64,000 nucleotides of DNA. Origin: Saccharopolyspora phatthalungensis. Its GTDB lineage: Bacteria; Actinomycetota; Actinomycetes; Mycobacteriales; Pseudonocardiaceae. Of this stretch, positions 1 through 64,000 are shown in pieces. A model generated the notes under the pieces. The model saw only the letters and a program-made list of their open reading frames with translations. It ran no database searches and was not told where the DNA came from. The translations under genes were made by a program, and so were the position numbers. The stretch spans positions 3,765,501 to 3,829,500 of the forward strand of contig NZ_JACHIW010000001.1 in NCBI RefSeq assembly GCF_014203395.1, in the 5' to 3' direction. How positions within the stretch are numbered: the stretch's first letter is position 1; each line of letters opens with the position of its first letter.

Positions 1-1
1 G

Positions 2-676
2 CCGTACTTCGGGTACGCGCGCCAGGATCGGCGTAGCCGAGCGGGCGAATCGGTGGGTGCCCGGGTGGTCGCCGACGCGATAGCGGGTGCGGGAGCGGAC
101 CGGCTGATCGTCGTGGACCCGCACACGAAGTCGCTCGAGGCCATGTGCGGAATACCGGTCGAGATGCTGACCGCGGTGCCGGGGCTGGCGGCTGCGGGAG
201 CGGAGCGCGTAGTCGGCGAAGCGGTGGTCGTAGCACCGGATCTCGGTGCGGTGAAGCTCGCAGAGCATTACGCCGCTTTCCTGGGGGCGCCGGTGGCCGT
301 GGTCCGCAAGACCCGACAAACCGGTTCGACCGTGCGTGCCGAAGAACTGGTGGGCGATGTCGCGTCGAGGCCCGTGCTCGTCGTGGACGACATGATCAGT
401 ACCGGCGCCACCATAGAAGCAGCGGTCCACGTCCTGCTGGAAAGAGGCGCATTGCCCGAGATCACCGTGGCAGCCACGCATGGCCCCCTACTTGGCCCCG
501 CCGCCGACCGGCTCGTCGCACTACCACTGCGCACCCTGCTCGTCACCGACACCCTGACTCCGGGTGAGCTGACCACCCTCCGGCCGGAGGTTCATTCCGT
601 TGCACCGCTGCTTGCGGATGCCATCAGCCGTCTGCACCAGAACCAGAGCGTGGACGATCTCCTCGCTTGGAGCTGA
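2..676 (+). CDS. Ribose-phosphate pyrophosphokinase paralogue, 5' end outside the window
   Basis: The reading frame is open from the first bases of the window, so the start lies upstream. The first visible residues (PYFGYARQDRR) match the ATP-binding region of PRPP synthetase, which makes phosphoribosyl pyrophosphate from ribose-5-phosphate and ATP. Further on, VVAPDLGAVKLAE and the PRPP-binding loop VLVVDDMISTGATIEAA are both intact, so the enzyme is probably active. It is followed directly by a strong hairpin. Its place beside phosphoribosyltransferase-hydrolase fusions and stress proteins suggests an accessory copy serving the stress island, not the housekeeping prs; that role is inference. 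Confidence 0.88.
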   Translation, partial: PYFGYARQDRRSRAGESVGARVVADAIAGAGADRLIVVDPHTKSLEAMCGIPVEMLTAVPGLAAAGAERVVGEAVVVAPDLGAVKLAEHYAAFLGAPVAVVRKTRQTGSTVRAEELVGDVASRPVLVVDDMISTGATIEAAVHVLLERGALPEITVAATHGPLLGPAADRLVALPLRTLLVTDTLTPGELTTLRPEVHSVAPLLADAISRLHQNQSVDDLLAWS

Positions 677-691
677 AGGAGCGCCTTGCCC

Positions 692-716
692 GGAGCCGGG
701 GCAACCCCCCGGCTCC
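692..716. terminator. Hairpin between the PRPP synthetase gene and an Hsp20 fragment
   Basis: A perfect 10-bp inverted repeat (GGAGCCGGGG / CCCCGGCTCC) with a 5-base loop starts 16 bases after the upstream stop codon. It lies between converging reading frames, so it may terminate transcription from both sides. It has no U tract, as is common in high-GC actinobacteria. Confidence 0.7.
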
Positions 717-734
717 AGGTCGGCGCTCGCAGCT

Positions 735-862
735 CTACTTGATTTCGATCTTGCGTGGCTTGGACTCCTCGGCCTTGCGCACGCGCACCGAAAGCACCCC
801 GTCTTCGAGCGTGGCCTCGATGTTCTCGGTGTCGACTTCGCCGGGAGTGGAACGACGGGATG
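735..862 (-). pseudogene. Hsp20 C-terminal fragment
   Basis: Reading leftward, the frame ending at 735 gives STPGEVDTENIEATLEDGVL, then SVRVRKAEESKPRKIEIK and a stop. This is the C-terminal strand region of an alpha-crystallin small heat-shock protein. Upstream of about 862 the similarity ends abruptly, with no start codon and no rest of the domain. It is a relic of a second hsp20; an intact hsp20 is at 18372-18779. Confidence 0.7.
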
Positions 863-1123
863 CTTGCGTTCGACACGAGTTGCCAGCTTGGTGCTCTGCT
901 CGGGATTCAGGTGGTGGGTGTGGGTGTTGACGAGCCTCGGGTGCCGTGGGAGCTGACGAATGAGAAGCTGTGCGCCCGCATCACCGAGGCGTACCGCGTA
1001 CGCAACATGGCACGTGCGTCCGGGGATGCGGCCGAAGCTGTTCTCGTTGAAGAGGCCATGGATTGGTTCCTCGACCTGCTGTCCGAGCGCATGCGTGGGC
1101 AGGAGCTCGATGAGGGCCGCTGA
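860..1123 (+). CDS. Small hypothetical protein
   Basis: This ORF encodes about 87 residues. The central part (ITEAYRVRNMARASGDAAEA) and the acidic, helical C-terminus (MDWFLDLLSERMRGQELDE) look like a real small soluble protein. I do not recognise a family. The N-terminus overlaps the edge of the Hsp20 fragment; a GTG near 912 is an alternative start. The composition is that of coding DNA, but nothing in the context fixes a function. Confidence 0.45.
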   Translation: MLAFDTSCQLGALLGIQVVGVGVDEPRVPWELTNEKLCARITEAYRVRNMARASGDAAEAVLVEEAMDWFLDLLSERMRGQELDEGR

Positions 1124-1156
1124 CGAACCCCGTTGCCCGGTTGGTCAACGAGTCGA

Positions 1157-1376
1157 CTACTGGCCGTCCTTCTGGACGTAGGAACGCGTAGGAACGGACG
1201 AATGCTTCGGCGTTCTCTTCGAGGACGTCGTCGATCTCATCCAGCATGGATTCTGTTTCATACTCCATTTCCTCCCGCCGCAGCTGGCCTGTCGGGCTCG
1301 GTTCAGGCAGGTCGTCGTCGCGGTGCGGGTAGCCGGTGTTTCCCGGACAACACCGGTCCGACTCGTTCCGGATCAC
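1157..1376 (-). pseudogene. Pup-like gene disrupted by a 10-bp tandem duplication
   Basis: The reading frame gives PTGQLRREEMEYETESMLDE, then IDDVLEENAEAFVRSY, which is the conserved C-terminal half of prokaryotic ubiquitin-like protein Pup. A tandem duplication of CGTAGGAACG (1177-1186 and 1187-1196) then shifts the frame. Removing one copy restores YVQKDGQ and a stop at 1157-1159. The restored end is DGQ, not the usual GGQ. A possible GTG start at 1376 lies inside the end of the sigma factor gene and is preceded by AAGGAG, so the gene was probably translationally coupled to it. An intact relative is at 21128-21322. Confidence 0.75.
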
Positions 1377-2304
1377 GCAACTCCTTCAGCGCCTGCTTCT
1401 CCAGTTGGCGGACCCGGTCGGTGCTCAGACCCACGCGGGCGGCAACGTCTTGGACGGTGGCCGGCTGCCCGGTCTGCAGGCCGTACCGCAAGCTCAGGAT
1501 GAGGGATTCGCGAGGCGGCAAGGTGTCGACGAGGATGCGTATTTCCCGTGCGAGTTCGTGGTATTCGACGACGTCGAGCGCGTGGAGCACGTCGGTGTCC
1601 GGGATCAGGTCGCCGACGGTGGCTTCGCCGTCGTCACCGACCGGGGTGTCCAGGCTGAGCGAGATGTGGGCGAGTGCGCGGAGTTCGGTGACCTTGGCTG
1701 CGGTGATCCCAGCGGCTTGTGCCAGTTCGTCGACCGTTGGTTCTTCGCCGAGGCGCGCGCGGAGGTGCTCTTCGCAGCGGGCGAGCCGGGTCAGTTCCTC
1801 CACCTGTCGGTTGGGGAGCCGGATCGCTCTGGCGCGTTGTGCCATGCCCCGCCGGATGCTTTGGCGGATCCACCACATCGCATAGGTGGAGAACTTGTAT
1901 CCCTTGGTGTAGTCGAATTTCTCGACCGCATGAATGAGGCCCAGGTTTCCCTCCTGCACCACGTCGAGGTACGACATGCTCTGCCGTGCGTGCCTTTTCG
2001 CCTCGGCGGCGACCAGGCGCAGGTTGGCGCGGATCAGCTGGTCCTTGGCGCGTTGCCCGTCTTCGGCGATGGTCTCCAGGGCGTGCCGGTCGCGTGGCCT
2101 GCCGCCCGCTGCTTCGTGGTCGGTGAGCAGGTGCGCGGCGTACACGCCGGCCTCGATGCGTTTGGCCAGCGCGACCTCCTGACCTGCGGTCAAGAGCGGG
2201 ATCGCGGCGATCTGGGAGAGGTACTTGGCGACCAGATCCGCACCGTGGTCAGGTTCGGGAGGTTCGACGCGCTCGGCTGGTGGTGGGTGTCGAGTGGTGT
2301 TCAT
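1303..2304 (-). CDS. RNA polymerase sigma factor, group 2 (RpoD/SigB-like)
   Basis: This 333-residue sigma-70 protein directs RNA polymerase to alternative promoters. Region 1.2 (AKYLSQIAAIPLLTAGQEVA) is followed by region 2 (NLRLVAAEAKRHAR, DVVQEGNLGLIHAVEKFDY, KFSTYAMWWIRQSI), region 3, and region 4 with the helix-turn-helix TVQDVAARVGLSTDRVRQLE. There is no long region 1.1, which fits a non-essential group 2 factor. The ATG at 2302-2304 follows a purine-rich GGGGGAT; longer open frames upstream lack a ribosome site. It lies 44 bp downstream of a SLOG-like gene on the same strand and its end overlaps the pup-like pseudogene, so the three were probably one transcript. A wrecked second copy lies at 21584-21840. 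Confidence 0.92.
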   Translation of the reverse strand: MNTTRHPPPAERVEPPEPDHGADLVAKYLSQIAAIPLLTAGQEVALAKRIEAGVYAAHLLTDHEAAGGRPRDRHALETIAEDGQRAKDQLIRANLRLVAAEAKRHARQSMSYLDVVQEGNLGLIHAVEKFDYTKGYKFSTYAMWWIRQSIRRGMAQRARAIRLPNRQVEELTRLARCEEHLRARLGEEPTVDELAQAAGITAAKVTELRALAHISLSLDTPVGDDGEATVGDLIPDTDVLHALDVVEYHELAREIRILVDTLPPRESLILSLRYGLQTGQPATVQDVAARVGLSTDRVRQLEKQALKELRDPERVGPVLSGKHRLPAPRRRPA

Positions 2305-2348
2305 GAGGATCCCCCCGTGCAGTTTGCCGCGGTGAGTGGTTCGGAAGA

Positions 2349-2876
2349 TCAGCGGTCGGCGCTGGTACGCGAAGAGCTGTGTCGTTGGCCGCTGCGCTTG
2401 GCGCCTGGCGGCCAGACGACGGTAAGCGGCAGCCCCCGCGCGCGTGCCGCGGAGACGAGGGCCGCGGTGGCATCCGTCCCGTGAGGGTTGGTGCCGTCCC
2501 AGACCGCGAGGAGACGATCGGCGAGCAGAAGCATGAAGTAATTCGCCTCGCGATAGGCCGCTTCGTCTGACTCGGCGGCAGGTAGGCGGTGCAGTCTGCG
2601 GGAATGGGCAAGGAGGGATTGGTACTCCGCGCGGGAGCCCCCAGGCAACTGCTCCTCGTAGTTCGCGGTGGGGACGACCACTTCGAGCTCGCCCCCGAGA
2701 TCGGCAACTGCCCGGGCGAGGAGTAGTTGCGCCCCGGGCGCCAGGCACGTGATGCCCACGATGTCGCGGTGGCTGCCCTGGACCAGGCGGGGTAGCTCGT
2801 CGCGAATCGCCTCGTCGACGAGCTCGGCGGTCTCGGGCGTGAGATGCCGGTGTCCGGCGAGAGCGATCTTGGTCAT
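2349..2876 (-). CDS. Predicted nucleotide-binding protein, SLOG/YspA-like
   Basis: The protein has 175 residues. It opens MTKIALAGHRHLTPETAELV, the beta-strand/GHR start seen in SLOG-superfamily (DprA/LOG-like) Rossmann proteins that bind nucleotide-derived ligands. Other fold-consistent segments are GITCLAPGAQLLLARAVADL and LLADRLLAVWDGTNPHGTDA. The start has a GAGGAGG ribosome site. It is the first gene of a leftward group with the sigma factor and pup-like gene, so it may sense a nucleotide or act as a stress-response accessory. The family call rests on motif resemblance only and the ligand is unknown. Confidence 0.6.
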   Translation of the reverse strand: MTKIALAGHRHLTPETAELVDEAIRDELPRLVQGSHRDIVGITCLAPGAQLLLARAVADLGGELEVVVPTANYEEQLPGGSRAEYQSLLAHSRRLHRLPAAESDEAAYREANYFMLLLADRLLAVWDGTNPHGTDATAALVSAARARGLPLTVVWPPGAKRSGQRHSSSRTSADR

Positions 2877-3164
2877 CCGGCCGTCCTCCTCGCGCTTGGT
2901 TCGTTGCTACCGCACCGTCGCCAGCGGCTGGATGGTCCGTCCAGGGGCGAAGGCCACCACCCTCGGAAGTGGGCGCGCGCTGCCCGAGGCCGGGTTCGGT
3001 CTGGCTGGCGCTTGCGGGGAACACTCGCTTCCTGCCGCCGTGACAACGCGGCGGTCGTGAGAGAGGACTTCGTCCCCTTGTTCCGGCGGCCTGTCTGGCT
3101 GTTGTGCTGCGAACAGGCAGGGCCGAACGCGTGAGCGGCGAGCGGTGAGCGGAGGGCGATCGCG

Positions 3165-5036
3165 ATGGCTGGTTCGGCACCGTACGGAACGTGGCAGTCC
3201 GCCATGACCTCTCGTGCGGCGGCGCGCGCGGTCGCTGTGCGTTCTGTCGCGTTGGGCGCAGATGGCGTGTTGTGGTGGGAGGAGACCCGGCCGGAAGAAG
3301 ACGGGCGTAGCGCAATTGTTCAGTGCGCGCTTGATGGGGAGGCCACCGAGGTATTCGGCAAGGAATTGGCGGCGTTGGGGGCTCAGCACGATCTCCGATC
3401 CTGGCTCCCCGTGGCCGGCCGGGCATTGGTCGTGGCCGACGACGATGGTCTGCACCTGGTGCGCCGCGCGTGCCAGGTGCAGACCCTGACCGCCGGGTCA
3501 CCCGGTACGTACCGTGATCTCGTGCGTGGTCCGGATGGCCGGAGCGTGTGGTGCGTGCGTGAAAGGCGATCTGAGCGCGCAATCGTGTCGGTGTCCCTGG
3601 ACGGCGCCTATGCGGTCCGGACACTGCTGAGGACAGAGGAATGCATCGGATCGCCACGTCCGTCTCCTGACGGGTCGATGCTGGCGTGGCTTGCGTGGCA
3701 ACACCCGCACGTGCCGTGGGACGGGTGTCGGTTGTGGGTCGGGCCGGTCACGTCCGAGGGCGTTTCGCCGGCGTGGAGCGTGTTGGGTGGGCTCGGCGAG
3801 TCCGTGTTCCAGCCCGAGTGGATCGGCCCGGGTGCCCTCTCCGCGGTGTCCGACCGGTCACGTTGGTGGAACCCGTACGAGGTGCGCTTGGATGGAGCAC
3901 TGCGGCCGTTGGCGTGTTGGCCGGAAGAGTTCGGCTGGCCGCAATGGGAAGGCGGCCTGGCTACCTACGGCCGGCTCGCGAACGGACGGCTGGCGATGCT
4001 GCACGGTACGGGCGATTGGCGCCTGGATCTGCTGCACCCCGACACCGGTACCCTCGAGCCCCTGGACCTGCCATACACCGCATACCAGCCCCGGCTGCGC
4101 ACATCCGGCAATGTGATCGCAGGTGTTGCCGGCTCCCCCGTGCAGCCCGCCGCCGTCGTGGTGGTCAATGCCAGCACCGGAGCACGCCGGGTGCTGCGCC
4201 GGTCGATGCCGACCCCAGCGCGTGGCTGGTGTGCCCCAGCGGAGTGGACCACCTTCGCTGGACGCGACGGCCACCAAGTCCACGCGGTCGTTCATCCCCC
4301 GCACAACCCCGACCTGCGCGCACCCTCTAACGAGCGGGTTCCCTACGTGCTGTTCCTGCGGGATTGGCCCGCCGACCGCGCGACGCGGATGCTCGATCCG
4401 GTCGTCCTGTTCTTCACCAGCCGTGGTGTCGGCGTCGCCGACGTCGTCTGCCGAGGCATGTCGGGATTCGGGCGCGGCTACCGCGAGCAGATCTACGGAC
4501 GGTGGGGCATCGCCGATGTCGAGGATTGCGTCGTTGTCGGTCGAGAGCTGGTCCAGCAGCGCGGTGCGGACCCGGCGCGTTTGCTCGTGCGCGGGGTCGG
4601 TGCCGGGGGTGCCACTGCGCTGGGGGTGCTGGCGCACACGAATCTCTGCGCGGGCGGCACGATCTACGCCGGTGTAGCCGACCTTCCACTGCTTGCCGAA
4701 CAGGGAAGTCGCAGGATGGCCGACCACCTGCGAGCACTGGCCGCCGATTCGACCCTGCAGCGAGACCCATCGTGGCTGCGGAGCATCCGTCGTCCGGTGC
4801 TCATGCTCCACGGCACCCGCGACGAGGTCGTTCCCCCGTCGCAGAGCCGACTGCTGGACGAAGCCCTGCGACGCAACGGTGTCGCGCGTGCCCGTCTCGT
4901 CTTTCCCGGCGAGGGCCACCATTTCCGGCGGGCCGATCCCATCAGCCGCGCACTGGACGCCGAAATGGCCTTCTATGGCCAGATCCTTGGCTTCACACCG
5001 GCGGGCAGTTCCGCGCTGGTGCTGCACTCGCCCTAA
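3165..5036 (+). CDS. Prolyl oligopeptidase family (S9) protein lacking the nucleophilic serine
   Basis: The protein has 623 residues: an N-terminal beta-propeller-like region (about 1-380) and a C-terminal alpha/beta-hydrolase domain (about 390-615). The acid and base positions are present: Asp553 in HGTRDEVVPP and His585 in GEGHHF. The nucleophile elbow, usually GGSAGG in this family, reads GVGAGG, with Gly encoded by GGT at 4599-4601 where Ser is expected. The protein may therefore be a non-catalytic relative or a recently inactivated enzyme. The rest of the frame is intact over its full length. It has its own GGAGGG ribosome site and no signal peptide is evident. Confidence 0.85.
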   Translation: MAGSAPYGTWQSAMTSRAAARAVAVRSVALGADGVLWWEETRPEEDGRSAIVQCALDGEATEVFGKELAALGAQHDLRSWLPVAGRALVVADDDGLHLVRRACQVQTLTAGSPGTYRDLVRGPDGRSVWCVRERRSERAIVSVSLDGAYAVRTLLRTEECIGSPRPSPDGSMLAWLAWQHPHVPWDGCRLWVGPVTSEGVSPAWSVLGGLGESVFQPEWIGPGALSAVSDRSRWWNPYEVRLDGALRPLACWPEEFGWPQWEGGLATYGRLANGRLAMLHGTGDWRLDLLHPDTGTLEPLDLPYTAYQPRLRTSGNVIAGVAGSPVQPAAVVVVNASTGARRVLRRSMPTPARGWCAPAEWTTFAGRDGHQVHAVVHPPHNPDLRAPSNERVPYVLFLRDWPADRATRMLDPVVLFFTSRGVGVADVVCRGMSGFGRGYREQIYGRWGIADVEDCVVVGRELVQQRGADPARLLVRGVGAGGATALGVLAHTNLCAGGTIYAGVADLPLLAEQGSRRMADHLRALAADSTLQRDPSWLRSIRRPVLMLHGTRDEVVPPSQSRLLDEALRRNGVARARLVFPGEGHHFRRADPISRALDAEMAFYGQILGFTPAGSSALVLHSP

Positions 5037-5071
5037 GGCAGCGCCGTTACCTGATCACGGTTAGGCGGGGC

Positions 5072-5899
5072 TCAGCGGACGACGGTGACGGGGCAGGGTG
5101 CGTGGTGGAGCACACCGGAGGCGACAGATCCCAGCAGCAGACCGGGGGCACCGCCGGTGCCGCGGTGGCCGACGACCAGCATTCGGGCGGCACTGCCGGC
5201 CTCGGCCAGCTCCTCGATCGGGTAACCGCGCCGCACTTCTGCCCGGGCGCTGACACCCGGGTAGTCCTCGGTGCGTTCGGTGAGTTGCCTGCCGAGGTGT
5301 GCCAGTGCTTCGTCGTGCCAGCGTTTCCAGTCGATGTCGATGATGGACTGCTCCGTCCAGGGGTATTCGTTCCGGATGTCGCGTAGGACGAGAATGGCCA
5401 GCACATCGGTGTGGTGCAAGATCGCGGCCTCGAGGGCGAACCGTAGGGCCGTACCGCTGTGCTGAGAGTCGTCGTAACCGACGACGATCGGACCGCTGGT
5501 GAACTCGGTGTGGGGCCCGTGTACCACGGTGACCGGGCAGTAGGCGCGAGTGGCGACCGCGGTGCTCACCGAGCCCAGCCATCCGGCCGGTTCCTCCCGC
5601 CCGCGGGATCCGGTCACCAGCAGTTGCGCCTCGCTGGAGCGCCGGATGAGTTCCGCAGCGGGGCGGCCCCGGCAGAGATGCTCGGAGATGGCCACTTGCG
5701 GACGGTGCTCGCGGCACCGGCCGGCCACGTCCTGCAGCCGCTGCCGGAGATTCTCTTCCAGGGTCGGGTCGTCGTTGACGACCACGAGTTGCATGTCCGC
5801 GTGACGCAGCGCGGCCTCCGCCACCGCCCACAACGCGGCTTCCGATGACGCCGGGAAGGCATCCACCCCGACGAGCACAGGTCTGCTCGGTGTTGCCAT
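5072..5899 (-). CDS. Universal stress protein, two UspA domains
   Basis: The protein has 275 residues and two UspA folds. Each domain opens with a VGxDxS-type strand (PVLVGVDAFPASSEAALWAV and PIVVGYDDSQHSGTALRF). Each ends with an ATP-binding loop of the type G-x2-G-x9-G-S: GSRGREEPAGWLGS and GHRGTGGAPGLLLGS. Tandem USPs of this kind (compare Rv2623) bind ATP and slow growth in mycobacterial dormancy; a role in persistence here is inferred. The gene diverges from the phosphoribosyltransferase-hydrolase gene at 6147 across a 247-bp shared promoter region. Confidence 0.92.
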   Translation of the reverse strand: MATPSRPVLVGVDAFPASSEAALWAVAEAALRHADMQLVVVNDDPTLEENLRQRLQDVAGRCREHRPQVAISEHLCRGRPAAELIRRSSEAQLLVTGSRGREEPAGWLGSVSTAVATRAYCPVTVVHGPHTEFTSGPIVVGYDDSQHSGTALRFALEAAILHHTDVLAILVLRDIRNEYPWTEQSIIDIDWKRWHDEALAHLGRQLTERTEDYPGVSARAEVRRGYPIEELAEAGSAARMLVVGHRGTGGAPGLLLGSVASGVLHHAPCPVTVVR

Positions 5900-6075
5900 G
5901 TTCCACCTCGTTTCCTCAGTGGCGCGTGGATCGTTCGCATCCGTCCGACGCGCCACCGCTACGACGCCGCCGTCGGTGGTAACCGGCCGCTGCTGCAGAT
6001 CCGGTGGACCGTGTACGACGTTGCCAGTAGCCATGCGGATGCGCATGCCCAGCGGACGCCGTCCGAGTGCGGAAA

Positions 6076-6089
6076 GGGACGTTGGGCCA
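6076..6089. promoter_or_regulatory. Candidate DosR-like box
   Basis: The site GGGAC-GTTG-GGCCA matches one perfect and one imperfect half of the DosR/DevR palindrome (GGGACTWWAGTCCC). It starts 71 bp before the start of the gene at 6147. A similar site lies 67 bp before the start of the paralogue at 21996. It sits in a divergent promoter region and could also serve the USP gene at 5072-5899. Confidence 0.35.
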
Positions 6090-6146
6090 CTGCGTGCGCG
6101 ATGCCCGCAGGCCAACACTGGGCGGGGAGCCGTGGGAGGTGACGGC

Positions 6147-7484
6147 ATGCCGTTCGGTGACCGGAGAGATGCGGGGTGGCGGCTGGCCGAGCAGTTGCAG
6201 CACCTGCGCGACGAGGACGTGGTGGTGTTGGGGTTGCCGCGGGGTGGTGTTCCGGTCGCTTTCGAGGTGGCCCGGGCACTGGACGCCCCGCTGGACGTGA
6301 TCGTGGTGCGCAAGCTCGGTGTTCCCTTCCACCCCGAGTTGGGGATGGGGGCGATCGGAGAAGGCGATGTCCGCATCATCAACGACGAGGTGATGTGGCG
6401 GACCGGGGTGCGGCCCGATGAGCTTGCGGAGGTCGAGCAGCGGGAGCGCGTCGAGCTGGACCGGCGGGCCCAGCGGCTCCGGGAGGGTCGCGCGCGGGCG
6501 GAGCTGTCGGGGCGGACGGCGCTCATCGTCGATGACGGGATCGCGACCGGCTCCACTGCTGCGGTGGCCTGCCGCGTGGCTCGCGCGCAGGGCGCGGCGC
6601 GGGTGGTGTTGGCGGTGCCGGTAGCCCCGCGCAGTGCGCTGGAGAGGCTGCGGGAATCCGTGGACGAACTGGTCTGCCTGGAAACACCCGTGGGATTCTG
6701 GGCGATCGGCCAGTGGTACGCGGACTTCAGCCAAACTTCGGACGCGGAGGTGGTCGACTTGCTTGACCGGGCCGCGCAGGCCCATCCCACGCCCACCGCG
6801 ACCCAAACCACGGCCGGGGATCCCGACGCCTGGCTACGGGATGAAGAGGTCGAGGTCGAGGTCGGTCCGGTGCGGCTGGCGGGACATCTGAGCGTGCCCG
6901 AGCGAGCCCGGGGGATCGTGGTGTTCGCGCACGGCAGCGGCAGCAGCAGGCACAGCCCCCGCAACCGGTACGTGGCCGGGAAACTCAACCGCGCCGGGTT
7001 GGGGACGTTGCTGTTCGACCTGCTCGCAGGGGCCGAGGAATTCGACCGCAGGAACGTCTTCGACGTCGAACTGCTGGCGTCTCGGCTGGTCGAGGTGACC
7101 AGGTGGTTGCGCACCCAGCCGGAAGCCCGACGCCTCGGCCTCGGCTACTTCGGCGCGAGCACCGGAGCTGCGGCAGCGCTGTGGGCGGCTGCCGAGGCGC
7201 CGGACCTGGTGAAAGCCGTGGTCTCCCGCGGCGGCCGGCCGGACCTGGCTGCTGCGCGGCTGGCCGAGGTGCAGGCTCCGACACTGCTGATCGTGGGTAG
7301 CCGGGATGACGCGGTGCTCGGACTCAACCAGCAAGCACACGCCCTGATGCGCTGCGAGAGCCAACTCGCAATCGTGCCGGGAGCGACCCACCTGTTCGAG
7401 GAGGAAGGGACTCTGGACGAGGCTGCGGAACTCGCCCGCGACTGGTTCACCAGCCACCTCGCGGCAGTCGGGCGCAGGGCCTGA
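6147..7484 (+). CDS. Phosphoribosyltransferase/dienelactone-hydrolase-like fusion (Rv0571c-like), copy 1
   Basis: The protein has 445 residues in two domains. Residues 1 to about 210 are a type I phosphoribosyltransferase with the PRPP loop ALIVDDGIATGST near residue 127. Residues about 225-445 are an alpha/beta hydrolase with nucleophile motif GYFGASTGAAAAL (Ser near 338), GSRDD as acid and GATHLF as base. The same fusion is encoded by Rv0571c of the M. tuberculosis DosR regulon. The ATG at 6147 follows GGGAGGTGA; the open frame upstream to 5898 is promoter DNA. The substrate is unknown. A closely similar copy is at 21996-23336. Confidence 0.9.
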   Translation: MPFGDRRDAGWRLAEQLQHLRDEDVVVLGLPRGGVPVAFEVARALDAPLDVIVVRKLGVPFHPELGMGAIGEGDVRIINDEVMWRTGVRPDELAEVEQRERVELDRRAQRLREGRARAELSGRTALIVDDGIATGSTAAVACRVARAQGAARVVLAVPVAPRSALERLRESVDELVCLETPVGFWAIGQWYADFSQTSDAEVVDLLDRAAQAHPTPTATQTTAGDPDAWLRDEEVEVEVGPVRLAGHLSVPERARGIVVFAHGSGSSRHSPRNRYVAGKLNRAGLGTLLFDLLAGAEEFDRRNVFDVELLASRLVEVTRWLRTQPEARRLGLGYFGASTGAAAALWAAAEAPDLVKAVVSRGGRPDLAAARLAEVQAPTLLIVGSRDDAVLGLNQQAHALMRCESQLAIVPGATHLFEEEGTLDEAAELARDWFTSHLAAVGRRA

Positions 7485-7564
7485 GTCGCAACGATCGGTG
7501 CCCGAGCGCAGGGTTCTTTCTGCTCATCGCGTCGATTCCTGGTCCACCGGGGGAGGCCGGTCCG

Positions 7565-8446
7565 GTGTCGGAAGTTGGTCATGAGGTCGTCGTGGGGCTC
7601 GATGCTTCGACGGCGTCCCGCCACGCTGCGGGGTGGGCGGCTCGGGAAGCTGCCAGCAGGCGTCGTCCGCTGCTGCTGGCGCACGTGTTCCCCCGGCCGT
7701 TGCTGGAACTCACCCGCTCTCGACGGTCAGGGGAGTCAGAGTCCCACGAGCCCGTTCAACAGGCCATGCGGCGGGAGTTGAACGCGGTCGTGCAACAGTG
7801 CCTCCAGATCGCGCCCGGGTTGGAGATACGCACCGAAATGCTCTCCGGCGACCCGGTTGAGGTGCTGGCGGGGAAGTCCGAGCACGCCGAGTTGCTGGTG
7901 GTGGGTTCCTCGGGCATCGGCAGCGCGGATCTGGTCCTGGTCGGCTCGACCGCGGCCGAGTTGCTCGCTCACCAGACAGGTGGGCCCGTGGTCATCACCC
8001 GCGGCGGCGATCAGACCGGGCAGGAATCCCCGCAGGTTGTGGTCGTGGGCGTGGACGGCTCCCCGAACAGCGTCCGTGCAGTCGACTTCGCATTCGACTT
8101 CGCTTCCCGGCATCGTTGCCGTTTGGTCGCTGTGCACGCCTGGAGCGACCTGCCCCTGGATTACGCGCTGGCATGGGATCTCGATCACGATGAGGCGCAT
8201 CGGGAAGCCTCGGAGCTGTTGTCGCGGTCCTTGGCGGGATGCGCGGAACGCCATCCCGACGTTGCGGTGCGCGAAGTGGTCACGGTCCAGCGCCCGGCGC
8301 AAGCGCTCGTCGAGGCTTCGCGGGGCGCGGAATTGCTGGTTGTCGGCAGCCGTGGTCGGGGCCCGGCCCGCCGGGCTGTGCTGGGGTCGGTCAGTCACGC
8401 TGTGGTGCACGCCGCGCCGTGCACTGTCGCGGTGCTCCGCGGATGA
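7565..8446 (+). CDS. Universal stress protein, two UspA domains
   Basis: This 293-residue tandem USP starts at a GTG preceded by GGGGGAGG. Domain 1 has EVVVGLDASTASRHAAGWAA and the ATP loop GSSGIGSADLVLVGST; domain 2 has VVVVGVDGSPNSVRAVDF and GSRGRGPARRAVLGS. Both nucleotide loops look complete. It is closest in style to the USP at 32919 (shared PLLLAHVF and HAWSDLPLD-like segments), so the two form a subfamily distinct from the leftward USPs. It lies 25 bp upstream of the site-2 protease gene and is probably cotranscribed with it. Confidence 0.92.
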   Translation: MSEVGHEVVVGLDASTASRHAAGWAAREAASRRRPLLLAHVFPRPLLELTRSRRSGESESHEPVQQAMRRELNAVVQQCLQIAPGLEIRTEMLSGDPVEVLAGKSEHAELLVVGSSGIGSADLVLVGSTAAELLAHQTGGPVVITRGGDQTGQESPQVVVVGVDGSPNSVRAVDFAFDFASRHRCRLVAVHAWSDLPLDYALAWDLDHDEAHREASELLSRSLAGCAERHPDVAVREVVTVQRPAQALVEASRGAELLVVGSRGRGPARRAVLGSVSHAVVHAAPCTVAVLRG

Positions 8447-8471
8447 AGGGGTCGAAGGCCAGGTGGTGCCG

Positions 8472-9683
8472 ATGAGGGACACGATTCCGTTGGGACGGTT
8501 CGCCGGGGTGCGGATCGGCTTGCACTGGAGCGTGGTGGGCATCGTCGTACTGGTGGCCGTTGGCCTGGGGGTGTATTGGTTACCGGCCGCCTTTCCCGGA
8601 CACGCGCCACTTGCTTATGCGCTCGCCGGGATCGTCTCCGCGGTGCTGTTGGTGTGTTCGGTGCTGGTTCATGAGCTCGCGCATTCGGTCGTCGCCCGAC
8701 GCAACGGGGTCGTGGTGGAGGGCATCACCTTGTGGTTGCTGGGTGGGGTGGCGCGGCTTCGGGGCGAGGCGCGCACTGCTGGAGCCGACTTCCGCATCGC
8801 GGTCGTCGGTCCGGCCTCCAGCGCGGTGCTCGCGCTGGTGTTCGGCGCGGGCGATTGGATGGCGATTCGGCTGGGTGCCGATGAGTTGATCGTGGCCGTG
8901 CTGGGCTATCTGGCGGTGCTCAACGCCGTGGTGGCGGTGTTCAACCTGGTACCTGCGGCACCGCTGGACGGCGGCCGGGTGTTGCGGTCGGTGTTGTGGG
9001 CGTTGAGTGGTGATCGGTTCCGGGCGGCGGTGTGGTCGGCGTGGGCGGGACGCGGCTTCGGGTTCCTGTTGATCTTCGCGGGCCTCGCCGAGGTGCTGGG
9101 GCGCAGCACTGGCGGGCTGTGGTTGGTGCTGGTGGGCCTTTTCATCGTCAACATGGCTTCCGCTGAGGAACGCCAGGCCCGCATCGGTGTGGCCCTGGCT
9201 GGGATCTCGGTCGGGGACGTGATGTCCAGCCCGGTCGAGACTGTGGAGGCGGGACAGTCGGTGGAAGATTTCTTCCGCGATGCCGTCGTGTCCCATCGGC
9301 ACTCCACGTTTCCGGTGCTCGACGAGCACGAACAGCTGCGAGGTCTGGTGACCCTCCAGCACCTTCGTGCAGTGCCGGTGCAGGCCCGCGGCCGGACCAC
9401 GCTCGGGCAGGTGGCCTGCCCCGTGGAGAAGATCGCGGTGGCCGAGCCGGAGGAACCGTTGGCACTCGTGCTGCCTCGCATGACCCAAACCAGCCGGGGC
9501 CGAATCCTCGTCTGCAGCGCGGGCGAACTCCGCGGCATCATCTCGCCCTCCGACATCGCCCGCGTCCTGACCGACCACAGCCTCACCGCTGCGCTGCCCG
9601 CAGGGGCCGATCTCACCTGGGAGCCCGACACCAAGCCCCCGCCACCGGACTGGTGGTTCCCGGGGCAGCAACGGCCCCTATGA
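8472..9683 (+). CDS. Site-2 protease with CBS domains (Rip3-like)
   Basis: This 403-residue membrane metalloprotease of the M50 family cleaves substrates within the membrane. The zinc-binding HELAH is at residues 67-71 and the second metal motif (NLVPAAPLDGG) lies near 155-170, with several hydrophobic segments between. The C-terminal half is a CBS pair (SVGDVMSSPVETVEAGQSVE and a second repeat ending in GIISPSDIARVL), which usually senses adenine nucleotides. In mycobacteria the homologue Rip3 (Rv2625c) belongs to the DosR regulon. The chosen ATG is the first in frame after the USP gene. A sigma/anti-sigma substrate is possible but not shown. Confidence 0.92.
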   Translation: MRDTIPLGRFAGVRIGLHWSVVGIVVLVAVGLGVYWLPAAFPGHAPLAYALAGIVSAVLLVCSVLVHELAHSVVARRNGVVVEGITLWLLGGVARLRGEARTAGADFRIAVVGPASSAVLALVFGAGDWMAIRLGADELIVAVLGYLAVLNAVVAVFNLVPAAPLDGGRVLRSVLWALSGDRFRAAVWSAWAGRGFGFLLIFAGLAEVLGRSTGGLWLVLVGLFIVNMASAEERQARIGVALAGISVGDVMSSPVETVEAGQSVEDFFRDAVVSHRHSTFPVLDEHEQLRGLVTLQHLRAVPVQARGRTTLGQVACPVEKIAVAEPEEPLALVLPRMTQTSRGRILVCSAGELRGIISPSDIARVLTDHSLTAALPAGADLTWEPDTKPPPPDWWFPGQQRPL

Positions 9684-9742
9684 CGTCCAAGTCGAATCCC
9701 GGATCGGGTCGTGCCCGCAGAATCCGATCGGAGTGAATCGCA

Positions 9743-11164
9743 TTGGTGGAGCTTGTTCCGCAAGGCCGGTGCCGGTGGCTGCTGCCGCGTCAAGGGCAGA
9801 TGCGAGTGCCGGGCGTGGTGTTCGCGACCAGGTCGTTGCTGCCCGCTGCCGTCGGCGATCGATCCCTGGATCAAGTGGTGAATGTGGCGTGCCTGCCAGG
9901 AATCGTGGACGCCTCATACGCCATGCCGGACGTGCATTGGGGATACGGCTTCCCGATCGGTGGCGTTGCGGCAACCGACATCGAAGACGAGGGCGTCGTT
10001 TCCCCGGGCGGAGTAGGCTTCGACATCTCATGCGGCGTCCGCTTGCTGGTCTCGCAGATCCACAGGAACGACCTGTGCGGCGAACTCGGCGAACTGATGA
10101 ACGCATTGGGACGAATGATCCCACGTGGCACAGGGCCTGGCGGGGTGCTGCCCCGATGCAGCGCCGACGAACTCGATGACATCTTGGTGGCAGGCGCCGC
10201 GCACCTGGTAGCCCGTGGCATGGGGACCCCGGATGATCTCAAACGTTGCGAGAGCGGCGGCACGATGCCTGGTGCGGGCCCCGAGAAGGTCAGCACGCGC
10301 GCTCGGGAACGCGGCGCGCGGCAGGTCGGCAGCCTCGGCTCGGGCAACCACTTCGCCGAGGTCCAAGCCGTGGACCAGGTCCTGGACCCGGCGACCGCCG
10401 AGGCGTTCGGCTTGCGAACCGGTTCCGTGTGCGTCCTGGTGCACTGCGGTTCACGGGGCCTGGGACATCAGGTATGCACTGATTACGTCCGACTGATGGA
10501 CACCGCCATGCACCGCTACGGCATCCACGTTCCCGACCGCCAACTCGCGTGCGTCCCAGTGCCGTCCGCGGAAGGAGAAAGCTACCTGGCCGCCATGGCC
10601 GCAGCGGCCAACTACGGGATGGCCAACCGGCAAGCCCTCACCCATGCGATCAGAGAGGCGTTCGCCGCGGCCGGGCTCGGCGAGTTGGTGTTGCTCTACG
10701 ACGTCTCGCACAATCTCGCGAAGATCGAGACACATCCGGTCGACAGTCACTTGCGGACCCTGTGCGTGCACCGCAAGGGCGCCACCCGTGCATTCCCACC
10801 ACACCACCCGGAACTGCCCGCTGACCTCGCACCGTACGGTCAGCCAGTGCTGGTTCCCGGGTCGATGGGCACCGCGTCGTACGTGCTGGTCGGTGTCGAA
10901 GCGAGTCCGGCCTTCCATTCCGCCTGTCACGGGGCAGGCCGAGTGCTCAGCAGGCACGCTGCCGCACGCCACATCCCCATCGAAAAACTCCGTAGCGAAA
11001 TGGCCGCCGCCGGCATCCTCGTACGGGGTGCGTCGACCCGGGGACTTGTGGAAGAAGCGCCGGAATCCTACAAAGACGTCGACGAAGTAGTGCGTGCCTG
11101 TCACGAAGCGGGGCTGGCCAAACCGGTGGCGCGGCTGGTCCCCCTCGGCGTTGTCAAAGGATGA
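9743..11164 (+). CDS. rtcB: RtcB-family RNA ligase
   Basis: The protein has 473 residues. RtcB joins RNA 2',3'-cyclic phosphate or 3'-phosphate ends to 5'-OH ends using GTP and manganese. The family signatures are present: [22 protein letters not shown] for metal binding, [34 protein letters not shown], and HGAGR with the histidine that is guanylylated. The start is a TTG at 9743 or a GTG at 9746. The mycobacterial counterpart Rv2631 sits in the DosR regulon near the Rip3 gene, matching the order here. No archease gene is visible nearby. Confidence 0.92.
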
Positions 11165-11688
11165 GCGAACAGCCGCTCAAGTCCGTGTCCCGCCGCCGAT
11201 CGCTTGGAATCTGCCTCGCAAGCCTGGCCTTCTGCCGAATGGCGGTCCCGTGGATGGTCATCACCATGCTCGCCGCGCTGAGCTGGGTGCTGGACTATCT
11301 CAGCTTGTCCTTGAGCGTCGCAGCCGTCGGGCATTCGGTGCCGTGGTTAACGCTCGTGGTGGGCTTCCTGGCCGTACGAGGCGCCATTGCATTGCAGGTC
11401 TTCTCCGGCGGTGCCGACCTCGCCGAGGCTGGCCTGCTGAGCGTGCTGATCACGTCAGGGATCCAGGTTGCCCGGGCGCAGTGGGGCGATCGGCGGCTGC
11501 ACAGGCCTTGTGGCGCTCGCGAAAGGGCAGCAGGCCGATGTTTGGGTAGGTGTGGCCTTCGGCCCTTGTCGCGGCCAATTGCGCGGCGCACGCTGCTGGC
11601 TGGTGCCGGGAGCGGGTTAGGGCTCGTTCTTCTTTGCTACCGGCGAGGGGCGCCGTCGTCAGCGGAAACGATGTGGAGGGGGACCTGA
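11161..11688 (+). CDS. Hypothetical membrane protein (weak)
   Basis: The ATG overlaps the rtcB stop codon (ATGA), which suggests translational coupling. The first 105 residues contain two or three hydrophobic stretches ([33 protein letters not shown]). The remainder is arginine-rich and looks like out-of-frame sequence, so the true gene may be shorter, frameshifted or absent. I do not recognise a family. Confidence 0.3.
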
Positions 11689-13223
11689 TGTCTGCTGCGA
11701 GGCAGCACGTGTGGGAGCGCATATCCGGCAATCCGGTCGGTGCGACGGCTGCTGTGACGCGTGCGGCCAATGCCGCCGGCAGGGCCGCCGCACACGCGAT
11801 CACGCACCCCAAAGCAGTGATCGATCAGGCAGTCCGCCTGCCGAGGGAACTTCCGACGCTCTGGCGGGCGGTAGCGCCGATCGTGACGGGCCACATCGAC
11901 GACTGGCGTCGCGAGTACGCCTACACCCTCGGGGAACAAGCCTTCGTCTACGGCTTTCCCTACATCTACAACGCCCGGATCCGATACAACTGGGTGACGC
12001 AGGAACGAGATCCTGCCGTTGTTCCGTATGCACCGGTCAACCATTTCTGGCACGCCCAGCGGCTCATCGACGCAACCTATCGCGACGGCGGTTGCCCCAA
12101 CAACGACACCCTCTACTCACTGGCGTGGGTCGATCTGAGCGAGGAGCCGGTCATCCTTTCCCATCCCGACATGGGCGACCGGTACTTCACCTTCGAGCTC
12201 GTGGGCATCACCTCGGACAACTTCGACTACGTCGGCCAGCGCACCACCGGACCGCGTGCTGGCCATTTCGCTCTGGTGGGGCCTGGCTGGGACGGTGACC
12301 TCCCCCGCGAGGTGCGGCGGCTGCAGAGCGCTCCGAGCCCGTGGATCCTCGTCCTCGGCCGGACACTGGTGAGCGGAAAGGAAGATGTGCCGCATGTTCG
12401 AGCGCTCCAGCGGCAGTACCGCCTGGTTCCGCTCAGCCAGTTCGGCAAGCAGCGCCCAAGAGTTCCGCAACGGCGTGACGTGCTCAAACCGATTGAAGCG
12501 TCCGAAGATCCCCTGGGGCCGTGGAAGACGCTCAACGCGATGCTCGCCGAAAATCCCCCACCGGTTCACCACGAGGTTCTGCTCAGGCAGTTCGCGGAAA
12601 TCGGCGTGGGGCCCGGCCTGGATGTGGAGGAACAACCGCAGGCGGTCAAGGATGGGTTGATGCGTGCCGCCGCCGTGGGAGGCCCGATGCTGGAGCAGCA
12701 GATCTTCAGCGGGGACTGGGCGCACTTCGTCAACGGATGGCGCTATCCCCCACCGCAGATGGGCCGCTTCGGCGACGACTTCCTCAAGCGCGCAGCCGAC
12801 CAGTCCTTGATCGGCATCACCGCCAACGATCCTGCCGAGGCCGTCTACCTGGTCAACTTCGAAGACGCCGAGGGCAACAAACTCACCGGCGGCGGACGCT
12901 ACGAGCTCCACTTCGACGAGGACCACCTGCCTCCGGTGGACGCGTTCTGGTCGGTGACGGTCTACGGAGAGGACATGAACCTCGTGCCCAACAAGGCCGA
13001 CTGCTACTCAATCGGCGACCGGACCCCAGGGCTGACCATCGACTCGGACGGTGGCCTGACGCTGCACCTGCAGTCCGAGCCGCCTGGCGGGAGCAAGGAC
13101 GCCAACTGGCTGCCCATCCCCAAGACGGGCACCTGGTTCCCAGTCCTCCGGATGTACCGGCCCCACACCGAAGTGATCGACGCCAGGTGGGAGTGCCCAC
13201 CGCTCACTAGCATCCCCGACTAG
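11688..13223 (+). CDS. DUF1254/DUF1214 domain protein
   Basis: The protein has 511 residues. The middle (EQAFVYGFPYIYNARIRYNW, then NNDTLYSLAWVDLSEEPVIL) is typical of DUF1254. The C-terminal third (VYLVNFEDAEGNKLTGGGRY, FWSVTVYGEDMNLVPN) is typical of DUF1214. These two domains usually occur together; their biochemical role is not established. The ATG at 11688 follows GGAGGGGGA. No signal peptide is evident, unlike many Gram-negative members. It lies between rtcB and the acyl-AMP-ligase gene, all on the same strand. Confidence 0.85.
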   Translation: MSAARQHVWERISGNPVGATAAVTRAANAAGRAAAHAITHPKAVIDQAVRLPRELPTLWRAVAPIVTGHIDDWRREYAYTLGEQAFVYGFPYIYNARIRYNWVTQERDPAVVPYAPVNHFWHAQRLIDATYRDGGCPNNDTLYSLAWVDLSEEPVILSHPDMGDRYFTFELVGITSDNFDYVGQRTTGPRAGHFALVGPGWDGDLPREVRRLQSAPSPWILVLGRTLVSGKEDVPHVRALQRQYRLVPLSQFGKQRPRVPQRRDVLKPIEASEDPLGPWKTLNAMLAENPPPVHHEVLLRQFAEIGVGPGLDVEEQPQAVKDGLMRAAAVGGPMLEQQIFSGDWAHFVNGWRYPPPQMGRFGDDFLKRAADQSLIGITANDPAEAVYLVNFEDAEGNKLTGGGRYELHFDEDHLPPVDAFWSVTVYGEDMNLVPNKADCYSIGDRTPGLTIDSDGGLTLHLQSEPPGGSKDANWLPIPKTGTWFPVLRMYRPHTEVIDARWECPPLTSIPD

Positions 13224-13383
13224 CTGCCGCCGATAACGCTGGATCGGTTCCTCCAAATGGGTGGCTTGGTTCACCAAGCCCAGCCACTGCCGGGCTTACC
13301 CACGAGTGGGTGGGCAGCCACCTCGCACCGGCCAGGCGGCCCAGCGCCTGACAACCCGCACGACGGCGACGAGAAGGACCGTG

Positions 13384-14307
13384 ATGAGCCCAGTCGAACC
13401 GGCAGTTCCTCCGGGCGAGGGGGAGTTGCTGCTGGCTGTGGTTCGCGAAATGGTGGTCGAGCGTCATTCGGCCGACGCTGCTGCGGCGGCGACGCTGGAC
13501 AGCGGTTTTGACCGTGAGCTTGGGCTCGACAGCCTTGCGCTCGCTGAGCTGTTGTCCCGTGTCGAGGGCGTCTTCGGCGTCAGCCTGCCGGTGGGCACGC
13601 TCGGCGTCATCGAGACACCTCGCGATCTCCTTCAGGCCATTCGGGGCGCCTCGCGGACGGGTGTCCTTCACTTGCGGCACGGGCGGTATGCGCTGCCGTC
13701 CCCAGCTGAACGGATTCCTGACACGGTCGCCACTGTGACCGGAGCGCTGGCGTGGCACGTCGGTGTTCACCCGGACCGGCAGCATGTGCGGATCGTCCAC
13801 GAGGAGGCCGACGAGGTACTCAGCTATCGTGATCTGCAACGCAGCGCTGCTCGTGTGGCCGCGGGCTTGCAGTCCCGGGAGCTTCGTCTCGGTGATGCGG
13901 TGGCGCTCATGCTCCCCACGGGGCGTGACTACTTCGCCAGCTTCGCCGGGGTGCTCCTGGCCGGTGGGGTGCCGGTGCCCATCTACCCTCCGATGCGGCG
14001 GTCGCAGCTGGCCGACCACCTGCGTCGTCAGGTGGCCATCCTCGACAATGCCCGGGCGACCTTGCTGGTTACCGATCCCGGGGCTGCCCGGCTTGGGCGG
14101 CTGGTGCGTGGCCATGTCGCCTCGCTGCGGCACGTTGTCACGCCCGTCGAGCTGGCGGAGGACGGTGCGGCGAACGAAGTCGGGCGGGACGCTGCCGATG
14201 TGGCGTTGTTGCAGTACACCTCGGGTAGTACCGGCAACCCCAAGGGGGTGGTGCTCACCCATGCCAACCTGCTGTCCAATATCCGGGCGATGGCGCAGGC
14301 CGCGTAG
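13384..14307 (+). CDS. N-terminal part of a disrupted ACP-fatty acyl-AMP ligase-PlsC fusion
   Basis: This piece has 307 residues. Residues about 10-90 are an acyl carrier protein with the phosphopantetheine-attachment motif LGLDSLA. From about residue 110 it is the first half of a fatty acyl-AMP ligase, including the P-loop-like YTSGSTGNPKGVVLTHANLL. It stops at TAG (14305-14307) in the middle of the adenylation domain. The next codon continues in the same frame with the expected sequence, so one base change has split a single gene of 931 codons (13384-16179). The fragment alone could not adenylate a fatty acid; it would work only by amber readthrough. Confidence 0.8.
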   Translation: MSPVEPAVPPGEGELLLAVVREMVVERHSADAAAAATLDSGFDRELGLDSLALAELLSRVEGVFGVSLPVGTLGVIETPRDLLQAIRGASRTGVLHLRHGRYALPSPAERIPDTVATVTGALAWHVGVHPDRQHVRIVHEEADEVLSYRDLQRSAARVAAGLQSRELRLGDAVALMLPTGRDYFASFAGVLLAGGVPVPIYPPMRRSQLADHLRRQVAILDNARATLLVTDPGAARLGRLVRGHVASLRHVVTPVELAEDGAANEVGRDAADVALLQYTSGSTGNPKGVVLTHANLLSNIRAMAQAA

Positions 14308-16179
14308 GTGTCCACCGCTGACGTGTTCGTCAGTTGGCTTCCGCTGTATCACGACATGGGTTTGATCGGGGCCTGGCTGTCCAGCCTGTACTTTGGACTT
14401 CCGCTGGTGGTGATGCCGCCGTCGACCTTTCTGTCCCGGCCTTCTCGATGGTTGTGGGCCATCCACACCCACCGAGGAACGCTGTCTGCGGGACCGAATT
14501 TCGCTTACGAGCTGTGCCTGCGCAAGATCGAGGAGTCCGAGTTGGAAGGGCTGGATCTGAGCTCGTGGCGGGTGGCGTTCAACGGTGCCGAGCCGGTGCA
14601 CGCGGACACCCTGATGCGGTTCGCGGAGCGTTTCCGGCCCTACGGGTTCCACCGGCAGGCGCTGACTCCCGTGTATGGGCTCGCCGAGTCATGCGTGGGT
14701 CTTACGTTTCCGCCGATGGAGCGTGGGCCGGTCGTGGATCGGGTCGTCCGAGAGGAGTTCGTGCGTTCGGGACGGGCATTGCGGGCCGCTGCGGACGATC
14801 CCGATCCGCTGCGGTTCGTGGCATGCGGCGTGCCGCTCGTGGGCCACGAAATTCGGGTTGTCGACACCGCAGGCAACGAACTCGGCGACCGGCGCGAGGG
14901 CCGCATCGAGTTCCGGGGGCCATCGGCGACCCAGGGTTATTTCCACAATCCGCGCGAGACCAAGGCCCTGGTACGTCGAGGCTGGCTGGACACCGGTGAT
15001 CTCGGATACCTCGATGCCGGCGAACTCTACGTCACCGGACGGGTCAAGGACCTCATCATCCGGGCCGGACGCAACCTGCACCCCGAAGAACTCGAGGCAG
15101 CCGTTGGTGACCTCCCCGGAATCCGCAAGGGCTGCGTCGCGGTGTTCGCCAGCACCAGACACACCGGCAACGCCGAGCGCCTCGTTGTGCTCGCCGAGAC
15201 CCGCCAGACAGAGGCAGCGGCACTCGGCCGACTGCGCGAACGCATCGCTGCCACGACGATTGATCTTCTCGGCGCGGTACCCGACGATATCGTCTTCGCG
15301 CCACCAGGCACAGTGCCCAAGACCTCCAGCGGAAAGATCCGCCGCGCCGCCAGCCGTCAATCCTACGAGCGGGGAGCAATGGACTCGCCAGCCCGTCCGC
15401 TGTGGTGGCAGTGGGCCAGCTTTCGTGTGGAGGCGACAGCCGCCAGGTTCCGCCGGGCTGGGCGGAAGGTGGGTGGTGCGGCCTTCACGGTCTGGTGCTG
15501 GTTCCTGGCGGTCGCCGTTGGTGGGCCGACGCTGCTCGCGGCGGCGCTGTTCCCCACGACCGCAACGCTGATCGCCCGCCGGGCCGCCCGAGGCCTGGCG
15601 CGCCTCACCGGTACGCAGCTGATCGTGTCCCACACCGACCAACTCGTACGCACCCCCGCTTGCGTCGTGGTCGCCAACCACCCCAGCTATCTCGACGGCA
15701 TCGCGCTCATCGCAGCATTGCCCGGCCGGTACACGTTCGTGGCGGGCGAAGTCTTCGCCGCGAAACCGGTGATCGGGCTTCTGCTGCGACGTGTGGGTAC
15801 CTTGTTCGTTGAGCGGCCCGACCGCGAGCAGGGCGTGGCCGACACCGACCGCCTGACCCGTGTGGCAAGGGAAGGCCAACGGCTCGTCATCTTCCCCGAG
15901 GGCGGGCTGTTCCCGGTCCCGGGCTTGCGACCTTTCCACATGGGAGCCTTCGTCATCGCCGCACGCAGCGGGCGGCCAGTCATCCCAGTAGCGATTCACG
16001 GTACCCGCGACATCTACCCGCCCGGTCAGCACCGTTTCGTTCATCACGGCGCTGTCCACGTGACCATTGGCGAACCGATCTACCCGACAGGTTCGGACTG
16101 GGATGCCGCCATCCGACTGGAACGCTGTGCTCGCACCACGATCTCTGAGCACTGCGGTGAGCCTGACCGAAGCCAATAG
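14308..16179 (+). CDS. C-terminal part of the disrupted ACP-FAAL-PlsC fusion
   Basis: This is the same frame as the preceding ORF, resuming at GTG right after the TAG. It has 623 residues: the rest of the acyl-AMP ligase (VSWLPLYHDMGLIGAWL, NGAEPVHADTL, LDTGDLGYLDAGELYVTGR, and the C-terminal lysine motif PKTSSGKIRR), then a hydrophobic stretch, then a PlsC-type acyltransferase (NHPSYLDG as the H-x4-D motif, IFPEGG). The intact protein would activate a fatty acid, load it on its own carrier domain and pass it to a lysophospholipid or similar acceptor. The GTG has no convincing ribosome site of its own. Confidence 0.8.
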   Translation: MSTADVFVSWLPLYHDMGLIGAWLSSLYFGLPLVVMPPSTFLSRPSRWLWAIHTHRGTLSAGPNFAYELCLRKIEESELEGLDLSSWRVAFNGAEPVHADTLMRFAERFRPYGFHRQALTPVYGLAESCVGLTFPPMERGPVVDRVVREEFVRSGRALRAAADDPDPLRFVACGVPLVGHEIRVVDTAGNELGDRREGRIEFRGPSATQGYFHNPRETKALVRRGWLDTGDLGYLDAGELYVTGRVKDLIIRAGRNLHPEELEAAVGDLPGIRKGCVAVFASTRHTGNAERLVVLAETRQTEAAALGRLRERIAATTIDLLGAVPDDIVFAPPGTVPKTSSGKIRRAASRQSYERGAMDSPARPLWWQWASFRVEATAARFRRAGRKVGGAAFTVWCWFLAVAVGGPTLLAAALFPTTATLIARRAARGLARLTGTQLIVSHTDQLVRTPACVVVANHPSYLDGIALIAALPGRYTFVAGEVFAAKPVIGLLLRRVGTLFVERPDREQGVADTDRLTRVAREGQRLVIFPEGGLFPVPGLRPFHMGAFVIAARSGRPVIPVAIHGTRDIYPPGQHRFVHHGAVHVTIGEPIYPTGSDWDAAIRLERCARTTISEHCGEPDRSQ

Positions 16180-16321
16180 CAACACCAGGCGGAATGTCAC
16201 TCCGACCGTCGACACAGCCTGGTGAGGCGGTTGCGGCGGTGCGGGCCGAGCAGCCCGCCTCGGTGCAGCGACTGCACCGGGCTCACCAAGGGGACGCTGG
16301 TGAAGCTGCAGGGATGGGCAA

Positions 16322-16342
16322 GCCTCTTCGTTCGCAAGAGGC
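16322..16342. terminator. Hairpin between convergent genes
   Basis: GCCTCTT and AAGAGGC pair around a 7-base loop, between the rightward acyltransferase gene (ends 16179) and the leftward USP gene (ends 16349). Confidence 0.5.
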
Positions 16343-16348
16343 CGTGGG

Positions 16349-17182
16349 TTACTGCTGGTCGGGTTGGCTGGGGCGAACCACCGCCACGGGGCACGGAGCG
16401 TAGTGCAGAATGCCGGCGGCTACAGAACCCAGGAACAGGCCGCTGAATCCGCCGCCTCCCCGGTGGCCGACAACCAGTAGCTGTGCGTCGCGGGACGCGT
16501 CTGCCAGGGCGGCGACGGGGTGGCCGCGTTGGGCCAGTGTATGAATCCGGACGTCGGTGTGCGCCTTGGTCAAGCGAGCAACCTGCTTGCTGAGAGAACG
16601 CTCAATGCGCGACTGGATCTGATCCCGATCGGCCGCAGGTACGGCAGCGGCGAGCAAGCCCTTCTCGTGCCACACCTGCATTGCGACCAACTCGGTCTTG
16701 CGCTGGGCTGCAGCGGCGAAGGCGAACTGCAACGCAGCCTGGCTGGCCGGGGAGTCGTCGACTCCCACGACGACGGGGCCGGTGGTTGCGTCCTCGCCGC
16801 GCACCACGATCACCGGGCACTCGGCATGCATGGCCACGGCGGTGCTGACCGAGCCCAGCAGCGCGGTCGAGAAGCCACCGCGCCCGCGTGAGCCCACGAC
16901 GATCATCCGCGCCTGCCTGGAGCGGCGCACCAGCTCTTCGACGGGGTGACCGACCACGACCTCTTCGGTGATGGCCAGCGCCGGTGATGTGTTGCTGCAC
17001 CGCTCGGCGGCCTTTTGCACCATCTTCCCGGCCTCGGGGGTGCGTGCCGGTTCGTCGACGACGATGACGAGATCCAAAGCCGCTTGACGGTGGACCGCTT
17101 CGTCCGCAGCCCACAACGCTGCCCGCAAGGACTGATCGGAGCCATCAACGCCCGCGACGACCGGCTGTTTCGCTGCCGCCAT
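16349..17182 (-). CDS. Universal stress protein, two UspA domains
   Basis: This tandem USP has 277 residues. Domain loops are GSRGRGGFSTALLGSVS and GHRGGGGFSGLFLGSVA, both complete for ATP binding. The start at 17182 has GGGAG upstream; an upstream in-frame start at 17224 would overlap the neighbouring USP gene and lacks a ribosome site. It is the downstream member of a leftward USP pair, 16 bp after the gene at 17199-18029, so the two are probably cotranscribed. Confidence 0.92.
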   Translation of the reverse strand: MAAAKQPVVAGVDGSDQSLRAALWAADEAVHRQAALDLVIVVDEPARTPEAGKMVQKAAERCSNTSPALAITEEVVVGHPVEELVRRSRQARMIVVGSRGRGGFSTALLGSVSTAVAMHAECPVIVVRGEDATTGPVVVGVDDSPASQAALQFAFAAAAQRKTELVAMQVWHEKGLLAAAVPAADRDQIQSRIERSLSKQVARLTKAHTDVRIHTLAQRGHPVAALADASRDAQLLVVGHRGGGGFSGLFLGSVAAGILHYAPCPVAVVRPSQPDQQ

Positions 17183-17198
17183 TGCTCGCTCCCGTCGA

Positions 17199-18029
17199 TC
17201 AGTGTTGCCTTGATGGGGTTGCACCGCGGACCACGGCTACCGGGCAGTGAGCGTGATAGAGCACGCCGGTGGCCACTGAGCCCAGCAGCAGCCCGGAGAA
17301 TCCGCCGGACCCCTGGTGCCCGACAACCAAGAGCTGGGCGTCACGGGCGGCATCGGTCAGTTCGGTGACCGGATTCCCGCGTCGGGCGATCTCGCGGACG
17401 CCGACATCTGGATACTCCTCATTCCAGCCGGCGAGCTGCTCGGCGAGCCCGCGCCGCGCCTCGTCGCGTAATTCGGTCACTTCCTCGTCCAGCGGGGGAA
17501 CGACGGGGCCGTGCCTGGTGTCCCGCCAGACCTGCATCGCCACCAGATCGGTCTCGTGCGCCGCAGCCTCGTCAAAGGCGAACCGCAGGGCGGCCCGACT
17601 GTGGGACGAGTTGTCCAGGCCAACCACCACCGGACCGCTGAGCAGGTGGTCGCGCACTACCACCACCGGGCAGTGGGCATGGGTGGCGACCTTGGTGCTC
17701 ACCGAGCCCAGCAGGGAACCGGACCATGCGCTGCGCCCGCGAGAGCCGACGACTATCAGTTGCGCGTCTGCGGAACGGCGCACCAGCTCACCTGCAGGGT
17801 GGCCCCGCGCGATCTCCGAGCAGACCCCCACGTTCGGATGCTCGGTGGCCAATCGATCTACCACGTCCTCAATCGATGCCCAGAGCTCCTCATCGCGCGC
17901 GGGATCATTGTTGACCAAAACGACGCGAACCTGTGCGTGTCGCAGTTCGGCCTCGGCAACCGCCCACGCAGCCGCGGTCAACGCTTGGTCGGAGCCGTCA
18001 ACGCCGACCACTACATCCGGTGTCGTCAT
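17199..18029 (-). CDS. Universal stress protein, two UspA domains
   Basis: This 276-residue tandem USP begins MTTPDVVVGVDGSDQALTAA. Its nucleotide loops are GSRGRSAWSGSLLGSVS and GHQGSGGFSGLLLGSVA. The middle segment (LDNSSHSRAALRFAFDEAAA, VAMQVWRD) is shared with the USPs at 34146 and 35018, marking one paralogous subfamily. A truncated USP copy overlaps its start by 32 bp, so a tandem array of USPs here has partly collapsed. Confidence 0.92.
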   Translation of the reverse strand: MTTPDVVVGVDGSDQALTAAAWAVAEAELRHAQVRVVLVNNDPARDEELWASIEDVVDRLATEHPNVGVCSEIARGHPAGELVRRSADAQLIVVGSRGRSAWSGSLLGSVSTKVATHAHCPVVVVRDHLLSGPVVVGLDNSSHSRAALRFAFDEAAAHETDLVAMQVWRDTRHGPVVPPLDEEVTELRDEARRGLAEQLAGWNEEYPDVGVREIARRGNPVTELTDAARDAQLLVVGHQGSGGFSGLLLGSVATGVLYHAHCPVAVVRGATPSRQH

Positions 18030-18285
18030 CCGAATCGATGAGGATCGCGGCGGGGTGTCCCGAGGCCTCCTCGGTCACTGTTACTCCCGGTGACTCCCCA
18101 GGCGGCTTCCGTGAGATCGCGCAGGGTCTGCTCAGCGTCGGCGGGGGTGCCGGGTCATTGGTGACGAGCACGAGGTGCAGGGGTCGCAGCCGTCGGCGTG
18201 CGTCGGCTGCGACCCACGAGGCGGCGCGGGACGACTGCTGGGAGCCGTCGACTCCCGCCATCATGGGACGAACTGATTCCGTCAT
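17998..18285 (-). pseudogene. Truncated USP (N-terminal fragment)
   Basis: The fragment starts at an ATG at 18285 and reads MTESVRPMMAGVDGSQQSSR, then AASWVAADARRRLRPLHLVL. This is the first half of a UspA domain. After about 85 residues it runs into the start of the next USP gene; the ATP loop and the whole second domain are missing. It is probably the product of deletion between neighbouring USP genes. Confidence 0.7.
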
Positions 18286-18371
18286 CGCCGGCTCCTCGGG
18301 CTTGCCGGTTCGCAGCGGTCGCAGGCGGAGAAGTACCGTCGGCGTGGCCGTTTGCGGCCACGCCGTGCCGG

Positions 18372-18779
18372 TCACTTGCCGACCCGTGCGACCGGGATTT
18401 CCTTGCGCACTTCGGCTTCCCGCCGCGGCATGCGAATCGTGAGAATTCCGGCCTCGTATTCGGCCTTGATGTCCTCGGTGTTGCAACTGGTGGGCAGCAG
18501 GAGGGTGCGGCTGAACGAGCCGTAGTGAAACTCGCTGTGTCGTTCGGTGCGCTCCTCGCGCTTGCGTTCTGCGGTGATCTTGAGCTGGTTGCCTTCGACG
18601 TTGATGTGGATGTCCTTATCCGGGTCCACACCGGGTAGCTCACAGCGGACCACGAACTCGCCCTTGTCAGCGTAGCTTTCGACCCGCATCGGGTGCCGTT
18701 CACCGAAGGGCCACTCGGTTTCGAACCATTGGAGCAGGTCGGGCATCCCCATGCTGGGCCGAGGCAGCAAACTGGTCAT
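18372..18779 (-). CDS. Hsp20/alpha-crystallin small heat-shock protein (Acr-like)
   Basis: This 135-residue ATP-independent holdase chaperone binds unfolding proteins. The alpha-crystallin domain runs from about residue 30 (RVESYADKGEFVVRCELPGV) to 125, with GSFSRTLLLP and the closing strand GILTIRMPRR; a short C-terminal tail EIPVARVGK follows. The length and the DosR-like neighbourhood match HspX/Acr (Rv2031c). The upstream region contains two inverted repeats at 18854-18891 that could be operators. Confidence 0.92.
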   Translation of the reverse strand: MTSLLPRPSMGMPDLLQWFETEWPFGERHPMRVESYADKGEFVVRCELPGVDPDKDIHINVEGNQLKITAERKREERTERHSEFHYGSFSRTLLLPTSCNTEDIKAEYEAGILTIRMPRREAEVRKEIPVARVGK

Positions 18780-18853
18780 CTCGTCCTCCCAGGTGATAAG
18801 CGTCCAAAATCCGGTAGCCGATCGACGCCGTGAAGGGCGACAGATCCGTTGCT

Positions 18854-18891
18854 GCCGGACTCTGTCCGGCTACCCACATCCCACCGTGGGA
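18854..18891. promoter_or_regulatory. Two adjacent inverted repeats upstream of hsp20
   Basis: GCCGGAC-TCT-GTCCGGC (18854-18870) and TCCCAC-C-GTGGGA (18879-18891) lie 75 to 112 bp upstream of the hsp20 start. The first resembles a DosR palindrome (GGAC...GTCC) but with 3 rather than 4 central bases. They may bind a regulator; no direct evidence supports this. Confidence 0.35.
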
Positions 18892-18995
18892 GAAACCGTC
18901 GATCGACGCGCAGCGCTCAAACTCGGGATACGGGGACAACAACCGCTGCGGGGGATGCTCGAATTACCGGTAGGAGTGAGCCGTCCGAAGAGACG

Positions 18996-19330
18996 ATGCG
19001 GTCGCCGTCGGTGCACAACAGCCAGCCGTGGCGGTGGAAGCTGGCGGCGCACTCGCTGCACCTGTATCTCGAACGGTCCTGGCTGCTGCAGGTGCTCGAT
19101 CCGACCGGGCGGGAGCTGGTGATCAGTTGTGGTGCGGTGCTGCACCATGAGCGGATCGCGTTCGCCACCGAGGATGGCGGGCCCAGGTGCACCGGCTGCC
19201 GAACCCGGCGCAGGCGGATCATCTGGCGGGGCTGGAGTTCAGCAGGCTCTCTGAGGTCGACACCGACACGATCGCGTTGGCGGGTGTGGCAGCGGTTAGG
19301 CGGCACGGACCGCATGCCGTAGGCACCGAC
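18996..19330 (+). pseudogene. Acg-like nitroreductase fragment, frameshifted
   Basis: From the ATG at 18996 the frame reads SPSVHNSQPWRWKLAAHSLH and then PTGRELVISCGAVLHHERIA, the FMN-binding start of Acg (Rv2032)-type nitroreductases. Near 19180 the frame breaks and continues one frame over as MHRLPNPAQADHLAGLEFSR. The C-terminal two thirds are missing. An intact paralogue starts at 19505. Confidence 0.7.
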
Positions 19331-19504
19331 TTTCTGAAAGCGTGTGAGCGCGACACCTGTGGCGTGGGGGACCATCTGCCCTGTTTAACGTCTTGGTGAG
19401 TGCGCGAGGGTCCTCGCCGTGGGCCGACGGCCCGTGTTGTCGGTGGCAGTTGGCTCTGCGCTTTGGTGCTGCCGCTGCCATCCGGTATGACGGGAGGGGC
19501 TTGA

Positions 19505-20482
19505 ATGAGCGGCCTGCCTGTGGGACGGCGAAGTCGATACGAGAATCCGGGCACTGCGTGGTCCGCCGATGAGGTTGCGATCCTGTCCGACGCGGTGCTC
19601 CATGCCCCGTCGGTGCAGAACACCCGGCCATGGTCACTGACGTTGCAGGAGCGTACCGCTGTGCTGAGTGAACTGGCGGAGGTGCCGTTACCTGAGCAGG
19701 ATCTTGAGGGGCGCGACAGGCGAATCTCGTGTGGTGCGGCTTTGGAAAACCTGGTGCTGGCCGTGCGCAGTCTGGGTTGGGCGGCGGATGTTGACGTGAG
19801 AGTTGCTGGTGGCGCCGTGACTGCGACTGTCATTGGGGCACGGCGGGCGGTGGTGACGCAGGTGGAGAACCGTCGCTTCCGCGCCATTAGTGACCGCCGG
19901 TCCCATCGCCCGGCGTTCGGGTCGCGGGCGGTGTCCGAGGACATCCGGGACTCGGTGCGGAGTGCGGCGACCTCGCCGGGCGTCGTCGGCAGGTGGATTT
20001 CCGGCCACATCGAGGCCCTGGCGATGGGATGGATGCTCGACTACGCCGCGCGTGTGCTTCAAGCCGATTACCAGCGTGCGCTGAGCATGTGGTGTCAGGC
20101 GGCGCCGAGAGGTGCGGCTGAGCAGCAGGTGGACTTCGGGCTGGACAAGGATGCGTTCACCGCGACCGGGCTCGGGGCGATCGGTTTGGTCACCTCCCAT
20201 CCCCACGTCCCCGATGCCTGCCAGCTGGCGGCACAGATCGAGTGCGAGTCTGTGCTTGTCATCAGCACTCGGGCCGACGAGCCGTACGACCACGTGCGGG
20301 CTGGTGAGGCGGTCGAGGACGCGTGGCTGGAGGCCACGAGCCGAGGCTTGGTGGCTTCGATCATGACGCAGCCATTGCACCTGGCAGAGGTCAGGACGAG
20401 GCTGGAAGACCTCTTGGACGGGATGGCGGTGCCGCAGGCGCTGATGAGGTTCGGCTACCCGGACCCGCATCGTCGACACTGA
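19505..20482 (+). CDS. Acg-like nitroreductase family protein, copy 1
   Basis: The protein has 325 residues. Family motifs are HAPSVQNTRPWSL near the N-terminus, GRDRRISCGAALENLVLAVR, SDRRSHRPAFG in the middle and MTQPLHLAEVRTRLEDLL near the C-terminus. Mycobacterial Acg (Rv2032) is a DosR-regulated flavoprotein of this family thought to sequester FMN; no enzyme activity is assured. GGGAGGGGC precedes the ATG. A GGGCC-GAC-GGCCC inverted repeat lies at 19421-19433 in its upstream region. The closest relative in the window is at 24789-25748. Confidence 0.88.
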   Translation: MSGLPVGRRSRYENPGTAWSADEVAILSDAVLHAPSVQNTRPWSLTLQERTAVLSELAEVPLPEQDLEGRDRRISCGAALENLVLAVRSLGWAADVDVRVAGGAVTATVIGARRAVVTQVENRRFRAISDRRSHRPAFGSRAVSEDIRDSVRSAATSPGVVGRWISGHIEALAMGWMLDYAARVLQADYQRALSMWCQAAPRGAAEQQVDFGLDKDAFTATGLGAIGLVTSHPHVPDACQLAAQIECESVLVISTRADEPYDHVRAGEAVEDAWLEATSRGLVASIMTQPLHLAEVRTRLEDLLDGMAVPQALMRFGYPDPHRRH

Positions 20483-20629
20483 GCAGTCCGGGCATGCCGA
20501 GGCTAACTCGCGGAGCCGAGTTGATGCGCGCGGTGGTGGCGAGTCAGCATCGGCTTCTGGTGGCATGAGTGCGCACGCGGTACCGCGATTCGGCTGCAGA
20601 TCCAGGTGGGAACCACGCGTGCCGCGGTC

Positions 20630-20848
20630 TCATCTCTCGACCCAGCTCACCAAATCCATGTAGAGCTGGAGAAAATCGGTGAGCTCGTGCGGGTCATCGG
20701 TGTCGATGAGCAGGAGTCCGGAACCGCCGCCGGCCAGGTTGTACCAGCCATGGATCTTGTCCGGCTTGTTGGTGCCGGCCTCGTACTGTTCGAGAACACG
20801 GCGCCGCATGTCGTCCGCACGGGTGTTCTGGTGCAACGGAAACGGCAC
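20630..20848 (-). CDS. DUF3303-like small protein, possibly frameshifted at the N-terminus
   Basis: The frame encodes 72 residues containing MRRRVLEQYEAGTNKPDKIH and GWYNLAGGGSGLLLIDTDDP, which resemble small dimeric alpha-beta barrel proteins of the DUF3303 type. The expected N-terminal strand (MLWYCAVSVAPEH) is encoded just upstream from an ATG at 20861 but one base out of frame. Either translation starts at the GTG at 20848 and the protein is short, or a one-base indel has broken the gene. Confidence 0.5.
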   Translation of the reverse strand: MPFPLHQNTRADDMRRRVLEQYEAGTNKPDKIHGWYNLAGGGSGLLLIDTDDPHELTDFLQLYMDLVSWVER

Positions 20849-20899
20849 AGTACCACAACATGAATTCCCCCAAAGTTGTTGATACTGCGAAAGAATCCC

Positions 20900-21078
20900 G
20901 GTCCAAGCCGAACGCCCTCCACGCCCAAGCGCAAGCCGCCACCACCGCTGTGGCCGACGACGAGCAGTTGGGCATCCTTGGCGGCGGCGGTTCAGTTCCG
21001 CTTACTGGATGTCCGCGCCGTGCTTTTGTGCGGATGGTGATTCACCCCGACCAGTACCGGGTTGCTCGATGTGGTCAT
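20900..21078 (-). pseudogene. USP remnant
   Basis: Reading leftward from 21078 gives MTTSSNPVLVGVNHHPHKST, a USP start with Asp replaced by Asn. After a gap comes AAKDAQLLVVGHSGGGG in another frame, the ATP loop of a USP domain 2. Most of the gene between these two segments has been deleted. Confidence 0.6.
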
Positions 21079-21127
21079 GTCGCACTCCGAGTACGTGCGT
21101 TGGCTGCGGGAGGTGCTCGCGAACCGG

Positions 21128-21322
21128 CTACTGACCGCCTTTTTGCACGTATGACCGAACGAATACCTCGGCGTTCTCCTCTAGGACATCATCGATCTCG
21201 TCCAGCATGGACTCGGTTTCGTCTTCCAACTTCTCTCGCCGCTGTTGACCTGTGGGATTTGGTTCAGCCGTGTCGTTGTCACCGTCGGGGTGACCGTGTT
21301 GCTGGCGCTTCTCCTGGCGCAT
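21128..21322 (-). CDS. pup: Pup-like protein (prokaryotic ubiquitin-like), intact
   Basis: The protein has 64 residues and ends ETESMLDEIDDVLEENAEVF then VRSYVQKGGQ. The acidic helix and the C-terminal GGQ are the defining features of Pup, whose Gln is deamidated by Dop and joined to lysines by PafA to mark proteins for the proteasome. The start has GAGGAG seven bases upstream. No dop, pafA, mpa or prc genes are visible here, so this is a Pup gene away from the proteasome locus. It lies next to a broken sigma-factor copy, the same pairing as at 1157-2304. Confidence 0.88.
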   Translation of the reverse strand: MRQEKRQQHGHPDGDNDTAEPNPTGQQRREKLEDETESMLDEIDDVLEENAEVFVRSYVQKGGQ

Positions 21323-21583
21323 CCTGGTCTCCTCACTCGCTGTGAGCGCGGGCTGGTGCTACTGAGACAGCAGCGATGGAGGGCCTTGGCACGTAGGTGC
21401 GCGCTCAATCGGGTCTTGGGTTTGCATCGTTCGGCGTTAGCAGCGCTCATCGTCCCGTCGGTCCAATTCGGTGTAACAGGGCCGATCGGCCTCGCCTCGT
21501 ACTGCTGGTGATTTCCCAACAACGTGAACCACGTTTGGCGGGAAACCCGGCACTCCAGGAGGCGGAGGGAATGTCGAGCGCCA

Positions 21584-21840
21584 TTCGGCGACTTCAGCAC
21601 CGACACGGATCTACTGCCGGCGCTGGACGTCGTGGAGGACCACGAGCTCGCGCGAGAACTACATGCCCTGGCCGACACCTTGCACTCTCGCGAAGCATTG
21701 ATCCTGACCCTCTGCCGGACCCCACAATGGCACGAGCGGCGTCGTGCGTGCTTTTTGGCTTCCGCGATGACCAGGCGCAGGTTGGGCCGGATCACGTGGT
21801 CCTTGGCGCGCTGCCCGTTTTCGGCAATGGCTTCCCAAAT
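21584..21840. pseudogene. Scrambled sigma-factor copy, halves in opposite orientation
   Basis: On the plus strand 21584-21717 encodes FSTDTDLLPALDVVEDHELA, then LADTLHSREALILTLC, matching regions 3-4 of the sigma factor at 1303-2304. On the minus strand 21840-21718 encodes IWEAIAENGQRAKDHVIRPN, then LRLVIAEAKKHAR, matching region 2.1. The two pieces meet head to head, so an internal inversion plus deletion destroyed the gene. Confidence 0.7.
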
Positions 21841-21927
21841 AGTGCCGATTGTGTGGAGGGGTCTTGCCTTGTTCGCCCTTGCGGCGGACGCCGCTGGTCG
21901 ATCCGGTCGTCGCGGGGGTGAGGACCA

Positions 21928-21941
21928 AGGACCCCTGTCCG
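21928..21941. promoter_or_regulatory. Candidate DosR-like box
   Basis: The site reads AGGAC-CCCT-GTCCG, two GGAC/GTCC half-sites separated by four bases as in DosR boxes. It ends 55 bp before the start codon at 21996. The equivalent site before the paralogue at 6147 is at 6076. The flanking sequence (GCCCGCAGGC...AACACT.GGC) is also conserved between the two promoters. Confidence 0.4.
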
Positions 21942-21995
21942 GGACGTCGCCCGCAGGCGAACACTTGGCAGGAGCGATCCGGGGGTGAGGTCATC

Positions 21996-23336
21996 ATGCC
22001 GTTTGTCGACCGCAAAGAGGCCGGGCGGAAGCTCGCACAGCGGCTGCGGTACCTACGGGGGCAGGACGTCGTAGTCCTCGGGTTACCACGGGGCGGTATT
22101 CCGGTTGCGTTCGAGGTGGCTCGGGCTCTGGAGGCGCCGTTGGACGTGATCGTGGTGCGCAAGCTGGGTGTTCCCTTCCACCCGGAACTGGGGATGGGTG
22201 CCATCGGGGAAGGCGATGTCCGGGTCATCAACGATGAGGTGATGTGGCGGGCCGGGGTCGGCGCCGAGGAGTTGGCCGAGGTCGAGCAGCGCGAGCGTGC
22301 CGAGCTGGACCGGCGAGCACAGCTGTTCCGCGGTGATCGCGCGCGGGTGGAGGTTACCGGCCGGACGGCGGTGGTGGTCGATGACGGGATCGCGACCGGC
22401 TCGACCGCAGCGGTGGCCTGCCAGATCGCTCGAGCACAGGGCGCGACGCGGGTGATCTTGGCTGTGCCGGTGGCAGCACCCGACGCGCTGGACAGACTCG
22501 GCGAGGTAGCGGACGAGCTGGTGTGCCTGGAAGCACCGGAGTGGTTCGTGGCGATCGGTCAGTGGTACTCAGATTTCTCCCAAACCCTGGATGCGGAGGT
22601 CATGGACTTACTCGACCGGGCGGCGCAGGCCCGTCCCGCACCAGCGGTCTCCCCAGCGGCCGACCCCGAAGTGTGGGTGCGGGATGAGGAGGTCGAAGTG
22701 CAGGCTGGTCCGGCGCGCCTGGCCGGGCACCTCACCGTGCCCGAAGCCGAGCGGGCCGAGGGGATCGCGATCTTCGCACACGGCAGCGGCAGCAGCCGAC
22801 ACAGCCCGCGCAACCGGTACGTCGCCGGGATCTTCAATCGGGCGGGACTGGGAACCTTGTTGTTCGACCTGCTCGCAGGCGAGGAGGAGTTCGACCGGTC
22901 GAACGTGTTCGACATCGAACTGCTGGGCCGTCGGCTGGTCGAGGTGACCGCGTGGCTGCGCGCCCAGCCCGAGGCCGACGGCCTCGGGATCGGCTACTTC
23001 GGGGCGAGCACCGGCGCTGCCGCCGCATTGTGGGCCGCAGCCGAGGCACCAGCCGATGTGGCCGCCGTCGTCTCCCGCGGCGGTCGGCCCGACCTGGCTG
23101 CGGACCGGCTGTCCGAGGTGCAGGCACCAACACTGTTGATCGTCGGCAGCCGCGACGACGCGATCATGGGGCTCAACCAACAGGCCCAAGCCTTGCTGCG
23201 GTGCGAGAACCGACTAGCGATCGTGCCCGGCGCAACCCACCTCTTCGAAGAGGAAGGCACCCTCGACGAAGCCGCCGAACTCGCCCGCGACTGGTTCACC
23301 GACCACCTCACACCGGCCAGGCAACCCATCATCTGA
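21996..23336 (+). CDS. Phosphoribosyltransferase/dienelactone-hydrolase-like fusion (Rv0571c-like), copy 2
   Basis: The protein has 446 residues and matches the copy at 6147 closely along its whole length. The phosphoribosyltransferase loop is VVVDDGIATGSTAAV. The hydrolase half has GYFGASTGAAAALWAA, GSRDDAIMGLNQQ and GATHLFEEEGT, so both active sites look intact. The ATG at 21996 follows GGGGGTGAGG; the longer open frame from 21849 lies over promoter sequence. Keeping two near-duplicate fusions suggests gene dosage or slightly different substrates. A hairpin follows at 23395. Confidence 0.9.
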   Translation: MPFVDRKEAGRKLAQRLRYLRGQDVVVLGLPRGGIPVAFEVARALEAPLDVIVVRKLGVPFHPELGMGAIGEGDVRVINDEVMWRAGVGAEELAEVEQRERAELDRRAQLFRGDRARVEVTGRTAVVVDDGIATGSTAAVACQIARAQGATRVILAVPVAAPDALDRLGEVADELVCLEAPEWFVAIGQWYSDFSQTLDAEVMDLLDRAAQARPAPAVSPAADPEVWVRDEEVEVQAGPARLAGHLTVPEAERAEGIAIFAHGSGSSRHSPRNRYVAGIFNRAGLGTLLFDLLAGEEEFDRSNVFDIELLGRRLVEVTAWLRAQPEADGLGIGYFGASTGAAAALWAAAEAPADVAAVVSRGGRPDLAADRLSEVQAPTLLIVGSRDDAIMGLNQQAQALLRCENRLAIVPGATHLFEEEGTLDEAAELARDWFTDHLTPARQPII

Positions 23337-23394
23337 CACCGACTCCATGGCACTGCAAAAGACGGTGGCGTTACCGGCTGTGCAGGCAAGAAAT

Positions 23395-23432
23395 AGCCGG
23401 TGCGGCCCGGTGTGTAGGAGGTCGCACCGGCT
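23395..23432. terminator. Hairpin between convergent genes
   Basis: AGCCGGTGCG and CGCACCGGCT pair perfectly around an 18-base loop, between the rightward gene ending at 23336 and the leftward gene ending at 23439. Confidence 0.55.
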
Positions 23433-23438
23433 GGCTGG

Positions 23439-24149
23439 TCAGGCCGGCCCGGGCGCCTGTTGCCGTTGCGGAGAGATGGTGGGCAGGTGTTCGCGAACGA
23501 GCAGGCCGCTGAGCACGAGCATCCAGAGGCCGGTGAGCACGCCGGGAACGTAGGCGGTCAGCACGCTGCCAGGCATCAACACCCCACCGCCCCCGAAGAC
23601 GGTGATCGCGCCGAGAACCCGGATGACGGCGACGAACCCGGTGAACCACGCCATCCACTGCGGGAACACGTCGGTTCGTGCCATGGCCACGGCGCACGCG
23701 GCCAGCGGCAGGGCGATGGCTAAGCCGGCGAGCGTGCCCACGATGGTGAGCGCGGTGTAGGGCAAGGAAGCGAGCGGGAGCAGCATCGGGTGGGTGGCCA
23801 GCGTGTAGGCCATGCCGCCGAAGACGGCGGTGGCGATGAATCCGATGGTGGCGGTGAGGGCGAACCCGGACAGCACCACGGCGGGAGTATCGCTGTTGGG
23901 GTCGGCCAGCCGGAACGCCGTGGCCAACGTGGCTCCGAACCACAGGAACAACGCCACCGCGGCGGCCGAGAGCACGACCGCAGTCATGATCACGCCAAGT
24001 GAAGTGACCAGATACATGGCGATCGTGTCGGTGGAGTCGGTGATGTTCGGGGCACCGCGTAGCAGGATTCCCGCGATGATGGCCAGCACGAGCGAAGCAA
24101 GGCCGGCCAGCCCGCCCCAGCGCATCTCGTGGCCTTCGCTCACACTCAT
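23439..24149 (-). CDS. Hypothetical integral membrane protein
   Basis: The protein has 236 residues with about six hydrophobic segments (GLASLVLAIIAGILL, LGVIMTAVVLSAAAVALFLW, TIGFIATAVFGGMAYTLA, TALTIVGTLAGLAIALPLAA, WFTGFVAVIRVLGAITVFGG, VLTGLWMLVLSGLLV). No catalytic or transport motif is recognised. It is transcribed opposite to its neighbours and ends near a bidirectional hairpin. Confidence 0.75.
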   Translation of the reverse strand: MSVSEGHEMRWGGLAGLASLVLAIIAGILLRGAPNITDSTDTIAMYLVTSLGVIMTAVVLSAAAVALFLWFGATLATAFRLADPNSDTPAVVLSGFALTATIGFIATAVFGGMAYTLATHPMLLPLASLPYTALTIVGTLAGLAIALPLAACAVAMARTDVFPQWMAWFTGFVAVIRVLGAITVFGGGGVLMPGSVLTAYVPGVLTGLWMLVLSGLLVREHLPTISPQRQQAPGPA

Positions 24150-24788
24150 CGTTTCCTCCTCAAAAGTCTCACATAGACCGATTCGTCTCGACAGTTGCGG
24201 TCGGCAGCCGTGTTGTCATGGGGCCGAAGGTCCCCGGTTGCCTGAAATGAAGGGGCGCAGGGTCGCTTCTATCTCCGCCGACGTGGATATCCCGGCTGGA
24301 GGCGCCGAGGGCGTGCTGGACGAGGCCGTGCACCAGCCGGCCACCGACGCATCTGTGACAGCCCGGCCGGACTGATGGATGCCGCAGACGAGTACGCAGC
24401 GCCACCAACATGATCTGCTGAAGCCGATTACCAAAAAAACAAGCGTCCAAAACAGCATCTGGCATCGCCTCGTTTCGGCGGCATCGGTGCACACCCCGCC
24501 GCGCGCATCCGCCTGGAGCCACGCGAGGCCGAAGATCCGTTCATCCGCAAGCTGCGTGTCTGACCGGCGGCGAGCTTGGTGACCATCTCCCCTATCCGGG
24601 ATGGGGGTGGGTGCGTGATGGTCAAGCCGTCCCCCGGGTGGACGCGCCCAACGACAGCGGTGTCGCCGCCCAATGCGTGATCGGCGCCCGCACCGATGCC
24701 GTTCTTTATGCAAGGTATGCGGCGTACTCACCGCAGTCGACTTCGTCCGCAGCATCGCTGATGGGCAGCCGGAGGAAGAAGGATCTCG
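24150..24788. other. Gene-poor stretch before the second nitroreductase
   Basis: Short open frames occur on both strands but none has a family motif, a convincing ribosome site or consistent coding composition. An A-rich patch lies near 24430-24445. The segment may hold the promoter of the gene at 24789 and decayed gene remains. Confidence 0.4.
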
Positions 24789-25748
24789 ATGAGCGTCGCC
24801 AGTACCGAAATGAACGGCGGCCATGGGCAGGATGTGTGGTCAGCCGGCGAAGTAACGGTACTGGGTGAAGCGGTCCACTGTGCACCGTCGGTACATAACA
24901 CCCGTCCCTGGTTGCTTGCGATCCACGGCCGGATTGCGGTGCTGCGGGAATGCCCGGCGGTGCTGTTGGCGCAACACGACCCGCAGGGGAGGGACCGACG
25001 CATCTCCTGCGGGGCGGCGCTGACGAACCTGGTACTGGCGATTCGCAGCCTGGGGTGGACCGCCGACGTGGAGATCGGTGTCACCGGTGGCCTGGTGACC
25101 GCCACCGTTACCGGCACCCGGCGAGCCCAGCCGACCGAAACCGAGGACCAGCGACGCCGCGCCCTGTCCGACCGCCGAAGCCACCGGCATGCCTTCGGCC
25201 TTCCGGGGCTCTCCGAAAGCGTCCGCGACGCCGTGCAGGACGCGCTCGCGGCCCCAGGCGTGACCGGTCGGTGGATTTCCGGCGGCGACGAGGCTTTGGC
25301 CGTCGCCCGGTTGTTGGACTACGCGGCCCGTGTCTTCCACGACAACGCCGAATACCAACGCGAGCTGACCCTGTGGACGACCCCGTGCGGAAGCGGTTTG
25401 CGCCGGGACACGTTCGGCGCGGAAGGGTTGGCGGCGGTCGGGTTGACCACCTCCCGCACCCGGCTACCCGACGAGGCCCTGCTCGCCGACCGGATCCAGC
25501 GGGAAGGGGTGCTTGTCGTCGGCACCCACGCCGACGAAACTCGCGACCATGTCCGGGCGGGCCAGGCCTTGGAGCAGGCGTGGCTGGAGGCCACCTGCCG
25601 CAGCGTGGCCGCCTCGGTCATGACGCAACCGCTGCACTTGGCGGAAGTCCGGACCGGACTGGCCGAGCGACTCGGACTCGTGGCGGTGCCGCAGGTGCTG
25701 ATGCGCTTCGGCTATCCCACGGAACCGGAGGTGGTGGGGAATCCATGA
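24789..25748 (+). CDS. Acg-like nitroreductase family protein, copy 2
   Basis: The protein has 319 residues. It shares HCAPSVHNTRPWLL, GRDRRISCGAALTNLVLAIR, SDRRSHRHAFG and MTQPLHLAEVRTGLAERL with the copy at 19505. The motif order and length are normal for the family. Its stop codon overlaps the ATG of the following USP gene (ATGA), so the two are translationally coupled. A GGAGGAAGAAGG stretch precedes the start. Confidence 0.88.
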   Translation: MSVASTEMNGGHGQDVWSAGEVTVLGEAVHCAPSVHNTRPWLLAIHGRIAVLRECPAVLLAQHDPQGRDRRISCGAALTNLVLAIRSLGWTADVEIGVTGGLVTATVTGTRRAQPTETEDQRRRALSDRRSHRHAFGLPGLSESVRDAVQDALAAPGVTGRWISGGDEALAVARLLDYAARVFHDNAEYQRELTLWTTPCGSGLRRDTFGAEGLAAVGLTTSRTRLPDEALLADRIQREGVLVVGTHADETRDHVRAGQALEQAWLEATCRSVAASVMTQPLHLAEVRTGLAERLGLVAVPQVLMRFGYPTEPEVVGNP

Positions 25749-26629
25749 CCACTGCACAGGCGAAGCCGGTCGTCGTGGGCATCGACGGGTCCTCATCGGC
25801 ACTCAACGCCGCGCGGTGGGCCGCCGCGGAGGCCCACCGACGCCGCTCCTGGTTACGCGTGGTTTTCGCCGACGTCTTCGCACTGGTGTACCTACCGGAC
25901 CTGCCAACGATGCCGCTCCCGGAGACCTACGCCAACGCCATGGCGCGGCAAGCTCAGCAATGGCTGCACCGCGCCAAGGAGGAAGCGACCGCCGCAGCCC
26001 CGGGGGTGGACGTCCGGACCTTCGTGCGCGCCGGCGGCGCCATTCCCGTGCTCATCAGCGAGTCACGGCACGCCCAACTCGCCGTCGTCGGTAGCAGCGG
26101 CCTCGGCGGCTTCACCGGACTGTTCGTGGGCTCCGCCGCAATCGGCCTCTGCGCACATGGACATTGCTCGGTCGCGGTGGTGCGGCAGCCGCCGACCGCC
26201 GCTCCCGACGCCCCGGTCGTCGTCGGCGTGGATGATTCTCCCCACGAGGAAACGGTGCTGAAGACGGCATTCGAGGAAGCCACGATGCGCGGTGTCGCGC
26301 TTGAGGCCGTGCACGCCTGGCACACGATCGGCACCGAGCAGGCCTGGTCCAGCTTTCACAGCCAGGGCTATCGGGCGACGATCCAGGCCGACGAGGAACG
26401 CATCCTCGCCGAAACCCTGGCGGGATGGAACGAGAAGTACCCCGACGTCGAGGTACGCCACATCGTGGCGCACAACAAACCGGCACGAGCACTGCATGAG
26501 CACGCGCAGCACGCGCAGCTGCTGGTCGTTGGATCACGCGGGCGTGGGCCGGTCACGGGCCTGCTGCTGGGTTCGACGAGCCAGCAGTTGGTGCACCACG
26601 CACCGTGTCCGCTCATCGTGGCCCGCTGA
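25745..26629 (+). CDS. Universal stress protein, two UspA domains
   Basis: This 294-residue tandem USP is coupled to the nitroreductase gene by a 4-bp overlap. Domain 1 has PVVVGIDGSSSALNAARWAA and the loop GSSGLGGFTGLFVGSAA; domain 2 has VVGVDDSPHEETVLKTAFEE and GSRGRGPVTGLLLGSTS. It carries a distinctive insert in domain 1 (LPDLPTMPLPETYANAMARQ). The coupling suggests the USP and the flavoprotein are needed in fixed ratio. Confidence 0.92.
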   Translation: MTTAQAKPVVVGIDGSSSALNAARWAAAEAHRRRSWLRVVFADVFALVYLPDLPTMPLPETYANAMARQAQQWLHRAKEEATAAAPGVDVRTFVRAGGAIPVLISESRHAQLAVVGSSGLGGFTGLFVGSAAIGLCAHGHCSVAVVRQPPTAAPDAPVVVGVDDSPHEETVLKTAFEEATMRGVALEAVHAWHTIGTEQAWSSFHSQGYRATIQADEERILAETLAGWNEKYPDVEVRHIVAHNKPARALHEHAQHAQLLVVGSRGRGPVTGLLLGSTSQQLVHHAPCPLIVAR

Positions 26630-26650
26630 ACGAGCAAGGAGGAGAGCGCG

Positions 26651-26905
26651 ATGCCTTACTGGGACGGCTACGGCATGGGTGTGTGGGGATTGACGATGAT
26701 GACGGTGAGCATGGTGCTGTTCTGGGCATTGGTCATCGTGGCCATCGTCGCGCTGGTCCGCTACCTCCAACGCACCGGGCGAGTTGAGCGCGGCACCGTC
26801 ACTTCTGAAGAGCTCCTGGCGGAGCGTTTCGCCCGTGGGGAGATCGATGAAGAGGAGTACCGCCGCCGGCTGACGGCGCTGGACGAACGCAGACGCCGGA
26901 CATGA
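26651..26905 (+). CDS. Small membrane protein with C-terminal SHOCT motif
   Basis: The protein has 84 residues. A single transmembrane helix (VLFWALVIVAIVALVRYL) is followed by LLAERFARGEIDEEEYRRRL, the short SHOCT motif thought to mediate oligomerisation. AAGGAGGAGAG precedes the ATG. It follows the USP gene by 21 bp on the same strand and is probably in the same transcript. Confidence 0.8.
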   Translation: MPYWDGYGMGVWGLTMMTVSMVLFWALVIVAIVALVRYLQRTGRVERGTVTSEELLAERFARGEIDEEEYRRRLTALDERRRRT

Positions 26906-27149
26906 CAGGTGGGTTGGGTTTTTCGGCACGGGTGGTACCCGAGAACGTAACGTGCTGGGGGCGGTTCGACATTCGATCTAGAGGTACGGAGCGTGGTGCT
27001 GGCCGGGATGGCTCTGCGGAGTCGCTGACCGCCGCCGGTCACAAGCCACCACTGTACCGAACCGGCAGCGTTGGCGGCGTGGTCGACAGTGGACAAAGCG
27101 TGCAGCGATTGAGCGGCGAATCTGACCGGCTGGACTGGAGAATACCTGG

Positions 27150-27335
27150 GTGTACAGGTGGGCACGGAAGTGCGCTACGGCAGCCCCGTCGAAAAGTTGG
27201 GGCGCCGCGTCCTCGGCTCAGTTGCTGGTACCCACCGCAGCCAGATACCCGGTTTTGGCTCGGTCGCTCGGGGTGTCCCGCACCACGCAGACTGCCCGGT
27301 CGCCATCGTGGGCGAAACCTGCCCAGCGCGGACGC
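27150..27335 (+). pseudogene. USP C-terminal remnant
   Basis: One frame reads SQIPGFGSVARGVPHHADCP then VAIVGE, the end of a USP domain. The preceding GAASSAQLLV is in a neighbouring frame. A frameshift and loss of the N-terminal part mark it as a dead USP copy. The rest of 26906-27149 has no recognisable gene. Confidence 0.55.
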
Positions 27336-27364
27336 CGTTTCCTTCGCTGAAGGGAGAAAGGCCG

Positions 27365-28021
27365 ATGAACGACAAGACGAACAAGACCAGCACACAGCCC
27401 TCTGATGTCGCCTCCGCGTCGTGGGAGGTCACCGAACACTCGGTCACCGTCGATGACTTCGCAGCGAGTTACGACGTCGGCGCCGTCGAGCACCTGATGA
27501 TCGACGCCTCACCGGAAGCGATGTATCGTGCCCTGCGCCACCTCGACCTGCTCACCATCCACTCGCGCATCGCCGATCTGGCCATGTGGGCACGGGCAAT
27601 GCCCGAACGGCTCAAGCGCCGCGTCCCACCACGCGTGCCAACCCGTCTGACCTTCGACGACCTGTGCGCCCGCGGCGAATGGGTGCTGCTCGGCGAACAA
27701 CCCGGCCGGGAAGTCGTTTTCGGTGCGATAGGCCGGTTCTGGACACCGATCGTGCGCTGGGAAGAAGTCGCGGACGAAGACTTCCTCGCATACGGCAAAC
27801 CCGGTAGGGGAAAGATCGTGGCCTCGTTGTCGGTGCGCCCCTACGGCCGCGGCGGCAGCCTGGCCACCTACGACATCCGCACCAGGCTTGACGACCCGAT
27901 CAGCCGCCGGATCTTCATGCTGTACTGGCGGACGGTGCGGCCGTTCGTCAAGGCCATCATGCGAGCCACCCTGCGCACCGCGGCCACGCAGGCACACGGA
28001 ACAGAAACGGCGCAGCGGTAA
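27365..28021 (+). CDS. Hypothetical protein, SRPBCC/polyketide-cyclase-like
   Basis: The protein has 218 residues. After a low-complexity N-terminus come EHLMIDASPEAMYRALRHLD and EWVLLGEQPGREVVFGAIGR, an arrangement common in START/SRPBCC-fold lipid- or ligand-binding proteins. The C-terminus has SRRIFMLYWRTVRPFVKAIM. The ATG at 27365 follows GGGAGAAAGG; the open frame upstream covers the USP remnant and is not part of the gene. No ligand can be inferred. Confidence 0.7.
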   Translation: MNDKTNKTSTQPSDVASASWEVTEHSVTVDDFAASYDVGAVEHLMIDASPEAMYRALRHLDLLTIHSRIADLAMWARAMPERLKRRVPPRVPTRLTFDDLCARGEWVLLGEQPGREVVFGAIGRFWTPIVRWEEVADEDFLAYGKPGRGKIVASLSVRPYGRGGSLATYDIRTRLDDPISRRIFMLYWRTVRPFVKAIMRATLRTAATQAHGTETAQR

Positions 28022-28334
28022 CACCGTCTCGACGGGGCGGTTCGACCCGGGCGGAGGCGATGACGGTGGTCATGACCCACCGATGCGCTGCGGCTATCGG
28101 TCGTGGCCAGGCACCGTCTCACCCTGAATCGATGACGCACCGCCCGGCGTGATCACGGCAGGGCTGCTTCACCGCATCGCTGCGTCCTCCGAAGACCTCG
28201 ACAGGTTCGATGATCTCGTCAGGTGCCTTCCTCGGACCGATCCTGATCCTCCGCGAGGGTGTCCTGCGGGAGCCTTCTTGTGTTAGTGCGAGTGGGTTAG
28301 CATGGCTTTCCTGGAGACCTGGCGAGGAGGAGCC
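28022..28334. other. Intergenic region
   Basis: I see no credible gene. A small CCGTCTCGACGG inverted repeat follows the upstream stop codon and may help termination. The rest presumably carries the promoter for the gene at 28335. Confidence 0.35.
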
Positions 28335-28601
28335 ATGGTCACAGCAGCCAAGAAACAAGCCTCCGAGGAACGCGTGGAGCAAGGTCGGCAAGACCTAGCC
28401 GAGCAGATCGCCTCGGCCATCCTGGTCCCGGTGGATGTCGCCCGGCGCGTGCTCCCTGAGAACGGGTTACCGGTTTACCTCGGCATCGGTGCCCTTGCAT
28501 TGGTGGATCTCATCGACTGGCCGGTCGCCGTTGCCGCGTGCCTCGGCTACTACGTTCTCAAACGCTCGAAGCCGGCGGAACCGTCGGCGATCAGCCACTG
28601 A
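28335..28601 (+). CDS. Small hypothetical protein with a hydrophobic segment
   Basis: The protein has 88 residues: a basic, charged N-terminal helix (KKQASEERVEQGRQDLAEQI) and a hydrophobic stretch (GALALVDLIDWPVAVAACLG) that may be one membrane helix. GAGGAGG precedes the ATG at 28335, better placed than the upstream in-frame start at 28302. No family is recognised. Confidence 0.6.
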   Translation: MVTAAKKQASEERVEQGRQDLAEQIASAILVPVDVARRVLPENGLPVYLGIGALALVDLIDWPVAVAACLGYYVLKRSKPAEPSAISH

Positions 28602-29037
28602 TCTCGTCCCCAGTCTGTGCTCGACGGTTCGTCGCCGCAGACCGGGGGCGATTACTGCTTCGCGCGACCGGGGATGTTCGTCATAGTTTGGATCTGGTCA
28701 CGCTGTCCGAACCGTGCCGAGCGAGCGCGTAGCGTCATCGAAACCGTTCGGCGGAATTTATGGTGCCACCTATTGCGCACTTATGGGTGAACAGGGGAAC
28801 GTTTCGGAACGTAGCGAAGCGATCAAGGTGGAACCGCCACGGGTGGATCTTTGCGGTCGCGGTTGCGTTCCAGGCTTGGTTCGCTAAGGTCGATGCCACT
28901 CGAATTTTCGAATTACTCTGCTTTGGGCATTATGGCGTCGCGTCGTCGTTATCGATTGCCTTCTGAATTCTTCGGCGGTGCACGACTGGTGGTGACCTCG
29001 GTGGGCCGGGGGCCATTCGAGCGTGGGGAGAAGGGGC
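28602..29037. other. Intergenic region with lower GC
   Basis: The segment 28740-28980 is clearly richer in A and T than its surroundings (for example CGAATTTTCGAATTACTC). No gene is convincing. It may be a promoter region or DNA of different origin. Confidence 0.35.
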
Positions 29038-29217
29038 ATGGTGGTTCGCCGATTGATGCAGCGATGTGCGGCTTCGAGCGCGCAGCAAGAACGCAAGCGC
29101 ACGCCCTCCCCGATTCATGGGGAGGCGGCGGCGCGGGATCATGAGCGGCGCCATGCGCGGGGCTACTTCGAAGGATACGGCGATGAGTCCTGCGCCCAAT
29201 GCCCACCGGAGTGGTGA
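29038..29217 (+). CDS. Small hypothetical protein (weak)
   Basis: The frame encodes 59 residues with GGGGAGAAGGGG just before the ATG. The basic N-terminal half is followed by ARGYFEGYGDESCAQCPPEW, with a CxxC pair near the end. No family is recognised. It overlaps the next small frame by 35 bp. Confidence 0.4.
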   Translation: MVVRRLMQRCAASSAQQERKRTPSPIHGEAAARDHERRHARGYFEGYGDESCAQCPPEW

Positions 29218-29425
29218 CGCCTGGCCGGGTGAAACGCGAGGGGCCGCGTTCGTGTCGGTGAACTTCGATCACGTCGAGCTCGTCCGCGGACATGAACCTG
29301 CACCGCGACCGGAGGCCGACTCGCGGTGGGCGGATGCCTACCGCGCGAATCGGGAAGTTGACCAGCCGCTCGCCACGTTGGCGGACCAACTGGCCGCGCG
29401 GGTTTGCCGGGCCCTGGGCATTTGA
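29183..29425 (+). CDS. Small hypothetical protein (weak)
   Basis: The frame encodes 80 residues with AAGGA eight bases before the ATG. GC-rich third positions and the helical C-terminus (DQPLATLADQLAARVCRALG) suggest coding. No family is recognised. It lies 119 bp before the acyltransferase gene. Confidence 0.4.
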   Translation: MSPAPNAHRSGDAWPGETRGAAFVSVNFDHVELVRGHEPAPRPEADSRWADAYRANREVDQPLATLADQLAARVCRALGI

Positions 29426-29544
29426 GTTCGCGAGAAATGTTCACCAAAAGGAACTCGCTCATTTCGGTGAACCGCATTTCGCCCCGTGGACTGAAGTGGG
29501 CGATGCACGAATCTCGAGTTGGACACCGGTGGTGAGGGAGAACG

Positions 29545-30945
29545 ATGACAACGGGTGGGGTCAGCGCGCTCGACCGGGCGTTCTTGTGCCTGGAGCAGGA
29601 TGCGGCGCCGATGCACCTCGGTGCGGTCGCAGTGTTCGTACCGCGGCGTCCGGTGCAGCCGGACAGGGTGGCGGAGGTGCTCGCGGAGCGGGCACAGCGG
29701 ATTTCGCGACTGCAGCTGCGGGTCCGCCGCTCCTGGCTGCCTCCCGGCCACGCGCGTTGGGAAGAGCCCGCCCATTTCCATGCCCGGGACCACGTCCACA
29801 CCCACCAGCTGCCGTCACCGGGCGGTCGCGAAGAACTCGCCGTGCTCGTCGCAGAGCTGGGCGCCCAGCCACTGGACCTGAACCGGCCGCTGTGGGAGTT
29901 GCACGTGATCACTGGTCTGGACGGCGACCGGTTCGCGGTCCTGGTGAAGCTGCACCACGCCTTGGCCGACGGCTGCAGAGCGATCGAAGCCGGAGTCGGG
30001 CTGCTGGACGGCTTCACCCCCGACTGGGCACCGCGACAGACCACCGCCTCACCCGCGGATACCTTGCTCGACGCTGCCTTGCGTACCGTTGGAAGCCTCT
30101 CCCGACCGCGCCAACTGCTCGGCGACGCGCTGTCCGCCGCCCGTGATCTCCCGGCAACCGTGCAGCAGACGTTCGAGATTGCCTCGTCTGTGGTGCGCGG
30201 CATGAGAGTGCCCGCGCTGGACTCGCCACTGCATGCTCGTGCGTCAGCCGCACGGCGCGTGGCGTTGATTCCCATCCAACGACGCGACATCCGCCGGACC
30301 CGCGCCCGCCACGGCGGCACGACCAACGACGTCGCACTTGCCGTCGTGGCCGGCGCGCTGCGGCGTTGGTTGGACACCCGCGGATACCCCGTCGACGGAC
30401 TCACCCTGCGGGCGCTGGTCCCGGTCAACCACCGGTCGCGAGGAAAGTCGCGAGCCGACAACAACCAGCTGTCGGGCTATCTGTGCGATCTGCCCGTGGG
30501 CGAGCCGGACCCCGCGACCCGGCTGCAGATCGTCCGGGCCGCGATGGACCGCAACAAGAACGCCGGTCCGCTGCGTGGGCCCGGTGCCTTCCCGGTGCTC
30601 GCCGGCCGAATGCCGTCGATCGCACAACTGCTCGCCGCCCCGCTGGCAGGCCACGCCGCTGGCCTGCTGTTCGACATCATGATCACCAACGTGCCCTTGC
30701 CCAATGTGGCGGTGTCGCTGGACGGCGCCTCGCTGCGCGAGCTCTATCCCCTCGCGCCGCTGGCCGCCGGTCACGCCCTGTCCATCGCCGTGACCGAGTA
30801 CCGCGACACAGTGCACATTGGCGTGCAGGCCAACCGGCGCGCTGTCGGTGACCTGGAGAAGCTCAGCGAAGCCCTACCCCACGCGGTCGCCGAACTCGAC
30901 GACCTCGACTCCAGAGGAGACGCCCGGCGGGGTGCACATTCATGA
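29545..30945 (+). CDS. Wax ester synthase/diacylglycerol acyltransferase (WS/DGAT)
   Basis: The protein has 466 residues. This family joins acyl-CoA to diacylglycerol or fatty alcohols to make storage lipid. The catalytic HHxxxDG motif is present as KLHHALADGCRAIE; the C-terminal ISNVPxP-like motif appears as MITNVPLPNVAVSL, and RALVPVNHR is another family block. In M. tuberculosis the homologue Tgs1 (Rv3130c) is DosR-regulated and builds triacylglycerol during dormancy. GTGAGGGAGAACG precedes the start. It fits the island's theme together with the broken acyl-AMP ligase/PlsC gene. Confidence 0.92.
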   Translation: MTTGGVSALDRAFLCLEQDAAPMHLGAVAVFVPRRPVQPDRVAEVLAERAQRISRLQLRVRRSWLPPGHARWEEPAHFHARDHVHTHQLPSPGGREELAVLVAELGAQPLDLNRPLWELHVITGLDGDRFAVLVKLHHALADGCRAIEAGVGLLDGFTPDWAPRQTTASPADTLLDAALRTVGSLSRPRQLLGDALSAARDLPATVQQTFEIASSVVRGMRVPALDSPLHARASAARRVALIPIQRRDIRRTRARHGGTTNDVALAVVAGALRRWLDTRGYPVDGLTLRALVPVNHRSRGKSRADNNQLSGYLCDLPVGEPDPATRLQIVRAAMDRNKNAGPLRGPGAFPVLAGRMPSIAQLLAAPLAGHAAGLLFDIMITNVPLPNVAVSLDGASLRELYPLAPLAAGHALSIAVTEYRDTVHIGVQANRRAVGDLEKLSEALPHAVAELDDLDSRGDARRGAHS

Positions 30946-31155
30946 GGGTCGGACAAGAAGGCGCCGACGGCTTCCCGCCCGTGGTGGAGCCACGCCCGCA
31001 CCGTGTCGGGGCCCGCGTCGAATGGATGCCACCTCCGCGGTGTCGATGCGGGCTGTTCCGGGAAACCCGTCAGCGAAGAGGATCAACCTTTAGCCGTCCG
31101 CCAAACGGCGTGCTACCCAGTAGTGACGAGGAAGTCGTGCTGCGAGGGGGACGCG

Positions 31156-31392
31156 GTGACGGACCATCCCTACGCTGGCACGCTCGCCGCACTTGAAACA
31201 ATTCGCGCCCAATGGGCGCTCGAGTTGGAAAAGACCACCGAGCCGGCACATGCCGCCGTGTTGCGCCAGAACCTGGCCGAGCTCGACAAAGCGTTGGATC
31301 GTCTCGTGGCGTATGACCGTTTCCACCTACAGGAGATGAAACCGAGCGCACGTCGAGCGCACGTCGCATCTGTGCTTGCGGAGCTTCGGTGA
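31156..31392 (+). CDS. Small hypothetical helical protein
   Basis: The protein has 78 residues, mostly helical (ALETIRAQWALELEKTTEPA, LAELDKALDRLVAYDRFHLQ). The GTG at 31156 follows GAGGGGG. I do not recognise a family. It lies between the WS/DGAT gene and the Rv1733c-like gene on the same strand; 31393-31695 downstream holds no clear gene. Confidence 0.5.
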   Translation: MTDHPYAGTLAALETIRAQWALELEKTTEPAHAAVLRQNLAELDKALDRLVAYDRFHLQEMKPSARRAHVASVLAELR

Positions 31393-31695
31393 CCACGAGA
31401 ACCACGTTGTTTGTCTGCGACGCCCCATAGCGTCGCATGTCGCGGGCGGGTGCCCCACAGACGTCTACGGGCTCGCGGCTTGCGACAGCAACGGACCGAA
31501 AGCGTGGTTACGCGGCACCTGCTACTGAGAGCCTGGGGGCTTATCGGGTTCTTCGCAGTGCTCCTTGCCGCCCATGACCCTGGCAGGCGGCGCCGAGGGG
31601 CCAACGCCGGTGGCCGCGGGTGACGAAGTGCCCTAATCCAGGCCGGACGTATGCAGCAGCCTCGGAATCAACGTCAATGAATCCCGGAGCCGGCA

Positions 31696-32304
31696 ATGGA
31701 AGGTTCACTGCGGAACAACCTCCGTTGGCTTGTCCACGCGCTGCGTTCGACGCCGAACTCGTTGCGACGCCCGGCGGATCGAGTGGCAGCCGCGATCATG
31801 GCCGTGCTGCTGGCCGCCGCATTGATCGGAATTCCCGTTGCGGTATGGGCCGGGTTCGCCGTCCATGCGAGGGAATCGGCCGAGGCGGCCGTTGCTGTCA
31901 CCGTCACTCGTTCAGTCGCGGCAGTTGTCGTCGAACCACCGCAGACCCGGTTTTCCGGCGAGAATCGGGAGGTCCAAACCGTCACCTGGTGGTCGAAGGT
32001 CCAGTGGCTGGGCATGGACGGCCTCCCGCGCGTGGACACCGCGCGTGTACCGCCGAGTACTGAGGTGGGCGGGACCGTGCCGTTGTGGGTGGATTCGGCC
32101 GACCGCATCACCGAAGCCCCCGACAGCGATGTTGAGGTGTTGGTCGGTGCAGTCACGTCCGCCGTGATGGTTCTGATCGCGTGGCAGGCCGTGTGTCTCG
32201 GACTGCTCTTCCTCACCCGGGTGACCGCGGACTCGCTCGCCACGCGGGCCTGGCATCGGGAGTGGGAGATCGTCGAACCGAAGTGGACTCGCCAGGAACG
32301 GTGA
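31696..32304 (+). CDS. Rv1733c-like membrane protein
   Basis: The protein has 202 residues. An N-terminal helix (AAIMAVLLAAALIGIPVAVW) and a C-terminal helix (TSAVMVLIAWQAVCLGLLFL) flank an extracytoplasmic domain with TRFSGENREVQTVTWWSKVQ and GGTVPLWVDS. This layout matches Rv1733c, a DosR-regulon membrane protein of unknown function. GGAG lies eight bases upstream of the ATG. The fragment after it is a decayed USP. Confidence 0.75.
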   Translation: MEGSLRNNLRWLVHALRSTPNSLRRPADRVAAAIMAVLLAAALIGIPVAVWAGFAVHARESAEAAVAVTVTRSVAAVVVEPPQTRFSGENREVQTVTWWSKVQWLGMDGLPRVDTARVPPSTEVGGTVPLWVDSADRITEAPDSDVEVLVGAVTSAVMVLIAWQAVCLGLLFLTRVTADSLATRAWHREWEIVEPKWTRQER

Positions 32305-32334
32305 CCACGTGGCATGAGCGTGGAAGTGGGATTC

Positions 32335-32830
32335 ATGATGCGTCGCGAGATCCTTGTGGTGGGCGTGGACGGATCGACGAGCGGGCCTTGCGTTGGGCTT
32401 TGGAAGAAGGCAGACGAAGTGGTGTTTTTGCGCGCTCATGGTGCGGGAGTCGCACGCCGCGTTGGGGGCCGCTGACGATGTACCCCGAGTTGGGCCGTAC
32501 CACGCCCGGGAGCGGCAGTGGCAAGACCTGAACCACTTGGTGCGCGACTGCCTGGGCGAGGAGTCAACACCGAAGGTCGACGTCGAACTGGTCGAGGGCG
32601 ACGCCGCCGAGGTGCTGGCCGAGAAGTCGGCGCACGCAGCCGTGCTGATCCTCGGTGATCGTGATCGTGATCGCGGTCGCGGGCGTGTTGCCGACGCGGT
32701 GCTCGGTAGCACGGCACTGCGCTGCACCCACAAGGCGCAGTGCCCGGTGCTGGTCATCCTCATGGGCATGCGTCCAGCGGAGACCGAGCCAATCGAACAA
32801 GTGCTTGTCATCGACCGGGTGCTGGGTTAG
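32335..32830 (+). pseudogene. USP pseudogene, frameshifted
   Basis: The start is MMRREILVVGVDGSTS, but the expected continuation (DERALRWALEEGRRSG) is in another frame. A third segment, DVELVEGDAAEVLAEKSAHA with LGSTALRCTHKAQCPVLVI, is in a further frame. At least two indels have broken this single-domain USP. Confidence 0.7.
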
Positions 32831-32918
32831 CACCGCTCTGGCAGCTCCGATCAGGTGCCGGGCGACGACGTGCGGTCCACCATGGAGGTGTCCCAGGACA
32901 GTTGGGGAGGCGAGTCCG

Positions 32919-33806
32919 GTGACGGTCGGGGGCCGCAAGGCGATCATCGTGGGTTTCGACCTGACTGAGCGATCGCGAAAGGCGGTTCGCTGGGCAGCGC
33001 ATGAGGCGTCCAGCCGACGTCGACCGCTGCTGCTCGTGCACGTGCTGACCTGGCCGTTTGAGGCGCATACCCCGACCAAGGTGCCGGGCGCGGGAGGCAT
33101 CCTGGAACCGCTGCAGCAAGTCTTGTGTCGGGAGCTCGAGGTGCTTGCAGGAAGCTGCCGCGGGATCGACGCCGACCTCGAGGTGCGCAGCGACATCCCG
33201 TTCGGCGATCCGGCCGGGGTGCTCAGCGAGCTCGCAGGGACAGCCGAGGTGCTAGTGCTCGGTGGCCCGCGGATCGAAGCGGAACTGGGGGTCCTGGGCT
33301 CGACCTCGGCAGAGCTGCTCACGCGGCGCGTCGGCGCGCCGGTCGTGGTGGTTAGAGGCGGCCGCGAGCAGCCGGATTCGGCTCCGGTCGTGGTGGGTGT
33401 CGACGGGTCGTCGGCCAGCAGGCTGGCGATCGGTTTCGCCTACGACTTCGCCTCGCGGCACGGCTGCGACTTGGTGGCGGTGCACGCCTGGAGCGACCTC
33501 CCACTGGACTCCTTCGCCCGAGTGCGGCAGTGGGAGCTCCCGTGGAGCGAGGTGCGCGACGAAGCCGAGGAAGTGCTCGCCGAATCCTTGGCTGGCTGGG
33601 CAGAGCAATATCCCAACGTCAGCGTTCGACGTTCGGTCACTCCGGAGAAACCCGTGGAAGCGCTGTTCCGCGAAGCAGCGGACGCAAGTCTGCTGGTCGT
33701 CGGCAGCCACGGCCGCGGCCGTATCCGCCGCAGCGTGCTCGGTTCGGTCAGCCACGCCGTCGTCAACCGAGCCCCCTGCCCCGTGGCGGTGCTGCGTGCA
33801 GGGTGA
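32919..33806 (+). CDS. Universal stress protein, two UspA domains
   Basis: This 295-residue tandem USP starts at a GTG after TTGGGGAGG. Domain 2 is typical (PVVVGVDGSSASRLAIGFAY; loop GSHGRGRIRRSVLGSVS). Domain 1 is less usual: KAIIVGFDLTERSRKAVRWA and a loop GGPRIEAELGVLGST that lacks the second glycine of the ATP motif, so it may not bind nucleotide. The upstream open frame from 32655 covers the preceding USP pseudogene and is not used. Confidence 0.9.
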   Translation: MTVGGRKAIIVGFDLTERSRKAVRWAAHEASSRRRPLLLVHVLTWPFEAHTPTKVPGAGGILEPLQQVLCRELEVLAGSCRGIDADLEVRSDIPFGDPAGVLSELAGTAEVLVLGGPRIEAELGVLGSTSAELLTRRVGAPVVVVRGGREQPDSAPVVVGVDGSSASRLAIGFAYDFASRHGCDLVAVHAWSDLPLDSFARVRQWELPWSEVRDEAEEVLAESLAGWAEQYPNVSVRRSVTPEKPVEALFREAADASLLVVGSHGRGRIRRSVLGSVSHAVVNRAPCPVAVLRAG

Positions 33807-33814
33807 GACGCGTC

Positions 33815-34148
33815 AGCTTCCTCTGGGGCGGCGGGGCGACTGCTTCCGGGCACGGCGCGTGGTGCACGCACATCAGCTGCGACCGAACCCAGGAACAGGC
33901 CGTCGAACCCGCCGAGGCCCCGGTGCCCGACGACGAGCTAGCAGCCGCGCATCAGCCGCGCATCACGCGCCGCATCGGTCAGCGCCACCATCGGGCGACC
34001 GCGCTGCGCAACTTCGCGGCCCCCGTACGATGACGACGACCATCTGCAACGAGGCGTGTTGGCGAGCGGCCTCTGCGGCAGCCCAGGTAGCTACTCTCTC
34101 GAAGCCATCCGAGCCGTCGACGCCCACCACCACGGGCTGCCCTCCTCA
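33815..34148 (-). pseudogene. USP pseudogene, internally deleted
   Basis: Leftward from 34148 the DNA encodes QPVVVGVDGSDGFERVATWA, a USP start. It then jumps to EVAQRGRPMVALTDAARDAR and, after a stop, LVVGHRGLGGFDGLFLGSVA from domain 2. The central 150 or so codons are missing and a stop interrupts the rest. Confidence 0.65.
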
Positions 34149-34970
34149 GGGATTCACGCCGCGAACGACGGAGATCGGGCACTGAGCGTGGTGGATGACA
34201 CCGGCGGCCACCGATCCCAACAGCAGCCCGGTGAATCCGCCCCGGCCGCGGTGCCCGACGACCAACAGGCGCGCATCATCGGCCGCAGCGGCGAGTTCGG
34301 CGACCGGATGTCCGCGCTGTGCGACCTTGTGGAAGGTCACGTCCGGGTAGGACTCGGTCCAGCCCGCGAGTTGTTCGGCCAGACCGCGCACCGCTTCCGC
34401 ACGCAGATCGATCAACTCCCACCCCAGGCGCGGCACGACCGGTGCGTATTCGGGGTCTTGCCACACCTGCACCGCCCTCAGCTCGCACCCGTACCGCGAA
34501 GCGGAGTCGAAAGCGAATTTCAGCGCCGCACTGCTGTGCGGGGAGTTGTCCAAACCGACGACCACCGGACCGGTGTCCCGACGACCGCGGATCACGATGA
34601 CCGGGCACTGCGCGTGGGTAGCCGCCTTCGCGCTGACCGATCCCAGCAGCGTCGCCCCCAAGCTGCTTCGGCCCCGCGAACCGACCACGAGCAACTGGGC
34701 ATCGGCGGACCAGCGCAGCAGCACGTCTGCGGGCTCTCCGTGTACGACATCGGACGAGATCTTTAGTGTCGGATGGCGGTCGGCAAGACCTTCCGTCAAT
34801 GGTCCAACGGTGTCCCGGGCGGTCTCGTCCAATGAGGGGTCTTCGGTGGCCATCACGAAGCAGACCTGCACTGCCTTCCGCAGGTCTGCTTCCTGCACAG
34901 CCCACTCAGCGGCCAACTTCGACCACTCGGAGCCGTCCACCCCGACGACGACCGGTCCATGAACCCCCAT
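34146..34970 (-). CDS. Universal stress protein, two UspA domains
   Basis: This tandem USP has 274 residues. The start at 34970 has GGAGGAGAT upstream; the longer frame to 35054 overlaps the neighbouring gene. Loops GSRGRSSLGATLLGSVS and GHRGRGGFTGLLLGSVA are complete. It follows the USP at 35018-35839 by 47 bp on the same strand; the two share LDNSPxSxAAL and VWxDxxYAP blocks and look like a recent tandem duplication. Confidence 0.92.
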   Translation of the reverse strand: MGVHGPVVVGVDGSEWSKLAAEWAVQEADLRKAVQVCFVMATEDPSLDETARDTVGPLTEGLADRHPTLKISSDVVHGEPADVLLRWSADAQLLVVGSRGRSSLGATLLGSVSAKAATHAQCPVIVIRGRRDTGPVVVGLDNSPHSSAALKFAFDSASRYGCELRAVQVWQDPEYAPVVPRLGWELIDLRAEAVRGLAEQLAGWTESYPDVTFHKVAQRGHPVAELAAAADDARLLVVGHRGRGGFTGLLLGSVAAGVIHHAQCPISVVRGVNP

Positions 34971-35017
34971 ACCGATCTCCTCCAACACGAATCCCGGAGT
35001 GCGGTCGTTGGCCCTTT

Positions 35018-35839
35018 TCATCCGTGCTCGCCGCGGACCACCGCCACCGGGCACGGGGCGTGCTGAATCACCCCGGCCGCCACCGAGCCCAGCAACCCGC
35101 TGAACTCACCTCGGCCGTGATGTCCGACGACCAGCAGACGCGCCTGGTCGGCGGCGGCAGCGAGCTCGGCCACCGGGTGCCCGCGTTGTACGACCTTGTG
35201 GACCTGCACATCCGGGTAGCGTTCTGACCAGCCGGAGAGCTGTTCGGCTAGGCCGCGTTGCGCTTCCTCCCGCAGCTCAGTCATCTCTTCGGCGAGTGTC
35301 GGTACGCTCGGGGCGTAGCCGACGTCTCGCCACACCCGCATCGCCACGAGCTCGGCTTCGTAGCGGGCTGCGGCGTCGAACGCGTACCGCAGTGCGGCGC
35401 GGCTGTAGGGGGAGTTGTCCAATCCGACGACGACCGGCCCGCCCGATGTTGCTGTGCTTCGGACCACGACGATCGGGCAGTGCGCGTGCATGGCCACCTT
35501 GAAGCTGACCGATCCGATCAGGATCGCGCTCAGCGCGCTTTGGCCGCGCGACCCGACCACGACCAGCTGCGCACCGTCGGACTGGCGCACCAGCACGTCG
35601 GCCGGGTGGCCATGTTCGACCTCCGACGAGACCTCCAGACCCGTGTGCCCGGACTTGAGCTGGTCGACCACCGATCCGATGATTTCCCACGCCTCGTCAT
35701 CGCGCAGCGGATCCTCGGTCACCATCACGAACCGCAGTTGATGCGCCCGCCGCGCCTCAGCCTCACCAGCAGCCCACTTCGCCGCCGTGATGGAGTAGCT
35801 GGAGCCGTCCACTCCCACAACCACAGGGGTATCCGACAT
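35018..35839 (-). CDS. Universal stress protein, two UspA domains
   Basis: This 273-residue tandem USP begins MSDTPVVVGVDGSSYSITAA; an upstream in-frame ATG at 35854 is also possible. The first loop GSRGQSALSAILIGSVS is normal. The second, GHHGRGEFSGLLGSVA, is one residue shorter than in its paralogues, leaving eight rather than nine residues before the last glycine, which could weaken ATP binding. It is transcribed away from the FBP aldolase/phosphatase gene across a 159-bp divergent promoter region. Confidence 0.92.
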   Translation of the reverse strand: MSDTPVVVGVDGSSYSITAAKWAAGEAEARRAHQLRFVMVTEDPLRDDEAWEIIGSVVDQLKSGHTGLEVSSEVEHGHPADVLVRQSDGAQLVVVGSRGQSALSAILIGSVSFKVAMHAHCPIVVVRSTATSGGPVVVGLDNSPYSRAALRYAFDAAARYEAELVAMRVWRDVGYAPSVPTLAEEMTELREEAQRGLAEQLSGWSERYPDVQVHKVVQRGHPVAELAAAADQARLLVVGHHGRGEFSGLLGSVAAGVIQHAPCPVAVVRGEHG

Positions 35840-35912
35840 TCTGATCGCCCCCATACGAATCCTGGGCGCCGTGCCCGCCCGCGCGTGCAGCTTCCTGGGT
35901 ACCCCGGATGGT

Positions 35913-35933
35913 GACCGGGGCATAAGGCCGGTC
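35913..35933. promoter_or_regulatory. Inverted repeat in the USP / FBP aldolase-phosphatase promoter region
   Basis: GACCGG and CCGGTC are separated by nine bases. The centre (GGGGC-ATAA-GGCCG) weakly resembles a DosR half-site pair. It lies between the divergent starts at 35839 and 35999. Confidence 0.3.
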
Positions 35934-35998
35934 GACCCTAGTGACCGAAGGCGATGTGGCGGAGGGTGACCTCGGATTCGCGGGAGTGGGAGGACAGC

Positions 35999-37114
35999 AT
36001 GGTCACGTTGAGCATCATCAAGGCGGACACCGGCGGGTTCGTCGGCCATTCCGCGGTGCACCCGGAGATGATGAGTGCGGCGCAGGACGCGTTGAGCACG
36101 GCGGTGGGCGATCGTCTGTTGCTGGATGGGAAGGCTGCCAGTTGCGGCGACGACCTGTCGCTGATCATGATGCACGAGCACGGCCCCGATGCGGAGGAGG
36201 TGCACTCCTTCGCCTGGGACGTGTTCCTCCAAACCACGCAGATCGCCAAGCGTCTCGGTCTGTACGGCGCGGGTCAGGATCTGCTGTCGGATGCCTTTAG
36301 CGGGAATCTGCGCGGCATGGGACCGGGCTATGCGGAGCTGGAGTTCACCGAACGCCCGAGCGAGCCGGTGGTGTGCTTCCTGGCGGACAAGACCGAGCCC
36401 GGGGCGTGGAATCTGCCGCTGTACAAGATGTTCGCCGACCCGTTCAACACCGCTGGTCTGGTGATCGATGCGAAGATGCACGCCGGGTTCCGGTTCGAGG
36501 TCTACGACCTGTACGAGGAGAAGCGGATCTGGTTCGACTGCCCGAGCGAGCTCTACGAGATGCTGATGTTCATCGGTGCCCCGGCGAGGTACGTGATCCA
36601 CTCGGTGGAGTCCAAGACCCTGCAGGAGCAGGCGGTGGCGACTTCGACGCAGCGGTTGTCGCTGATCGCGGGCAAGTATGTCGGCAAGGACGATCCGGTG
36701 ATGATCGTGCGCTGCCAGTCCGGGCTACCCGCGCTGGGTGAGGTGCTGGAACCGTTCTCCTTCGCCTACACCGCGGGCGGGTGCATGCGCGGGTCGCACC
36801 ACGCGCCGATGATGCCGGTTAGCGTCGACGACGCGCATCCTGCTCGGTTCGACGGTCCGCCACGGGTGGTGGCTCTGGGGTTCCAGGTGCATGAGGGCAA
36901 GCTGATCGGGCCGCGGGATCTGTTCGACGACCCGTCGTTCGACCGGGCCCGGGCGCAGACCAACGAGGTGATGGACTACCTGCGCCGCCACGGACCATTC
37001 GAACCGCACCGGTTGCCGCTGGAAGACCTGGAGTACACCACCATGGCCGAGCTGGAGAAGCGCCTGGCCGACCGGTGGCAAGCGATGCCGGCGGCGGTGC
37101 CCGCACCACGCTGA
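35999..37114 (+). CDS. Bifunctional fructose-1,6-bisphosphate aldolase/phosphatase (archaeal type, class V)
   Basis: The protein has 371 residues. The enzyme condenses triose phosphates to fructose-1,6-bisphosphate and then dephosphorylates it, giving a one-way gluconeogenic step. Family blocks are intact: TLSIIKADTGGFVGHSAVHP, GDDLSLIMMHEHG, GAGQDLLSDAFSGNLRGMGP, FLADKTEPGAWNLPLYKMFA, NLIAGKYVGKDDP-like segment LSLIAGKYVGKDDPVMIVRC, and MRGSHHAPMMPVS. GGGAGGAC precedes the ATG at 35999. The family is best known from archaea and deep-branching thermophiles, so its presence in a dormancy island is notable; it may supply sugars during lipid-based survival. Confidence 0.9.
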   Translation: MVTLSIIKADTGGFVGHSAVHPEMMSAAQDALSTAVGDRLLLDGKAASCGDDLSLIMMHEHGPDAEEVHSFAWDVFLQTTQIAKRLGLYGAGQDLLSDAFSGNLRGMGPGYAELEFTERPSEPVVCFLADKTEPGAWNLPLYKMFADPFNTAGLVIDAKMHAGFRFEVYDLYEEKRIWFDCPSELYEMLMFIGAPARYVIHSVESKTLQEQAVATSTQRLSLIAGKYVGKDDPVMIVRCQSGLPALGEVLEPFSFAYTAGGCMRGSHHAPMMPVSVDDAHPARFDGPPRVVALGFQVHEGKLIGPRDLFDDPSFDRARAQTNEVMDYLRRHGPFEPHRLPLEDLEYTTMAELEKRLADRWQAMPAAVPAPR

Positions 37115-37148
37115 TCCACACGCAGCATGCACAGACAGCCTGTCCCGG

Positions 37149-37880
37149 ATGATGTGCTGCATCGGTGACGAGGTAACCGAGCCGCGAGGAGTTTCCGGGT
37201 GGGACCGCTGCTGCGGTACGACCGCCGGAGGCCATCGCGGGACGGAAACCGAATCCAGGCGTGGCCGGAGGGAATGGAAGTTCGGCGGCGGGTGCGCGAT
37301 TGCCCAGTGGACGCTGGTGCTGGTCGGGTTGGGCGTGCTTGGGTGGCAGGTGCCCGCGCGGGCGCACGAAGCAGATCGTCTCGGCCCCGAACTCGCTCAT
37401 CTCAGGTGGTGGTGGGTCGGCACGGCCGTCCTGTTGAACATCGGCGCCTTGGCGGTGTACGCCGAACTGCACCGGCACCTGTTGGCCGCAGATCGCGTTC
37501 GCCTTCCGACGCGGACGATTCAGGCCATCAACTTCGCCGAGAACGCGCTGTCGACCACGGTGCCAGCGGTGGGTAATGCGGCTGTTTTCGTGTACGCGAC
37601 GTACCAGCTGCGCAAACGCAACGTGGACGTTGCTCTAGCAGCGTGGTCGCTGGTGCTGGCCGGCACAGTCGCGACGATCATGTTGATGTTCGTCGGCCTT
37701 CTCGGCACCGGGTTGGCGGGGCAGCGCCGCCGCATCGCTCGCCGCGGTATTGCCGTCGGTTCCTGGGCGTGCTGGCATGTGGTGACCCGCCCGTCGGTGC
37801 TGTCCCGCTGTCTGCGGACACTGGCCTGGCCGGGACGGCGATTGCCGCGTTCTGCCGTACGTGCCGCCGCGCCTGGGACG
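37149..37880 (+). pseudogene. YbhN/UPF0104-like membrane protein, decayed
   Basis: Hydrophobic segments (WWWVGTAVLLNIGALAVYAE) and NFAENALSTTVPAVGNAAVF, then LAAWSLVLAGTVATIMLM, match the lysylphosphatidylglycerol-synthase-like membrane family. After about residue 185 the homologous sequence alternates between frames (VLACGDPPVG and GSWACWHVVTRPS), and the C-terminal half is missing where the integrase fragment begins. The gene appears truncated by the integration event. Confidence 0.6.
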
Positions 37881-37884
37881 GGCA

Positions 37885-38214
37885 GGATCTCGTTCATCCT
37901 CATCGACCCGAACTCCTCCAGCAGGTATTTCCGGGTGATCTGTTGGTAGCTCCGGCGCGTGTTGAGTTCCATGACGTTTTTGGACAGCCAGACTCGGTGA
38001 CGTAGCGAGCGAAGCGCTGGCGCCCAGTTGCGAGGTTGACGAACTTGCCGTCGGCGATCTGCGCTTCCGCGCATCGCCACGCACGCTCGGCATCGCACGT
38101 CCGGGTGAAGGTGCCCGCAGAGAGTTGCTGGCTGCGGAGGTCCCAGTAGTAGGCGGTGTAGTGCGTGTCGCTTTGACTGGTGTAGCGCAAACGTGTGGAC
38201 CCCATGACGATCAC
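37885..38214 (-). pseudogene. Phage-type integrase N-terminal fragment
   Basis: Leftward from 38214 the frame gives TRLRYTSQSDTHYTAYYWDL and AQIADGKFVNLATGRQRFAR. It continues in another frame as NVMELNTRRSYQQITRKYLL, then EEFGSMRMNEILP. This is the arm-binding and SAM-like region of an actinophage tyrosine integrase. The catalytic domain is absent. Confidence 0.65.
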
Positions 38215-38288
38215 TCATCCGGTCAACTTCGCTGGTGCAGCCGTGGCGGTACCGGTCGAGTGTGGGAAGCAACCGGGGCGCATCGTGA

Positions 38289-38315
38289 GGGCTGGACGCC
38301 CATGTCGTCCAGCCC
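38289..38315. terminator. Perfect 10-bp hairpin
   Basis: GGGCTGGACG and CGTCCAGCCC pair around a 7-base loop. It lies in the otherwise gene-free 38215-38527 stretch between the integrase fragment and the tRNA remnant. The direction is unclear. Confidence 0.5.
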
Positions 38316-38527
38316 TGGCTGGCTTCACATCGCGCGCGAGCCAGCGCCGCCCGTTCGATCAGGCCCGGTACTTTGGTCCCGGATGTACGCGGTGGGAGCG
38401 ACAACTTGGGAGGAAATTGGGAGGAGCCAACTGCGTTGAACTGCACTGAACCGCATCCAACGGTTCACAACGGAACCGCCCCGACCTGCCGGTTCTCCGT
38501 TTGCGCAGGTCAGGGCGGTTTTCGCTA

Positions 38528-38577
38528 CTACCTTGACACGGTAGAGGTCACTGGTTCAATCCCAGTATCGCGCACCA
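38528..38577 (+). tRNA. 3' half of tRNA-Val(GAC); probable attachment site
   Basis: The anticodon arm CTACC-TTGACAC-GGTAG (anticodon GAC), variable loop AGGTC, T arm ACTGG-TTCAATC-CCAGT, acceptor strand ATCGCGC, discriminator A and an encoded CCA are all present. Upstream sequence cannot form a D arm or the 5' acceptor strand, so the tRNA is incomplete. A tRNA 3' half beside an integrase gene is the usual mark of a site-specific integration end. Confidence 0.75.
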
Positions 38578-38615
38578 AAGTTTTGTGCAGGTCGGCGGCC
38601 CTGCTTCTCAGGTGG

Positions 38616-39625
38616 TCAGCTTGCTGCTGACTGATCATTCGGCGACGATTCGGCGATTTGATCTTGAGTATGTTCGCCGCTCGTCGTTTCAGTGGGTTCC
38701 CGGAGGCACGGGAACCGCAGCATCAGTTGGGCTCGCTCGGCGGCTGTCAGCGCGGCTACCGAGGCCGTCCAGCGGGCTTCAAGCGCTCCGAGCAAGTGGT
38801 TCGTCATCGCTGGGGTGATGTGGTCGTAGACCCGGGCGATGCCTTTCATCTTTTGTCCCAGTCGGGCGCGGCGGGCCACCTCCGGGACTCCGTCTTCGGT
38901 CATCCACGTGTTGTGGCTGTGCCGGCCTTCGTGGAACGTGAACCAGGACAGGATCGCCGGAACGTGATCGTCGGCACCGGGGGCGTCCGGATTGGTACCG
39001 TCCCAGACGGGGCGCCAGTGGCGCTGCCGGAAGTTCGACCGCCGCAGAGGATGTCCGTCCGGGGTGCTGAAGACGAACGGGTCGTTGTGGGAGTCCATCA
39101 GCGTCTCGTAGAGGACGGCGATGGACGGTGGCAGCGTCACCCACCTGGTTCCGGCGGGGGTTTTCGTGCGTCCTTTCTTCCTTGATCGTCGAGAATGTGG
39201 CGAACACTGACGACACCGTGGATTCGGCGTAATCGTCGTGCAGTTCGGAAACCCATTTCTCGATTTCCACGTAGCTGTTGAAGATCCCGATCAGTGGCCA
39301 CGACGCCCACTGTGGCAGCAGGTGAGTGTCCAGATGGGACTTGTACTTCGCCAGTGTCGACGGTTCCAGCCAGTGTCGACGGTTCCAGCCGGGGTCCGAT
39401 GGAGTCCAGCAGCACCGATGCGAAGTCTTCGAACGGGGTGTTGCCGTCGTGGGGATCGATCCACATGTTGCGGCGGATCAGGGCTTCTTGGTCCTCGCCC
39501 CAGTTCTTGGCTGACTTCTTCGACGTGAACCCCGATTCGCTGCCATACGTGCCGTCGGGGCGTTTGTACCGGGCGCGCCAGCCACCCTTGCCGTGGGGAT
39601 CTCGTTGGCCGTAGGCCATGACCAC
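38616..39625 (-). pseudogene. Tyrosine integrase pseudogene
   Basis: The N-terminus (GQRDPHGKGGWRARYKRPDG) starts at 39625. A 19-bp tandem duplication (39351-39369 and 39370-39388) shifts the frame, after which PLIGIFNSYVEIEKWVSELH continues in the new frame. Another break near 39170 precedes the catalytic end FTFHEGRHSHNTWMTEDGVP and ARVYDHITPAM with the final Tyr. The gene presumably mobilised the element integrated at the adjacent tRNA remnant and is no longer functional. Confidence 0.75.
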
Positions 39626-39640
39626 TTCCTTCCTTGCTCG

Positions 39641-39667
39641 TGAGGTTGCCCCTCAAGACCGGACACC
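39641..39667 (+). repeat. IS3-family terminal inverted repeat, left
   Basis: This 27-bp end, TGAGGTTGCCCCTCAAGACC plus GGACACC, matches the reverse complement of 44372-44398 at both edges. Confidence 0.7.
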
Positions 39668-39675
39668 GGGGTTTC

Positions 39676-39884
39676 ATGCCACGAGGGCGTGGTCTTGACG
39701 ATAGCTGAGGCGGGTTTCGTGCGGTGTTCGGTGGGCGAGTGTGGAATGTAGACGGTCGTGGTTGTAGTAGCCGAGGTAGGAGAAGACGTCCCGCCTGGCG
39801 TCGGTTCTCGAGGTCCATACGGTGGTGCCGATCTCGGCTTTGAGCGGTGGCGAAGAACGACTCTGCGACCGCGTTGTCGTAGCA
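39676..39884 (-). pseudogene. IS3 transposase OrfB, 3' part
   Basis: The segment encodes CYDNAVAESFFATA, then after a one-base shift AEIGTTVWTSRTDARRDVFS and LGYYNHDRLHSTLAHRTPHE. This is the end of the DDE integrase core with its catalytic Glu region. It continues the orfB that stops at 43288; the two are separated by the inserted element. Confidence 0.75.
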
Positions 39885-39898
39885 TTATCCGGCTAATG
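39885..39898 (+). repeat. Terminal inverted repeat of the Tn554-like element, left
   Basis: TTATCCGGCTAATG is the inverse of 43268-43281 with one mismatch. Confidence 0.6.
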
Positions 39899-39932
39899 AT
39901 CGTGGTTTCCGGTTGTTGGCCGGTTAACGCTT

Positions 39933-40232
39933 TCAGTCGTTTCGAGCTGTGAGGCGTCGGAGTTGTTCTTCGTGGCGGCGTACTCGGGTGGCGAGGGCGT
40001 CGAGGGCGGCGCGGAGGGTGGTGATCTCGTCGGTGAGGCTGGTGAGGGTGCCGCTGGTGGCGGATCGAGATCGGTGTTCCTCGATGACGGCGCGCAGGGT
40101 TGGGTTGCGGTAGAGGGTGGTGCGGCCCAGCCCGGTGTGGGCGGCGACGGCGGTGAAGGTGACGGCGTGGCCGTCGTGGTGGAGCTGGACGCAGGCGCGT
40201 TCGACGCGGCCCAGGGTGCTGGTGGTGGTCAT
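39933..40232 (-). CDS. TnpC-like (DUF6262) protein
   Basis: The protein has 99 residues. It has a helix-turn-helix-like start (VERACVQLHHDGHAVTFTAV, AAHTGLGRTTLYRNPTLRAV) and a coiled-coil C-terminus (LTDEITTLRAALDALATRVR). Such small proteins accompany the two recombinases in Tn554-type elements and influence orientation and efficiency of integration. The ATG overlaps the upstream stop (ATGA). Confidence 0.8.
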   Translation of the reverse strand: MTTTSTLGRVERACVQLHHDGHAVTFTAVAAHTGLGRTTLYRNPTLRAVIEEHRSRSATSGTLTSLTDEITTLRAALDALATRVRRHEEQLRRLTARND

Positions 40233-42133
40233 CCGGCTTGGGCCTCGTTGATCAGAATGTCGAGTCGGGCGATGAGTCGTTGGTGGCGTTGGGCTTCGGC
40301 GATCCAGCCTCGTTGTTCGGCGTCGCGGGCGAGTGCTTCGGCGTCGACGCGTTGGGCGGCCAGGATGGGCAGCGAGCTGGGTTCGGTGTGGAAGCTGGGG
40401 CAATGCTCGCAGATGTTGGCGTAGGCGCAGGCGCCTTGGGCGGGTGCGCGGAGGCAGAACCCGCCGGCCAGACGGGATTTGAGCAATGGGGTGTTCTTCC
40501 AGTCGGCTCCGCCGGTGATGTCGGCCAGTGGCAGGCTGATCGTGCCGGTGGTGGGGGTGCGGGCCTGTTGTTTGGCGAGGTCGAGGGCTCGTTCGTATTC
40601 GGCTCGGACGGTGGTGTCGAACAGCCGACCGTAGCGCAGGCTCATCTCGGCGGAGACGTGGCCAAGTAGCGCCATCAGTGCTTGGAGTGAGACGCCGGCG
40701 TTGACCAGGGCGGTGGCGTAGGTGTGGCGGAGCTGGTGCGGGGTGAGGTGGTCGAGTCCCGCGGACTGGGCGGCGCGGTCGAGTTCGTGACGGACCGCGC
40801 TTTGGGAGAGGCGTCGGCCGTGGTGGGTGAACAGGAACTGGGCCCGGCGCCGGTAGCGAGGGTGCGGCATCGGCCGTCCGTGGGAGCGGATGGCGGTGAT
40901 GTGGTCGATTAGGTCGAGGATGTCGTCATCGATGGGGATCATGCGCTCGGTCTCCAGTTTGCCGAGCGGGATTTTCAGCCAGCTGCCGTGGTCGGGGACT
41001 TCGTGGACGCAGTCGAGCTCGAGGTCGAGCAGTTCCCCGATCCGCAGTCCGCAGCTGCGTTGCAGTCGCAGGGCGGCTGCGGCGAGTTCGTTGCCGGGGT
41101 GTTCGGTCAGCACTGCGGTGAGTCGGCGGTCGACGTCGAGGGGCAGGTAGCGGGGCAGCGTGTGCGGGAGTTTGGGGACATCGTCGCGGAATATCAGCTT
41201 GCGGGGTGGCGCGTCGGGCCAGTCCCACTCGGTGATATCGGTCAGGAATCCCATCAGCGCGAGCACTCGCCGGGATCGGTCCGCGACGGTGATCGGCTGA
41301 TCGTTTTTCGGGTTGACCGCGTCGACCAGCGACCTCAGGTAGGGCTCGATGTGCTTGCGGCGATCCAGCTCGGCGATGGAGCCGAGTCCGGGATCGACCT
41401 CGGCCAGGAAGACCCCGAAGTGCTTGAGCCGGGTCGCGAAGGCCGACACCGTTTTGGGCTGACAGGTCGCCCGCTTGCGTTCCAGATAGGCGATCACCGT
41501 CTCGCGGATCGGCGGCCGCAGGTCGGCGAGCCGGTCGGCGAACGGGACCGGCCCGCCCGAGCGTGGCAGCTCATCGACGATTCCCAAGTAAAACAGCACC
41601 CGTTGGGCATTGCTGACCGACGCCAGATAGTGCCTGTGCCCCTTGCCAGTTCGCGTCTCCCGCTCCTGGCACGCAGCCCGGAACTCGTCCAGATCGGCCA
41701 CGGTGAGCAGATCCAGCGACCGTCCAGTCTGGATCAGCAGCCGGACCGGAACTTGGGAACCGGTGGCGAACCGGACCCGTTCGGTGAACCCGAGCTCGGC
41801 GGCCGCGGCCATGAACCGATCGAGATCCGGACCCAGCGGTGAATCCTTGACCTCCCTCCAGATGCTGGAAAGCTTGCGTTCCAGCAGATAGTCATAGCCC
41901 GGTTGCAGCACCCGATGCAGCATCAGGAACGTGATGATCGGCCGGGTCGAGCTTCCCGCCGACAAGCGGGTCTCCAAAGGCTGCACCGCCCACTGCCCGG
42001 GGTCTGGCCAGCGCTGGAAGAACACCCGAGCCGCCCCCGTGTAGGCGGTGTTTCCGCGTCCGGTCCGCCGCAGGTAGTCCAAGTAGGCGGCGTGCAGATC
42101 ATCACTGGGAGCGGATGCGATCGCGAGCGGCAT
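40229..42133 (-). CDS. TnpB-like tyrosine recombinase
   Basis: The protein has 634 residues. The catalytic domain in the C-terminal half has SCGLRIGELLDLELD (Arg I), HQLRHTYATALVNAG (H-x2-R) and LLGHVSAEMSLRYGRLFD (His and the Tyr nucleophile). A Cys-rich tail (FCLRAPAQGACAYANICEHC) is typical of the large recombinase of Tn554-like units. It overlaps the TnpA-like gene by 32 bp and the TnpC-like gene by 4 bp. Confidence 0.88.
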   Translation of the reverse strand: MPLAIASAPSDDLHAAYLDYLRRTGRGNTAYTGAARVFFQRWPDPGQWAVQPLETRLSAGSSTRPIITFLMLHRVLQPGYDYLLERKLSSIWREVKDSPLGPDLDRFMAAAAELGFTERVRFATGSQVPVRLLIQTGRSLDLLTVADLDEFRAACQERETRTGKGHRHYLASVSNAQRVLFYLGIVDELPRSGGPVPFADRLADLRPPIRETVIAYLERKRATCQPKTVSAFATRLKHFGVFLAEVDPGLGSIAELDRRKHIEPYLRSLVDAVNPKNDQPITVADRSRRVLALMGFLTDITEWDWPDAPPRKLIFRDDVPKLPHTLPRYLPLDVDRRLTAVLTEHPGNELAAAALRLQRSCGLRIGELLDLELDCVHEVPDHGSWLKIPLGKLETERMIPIDDDILDLIDHITAIRSHGRPMPHPRYRRRAQFLFTHHGRRLSQSAVRHELDRAAQSAGLDHLTPHQLRHTYATALVNAGVSLQALMALLGHVSAEMSLRYGRLFDTTVRAEYERALDLAKQQARTPTTGTISLPLADITGGADWKNTPLLKSRLAGGFCLRAPAQGACAYANICEHCPSFHTEPSSLPILAAQRVDAEALARDAEQRGWIAEAQRHQRLIARLDILINEAQAG

Positions 42134-43232
42134 CGAATTCTGCTTTCACATGCGCCGGAGCCAAATGGATGTAACGGGCGGTGGTGTCGACATGAGCGTG
42201 TCCGAGCAACGCTTGCATCACCGCGAGATCGACCCCCGCTTCGGCCAGGGCGGTGCCGAAGGTGTGTCGCAGCGCGTGAGGATGCCCGCCGACGACGCCG
42301 GTAAGCCCACGGTGATAGCGGAAGATCGTGCGCAACCCGGCCGCAGTCAACGGCTGGCCCCGGTTCGGCCCCTTGGCCACGAGAAACAGACGGGCGCTTG
42401 CGGATTCGGGCCGCTCGGCCAGCAAATACACCTGGATCACCGAAGCGACGTCGGCATCCAGCGGGACCCGGCGTTCCCGCTGGCCCTTACCGACCACCCG
42501 CAGCCATCGGCCGCCGATATCGGCGTCGACGACGTCCAGGCCCAGCACCTCGGCGGAACGCAGCCCGCAATACAGCATCAAGCCCGCGATCGCCCGGTCC
42601 CGCCACGCATGAAAACTCGCCAGAAGCTCCGCCGCATCCGACTGCGACAGCGCCGTGGGCAGACGACGAGGCTCCCGGAGCCGAAGCGACGAACGGGTTT
42701 TCGGCCGACGGACGGTGTGCGCGAGCATCCCGCTGCGCTCACCCGCTACCAGCCAGCGGGCCTCCTTGCCTCTGGGGACTGGGTTTTTCACGTCCGGATC
42801 CCGCATCGCGGCGAACGCGAACAAACCCGAGATCGCCGCCAACCGCCGATTGATCGTCGTGGGGGCATACTGATCCATCCGACGGCCCGACAACGTGACC
42901 ACGTTCGGCCCCGGCCTGCCCGCAACCGTAGCCTCCCGGCAGGCACGCAAGAACCGCAACAACACCTCCGTGGTCACCTCCGGCAACGGCTGCTCCTCAA
43001 CGACGAGCCACCGGCAGAACGCCAACAGGTCGTATCCATAGGCACGCACGGTCTTCGGTGAATAGTTCCGATCGGCCAAATACGCCAGGTACTCATCCAC
43101 CAACCCGAACCGCGACGCGGCCGGCCCGGCCAACGCCCAGCCACCGTCCCGTTCCTCAAGCCGAAGACCGGCCTCGATACCCATAAGGAACAGACGTACC
43201 AGCCATGAACGCAGCCAACCGGCAAGTACCAC
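42102..43232 (-). CDS. TnpA-like tyrosine recombinase
   Basis: The protein has 376 residues. A SAM-like N-terminal domain (FGLVDEYLAYLADRNYSPKT) precedes the catalytic domain with YCGLRSAEVLGLDVVD, HPHALRHTFGTALAEAG and LLGHAHVDTTARYIHL, so all active-site residues are present. It is the first gene of the unit. A later in-frame start near residue 17 (MGIEAGLRLEERDG) is also possible. Confidence 0.88.
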   Translation of the reverse strand: MVLAGWLRSWLVRLFLMGIEAGLRLEERDGGWALAGPAASRFGLVDEYLAYLADRNYSPKTVRAYGYDLLAFCRWLVVEEQPLPEVTTEVLLRFLRACREATVAGRPGPNVVTLSGRRMDQYAPTTINRRLAAISGLFAFAAMRDPDVKNPVPRGKEARWLVAGERSGMLAHTVRRPKTRSSLRLREPRRLPTALSQSDAAELLASFHAWRDRAIAGLMLYCGLRSAEVLGLDVVDADIGGRWLRVVGKGQRERRVPLDADVASVIQVYLLAERPESASARLFLVAKGPNRGQPLTAAGLRTIFRYHRGLTGVVGGHPHALRHTFGTALAEAGVDLAVMQALLGHAHVDTTARYIHLAPAHVKAEFDAARDRIRSQ

Positions 43233-43267
43233 TACCGCAGCGTGTCGCTGACCTGGACAAACACAAC

Positions 43268-43281
43268 CATTAGCCGGTTAA
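43268..43281 (+). repeat. Terminal inverted repeat of the Tn554-like element, right
   Basis: CATTAGCCGGTTAA pairs with the left end at 39885-39898. The following GAGGGA separates it from the resumed IS3 sequence. Confidence 0.6.
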
Positions 43282-44010
43282 GAGGGAGATCCCGGTCGCG
43301 CCCATCGACCGGCGCAGCCCGTGCCGGAAACACGCCTGCACGGTCAGGCCACCGGTGTACTCCCCGCCACGGTCGGAATGCAGGATCGTGCTACGACACC
43401 GGCCGCCTCGGGTAGCGACAGCGGCGTCGATGGCCTCGGTGACCATCTCCGAGCCGATGTGCTCGGAGATGCTGTAGCCGAGCACTTTCCGGGAATGACC
43501 GTCCCGGACCGCGCACAGATACATCTCGCCCTCACCGCAGGACAGGTAGGTGATATCGGTCAGCCACACCGCGTCCAGGCGGCCTTGGTCGAATTCCCGG
43601 TCGATGAGGTCCGGTGGGAACGACGCATGCGGGTCGGCCACGGTGGTTTTCACCTTGAATGTGCGCGGGCTGATGCCCTCGATCCCGATGCCGGCCATGA
43701 TCTTGGCGACGGTCTTTTCGCTGACCACCTCGCCCCGCGCACGCAGTTCGGCGGTGATGCGGGGTGACCCGTAGGTGCCGCCGGACTCCTTGTGTATCTG
43801 GGTGATCTTCACCTCGAGGTCCGCCCGGCGCTGTGCGCGTGGTGTCAGCACGGTTGCCGCCGCGCGTTTGACATGCGCGTAGTAGCCCGAGGCCGACACG
43901 CCCAGAAGTCGCGCCATGCGACGCACCGAGAACCGCCCGGCCTTGCCTCCACCGCTGTTGGTGTCGGTGCCGGTCTCGGCGAGCGTGTCGGGGCCGGCGT
44001 ACTTGGCCAT
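43270..44010 (-). pseudogene. IS3 transposase OrfB, 5' part
   Basis: The frame contains the HTH_21-like region (RMARLLGVSASGYYAHVKRA) and the start of the DDE core (DAVWLTDITYLSCGEGEMYL with one Asp, ILHSDRGGEYTG with the second). It reads RRSMGATGI and then enters the inserted element, stopping after ten foreign bases' worth of codons. The missing end is at 39676-39884. Its ATG overlaps the orfA stop. Confidence 0.8.
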
Positions 44011-44333
44011 CAGATCGAACCGTTGGGTTTCTTCTGCATCGCGGCAAAGTACGCCGAGGCTTTTACCAGGAACGCGTTGTCCTTCTCCAACTCGGCGACC
44101 TGTCTGCGCAACCGCAGCAACTCGGCCCGCTCCGCCGCCTCCAAAGGTTTCTCGCCCTGGACCTCGGCCGCGGCGATCCTGCGCCGCTCATCCTTGACCC
44201 AGTTATTCAGCAACCCGTCGTTGAGACCCAACTCACGAGCTACTTCAGCGATCGTGCGGCCGGAATCGATCACACGATGCGCAGCCTCGACCTTGAACTC
44301 GGCCGTGAACGACCGACGCTTACGAGGAGGCAT
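44010..44333 (-). CDS. IS3-family transposase OrfA
   Basis: The protein has 107 residues with the helix-turn-helix SFTAEFKVEAAHRVIDSGRT / IAEVARELGLNDGLLNNWVK and a leucine-zipper stretch (ELLRLRRQVAELEKDNAFLV). It binds the IS ends with OrfB. The ATG at 44333 follows GAGGAGG. It is intact although its partner is split. Confidence 0.88.
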   Translation of the reverse strand: MPPRKRRSFTAEFKVEAAHRVIDSGRTIAEVARELGLNDGLLNNWVKDERRRIAAAEVQGEKPLEAAERAELLRLRRQVAELEKDNAFLVKASAYFAAMQKKPNGSI

Positions 44334-44371
44334 GAGGACATCCTTCCAGCAGGAACCAATCCTGCCAACGT

Positions 44372-44398
44372 GGTGTCCACTACCCCGGGGGAACCTCA
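44372..44398 (-). repeat. IS3-family terminal inverted repeat, right
   Basis: GGTGTCCACTACCCCGGGGG plus AACCTCA is the partner of 39641-39667. Confidence 0.7.
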
Positions 44399-44534
44399 AG
44401 CGGTGAATCGCGCATTCGAGAAAACTCTCCGTCTTCTATGACACTGCTCCCCAACGCCACCTCGCCAGCGGTGAGTTGCGGAATGCTCCGAGCTGACAGG
44501 AAAGCCCGCCTGAGATTCTGCGTTCCCACGGGCT

Positions 44535-45371
44535 TTAGTTCCACAGGCCAAGTTCGCCGACGATTTCTGGTGCGGTGAACGGAGTAGTAGGTGCGCCCGG
44601 ACTGGTGACGGCTGGCAGGGTGATGTCGGTGCGGAGCTGGATGAGCGTTCGCCAGAGAAGAAGGTCGTCCCAGCATTCTCGGATCACGGTTCCGGTGCGG
44701 CCGGTGAGGCGATCACCCTTGGCGAGGTCTTCGAGATGGGCTCCGTCAGCGAGGAGTCGGCTTGCTGTCTTGGGGCCGATTCCACGGACTCCGGGAACGT
44801 TGTCTGACTTGTCTCCGGTGAGCGCGCGGTAGTCGCACCATTGATGTGGTGCAATAGCGTATGTGTCGTAGACCTCGTCTGCGTCGATGCGCCGCCGGTC
44901 CGCGCGTCGTTGGGTGTTCAATGCGGACACTTGGTGCGAGAGCAGTTGATAGAAGTCCTTGTCGGTAGACATGATCACGTGTTCGCGCTCTGGGTTCGCG
45001 GCGATGAAGGAGGCGATGATGTCGTCGGACTCCTGACACGGGTGTTCAGCACAGGGAATGTCCAGCAGTTCCAGGCCCTTGTAGATGAGCGGTAGGTCGG
45101 CAAAGACCTCCTCGTCACCGGCAACGGGCGGCTTGTAGCCGGGCATGAGAGCACGGCGGTCTGCGGCGCCTTCCTGGCCGTCGAAGACGACAATGATCTC
45201 CGGAGCTTCCTCAAGGCTGCGTGCGCCAGCGCGCACGAGGGCGAAAAACCCGAACACGAGAGTGATGTCCCGTCCGCTGCGAGACCTGATACGGGAGGGA
45301 AACCCGAAGGCGGCGCGGTGCAGCAGGTTGTGGCCGTCGACGTACAGCCTGGGCGGTGCGGTGGCGGGCAC
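44535..45371 (-). CDS. 5'-3' exonuclease, FEN/PolA-N type
   Basis: The protein has 278 residues. PRLYVDGHNLLHRAAFGFPS, EIIVVFDGQEGAADRR and DDIIASFIAANPEREHVIMS with STDKDFYQLLS carry the metal-binding acids. The H3TH DNA-binding motif YRALTGDKSDNVPGVRGIGP follows. It is a stand-alone homologue of the PolI exonuclease domain. The GTG at 45371 follows GGAGGAT; the longer frame to 45746 lacks a ribosome site. It is probably an accessory repair nuclease. Confidence 0.88.
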   Translation of the reverse strand: MPATAPPRLYVDGHNLLHRAAFGFPSRIRSRSGRDITLVFGFFALVRAGARSLEEAPEIIVVFDGQEGAADRRALMPGYKPPVAGDEEVFADLPLIYKGLELLDIPCAEHPCQESDDIIASFIAANPEREHVIMSTDKDFYQLLSHQVSALNTQRRADRRRIDADEVYDTYAIAPHQWCDYRALTGDKSDNVPGVRGIGPKTASRLLADGAHLEDLAKGDRLTGRTGTVIRECWDDLLLWRTLIQLRTDITLPAVTSPGAPTTPFTAPEIVGELGLWN

Positions 45372-45640
45372 GGATCCTCCTTGTATGCGAAAGCCTGTGA
45401 CCGCGGCAGCCGGGTGCCCACGACGACATGGACAGCCGGAGGAGTAGCCGATCGAAAATCGATGGAGGAGAACCACATGGGTAGTGGCTCGGTAACCGTG
45501 ACCCTGCTTGCGGCGGCCCAGAGGGCGTCGAGGTCGATGTCCCGCTTCTGCCGTGCCGGGGTGCCGGGCTCGACGACGGGCATGAACCAGTCGCGGCAGG
45601 TACGCGAGGTGAACGATCGGCACGGAAAAAGGTACTGAAT

Positions 45641-46540
45641 TCACCAAGGGCTCCACGCCGACGGGACTCGGTCCCGGATTGTCCGCATCCTGCTCGCGAA
45701 TTCTTCGGCGATGTCGGAGTTGTCGCGGACCCGCTGCATGATCCACGTCGTCATCTTCAGCTCATGAACCGAGCGCACGGTCGGAAACCCAGGCCACCGC
45801 ATGACATCGAAGCCGTAGCCTTCAACGAACGCCTCGTACTGATCGGGGCGCCACCACCCTGCCGTGCTGTACTCGGTCGCGGTCATCCCCACATCCCACT
45901 CAGGCTGACCGTAGGCAACGCCCTCAAAGTCGATCAGTATCGACCTTCCGTCGGATACCATCACGTTCTTGATATGGGCGTCGCCGTGGATCAACGCGGG
46001 TGGCAGGGTGTAGTCGAGGTCGGCTACCTCCTCGCGAAGCTCAACGAGCCGCCGCAGCAAGAAATTTCGATCAGGCTCGGCGATCGGAGAAGACTCCACC
46101 CGCCTTTGTACCCGGCCGAGAACATCCTCGTCGTGTGCCATCAGCTCAGCGGGAGGTGTAAGTAGATGTAGGCGACGCAGCAGCACGCCCAGATCTCCGA
46201 TTCTCTCGTACGGAGCAGGTTCACCCGCGATATAGCGCCAGATCGTCACCGGATGCCCGTCCACAGCAAGCGGTTGGTCGATCTCCTCAACGATCTCGGC
46301 GGCGGGCAGGCCCTCAGCGCGTAACCAGCGCGCAACCGCGACCTCCCGTGCCACTTCCGGCCAGTAATCCAGCGTTCGCCCGACACGCACCACGACACCC
46401 TCGCTGGCGACGCTGAACAATGCGTTCTCGCCCAGACGGATCAACGCAAGATCGCTGTCCGCGACACGCAGAGCAGCCTCTTCACAAGCCAACCTCGCGA
46501 TTCGTCGGGCCGAATCACGAGTAAACCGGGTGGCGGTCAT
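45641..46540 (-). CDS. Aminoglycoside phosphotransferase-like kinase
   Basis: The protein has 299 residues. The catalytic loop LIHGDAHIKNVMVSDGRSIL and the metal motif LIDFEGVAYGQPEWD are those of the APH/choline kinase family; GEPAPYERIGDLG is also typical. GGAGG precedes the ATG at 46540, seven bases away. The substrate (antibiotic or metabolite) cannot be read from sequence; no other resistance gene is adjacent. Confidence 0.82.
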   Translation of the reverse strand: MTATRFTRDSARRIARLACEEAALRVADSDLALIRLGENALFSVASEGVVVRVGRTLDYWPEVAREVAVARWLRAEGLPAAEIVEEIDQPLAVDGHPVTIWRYIAGEPAPYERIGDLGVLLRRLHLLTPPAELMAHDEDVLGRVQRRVESSPIAEPDRNFLLRRLVELREEVADLDYTLPPALIHGDAHIKNVMVSDGRSILIDFEGVAYGQPEWDVGMTATEYSTAGWWRPDQYEAFVEGYGFDVMRWPGFPTVRSVHELKMTTWIMQRVRDNSDIAEEFASRMRTIRDRVPSAWSPW

Positions 46541-47048
46541 CCCAATGCCTCCCACTACAAGTACACCGCCTCAAGGCTAACTGCGATGCGATGGTGCAGT
46601 CACTCGGCGCTCGCGACGCTACAAGTCGGGTTTTGCCTCACTGGCAACTACGGGTTCCGTGCCGGTTCGGCTGATCCTTCTCGGCGGTGGGGCGATGTAC
46701 CCGGCGCTTGTGCAACTGCTGAACACGTGATCGCGGTCGCCCACTCGACGTAGATCTTTGTTCCACCGAGGTATTTCGCGCCGCAGCACCTGTAAGTGAG
46801 ATCGCGGGCTGGATGGTGCGCGGCGCGGGGGACGAGGCCCGGCCAGACGAGCGTGTGCTCATTACGGCTCGTCAGATCGACGAGGCCGCCGATCTCGCAG
46901 GCTCGGTAACCAGCGTGGCACCAACGCTGACTTCCGCGCGCGTCCGCCACCAGCTACACCATCTAGTCCACATACTCACGCCGTACTCTAGCCACCGGTC
47001 GGTTACGAGCGTCTTGGCTCGATACCAGGAAAGTGCAGGAGCACAACG
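46541..47048. other. Intergenic region
   Basis: Several overlapping frames of about 75-100 codons are open but none has a known motif or a good ribosome site. One leftward frame ending at 46648 (CCGAKYLGGTKIYVEWATAI) might be a small gene, but I cannot support it. Confidence 0.3.
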
Positions 47049-47570
47049 ATGACCAGCTGGCATCCCGATGCAGGCCCGCAGCCAGGCAGTGCTCGATGGG
47101 AGTACTTACGCCAGGGCAACGCTGAACAGGTTCAGGCGGGAAAACGCGTCTGCGCCAAGCTTGTCGTTGCCGACGAGGGACAGATCCTTCTCGTCAACCC
47201 CACCTACAAGGCTTTCTGGGACCTTCCCGGCGGCATGGCAGAGAAAAACGAACCGCCCAGGGCCGTGGCCGCCCGCGAGTTCGAGGAAGAACTCGGGGTG
47301 CCTATCACCGTCTCGGCACGACCGTTGATCATCGACTGGGAGCCACCCAAAGGACCCTGGGATGACCAACTGGTTTTCGTGTTCGGTGGCACGCTTGACA
47401 CCGATCAGCGCGCACAGCTCCGCATCGCCGATCCCGAGGAAATTGGCGACTACGCATTCATGCCCACCGCCGAAGCACTGACGAAGGTCCACCGAGACGT
47501 TGCAGACCGATTGCGCCGTGCTGTGAACTCCACGTCTAGCCGGGCCAATTATTTCGAACTTGGCACTTGA
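47049..47570 (+). CDS. Nudix hydrolase
   Basis: The protein has 173 residues. The Nudix box is complete: GGMAEKNEPPRAVAAREFEE followed by ELG, fitting G-x5-E-x7-REUxEExG. The family hydrolyses nucleoside diphosphates linked to another group. AGGAG precedes the ATG. Nothing in the neighbourhood reveals the substrate. Confidence 0.88.
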   Translation: MTSWHPDAGPQPGSARWEYLRQGNAEQVQAGKRVCAKLVVADEGQILLVNPTYKAFWDLPGGMAEKNEPPRAVAAREFEEELGVPITVSARPLIIDWEPPKGPWDDQLVFVFGGTLDTDQRAQLRIADPEEIGDYAFMPTAEALTKVHRDVADRLRRAVNSTSSRANYFELGT

Positions 47571-47898
47571 AACAGCGCCCCTCTGACGCCTCGTCAACGT
47601 TGGTTGGTGCGAAATTGATCTGTTGCGGCTATACAAATCTTGATGTCGGCCATGACTGCAGTACTGGGAAGGATGGCTGTGGCTCGACGGCCGGAAGTCT
47701 CCACCAAGATCGTCCGTGGAGTTGTTGCCCCGCTGAGGCCAAGCGCGAAATCGTCACCAGCTACCCCATCAGGGCCGCCGACTCTCGCAGAATCCCACGG
47801 TCCTCGACTAGCCGGCCAAGGTTCCTTGGACATCTATGAGACGCCCCCGTCCCGTGCTCGACGTGTGCGCGAGCAGGGCCGGGGCGTGTCTGATCGGA
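47571..47898. other. Intergenic region
   Basis: I see no supportable gene. CTCCAC/GTGGAG forms a small inverted repeat near 47699-47721. Confidence 0.3.
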
Positions 47899-48651
47899 TC
47901 AGCACCACCATTTGCGGGCACAGAATCCGCCGGTGAGAGCCCCGTCGGGCAGGTTGACGTGAGGCGCGTCCACGTCGACATCGACCTTGTAGTCGGGCGT
48001 GCCGCCTCCATTGTCGTCGCCGTAGACCTTCGGCTCGCCGCACGGCTCCCCGTGGTTTTCCCGAGAGCGGAACTCGGCGATGTCCGCCGACGACTTCACG
48101 TTGTCCATGTAGGCAGGGTTCGCTCCGTTGTCCGCGGTCTTCGCCCAGCCTTCCATGACGAGATCGTCACCGAGGTCGTTCGCGTAGTTCGGGGCTCCGT
48201 ATTGCAGGTAGCCCAGGGTCCGCCCGTCCTGGTCGGTGATGACGCCGGGCTCACGGTGCAGCTTGACCGTTTGGCCCTGCACCTTGGACCGGGTGAATTC
48301 GGTAGCACCGGGCCCTGCGCAGGTTTCGGCCGCCGGGGCGTCGACGCCGAGCAGCCCGATACGCCTGCCGTCGGCCAACTCCACGGTGTCACCGTCGATC
48401 ACCCGGGAAACCGTGACCACCTCGCCGCCGGGGTGACATATGCGGTACCCCTTATACACCCCGGGCGGATTGTGACATTCCGGGAGCGCGGGCACGCTTG
48501 TCGCTGTGCGGTCGGTGGATGCAGTCGTGCTGGTATTCGCCGCGCTAGAGTTCCTCGGGGGCGCGTCAGTTCCGTTCTTAGCCAGCGCGTTGCAGGACCC
48601 GACGACCACGAGGAACCCCAGCACTCCGAGCCACGCCTTGCCCTTGCCCAC
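47899..48651 (-). CDS. Secreted thermonuclease-like (SNase) protein
   Basis: The protein has 250 residues. A hydrophobic N-terminus (WLGVLGFLVVVGSCNALA) looks like a signal peptide with a possible lipobox (VGSC). A Ser/Thr/Ala linker follows. The SNase domain begins VVTVSRVIDGDTVELADGRR, IGLLGVDAPAAE, with EFTRSKVQGQTVKLHRE and GRTLGYLQYG. It probably acts outside the membrane on nucleic acids; calcium-binding acids appear present. Confidence 0.82.
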   Translation of the reverse strand: MGKGKAWLGVLGFLVVVGSCNALAKNGTDAPPRNSSAANTSTTASTDRTATSVPALPECHNPPGVYKGYRICHPGGEVVTVSRVIDGDTVELADGRRIGLLGVDAPAAETCAGPGATEFTRSKVQGQTVKLHREPGVITDQDGRTLGYLQYGAPNYANDLGDDLVMEGWAKTADNGANPAYMDNVKSSADIAEFRSRENHGEPCGEPKVYGDDNGGGTPDYKVDVDVDAPHVNLPDGALTGGFCARKWWC

Positions 48652-48845
48652 TTCTGCACGCTCCCTGGCGTTTCAGCGGCCCCCATTAGGCTGCACGCTC
48701 ATCAGATCGTCGACCCGGCCCGGGTGTTACAAACCATTCGAATGTTCTTCGAATTCCCCTCAGGCAGGTGGAACGCGCCCACGGGCGTCGGGGGCGACGG
48801 GCATCATCTTGACCCTGCACTGTCCGCCCGGCCGAGGGGGCGCCG

Positions 48846-49610
48846 GTGGCATCTGCGGTTGAGGAAGTCGACCAGGCTATCGCGACCGCGCTGAGCAAGA
48901 TTGAGGCGGCCGTCGGTGGACTCACTCAGGCGATCGAATCCTGTGAGGAAGGCGTTGGGCACTTCGGCGAGGTGCTACTGGGCTGCACCGACGACGAGGT
49001 GCTCGCCGCAGTGCAGGGCCAGCAGGAAACACCCGAGCAGCTCGCGACCGTGTGGGGAATGCTGCAGACCATCACGACGCGACTCGCCGAGTATCGGCAG
49101 TGCCTCGGCGTTCATTCAGCCGCCTCGGCGAGCGCCGAGGCCCCCGCCGCGAACCGTTCCAGCTCGGCGGCATCCGACATGGCGTCGTCGGCTTCGGCAC
49201 GTTCCGAACTGCCGTGTCCGCCTCGGGCGGGGAAGACACACGGCCGATGGATCGACAGCAACGGCGACCTGGTGATGCTGGAAAGCGGCAAGGGCGGCGA
49301 GTACTACCAGGCCGCCCGGCAGCGCGCCGTCGAACTCGGGTTGACCTACGGCCGGCCGAACGCAGAGGCCGCCATTTCTCGACACGTCGAGGTGCAGTTC
49401 GCGATGCGGATGCACGCCCAAGGCATCACCGATGCCGAGATCGAGATCAACCGCCGAGTGTGTGGCACGACGCCGGGCAGGGATGATGACCTACGGGATA
49501 CCTGCGACAAGCAGCTTGAGCGGTTTCTGCCGCCGGGAACCACACTGAGGGTCAAGGACGGGAGCAGCCCGACCGGGAGGCTCTACCGAGGCAAGAAAGG
49601 GGAACGATGA
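48846..49610 (+). CDS. DddA-like (SCP1.201-type) cytidine deaminase toxin
   Basis: The protein has 254 residues. The C-terminal domain (about 130-237) has RWIDSNGDLVMLESGKGGEY, then SRHVEVQFAMRMHAQGITDA, where His180 and Glu182 fit the HxE deaminase motif, and VCGTTPG plus DTC (Cys206, Cys220) that can complete the zinc site, ending FLPPGTTLRV. This matches the DddA-like/SCP1.201 deaminase family, which acts on DNA cytosine. The Cys-Cys spacing is longer than usual. The N-terminal 90 residues are helical, followed by a low-complexity linker. It overlaps the next gene by 4 bp, as toxin-immunity pairs often do. Confidence 0.75.
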   Translation: MASAVEEVDQAIATALSKIEAAVGGLTQAIESCEEGVGHFGEVLLGCTDDEVLAAVQGQQETPEQLATVWGMLQTITTRLAEYRQCLGVHSAASASAEAPAANRSSSAASDMASSASARSELPCPPRAGKTHGRWIDSNGDLVMLESGKGGEYYQAARQRAVELGLTYGRPNAEAAISRHVEVQFAMRMHAQGITDAEIEINRRVCGTTPGRDDDLRDTCDKQLERFLPPGTTLRVKDGSSPTGRLYRGKKGER

Positions 49611-50041
49611 CCATTGACGCCCGTTGGGCCGTGTTCGCCGAGGATGGTTCGGAACGCGGGGCGCAGCTGCTCGTGGAGGATCGCGACCAGGTGCGCGAGC
49701 TCGTCGAGCTGCTCGCCGATCCCGCCGCCGACGTGGCCCGGTTGATCCACCGCGAACGGCCGCTGTGGGACGTCGAGCGCGGGTTTTTCGACCACGACGT
49801 GTACGCCACCGTTCGGGACGGGTTCGGGTACCTGAGCTATCAGGACGCAAAGCGAGACAAGGCGTACCCCGAGGGCGACCCCGCCTCGGAAGGCTGCGAG
49901 TTCGACGACGATGACTTTCCGCCTGGTGCAGGGCTGCCGGTGGAAAAATTCACCGAGATCCTCGTCGAGTTCCTGCGCACCGCCGATCGGCCCGCCTCGG
50001 TGACATGGCGCGAGCTATCCACTGGGCCTGCGGGCGAGTGA
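49607..50041 (+). CDS. Imm1-like immunity protein
   Basis: This 144-residue acidic protein has DVYATVRDGFGYLSYQDAKR and a conserved acidic C-terminal half. The Imm1 family typically accompanies SCP1.201-type deaminase toxins. Its ATG overlaps the toxin stop codon. The acidic charge fits binding to a DNA-binding toxin. The assignment depends on both sequence resemblance and position. Confidence 0.7.
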   Translation: MTIDARWAVFAEDGSERGAQLLVEDRDQVRELVELLADPAADVARLIHRERPLWDVERGFFDHDVYATVRDGFGYLSYQDAKRDKAYPEGDPASEGCEFDDDDFPPGAGLPVEKFTEILVEFLRTADRPASVTWRELSTGPAGE

Positions 50042-50495
50042 CTCGGTCGACGGTGGTCACACTCAGCGCTGGCCGACGCGAGCGCAACGCCGTGAGACGC
50101 AGGTCAGTCGCCTATTCGTGAACACGAAGAAGCGCCCCTGCTTGCGTCCGGCTGCGGGCACGCGATCGAGGTGCGGGAAGGGCGTTTCGGTGCCCGGCCG
50201 TAGCGCGCCGTGCTACGCATGGTGCTATTCGGCGAGTCGGGGCGATGGCGCGGCCGGCACGAGTGGGGCGCCGTTGGCGGTGTGGGGCGGGCGAGGTTGG
50301 TTGCCTTCCGCCGGGCCACCATGTCAGGACGACCGAGGCGAGGACGCCCACCACGGGCACGATCGAGGCGAGGGTCGTGTCGCCGAGGGGTGAGGCCAGG
50401 CGCCGACGAGATCTTCGGCGAGGCACACTTCCAAGCCGACACCAAGAAACTCCTCGACAACAACGCAAAAGTAAAGGCGTCAGGATCACGAAGTG
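50042..50495. other. Intergenic region
   Basis: Open frames on both strands lack motifs. A short rightward segment near 50395-50480 (ADEIFGEAHFQADTKKLLDN) looks protein-like and may be the remnant of a gene, but has no start and no recognisable family. Confidence 0.3.
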
Positions 50496-50924
50496 CTATA
50501 GGTTGGCCAGGGATTCGCTGGTCGCGCGGGTGGTTGGGTGCTGTGGGCCGAGCCGGTGGGTTCTGATCTGGAATGCCGTGGTCAGCTCGCGCCAGCGCCC
50601 CATCGGAACCGGATCTCGTTTCACTGCTGCGGTCAGGCTGACGTGCAGGGACAGTCTCCGTTCCAGCGGGTGCGCGCCTTCAGACCCCAGATCCCGGTAC
50701 GTCCACGCGCAATAACCCGTGGTTTCGACCGACAGGGCGTCGGTCTGCAACGACGCTCCGATCACCCGACTCGCCGTCGCTGGCGAGACCAAATCGCAAA
50801 TCCGCGGCAGCGCCTTGTACCGGTCATGGGCCGGATCCAGATTGGAGTTTCCACCGCACCCGGCCGCGAGCAGACCCACTGACGCCAGCACCCCCATTCG
50901 CCGCAGCGAGGTCAGGCTCCTCAT
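50496..50924 (-). CDS. Lipoprotein, DUF3558-like
   Basis: The protein has 142 residues. The signal peptide ends in the lipobox LLAAGCGG. The mature part has ICDLVSPATASRVIGASLQT and TTGYCAWTYRD, the paired-Cys pattern of DUF3558 lipoproteins of actinobacteria. It is at the short end for the family, so the C-terminus may be truncated. Confidence 0.7.
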   Translation of the reverse strand: MRSLTSLRRMGVLASVGLLAAGCGGNSNLDPAHDRYKALPRICDLVSPATASRVIGASLQTDALSVETTGYCAWTYRDLGSEGAHPLERRLSLHVSLTAAVKRDPVPMGRWRELTTAFQIRTHRLGPQHPTTRATSESLANL

Positions 50925-51426
50925 TAGGTGTCAACCTCCTTGGGACACAGTTGAATCTGAGGGCTGCCGCCACGCCGTTGGGGCGGTGGCCCGGTCACGG
51001 CCTGACTCCCGGCGACGACACCAGTCCAGGCCGAGTCCGGTGCACGTCGATCTCACAACGCCTAGTAAATGATCCCCGTGATGCGTGGACCAGAGCATCG
51101 ATGGAGCATCCATGCGGCGTTGGGAGAGCAAGGAAATCTGTGGCTTGTCTTGCGGGCGCAACGCTGAGCGAAACAAGCTTCGCAATAGGGCCCTGCGGAC
51201 CAAATTTTGTGGAAGCTACGCTGAGTGCGGCAATCTACCTCGGGCGCACGTGGTGAATGGCAGGGGCTGCCATGTCTACGCTACGAGCAACGCGCGCTAT
51301 CGACTGAGGGCAGCGAACGTGGGGCGTACCCTCGGACGGAACCTAGCCACGTCATGCCGACTGACCTCGCAACTGCCGACGCGTGAGCTGGAGATGACCA
51401 AATACGAACGTATACAAGGAGGGCTG
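50925..51426. other. Intergenic region
   Basis: An open rightward frame from 51085 continues into the HAD gene but its sequence before 51427 is not protein-like. The region probably holds the promoters of both flanking genes. Confidence 0.35.
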
Positions 51427-52074
51427 ATGATCCGCTCGGTCGTCTTTGACGTGGGTGAGACCCTGTTAGACGACACCAGTGAGTGGGGGCGGTGGGCAGA
51501 CTGGATCGGCGTTCCTCGGCATACCTTTTCCGCCGTTCTGGGGGCGGTCACCGCGTCCGGTCGGGACAACGCCGAGACCTTCCAGTACTTCCGCCCGGGG
51601 TTTGACCTCTCCCAAGAGCGTCGCCGCCGCGAGCTCGCCGGTGCTGGTGAGCAGATCGATGAGCACGATCTCTATCCCGACGTGCGACCCGCTCTAACGG
51701 CCTTGCGGGCCGCGGGGGTCTGGGTGGGAATCGCTGGCAACCAGACCGCACGAGCGGCGGGCCTGCTCCGTACCCTCGAACTCCCTGCCGACGCCATCGC
51801 GACCTCCGGGGAGTGGGGCGTGGCCAAGCCCGATCCTGGCTTCTTTGCTCGCGTGTGTGAGATGGCCCCCGGGTCCCCGCAGGAGATCGCCTACGTCGGG
51901 GATCATCGTGACAACGACATCGTTGCCGCTCACGGGGCCGGCCTACGGCCTGTGCTCATTCGGCGAGGGCCGTGGGGACACTTGTGGGCGGACGACCCGC
52001 TTATCGAGGAGCTTGCGGACTTGGTGATCGATTCTCTGACCGAGCTGCCAGCGCTCGTCGCCTGCACCCGCTAG
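51427..52074 (+). CDS. HAD-superfamily hydrolase
   Basis: The protein has 215 residues. Motif I is VVFDVGETLLDD, where the second Asp is replaced by Glu (DxGET, as in some HAD subfamilies). Motif II is GIAGNQTARAAG, motif III the Lys in VAKPDPGFF, and motif IV YVGDHRDNDIVAA. AAGGAGGG precedes the ATG at 51427. The substrate is unknown. Confidence 0.85.
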   Translation: MIRSVVFDVGETLLDDTSEWGRWADWIGVPRHTFSAVLGAVTASGRDNAETFQYFRPGFDLSQERRRRELAGAGEQIDEHDLYPDVRPALTALRAAGVWVGIAGNQTARAAGLLRTLELPADAIATSGEWGVAKPDPGFFARVCEMAPGSPQEIAYVGDHRDNDIVAAHGAGLRPVLIRRGPWGHLWADDPLIEELADLVIDSLTELPALVACTR

Positions 52075-52574
52075 TAGCTGAAATCGGCGATTCCGGCCTG
52101 TGCAGCGAACCTACTGATGGCCGTGCTGTCGGCGCCACCGCAAGCCCTCATATCGGTCAGCGTCTCCTTCACCTGGGGGTGGGCGCGGATGTGCTCCGGT
52201 GCGATCGTGTGCGCGATGTCGAATGCGTCGAGAACCGCCTCGTGACGTCCGATGCGGAACTGCGCCCGGCCGATGTCGACATAGAAGTGTGATCGGCGTT
52301 CGGCGGGCAAATGTCTAGGGGGAACCCAGCCGGCTGCTGCCGCCAAGGCCACCTCAGGAGCATCGAGGTCGAGAGCCAACGTCACCTCATGGATACGCAC
52401 CGATCCCGGGCCAAAGGCCGTGCCGTGATAGATCCCTTCCTCGACCCTGGCGGCGACCGTCCGTGCCTCGACAAGGTGGTCCTGGGCGCGATCAGCTAGA
52501 CCCGCACGCGCTGCCGTCACGGCCGCACGCATGTGCAGAGCCCCATACCCGGGCTGGCACCGCTGCTGATCCAC
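52071..52574 (-). pseudogene. C-terminal fragment of an XRE/TPR-type regulator
   Basis: The sequence GALHMRAAVTAARAGLADRA, AFGPGSVRIHEVTLALDLDA and DIAHTIAPEHIRAHPQVKET is the C-terminal half of the helix-turn-helix/TPR regulators common in this order. The DNA-binding N-terminus is absent; it ends where the reverse-transcriptase fragment begins. Its stop overlaps the end of the HAD gene. Confidence 0.6.
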
Positions 52575-52802
52575 CTACGACTCTCGCAGGTGGATCGATC
52601 ACTGCTCGGGCCCAGAGTCGTGCGCTTCGCGGACAACTACTGCGCCTTCACAGAAACACCGGAGCGGGCCGAGGAGGCGTTCTGGCACATCAGCGAGGCC
52701 ATGAATGGTGTGCGGTTGCGACCGAACATGGACAAGAGCCGGATTCGACGCCACGCCAACGCCGAAGACCTCTTCCTCACGGTAGTTGTCAAGTCAAACT
52801 GA
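52569..52802 (+). pseudogene. Reverse transcriptase fragment
   Basis: About 78 codons encode VVRFADNYCAFTETPERAEE and AMNGVRLRPNMDKSRI, the palm segment of a bacterial reverse transcriptase. The catalytic YADD box appears as FADN, with the second Asp lost. Fingers, thumb and partner genes are missing. Confidence 0.55.
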
Positions 52803-53185
52803 GACGGGTTGTGTTTAGTTGATTGGTTGATGATCTGCGATGGGTTGGTTGATCCAGGCTGCTCTGGGTAGGGCCGCGCCGCGCTTCGTAGCGGCGCACG
52901 ACCTCTACGCCCGCACTGGACCTCGGAACACCAACGCGCACAAGCCCTCGCGGTCTGGAACGTTCACTGCAATTACCACCGGCCGCACGGAGCAGCCGCC
53001 AGCCAACCGCCCGCAGCTCAGCTCCATGCTGGTGCAACCAACGTCATGGCTTCATACACCTAGACTTACAAGGAGCAACTGCGGACGATCAAACGCACCA
53101 CCACCACCACCACCACCAACGCCGCTGGTGAGCGAGTCGAGGCGATGGCTCCTGGTCGATGATTGTCAATCAATCGGCGGACGCA
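52803..53185. other. Intergenic region with a CCA microsatellite
   Basis: No gene is supported. A run of about eight CCA triplets lies at 53096-53119. The segment separates two truncated genes. Confidence 0.4.
53096..53119 (+). repeat. (CCA)n simple repeat
   Basis: An uninterrupted trinucleotide run, GCACCACCACCACCACCACC and onward, in non-coding DNA. Confidence 0.6.
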
Positions 53186-54127
53186 TCAAGGTTTGGCAAC
53201 GACGGCGGCCTCAGAGCTGGTACCCGCTGCCGCAGCCAATTCGGTTGCCGCCGCTGATGCCTCAGCCACGAGCCCGGCATCGTTCGCGCCCGCAGCCTCA
53301 TCCGACGCGCCGAGCGTGAAGACGGTCAGTGCCACCCCGGCCACCGTTGCGATACCGACACCTACGCCGATGCCGATGATCGTGTCACGCACGCTGTCAA
53401 CCTGATCCGCGAAGGCCGAACACATCTTGGCCAGGCTGCGACACGACGCGCTGACGTTGTCGATCAGTGGCGCTTTTTCCTCGGCGTGGTCGCCTCCGCT
53501 GGGATTGCCGGTGAAGACTGAGGCGCAGTACGCCTTGAACGCGTCGGCGGTCGCGCCTTCGGCCGAGGCCAGCACCGGCTGGGCATGGCCGGCGGCGTTG
53601 CGCTGCGCCTGGTCCATCAAGTCGGCGGCGGTGTTCCACACGTGGGCTGCGGCTCGCAGCTTGTCGGGATCGGCTTGTGGCCAGAACTTGCCGATCACCG
53701 GGATGTCGCTTTCCTGCCCGGCGCCCGTGATGTGCGGAAGGGTTTCTGCGGCGTTGCTGGGGTCGCAGTCGGAGGTCTGTGGTGGGGCCATGGCCGATGC
53801 GGTGTCGATCTGCCCGCCGTTGAATGCGGCGGCCAGGGTGTCGTCCATCTTCAGGTGCCACCAGGCGATGGTGAGCAGTTCCGCCGAAACTTTCGCTAAC
53901 GCCTGACCGGCAACACCCATGGCGTGCACCGTGGCCCGCGCAGCGGGCTCGTATTTGCCTGCGAATGCCTTCCCTGTGTCGTCATTTCCCACCATGCCCG
54001 CTGAGGACTGCAAGTCCCCTGCCGTGCCTGAGGCGATGTTGTAGGCGAACTCTTTGGAGTCGAGGAACCGCACAGACGACCGAAACAGCACCTCATGGTC
54101 GACCTTGAACCCGTCAGACGAACCCAC
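53186..54127 (-). CDS. Toxin-type secreted protein N-terminal region, probably truncated
   Basis: The protein has about 313 residues from the GTG at 54127; a TTG at 54217 would add 30. The sequence SSDGFKVDHEVLFRSSVRFL, GKAFAGKYEPAARATVHAMG and LMDQAQRNAAGHAQPVL resembles the alpha-helical WXG/LXG-like leader of actinobacterial polymorphic toxins. It ends GIGVGVGIATVAGVALTVFT and an Ala-rich tail, with no toxin domain. The C-terminal effector has probably been lost at the junction near 53186. Confidence 0.6.
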   Translation of the reverse strand: MGSSDGFKVDHEVLFRSSVRFLDSKEFAYNIASGTAGDLQSSAGMVGNDDTGKAFAGKYEPAARATVHAMGVAGQALAKVSAELLTIAWWHLKMDDTLAAAFNGGQIDTASAMAPPQTSDCDPSNAAETLPHITGAGQESDIPVIGKFWPQADPDKLRAAAHVWNTAADLMDQAQRNAAGHAQPVLASAEGATADAFKAYCASVFTGNPSGGDHAEEKAPLIDNVSASCRSLAKMCSAFADQVDSVRDTIIGIGVGVGIATVAGVALTVFTLGASDEAAGANDAGLVAEASAAATELAAAAGTSSEAAVVAKP

Positions 54128-54566
54128 CCGTACCCCAACTGCTGCAGCCTGGACGCCAGCGATCGTGATCATCGCAGCGCGCAAGCTCGATACAAGATCA
54201 CCGATCACGCTACTCAACGGATTCGATCACCGGATGGGGTTTTGGCAACATCACACTGTCGGCGGACGGGGGGAGATGCGATTTCGGGAGTCGCCACCAC
54301 TGCTGACGGTGGCGGCCCTCATGACCGTGGTCAATCACCCCATGCTCACCGCCCGCGAGCCGTTGTTCCGCGACGGTCGCGACGGGTCGTCGGGGTCGAT
54401 GCGACCGTCAAGCTGCCTCGAAGCTCGCGCATCTTTTCCTGCTGCGCTGCATGAGCCTGACCGCACGCTTCATCGATCAGCTGCCACACTCCTCGGGAAA
54501 AATGAAATCCGCGGTCCATGCGCGCTGCGAACTCCGGAAGCTGACGGGCAAGTTGACTTGATCAGT
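54128..54566. other. Intergenic region
   Basis: No gene is supported between the toxin-leader gene and the flavoprotein gene; both are transcribed leftward. It marks the left edge of the lanthipeptide region. Confidence 0.35.
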
Positions 54567-55103
54567 CTACGTAGGACTGTTGAGAGCACTGAGTACGGAG
54601 ATGATCTCGGACCAGATAAAGGTTGCTAGTCCGTCGTCGGCTCTGGTTGTGACGGCATCGGGCTTCATCATGGATACCCCGATTGCCGTCAGTCGTGTGA
54701 TGCTTTCCTGGTACGCGGGATGCTTGCGTAGCACGGACTTCACACAGGGGACGGCGATGATCGGGACATCGGTGCCGATCATTTCGTTGAGCACGCTGAG
54801 CGCCAGCGTGTCGCTGATTCCCGCGGCCCATTTGTTGATGGAGTTGAACGTCATCGGCGCAGCCACTACCGCGTCGGCTTGGGGCAGCGAATCCTGCTCA
54901 CGAGGTGGACGAGGGTGTACTCGGATCAGGCAGCCTGTTCTGGCTGCGAGCCCGTTCAGGTCGATCCAGGTCGTCGCCGTGGGCGTGGCGATCATGACCA
55001 CTGTCCAGCCCCCGGCGTGCAATGCGGTGATGAACTCCTCAATGCGCAAGACCGGAGGTGCGGCCGACACCACGAGGTACAGACACTGCGACGATGGACT
55101 CAT
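54567..55103 (-). CDS. HFCD-family flavoprotein
   Basis: The protein has 178 residues. AAPMTFNSINKWAAGISDTL, ALSVLNEMIG and AVPCVKSVLRKHPAYQESIT are typical of the homo-oligomeric Cys decarboxylase family (PPC decarboxylase, EpiD, LanD). It is coupled to the upstream regulator by a 4-bp overlap. LanD proteins decarboxylate C-terminal Cys, but the precursor here ends in Ser, so that job is unlikely. Such flavoprotein-regulator pairs are common in actinomycetes outside lanthipeptide loci. Confidence 0.8.
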   Translation of the reverse strand: MSPSSQCLYLVVSAAPPVLRIEEFITALHAGGWTVVMIATPTATTWIDLNGLAARTGCLIRVHPRPPREQDSLPQADAVVAAPMTFNSINKWAAGISDTLALSVLNEMIGTDVPIIAVPCVKSVLRKHPAYQESITRLTAIGVSMMKPDAVTTRADDGLATFIWSEIISVLSALNSPT

Positions 55104-56362
55104 GCGGCTACCCCCGTCCGCTGGGCGAGGCCGCGCAAGCCCGGCACTGTACAGCGGCGCTCACGAGCCAACAGTTCCTCGATGAGCGTGTGGGCTTTCG
55201 GGTTCGTACGCACTAATTCGGGGGCGACCCGCTCGGTATCCAGAAGGTGGATCACCGCCTCAGGGTCCTCACCAAGCCTTGCGTGCGCCCACGCGCTGTC
55301 GAGATGAAACTGGGCTTGGCGCCCGTGCAGGCCGATCGGCAGCCGGACGATGTCGATCTGTTGCGCCGTCGTCAGCGCGGCGTAGGGATCGCCCAGGGCA
55401 ACCGCCACGGACAGTCGGTGGATCAGCGCGTTCGTCGGTCCAAATGCGGTCCAGCCGATGTTGCCGTCCGCGCCGAGGAGCCCTGCCAACTCCTCGGCGT
55501 GATCGAGCCGCCGAGTTGCCTCAGCGGAATCGCTGCGGCGAGCGGCGATGATCGCGCTGATCAATGTCAAGGCGCCCCGCCAGGTCATGCTCTGCGGATC
55601 GGTACCCCGTACGGCGTCGGCTGCTGACACGGCCGTCTGTTCGGCGTCGTCGAGGCGGCCGGCGCGCAGCAGAGCGCACGTCCGCTGGTAGGCGGCACCG
55701 GCTTGGCCGAACGTGTCCTCGGCGGCCTCTGCTGCTTCTCGGGCTTGCACTGCGGCTGTCCAGGCGCCGGCGGCGTCGCCAACCTTGGTTGCGAGTTTCG
55801 CTGCGGCGATGTGCAGGCTGCACTGCAGGACGAACGCTTCTCGCCTTGTCTTCGCGGTCGGCTCGAACACCAGCGCGTCGACAGTTGCCGTCACGGACGG
55901 GAGCAGTCGCGCAGCCTCGGCATACCGTGCAGCCTGATATGCCTGGTGTACCTCGGCCACCATCGTCGACGTATTCCTGACAGTGGGCGCGCCCCGTGGT
56001 GCCGCATGGCTATCGAGCAACGGGGAGTCGGGACGCCTGCCCGGCAACTGGTCAGCGACGGCCGCGCTGGTGAGAAGAACCGTATCGGCGATGGCCTCGC
56101 GCCGGCTGGCGAGCTGCTGGCCCGTCCCGGCAGTAGCAACGTCGTCAATCAGCGGCGATGGCTTTAGCAGCTTGTGCAACTCGTCTAGCGATACGTGGAG
56201 CACCCGTGCGAGGTCCGGGCGCCGCCAGGGCTGCGGAGTCCCTGTTCCGCGTTCCCAGCGGCCTACCGTCGATAGTTCGACACCCAACTCATGGGCCAGG
56301 GTCTCCTGGGTAAATCCCAGTGCCTCGCGACGAGCAGCGAGGGCATCCCGTCGTGTCGTCAT
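55100..56362 (-). CDS. XRE-family regulator with TPR-like domain
   Basis: The protein has 420 residues. The helix-turn-helix is at the N-terminus (LAARREALGFTQETLAHELG, VELSTVGRWERGTGTPQP). The remaining 340 residues are TPR-like helical repeats (AALTLISAIIAARRSDSAEA, ALTTAQQIDIVRLPIGLHGR). Such proteins often control neighbouring secondary-metabolite genes. It diverges from the methyltransferase gene across 686 bp and is a good candidate cluster regulator. Confidence 0.88.
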   Translation of the reverse strand: MTTRRDALAARREALGFTQETLAHELGVELSTVGRWERGTGTPQPWRRPDLARVLHVSLDELHKLLKPSPLIDDVATAGTGQQLASRREAIADTVLLTSAAVADQLPGRRPDSPLLDSHAAPRGAPTVRNTSTMVAEVHQAYQAARYAEAARLLPSVTATVDALVFEPTAKTRREAFVLQCSLHIAAAKLATKVGDAAGAWTAAVQAREAAEAAEDTFGQAGAAYQRTCALLRAGRLDDAEQTAVSAADAVRGTDPQSMTWRGALTLISAIIAARRSDSAEATRRLDHAEELAGLLGADGNIGWTAFGPTNALIHRLSVAVALGDPYAALTTAQQIDIVRLPIGLHGRQAQFHLDSAWAHARLGEDPEAVIHLLDTERVAPELVRTNPKAHTLIEELLARERRCTVPGLRGLAQRTGVAA

Positions 56363-57048
56363 GGTCCCTTCCCCTGATCACAGGAGCACCTACCATACCG
56401 ACCCAGTACCTGGCCTGGGTCAGCCGTTGCTGGAGTCGGCAGCCTGACCGGTCCATCTTCTCCCAATCAGGGGGTAGGCCGGTCTTTTCCGCGCAGGTCG
56501 GCGGATCACCCCGGCCTAGTGGGTGCGCGCAACGCAGGAGCGGTCGAGCGTACGTCCTTGTCTATAGGATGGACCGATCGGGGGAAACGGTGCGGAAACC
56601 GCATGGCCGTTGTGGCACGTCATAGCCCTCGACGCCGCATAAACGCCTCATCGTCGCCTTTTTCGCGCACTGGACGCCGTCGTTGGCGGAGAGTTGACTG
56701 GCGGAGCCAACGCTAGGAGGAGCCACCTCTTGGTGTGGTTTGGTGATCGCGATCCGCTTTGTGTACGCCGCTGGGACATGGATGTCGGCACTGTCAACGA
56801 GTTCGGGGAGACTGACGTACTACCGCGAGGCACTGATTGGTGTGCTGCGGGAGCTGGCGGTGTGCAGGTGCAGCGTGTACCTGCGGCGTGCACATCGAAA
56901 GGCATTGCTGGCCGTGAAAGGTGTGAGCGCGGCGTACCTGTCGGCAGGGGTATCCGCGATGCGCCGATACGGTACGACGGCTCGTCGAGCGCCTCAGACG
57001 AGAAGCACTCACCTCCCCATTGCCCGGTAGGACGACAAGGAAAACCTC
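56363..57048. promoter_or_regulatory. Divergent promoter region of the lanthipeptide cluster
   Basis: This 686-bp region has no credible gene. A possible -10 (TATAGGAT) follows TTGTC near 56557-56572. GACCGGTCCATC near 56447 and GGATGGACCGATC near 56568 are partly inverted copies of each other and may bind the regulator. Confidence 0.35.
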
Positions 57049-58359
57049 GTGACCGACACGAATACAGCTTCAAAAACGAACGGCGAGACCGCGAACTCCG
57101 ATCGCGCCGCGCACATGCGCAGGCAGGTGGTAGACGAGCTGATCGCCGAAGGCACAATCGTGTCCGCGCCCGTCGAGACGGCGATGCGCAAGGTCCCTCG
57201 GGAGGTTTTCGCCCCGGGGGTGACCTTGGAAGACGTCTACCACGTCTACAACGGCGTGGTTACGAAGCGGGACGAGGCTGGCAACTCGATCAGCTCGATT
57301 TCCGCGCCGCAGCTTCAGGCGCACATGCTCGAACAAGCCGAGATCAGCCTCGGCATGAACGTGTTGGAGGTTGGTTCTGGAGGCTACAACGCCGCGCTGC
57401 TGGCCGAGCTTGTCGGTCCGTCTGGTCACGTGACCACAGTGGACATTGACGGCGACATCACAGATCGGGCGCGGCAACTGCTTGCCAAGGCGGACTATCC
57501 GCAGGTGAACGTCCTGCTCGCGGACGCCGAAGCCGGAGTGCCCGATCACGCTCCCTACGACCGAATTCTCGTGACTGCTGGCACTTGGGACGTCCCGGGG
57601 GCGTGGGTGGATCAGTTGGTCGAGGGCGGGTTGCTGTTGGTGCCGTTGTCGGTGCGTGGTCTGTCCCGCACAATCGCGTTCGAGAAGATCGCCAAAGGCC
57701 GGTTGATCAGTCGGTCGTCGAAGTCGTTCGGGTTCGTGCCGATTCGGGGCGCGGGCGAGCATGAGAGCACGCTGCTGGTAATGCGCGGCGGCGAAGTCAC
57801 TGTACGCATCGACGATGAGTTCCCCGCCGGCTTCTCCGTCGACTGGCGCTGCGTGGAGTCCGCCCTCGACACGCCGCGGGTGGAGGTGTGGAGTGGGGCC
57901 ACCATCGGACGATTCGAGCCGTGGGCGACCGCGCAGATGTGGCTTGCAACAGCCCTACCAGGCTTTTGCCGTGTTGTCGTGGATCGAGAGCGCAGCACGG
58001 GTCTGATCTCCCCACCTGGCCGACACACGGCCGCCGTTGCCGCTGTCTCCGCTGGCAGCTTGGCCTACGTCACCACCCGCGACACTGACGACAAGGATCG
58101 TGTGGAGTTCGGTGTGCACGCCTTCGGCCCGAACGCCGCTGAACTGGCCGAGGCAGTGGCCGAGCAGCTTCGCATCTGGGAACGGGACCACCGCGGGGGA
58201 CCTGGTCCGCAGTTCCGGGTCTATCCGGCTGGCACTTCGGATGAGCAGATGCCCGAGGGCCGTGTCGTCGACAAGAAGAACGCGCGGATCACGATCTCCT
58301 GGCCGCACGCCGCGACCGCCGCGTGCGGCCAGGTTGTCCAGCACAACCCCACCAAGTAA
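57049..58359 (+). CDS. PIMT-like methyltransferase of the FxLD lanthipeptide system
   Basis: The protein has 436 residues. The first half is related to protein-L-isoaspartate O-methyltransferase: QLQAHMLEQAEISLGMNVLE and the SAM motif LEVGSGGYNAALLAELVG near residue 102, then YDRILVTAGTWDVPGAWVDQ. The C-terminal 200 residues are specific to this group. Lanthipeptide-linked PIMT homologues such as OlvSA methylate an Asp side chain, giving an aspartimide that yields isoaspartate. The GTG start follows AAGGA. It lies 15 bp before the precursor gene. Confidence 0.88.
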   Translation: MTDTNTASKTNGETANSDRAAHMRRQVVDELIAEGTIVSAPVETAMRKVPREVFAPGVTLEDVYHVYNGVVTKRDEAGNSISSISAPQLQAHMLEQAEISLGMNVLEVGSGGYNAALLAELVGPSGHVTTVDIDGDITDRARQLLAKADYPQVNVLLADAEAGVPDHAPYDRILVTAGTWDVPGAWVDQLVEGGLLLVPLSVRGLSRTIAFEKIAKGRLISRSSKSFGFVPIRGAGEHESTLLVMRGGEVTVRIDDEFPAGFSVDWRCVESALDTPRVEVWSGATIGRFEPWATAQMWLATALPGFCRVVVDRERSTGLISPPGRHTAAVAAVSAGSLAYVTTRDTDDKDRVEFGVHAFGPNAAELAEAVAEQLRIWERDHRGGPGPQFRVYPAGTSDEQMPEGRVVDKKNARITISWPHAATAACGQVVQHNPTK

Positions 58360-58374
58360 GGAGAGGTATCCCAT

Positions 58375-58572
58375 ATGTCAGATTTCCGGCTCTCGGGTGG
58401 CACGGCACTGGCCGACCCGCCCGACCGAGGGGACGACGAGTTCGCGCTCGATGTGCGGCTCTTCGTGGCCTATGGCCCTGTCATGGGGGACTGCCCGACC
58501 GACGACGGCTGCGGCAACACCTGCGAAGGCGAAGCCAGCGCGTGTAACTCGTTCGCAGACGACCCGTCGTGA
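58375..58572 (+). CDS. FxLD-type lanthipeptide precursor
   Basis: The peptide has 65 residues. The leader holds the FALD motif (23-26) inside DEFALDVRLFVAYG. The C-terminal part (about 36-65) has Cys at 40, 46, 50 and 57, Thr at 42 and 49 and Ser at 55, 59 and 65, so several lanthionine or methyllanthionine rings are possible. Asp43 and Asp44 next to Gly45, and Asn48 before Thr, are candidate sites for the methyltransferase. AAGGAGAGG precedes the ATG. A 13-bp hairpin follows the stop. The cleavage site is not evident and no protease gene is in view. Confidence 0.85.
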   Translation: MSDFRLSGGTALADPPDRGDDEFALDVRLFVAYGPVMGDCPTDDGCGNTCEGEASACNSFADDPS

Positions 58573-58584
58573 CGCATTTTCCGT

Positions 58585-58614
58585 CTGCCGGTGCGCCGTG
58601 GGGCGCACCGGCAG
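58585..58614 (+). terminator. Hairpin between precursor and dehydratase genes (probable attenuator)
   Basis: CTGCCGGTGCGCC and GGCGCACCGGCAG pair perfectly (13 bp) around a 4-base loop, followed by TTT. It begins 13 bases after the precursor stop codon. Partial termination here would give more precursor than enzyme, as seen in other lanthipeptide operons. Confidence 0.7.
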
Positions 58615-58646
58615 TTTCCGGCGCCCGAGGCGTCGTGGGAGGCAAC

Positions 58647-61600
58647 TTGGCATCCACATCATCGCCGGTGTACCGATGGGTTGGCGCGGCGTTGCTTCGT
58701 GCCAGCACCGATCCGGGTGGATTGGATCTACCCGAGGATCTGGACGTGTTCGGCGGCGACAAGACGCGGCAGGCGGTGGGTTGGCTGTCGGCGCTGTGGC
58801 AGCGTGCGGAGGTTCGTGCTGCGCTGGAAACAGCGAGCCCCGACTTGTCCCGGCAGGTTGACGACCTGGTGGTCTCCGGTAGCGGCGACGCCCGAACCGT
58901 TCGCCGAACAGTGATCTCGGTGCTCTCGTACGTGTTGCGTTGGCGAGGGCGTTGTACCCCGTTCGGTCTGTTCGCCGGGGTCGGCGTGGCCCGGATAGGG
59001 ACCGAGACAAAGGTGCGATGGGGCGGCAAGCACCGAGTTGCGGTCCGGGCCGATGCGGGCTGGCTGGACGATGTCGTGGCCCGCCTCTACCAGTGCGGCG
59101 AGCTTCGGGAGCGGCTGTCCGTCGTCGCCAATGGGGCCGCGAGTCCCCGTGGCACCCGCGTCGTGGCACCAGGGCGGGCACCCGATGGCGCCGCTGAGGA
59201 ATTGGCCCCGATCGAGGTGTCAGTACGGCACAGTCGTCCGGTTCGCACAGCGCTGGGCGCGGCCCGAGAACCTGTGAGGTTCGGTGAACTGCGCGCACTG
59301 CTCCTCAACCAGTTTCCCGGTGCGACCGCGCAAAAGATCGACGGATTGCTCGTAGGTCTTCTCAACCAGGGCTTGTTGATCAGCAACTTGTCCGCGCCGA
59401 TGACCTGCCTAGATGCGCTGGGCCATACCTGCGCGCAGCTACAGGCAGCCCAGGCGCACGCGATCCCCGAAATCAAGGGCGTGGTGCGCGAGCTGGATGC
59501 CATTCACGGCCAGCTTTCGACGGTAAGTTCGGATACGCCGGTAGGGGCGGTAGCCGAGCGGATGAGGGCGTTAAGCAAGGCCACCGACGTCGCGCAGGTT
59601 GTCGATACGAGCGCGGACTGCGATGTTCGGATCCCGGAGTCGGTCGGTCAGGAAGCACGTGACGTCGTTGGTGTCCTGTTCCGGCTTTCCCCTTACCCGT
59701 GGGGCTACCCGGTGTGGAGGGACTACCACGACCGGTTCCGGGCACGCTACGGCGTCGGTGCGCTGGTACCGGTCTTGGAGCTTGTCGCTGACAGTGGGCT
59801 CGGGTTTCCGGCGGGCTATCTCAGCTCGGCACACGGGCGTGCGGCCCGCAAGCTGAGCGAACGTGACGAACGGTTACTCGCGTTGATCCAGAAGGCCACG
59901 GTGGACGGCGGCGGGGAAATCGTACTGACGGATCATGTGATCGAAGATCTGACTGCCGGTGAAAACACCGAGTTGGCCCACGTGCCCCCACGTGTTGAAG
60001 TCGCTGTGGAGATCCGCTCCGAATCGGTGGAAGCGTTGGCGCGCGGACGTTTCGCCTTGACGGTCACCGGTACACCGCGGCCCGGCAGCAGCATGACGGG
60101 CCGACACGTGCACCTGCTACCCGAGGAAGACCGGAACCTCATCGCCGAAACCTTCACCGCGACAGAGCCGGGCGTGGTCGCTGCCCAGTTGTCCTTCGCC
60201 CCACGTAAACGGCGCAACGAGAACGTTGCCCGCACTGAGCAACTTCTCCCCGATGTCATCTCGATCGCTGAGCATCGCGAACCGAGCGGACACGTGATCC
60301 CCGTAGCGGATCTCGCGGTCACCGCGGACGAACGCCGCTTCTACCTAGTCCAACCTTCTACAGGGCGGCGTGTCGAGCCGCGCGTCACGCACGCCTTGGA
60401 AGCCGGGCGCCACACCCCTCCGTTGGCACGGTTTCTCGCCGAGATCACAACGGCCCGCTCCACGGTCTACAAGGCGTTCCACTTCGGTGCCGCCGAGAGG
60501 CTTCCGTACCTTCCCCGAGTAAGCTACCGGCGAACCATCTTGTCTCCGGCACGGTGGCTGCTGTCGGCCCCGGACTTTTCCGACCGCAGCGCCTCGATGG
60601 CCGAATGGGAGGCCGCGCTCGACTCCTGGCGGACCAAGTGGCACATTCCCGAGCACGTGGCGCTGGTCGACCACGACCGGCGGCAACCCGTGGATCTCGG
60701 CCACCGGCTGCACAGGCGCTTGCTGCGGACCCGTCTGGACCGCGCTGGCGGCGTCGAACTCCGCGAAACAGCCGATCCTCGCGAGCTTGCGTGGCTGGGC
60801 CGCCCCCATGAACTCGTGATTCCCTTGGTGCAGGACAGGTCCGCCACCGCGGCCCGCTTGCCGAGCACGGATCCAGAACGTGTTGTCGCGGGCGACGCCC
60901 TGCATCTGCCCGGCAACTCGACGATCCTCTGCGCACAGCTCTACGGGAATCCGAGCCGGTTCGATGAGATTCTGACCGAGCACCTGCCTGCCTTGATCAC
61001 GGCTTTCGGTGCGGAGACGCCGCGTTGGTGGTTCCGCCGCCATCGCCAGCTGCGCCACCCCGAGGTCGACCAGTACCTTGCCCTCTATCTGCATCTCGCT
61101 GAACCGTCCGTGTACGGCTCGGCAGCTGAACGGCTCTCCGAGTGGGCGAAGAAGCTGCGCGGAGACAAGTTGGTGTCGCACCTCGCGCTAGTCAGCCACG
61201 AACCCCAATTCGGGCGCTACGGCCACGGCCTCGCGATGGATCGCGCGCAGGACGTTTTTGCCGCCGACTCATCGGCAGCCATCGCCCAGATCAACACGGC
61301 GGTCCGGACGGGCGGGTCTTCCCAAACCCTGGCCGCCGCCAGCCTGGTGGACTTAGCGGTGCGGTTCACGGGCTCCGCGGACGCGGGCCTGAGCTGGCTG
61401 GTCCGCGAACTTCCGCAAGAACGCGGATGGCTGGACCCAGCTCTGCGTCACCGAGCGCTGGAGCTGGCCGATCCTGGCGGCGAGTGGACGACGGTGCGCT
61501 CGCTGCCCGACGGAACGGATGTCGTGGCCGCGTGGGAGACACGCGGTGCCGCGCTGGCTGCCTATCGAGAAGAGCTGGCCGAGCAGCGTGACCCACTGAC

Positions 61601-61730
61601 CGTTCTGCCCTCACTCCTGCACGGGCACCACAACCGGGCCGTCAGCGTCGACACCGCCATCGAGCGCATCACGGGACGGCTCGCGCGTATCTGCGCGCTG
61701 CGCCATACCGCCCCGCGCAAGGGGAAATAA
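58647..61730 (+). CDS. Lantibiotic dehydratase LanB, full length
   Basis: The protein has 1027 residues from the TTG at 58647, which follows GTGGGAGG. A GTG at 58569 would add 26 residues, but these are encoded by the hairpin. The N-terminal part glutamylates Ser/Thr using glutamyl-tRNA (SYVLRWRGRCTPFGLFAGVG, HFGAAERLPYLPRVSYRRTI). The C-terminal elimination domain has WWFRRHRQLRHPEVDQYLAL and SHEPQFGRYGHGLAMDRAQD, VFAADSSA, and ends PSLLHGHHNRAVSVDTAIER. It makes dehydroamino acids in the precursor. Confidence 0.92.
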   Translation: MASTSSPVYRWVGAALLRASTDPGGLDLPEDLDVFGGDKTRQAVGWLSALWQRAEVRAALETASPDLSRQVDDLVVSGSGDARTVRRTVISVLSYVLRWRGRCTPFGLFAGVGVARIGTETKVRWGGKHRVAVRADAGWLDDVVARLYQCGELRERLSVVANGAASPRGTRVVAPGRAPDGAAEELAPIEVSVRHSRPVRTALGAAREPVRFGELRALLLNQFPGATAQKIDGLLVGLLNQGLLISNLSAPMTCLDALGHTCAQLQAAQAHAIPEIKGVVRELDAIHGQLSTVSSDTPVGAVAERMRALSKATDVAQVVDTSADCDVRIPESVGQEARDVVGVLFRLSPYPWGYPVWRDYHDRFRARYGVGALVPVLELVADSGLGFPAGYLSSAHGRAARKLSERDERLLALIQKATVDGGGEIVLTDHVIEDLTAGENTELAHVPPRVEVAVEIRSESVEALARGRFALTVTGTPRPGSSMTGRHVHLLPEEDRNLIAETFTATEPGVVAAQLSFAPRKRRNENVARTEQLLPDVISIAEHREPSGHVIPVADLAVTADERRFYLVQPSTGRRVEPRVTHALEAGRHTPPLARFLAEITTARSTVYKAFHFGAAERLPYLPRVSYRRTILSPARWLLSAPDFSDRSASMAEWEAALDSWRTKWHIPEHVALVDHDRRQPVDLGHRLHRRLLRTRLDRAGGVELRETADPRELAWLGRPHELVIPLVQDRSATAARLPSTDPERVVAGDALHLPGNSTILCAQLYGNPSRFDEILTEHLPALITAFGAETPRWWFRRHRQLRHPEVDQYLALYLHLAEPSVYGSAAERLSEWAKKLRGDKLVSHLALVSHEPQFGRYGHGLAMDRAQDVFAADSSAAIAQINTAVRTGGSSQTLAAASLVDLAVRFTGSADAGLSWLVRELPQERGWLDPALRHRALELADPGGEWTTVRSLPDGTDVVAAWETRGAALAAYREELAEQRDPLTVLPSLLHGHHNRAVSVDTAIERITGRLARICALRHTAPRKGK

Positions 61731-62972
61731 TTGGCCACCTCAAGGCCTGCGACAGGCAACCTTGCCGAAGTGGCCGAGCGCTACGCCACCGAGCTGGCCA
61801 CGCTCGAACCGCCACCCGAGGACAAGCCGTGGGTCCGGCAATCGCTGACCAAAGGCGCCGCCGGAATCGCCCTGCTGCACGTCGAGCGTGCCCACGCCGG
61901 ATACGGAACCTGGCAGCAGGCACACCGCTGGATCAAGACCGCCGTCGCCCATCCCATCAGCGCCTTGGACACTGCCGGGCTCTACCAGGGTGCACCGGCG
62001 ATCACGCTCATGTTGGACGCGGCGGCAACCGGCGCCGCAGGGCGCTACCGCAACGCCCTCGCTGATGTCGATGGGCATGTTGCAGCGCTCGCGCATCGCC
62101 GAGTCGACGCTGCGATGGCTCGCATGAAAGCCGGCGAGCTTCCGGGATTTCGCGAGTACGACGTGTTCTTCGGCTTGGCTGGGATCGGCGCGCTGCTGCT
62201 GCGCCGATCGCCGGGTAGCAGCGCGATGGGGCGCATCCTGGACTATCTCGTCGCCCTGACGAAGCCGCTCCAGATCGAGGACCAGGGTGTGCCGGGCTGG
62301 TGGGTCGGCCACGATCCGCACCGCCGGAATTCCGCTGCGTATCGAAGCGGACATGGCAATTTCGGGATGGCCCATGGAATCTGCGGTCCGCTGGCCTTGC
62401 TCAGCCAGGCGATGCGGCGCGGCGCGACTGTCGGCGGGCACCTGGACGCGATCATTACCATCTGCGATTGGCTTGATGCTTGGCGTCAGGACGCGGACGC
62501 CGGACCGTGGTGGCCGGAATGGATCACTCTCGACGAGCTGACCCGCGGCACTCCCAGCCAGCCGGGTCCGGCGCGCCCGAGTTGGTGTTACGGCACGCCC
62601 GGCATCGCGCGTGCAGTCCAGTTGGCCGCTATCGCCATCAGCGACGCACAGCGCCAACGGAGCTACGAAGAAGCATTGATCCGATGCCTGGATGACCCTG
62701 ACCAGGAGAACCGGATCACAGACGGCGGCCTGTGCCACGGCTGGGCCGGCGTGTATCAGACCGCCTGGCGTGCCGCCCAGGACGCAGTCAGCCCAGAACT
62801 CGCCAGTCACCTGCCGCGCCTGGCCGCGTGCCTGACCTGCCAAGTCCACCTCACTACTGCGGCCAGGCCGGGGCTTTTGGAGGGCAAAGCCGGAACAGTC
62901 CTCGCCCTGCACACCGCCGTGCACGACGTCGCGCCGATCTCCGGATGGGATACATGCCTACTGATCGACTAG
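61731..62972 (+). CDS. Lanthionine synthetase C-like cyclase (LanC)
   Basis: The protein has 413 residues and starts at TTG directly after the lanB stop. Zinc ligands and catalytic residues are in SWCYGTPGIARAVQL and GLCHGWAGVYQT; MAHGICGPLALLSQAM is another toroid motif. It should add Cys thiols to the dehydrated residues to close rings. The ribosome site GGGGAAATAA overlaps the end of lanB, so the two are coupled. Confidence 0.92.
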   Translation: MATSRPATGNLAEVAERYATELATLEPPPEDKPWVRQSLTKGAAGIALLHVERAHAGYGTWQQAHRWIKTAVAHPISALDTAGLYQGAPAITLMLDAAATGAAGRYRNALADVDGHVAALAHRRVDAAMARMKAGELPGFREYDVFFGLAGIGALLLRRSPGSSAMGRILDYLVALTKPLQIEDQGVPGWWVGHDPHRRNSAAYRSGHGNFGMAHGICGPLALLSQAMRRGATVGGHLDAIITICDWLDAWRQDADAGPWWPEWITLDELTRGTPSQPGPARPSWCYGTPGIARAVQLAAIAISDAQRQRSYEEALIRCLDDPDQENRITDGGLCHGWAGVYQTAWRAAQDAVSPELASHLPRLAACLTCQVHLTTAARPGLLEGKAGTVLALHTAVHDVAPISGWDTCLLID

Positions 62973-64000
62973 CACAGCCAACGTCAGCACACAGCAGCGC
63001 AGCGGACCCGCCTGCCGTCACGCAGAACACCGAAAACATGGAGCGCGCCGTGCTGGCGACGCTAACGGGCACACCCGCGGCCGAGGCCGCACGCGTTGAG
63101 CGCGTCGAGCCGACGGATCTCGCCGAAGCCGTCGAAATCTACCGACGGGCTGGACGGTACGCCCTCCAACAGCAGACGGCCTCGGACTGGTGGCAGCTAT
63201 ACATCCAGTTCACCGACTGGAAAAGTGCCGAACAGACCTTCACCAATCACATCGTGCCGGTCCTGCACCAGGCCGAAAACGACGCGCTTGTCACCGCATG
63301 GTGGTTCATGCGCAAACACCCCTGCTGGCGACTCCGGCTCCACCCCGGACCGGATGGTCAACAAATGAAACCACGCCTGGGCACGACACTCGATGAACTC
63401 GCCGCCAACAGCCGGATCGCGGCCTGGTGGCCCGGCATCTACGAGGCCGAAACCGCAGCGTTCGGTGGCGACATGGGCATGAGCCTCGCCCACGGCCTGT
63501 TCTCCGCAGACAGTCGCGCCATCGTGCATGTGCTCCGCGACGGCGACATCGCTCTCGGTCGCCGTGAGCTGTCGCTACTTTTGTGCAGCATCCTCATGCG
63601 CGCCCCCGGATTGGAATGGTACGAGCAAGGCGACGTCTGGGACCGGGTGTCCCAGGAACGACATTTTCCGGAAAACGTGCCGACCGCGAAGCTGACGGCG
63701 ATGACGAACGATCTCAAGCAGTTGATGCTCGCCGACACATCTCCCGACGGGCCGTTGCTGGGCAAAAATAGCCCGCTAAACGCTACCTCCGAGTGGGCCG
63801 ACGCCTTCCGCCGAACCGGCCAATCTCTCGGCGCCGCGGCCCGCGCGGGAACACTGCAACGCGGCCTCCGCGAAGTCCTGGCCTATTTGGTGATCTTCCA
63901 TTGGAACCGCATCGGGCTGCCCGCTAGAACACAAAGCATCCTCGCCTGCGCAGCGCGTACCGCCATCCTCGGCCAGCCCGCAGCATCGGCAAGCAGGCCC
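62954..64000 (+). CDS. Thiopeptide-type bacteriocin biosynthesis protein (SpaB_C-like), 3' end outside the window
   Basis: From the ATG at 62954 the frame stays open to the window end (349 codons). It overlaps lanC by 19 bases. The region ASDWWQLYIQFTDWKSAEQT, WWFMRKHPCWRLRLHPGPDG and GGDMGMSLAHGLFSADSRAI matches the SpaB C-terminal elimination domain. Because the LanB upstream already has such a domain, this is a second one. It may act on glutamylated residues LanB does not handle, or have a divergent role. Confidence 0.8.
   Translation, partial: MPTDRLAQPTSAHSSAADPPAVTQNTENMERAVLATLTGTPAAEAARVERVEPTDLAEAVEIYRRAGRYALQQQTASDWWQLYIQFTDWKSAEQTFTNHIVPVLHQAENDALVTAWWFMRKHPCWRLRLHPGPDGQQMKPRLGTTLDELAANSRIAAWWPGIYEAETAAFGGDMGMSLAHGLFSADSRAIVHVLRDGDIALGRRELSLLLCSILMRAPGLEWYEQGDVWDRVSQERHFPENVPTAKLTAMTNDLKQLMLADTSPDGPLLGKNSPLNATSEWADAFRRTGQSLGAAARAGTLQRGLREVLAYLVIFHWNRIGLPARTQSILACAARTAILGQPAASASRP

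Follow-up and report, generated by a model that had tools for sequence, protein, structure and literature searches.

Class I lanthipeptide precursors of actinobacteria in which a conserved core Asp occurs beside a PIMT-like methyltransferase gene have been published (Walker 2020, PMC7268733; Lee 2023, PMC10787088; Zhu and Link 2026, PMC13001092). The family includes the olv and coi clusters and the "lanthimiditides", and the class as such is therefore not new. Its core motif, TxDGC beside a LanSA gene, is defined in PMC13001092 and PMC10787088. OlvSA converts the Asp of its cyclised substrate to an aspartimide, which upon hydrolysis gives mostly isoAsp (PMC13001092). Dehydration in related systems involves a second type of elimination domain. 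CoiSA(ED) and SptBb share a constellation of Lys, RxR and Glu that lacks the equivalents of NisB R826 and H961, and both perform syn-elimination (PMC9486935, PMC9011353, PMC9890492). Three dehydrations were still obtained when CoiSA(ED) was combined with lyase-dead CoiB, which shows that a single syn-lyase can be enough for an entire core (PMC9486935).

Here, we describe an FxLD-type cluster in a stretch of 64,000 nucleotides from Saccharopolyspora phatthalungensis (NZ_JACHIW010000001.1, positions 3,765,501 to 3,829,500; hereafter the window, whose own positions are used below). It belongs to the known class, and what is new is a clade of full-length LanBs with an altered pocket that is tied to a separate syn-lyase.

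Gene content of the locus

An earlier note, made from the sequence alone, had read this region as an FxLD class I lanthipeptide locus in which LanB, LanC and a second SpaB_C protein accompany the precursor, and profile searches bear this out. The 65-residue LanA precursor (58375 to 58572, plus strand) scores 51.4 bits against TIGR04363 (cut-off 30), and the preceding LanSA, the PIMT-like O-methyltransferase of the FxLD system (57049 to 58359, plus strand; PF01135), reaches 520.4 bits against TIGR04364 (cut-off 320). They are followed on the same strand by LanB (58569 to 61730), with a glutamylation domain and a C-terminal SpaB_C domain (PF04738, 1-649; PF14028, 2-249). The LanC cyclase (61731 to 62972, plus strand) matches PF05147 and, aligned to NisC and MadC, has its active-site residues in place: D, H, R, C and CH motifs occupy the positions of the NisC active site. 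All five cluster reading frames are open.

The last of them encodes the second SpaB_C protein, a predicted syn-glutamyl lyase (62945 to 64000 within the window, plus strand). The gene continues across the end of the window for 69 bases, to 64069, giving 374 residues when counted from 62945. The listed reading frame opens with GTG at 62732; the in-frame ATG codons at 62945 and 62954, which overlap the end of lanC, fit better as starts.

Upstream on the minus strand lie two neighbour genes, a flavoprotein with a putative role in the pathway (54567 to 55103, PF02441) and an XRE/HTH regulator (55100 to 56362). Close copies of the flavoprotein with a similar regulator were found near three other FxLD loci (L084, L088 and L116), the regulator relatives scoring 533-566 bits, but such pairs are infrequent near FxLD loci. 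The flavoprotein was rejected as a LanD decarboxylase, since the C-terminal residue of the precursor is not Cys.

The earlier note had proposed to look beyond position 64000 for a protease and a transporter. Neither was detected by Pfam among the 10 downstream reading frames scanned, nor was either recognised among the 15 largest recurrent neighbour groups of 92 FxLD loci, most of which have no assigned function. The coi cluster likewise has no protease or transporter nearby (PMC9486935). Export and leader removal would not be encoded close to the cluster.

The precursor and its predicted modification by LanSA

The FALD leader motif and four Cys residues read earlier from the precursor are present, at residues 23-26 and at positions 40, 46, 50 and 57, respectively, in a protein with the core CPTDDGCGNTC...SACNS. 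No TIGR04363 match occurred in 14 control genomes and a database search returned 54 proteins including the query, the nearest other one being 83% identical, so the match is not due to chance. Among the closest relatives the core C-P-T-D-D-G-C-G-N-T-C...S-x-C-N-S-F-A-D-D-P-S is nearly invariant. FxLD precursors were found in 95 of 297 genomes sampled from the family of this organism and in 59 of 394 sampled from its class, this genome being counted in both. The earlier note did not recognise the core as a known product. Our searches also found no characterised product with this core, and PDB sequence searches, run up to E 10 with the precursor and also with a 24-residue core of a paralogue from the same genome, gave no match; the core is not an orphan, however, as many actinobacteria carry near-identical ones.

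The lanthimiditide motif is represented by T42-D-D44-G-C46 beside the LanSA gene. By analogy with OlvSA, conversion of Asp44 to aspartimide or isoaspartate by LanSA is a fair prediction. The same Asp-derived modification had been proposed in the earlier note; it agrees with the published OlvSA work (PMC13001092), as a prediction and not as a new one. Calculated monoisotopic masses of the full 65-residue peptide are 6718.818 Da without modification, 6646.776 Da for the fourfold dehydrated form and 6628.766 Da when an aspartimide is present in addition; every glutamate still attached would add 129.043 Da.

LanB retains its glutamylation residues and carries an altered elimination pocket

Alignment of LanB to NisB, MibB and MadB showed that the glutamylation residues Y121, R124, R128 and T130, corresponding to NisB Y80, R83, R87 and T89, are intact. 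The C-terminal PF14028 domain (residues 787-1037) presents another picture. The NisB strand H-I-R784-L-R786 reads Y-L-A838-L-Y840 (A838 to Y840 at 61080 to 61088, plus strand), NisB E823 is replaced by Q880 and NisB R826 is kept as R883 (61206 to 61217, plus strand), NisB H961 is kept as H1018 (61620 to 61622, plus strand), and His825 stands at the place of NisB Tyr776. The canonical anti-lyase set of R784, R786, E823, R826 and H961 is therefore represented by A, Y, Q, R and H. In an AF2 model (overall pLDDT 83.7) residues 835-842 form part of a strand within a C-terminal domain that is complete, and the top whole-chain Foldseek match of the model is MibB (E 9.8e-66).

The NisB exchanges R786A, R826A and H961A led to proteins that added glutamate but did not eliminate it (PMC4979651). 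The description of this protein as a full-length LanB in the earlier note holds as far as both domains are present, but it is incomplete, because the elimination domain lacks the equivalents of R784, R786 and E823. That note had also named a mutated active site in LanB or LanC as a finding that would weigh against its reading: the LanB elimination pocket is indeed altered, while the glutamylation residues of LanB and the ligands of LanC are intact.

The second SpaB_C protein has the signature of a syn-glutamyl lyase

For syn-lyases of the SptBb and CoiSA(ED) type we looked for the conserved Lys, the RxR motif and the Glu, together with the absence of Arg826 and of the catalytic His (PMC9486935, PMC9011353). 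The second SpaB_C protein has K124, R129, R131 and E169 and carries A172 and I317 where Arg826 and the catalytic His would be; K124 to R131 (63314 to 63337, plus strand) compare with K46, R51 and R53 of CoiSA(ED) (PMC9486935). It is therefore present as noted earlier, though not as a spare copy, and by analogy to CoiSA(ED) and SptBb we predict it to be a syn-glutamyl lyase. A PDB sequence search with this protein alone gave no match (E up to 0.1), and a profile built from 21 such proteins retrieved MibB, TsrE, MadB and NisB as well as a weak match to Tll0287.

The same constellation is found throughout the FxLD loci. Among 89 second SpaB_C domains the equivalents of R786 and E823 are invariant (89/89) and that of R784 nearly so (85/89), whereas position 826 is never Arg and position 961 never His in the 88 domains that cover it. 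Lys occupies the position of NisB 776 in 85 of 85 domains.

Altered LanBs form one clade among FxLD loci

From 114 FxLD loci gathered, removal of seven with short flanks, ten without a usable LanB and five duplicates left 92 distinct LanBs. Of these, 52 have an intact residue set, 29 lack both arginines and 11 lack the C-terminal domain. In a tree of the N-terminal domains, a quick one without bootstrap for which the program warned of long branches elsewhere, the 29 LanBs without the arginine pair form a single clade (SH-aLRT 100) and the 11 domain-less ones a single weakly supported group (SH-aLRT 61). Within the altered clade, 22 of 28 members retain R826 and 27 of 28 retain H961. In the 120 database LanBs nearest to the C-terminal domain of the window LanB, a set drawn by similarity that shows persistence and not frequency, R786 is lost in all and R784 in 118; R826 and H961 are kept in 114 each, position 776 is His in 111 and position 786 is Tyr in 90.

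Divergence of the C-terminal relative to the N-terminal domain amounts to 1.11 in the altered clade versus 1.03 in intact LanBs. Intact domains share 32 columns with a conservation of 95% or more; in the clade, conservation of six of these is under 50%. The pattern points to a change aimed at the carboxylate pocket, because three of these six columns are R784, R786 and E823. Such a targeted change fits a domain kept for structure, or one that has been re-specified. Retention of R826 and H961 together with the near-fixed His776 and Tyr786 suggests that something is under selection. The divergence ratio and the column conservation do not support a simple neutral decay of the C-terminal domain.

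A syn-lyase gene is present in all 29 loci with an altered LanB, in all 11 with a domain-less LanB and in 45 of 51 loci with an intact LanB, the fifty-second (L113) running off its sequence stretch. The syn-lyase is a separate protein in 29 of 29 altered-clade loci and fused to LanSA in 11 of 11 domain-less ones; an N-terminal helical extension is found in 29/29 altered-clade, 3/45 intact-LanB and 0/11 domain-less loci. The precursors also differ. In the window precursor, C40 precedes the conserved Thr by two residues. A Cys at this place is present in 26 of 27 precursors of the altered clade, in 8 of 10 from domain-less loci, in none of 45 from loci with an intact LanB plus syn-lyase and in 4 of 7 from loci with an intact LanB and no syn-lyase, the precursors having been chosen by text pattern and the few clades providing cases that are not independent. 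On these counts the additional Cys appears common to loci that should rely on a single kind of lyase and absent from two-lyase loci, with exceptions and across few clades.

We found no description of a clade of altered full-length LanBs with a separate syn-lyase in the literature covered, although the supplement of PMC9486935 (Figure S1, Table S6) may report it. The clade contradicts one published generalisation (PMC9486935), which appears to be broken by a large actinobacterial group of full-length LanBs.

Further FxLD genes in the genome

The genome encodes five FxLD precursors and five PF14028 domains, namely the LanB and syn-lyase of the window, the same pair in a second cluster of the altered clade about 117 kb upstream (L007), whose LanB lacks R826 too, and, near C1:5.48 Mb, one syn-lyase in fusion with LanSA. 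The canonical anti-lyase set is absent from each of the five domains found. With a listed completeness of 99.42% for the genome, an overlooked PF14028 copy is possible but unlikely.

Proposed pathway and alternatives

As LanB lacks part of its elimination site, a separate partner enzyme probably finishes dehydration, and its carrying out of the elimination step probably results in unusual ring stereochemistry. We consider it somewhat probable that the locus is an FxLD lanthimiditide cluster whose LanB and separate syn-lyase each carry out one half-reaction of dehydration, although LanB has both domains. The N-terminal domain of LanB, with its residues intact, would glutamylate core Ser and Thr residues. 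The separate SpaB_C protein would then remove glutamate by syn-elimination, as CoiSA(ED) and SptBb do, turning Thr42 and Thr49 into (E)-Dhb. The C-terminal domain of LanB, which keeps the fold, R826 and H961 and has lost the carboxylate-binding pair and E823, is predicted to eliminate little glutamate, if any. The CoiA1 rings are T43-C47, T50-C55 and T57-C51 (PMC9486935), and by analogy LanC may close T42-C46 around Asp44, T49-C57 and S59-C50; for C40, pairing with S55 is a guess. We predict D-allo-L-MeLan for the rings derived from Thr. LanSA would methylate Asp44 in TDDGC inside the first ring, giving the aspartimide and in part isoaspartate.

Several observations speak against the divided dehydration or its simplest form. 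The LanB domain is not rotting and mostly keeps R826 and H961. NisB R784A still reaches sevenfold dehydration (PMC4341554), and CoiSA retains activity upon the R51A and R53A exchanges (PMC9486935). CoiC is unable to fully cyclise the all-syn product, so the window LanC would need adaptation, and Ser59 stands at the position of CoiA1 Thr57, whose replacement by Ser is poorly tolerated by CoiSA(ED) (PMC9486935).

A stronger form, which we put forward tentatively, is that the LanB C-terminal domain has ceased to be a glutamate lyase. It could serve as a docking or structural platform for the syn-lyase, or its re-specified pocket (His776, Tyr786 and Gln823, with R826 and H961 kept) could act on another group. 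In both cases, with no canonical anti-lyase found in the strain, its FxLD products would form via (E)-dehydrobutyrine only.

Somewhat less likely, in our judgement, is an ordinary coi-like two-lyase cluster, in which the LanB domain still acts as an anti-lyase by means of His825, Tyr840 and Gln880 and the rings are of mixed stereochemistry. The residues of anti chemistry, R826 and H961, persist in most of the clade, the replacements at 776, 786 and 823 are near-fixed and, apart from the pocket, the domain shows good conservation, all of which would suit a working lyase. However, R786A alone stops elimination in NisB (PMC4979651), a subgroup of the clade including the second cluster of this genome is devoid of R826 as well, and the pocket residues differ across the clade.

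We regard a decaying or silent locus, with the pocket loss as first step of pseudogenisation and no product, as quite improbable. The genome does contain an FxLD locus that is a wreck (L076) and another whose LanSA is distributed over two frames (L075), and native products of the coi and olv clusters had yet to be reported (PMC9486935), but the five genes of the window are open, and the pocket loss is common to a clade that spans many genera and whose domains and precursors are conserved. A composite site, in which R826 and H961 of LanB and the R784, R786 and E823 equivalents of the second protein complete each other across an interface, is less probable still and was dropped: the two proteins do hold complementary halves of the NisB set, but the second one does not track the missing half, because its residues are the same beside intact (45), altered and domain-less (11) LanBs, and CoiSA(ED) eliminates with the CoiB lyase disabled (PMC9486935).

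If the divided dehydration is correct, stereochemistry would have to be deduced for each LanB from its pocket residues, its length being no guide. Lanthipeptides that combine exclusively D-allo-L-MeLan rings with an aspartimide or isoaspartate would become predictable as a class, and the altered clade would constitute a natural experiment on the acceptance by LanC of (E)-Dhb at positions that CoiC refuses.

Comparison with known systems

Families I 1-4 of Walker 2020 resemble the window in the conserved core Asp, the PF01135 methyltransferase and, often, an additional elimination-domain protein; for this extra domain a different reaction was suggested, and LanBs with a changed elimination site are unmentioned in the parts of that paper considered (PMC7268733). 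The spt cluster is similar in that only a syn-lyase is expected to act, and the three MeLan of SapT are D-allo-L (PMC9011353). Its LanB, however, is split into SptBa and SptBb, whereas the window LanB retains the C-terminal SpaB_C domain and a LanSA gene is present. In the class I olv cluster of Streptomyces olivaceus (OlvA/B/C/SA) the PIMT-like LanSA likewise leads to aspartimide and isoAsp in the N-terminal MeLan ring (PMC13001092), but the second lyase is absent and OlvB is placed among the anti-lyases (PMC9486935). The coi cluster of Streptomyces coelicolor (CoiA1/B/C/SA) shares the FxLD-type precursor with TxD[GN]C, LanB, LanC, the PIMT-like methyltransferase and a second lyase of the syn type (PMC9486935). 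It differs in that this lyase is fused to the methyltransferase, the lyase of the window being separate with an N-terminal helical extension, in that CoiB has a canonical anti-lyase site whereas the window LanB lacks the Arg pair and the Glu, and in that the window precursor has an additional N-terminal Cys. Against this background, the predicted division of labour between LanB and the syn-lyase is the new point in the window cluster.

Other FxLD loci and their gene neighbourhoods

The genome that holds the window carries a second FxLD cluster with a LanB of the same clade, i.e., full-length proteins without equivalents of NisB R784 and R786. This locus (L007, contig C1, 3700000-3718000) is located about 117 kb upstream of the window's cluster. 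Its LanB has also lost the R826 equivalent, and a separate predicted syn-glutamyl lyase is retained.

This genome has two further FxLD loci. At L075 (C1, 5470001-5490000), LanB is devoid of the C-terminal SpaB_C domain and the PIMT-like methyltransferase LanSA is divided between two frames. L076 (C2, 1466001-1486000) is a wreck in which LanB is reduced to a 189-aa piece and LanSA again lies in two frames. At L077 (8556-9932 of the locus, within C2, 1876501-1896500), an FxLD-like precursor with the core GGTDDGCDPTCASACISDG... is directly followed by a PIMT homologue, and no LanB, LanC or SpaB_C match was found within about 10 kb of this pair. It may be a remnant or a PIMT-only peptide.

The neighbours of 92 FxLD loci were compared. 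In 40 of these loci, but not in that of the window, the cluster is adjoined by a member of a protein family (L068, 3518-4777, and relatives) that is about 419 aa long and matches TPR repeats weakly. The XRE regulator and flavoprotein pair of the window (54567-56362) recurs near loci L084, L088 and L116, and may have a regulatory link to the cluster.

Loci L134, L135 and L136 encode an intact LanB and yet a syn-lyase with the N-terminal helical extension; they are possible intermediates.
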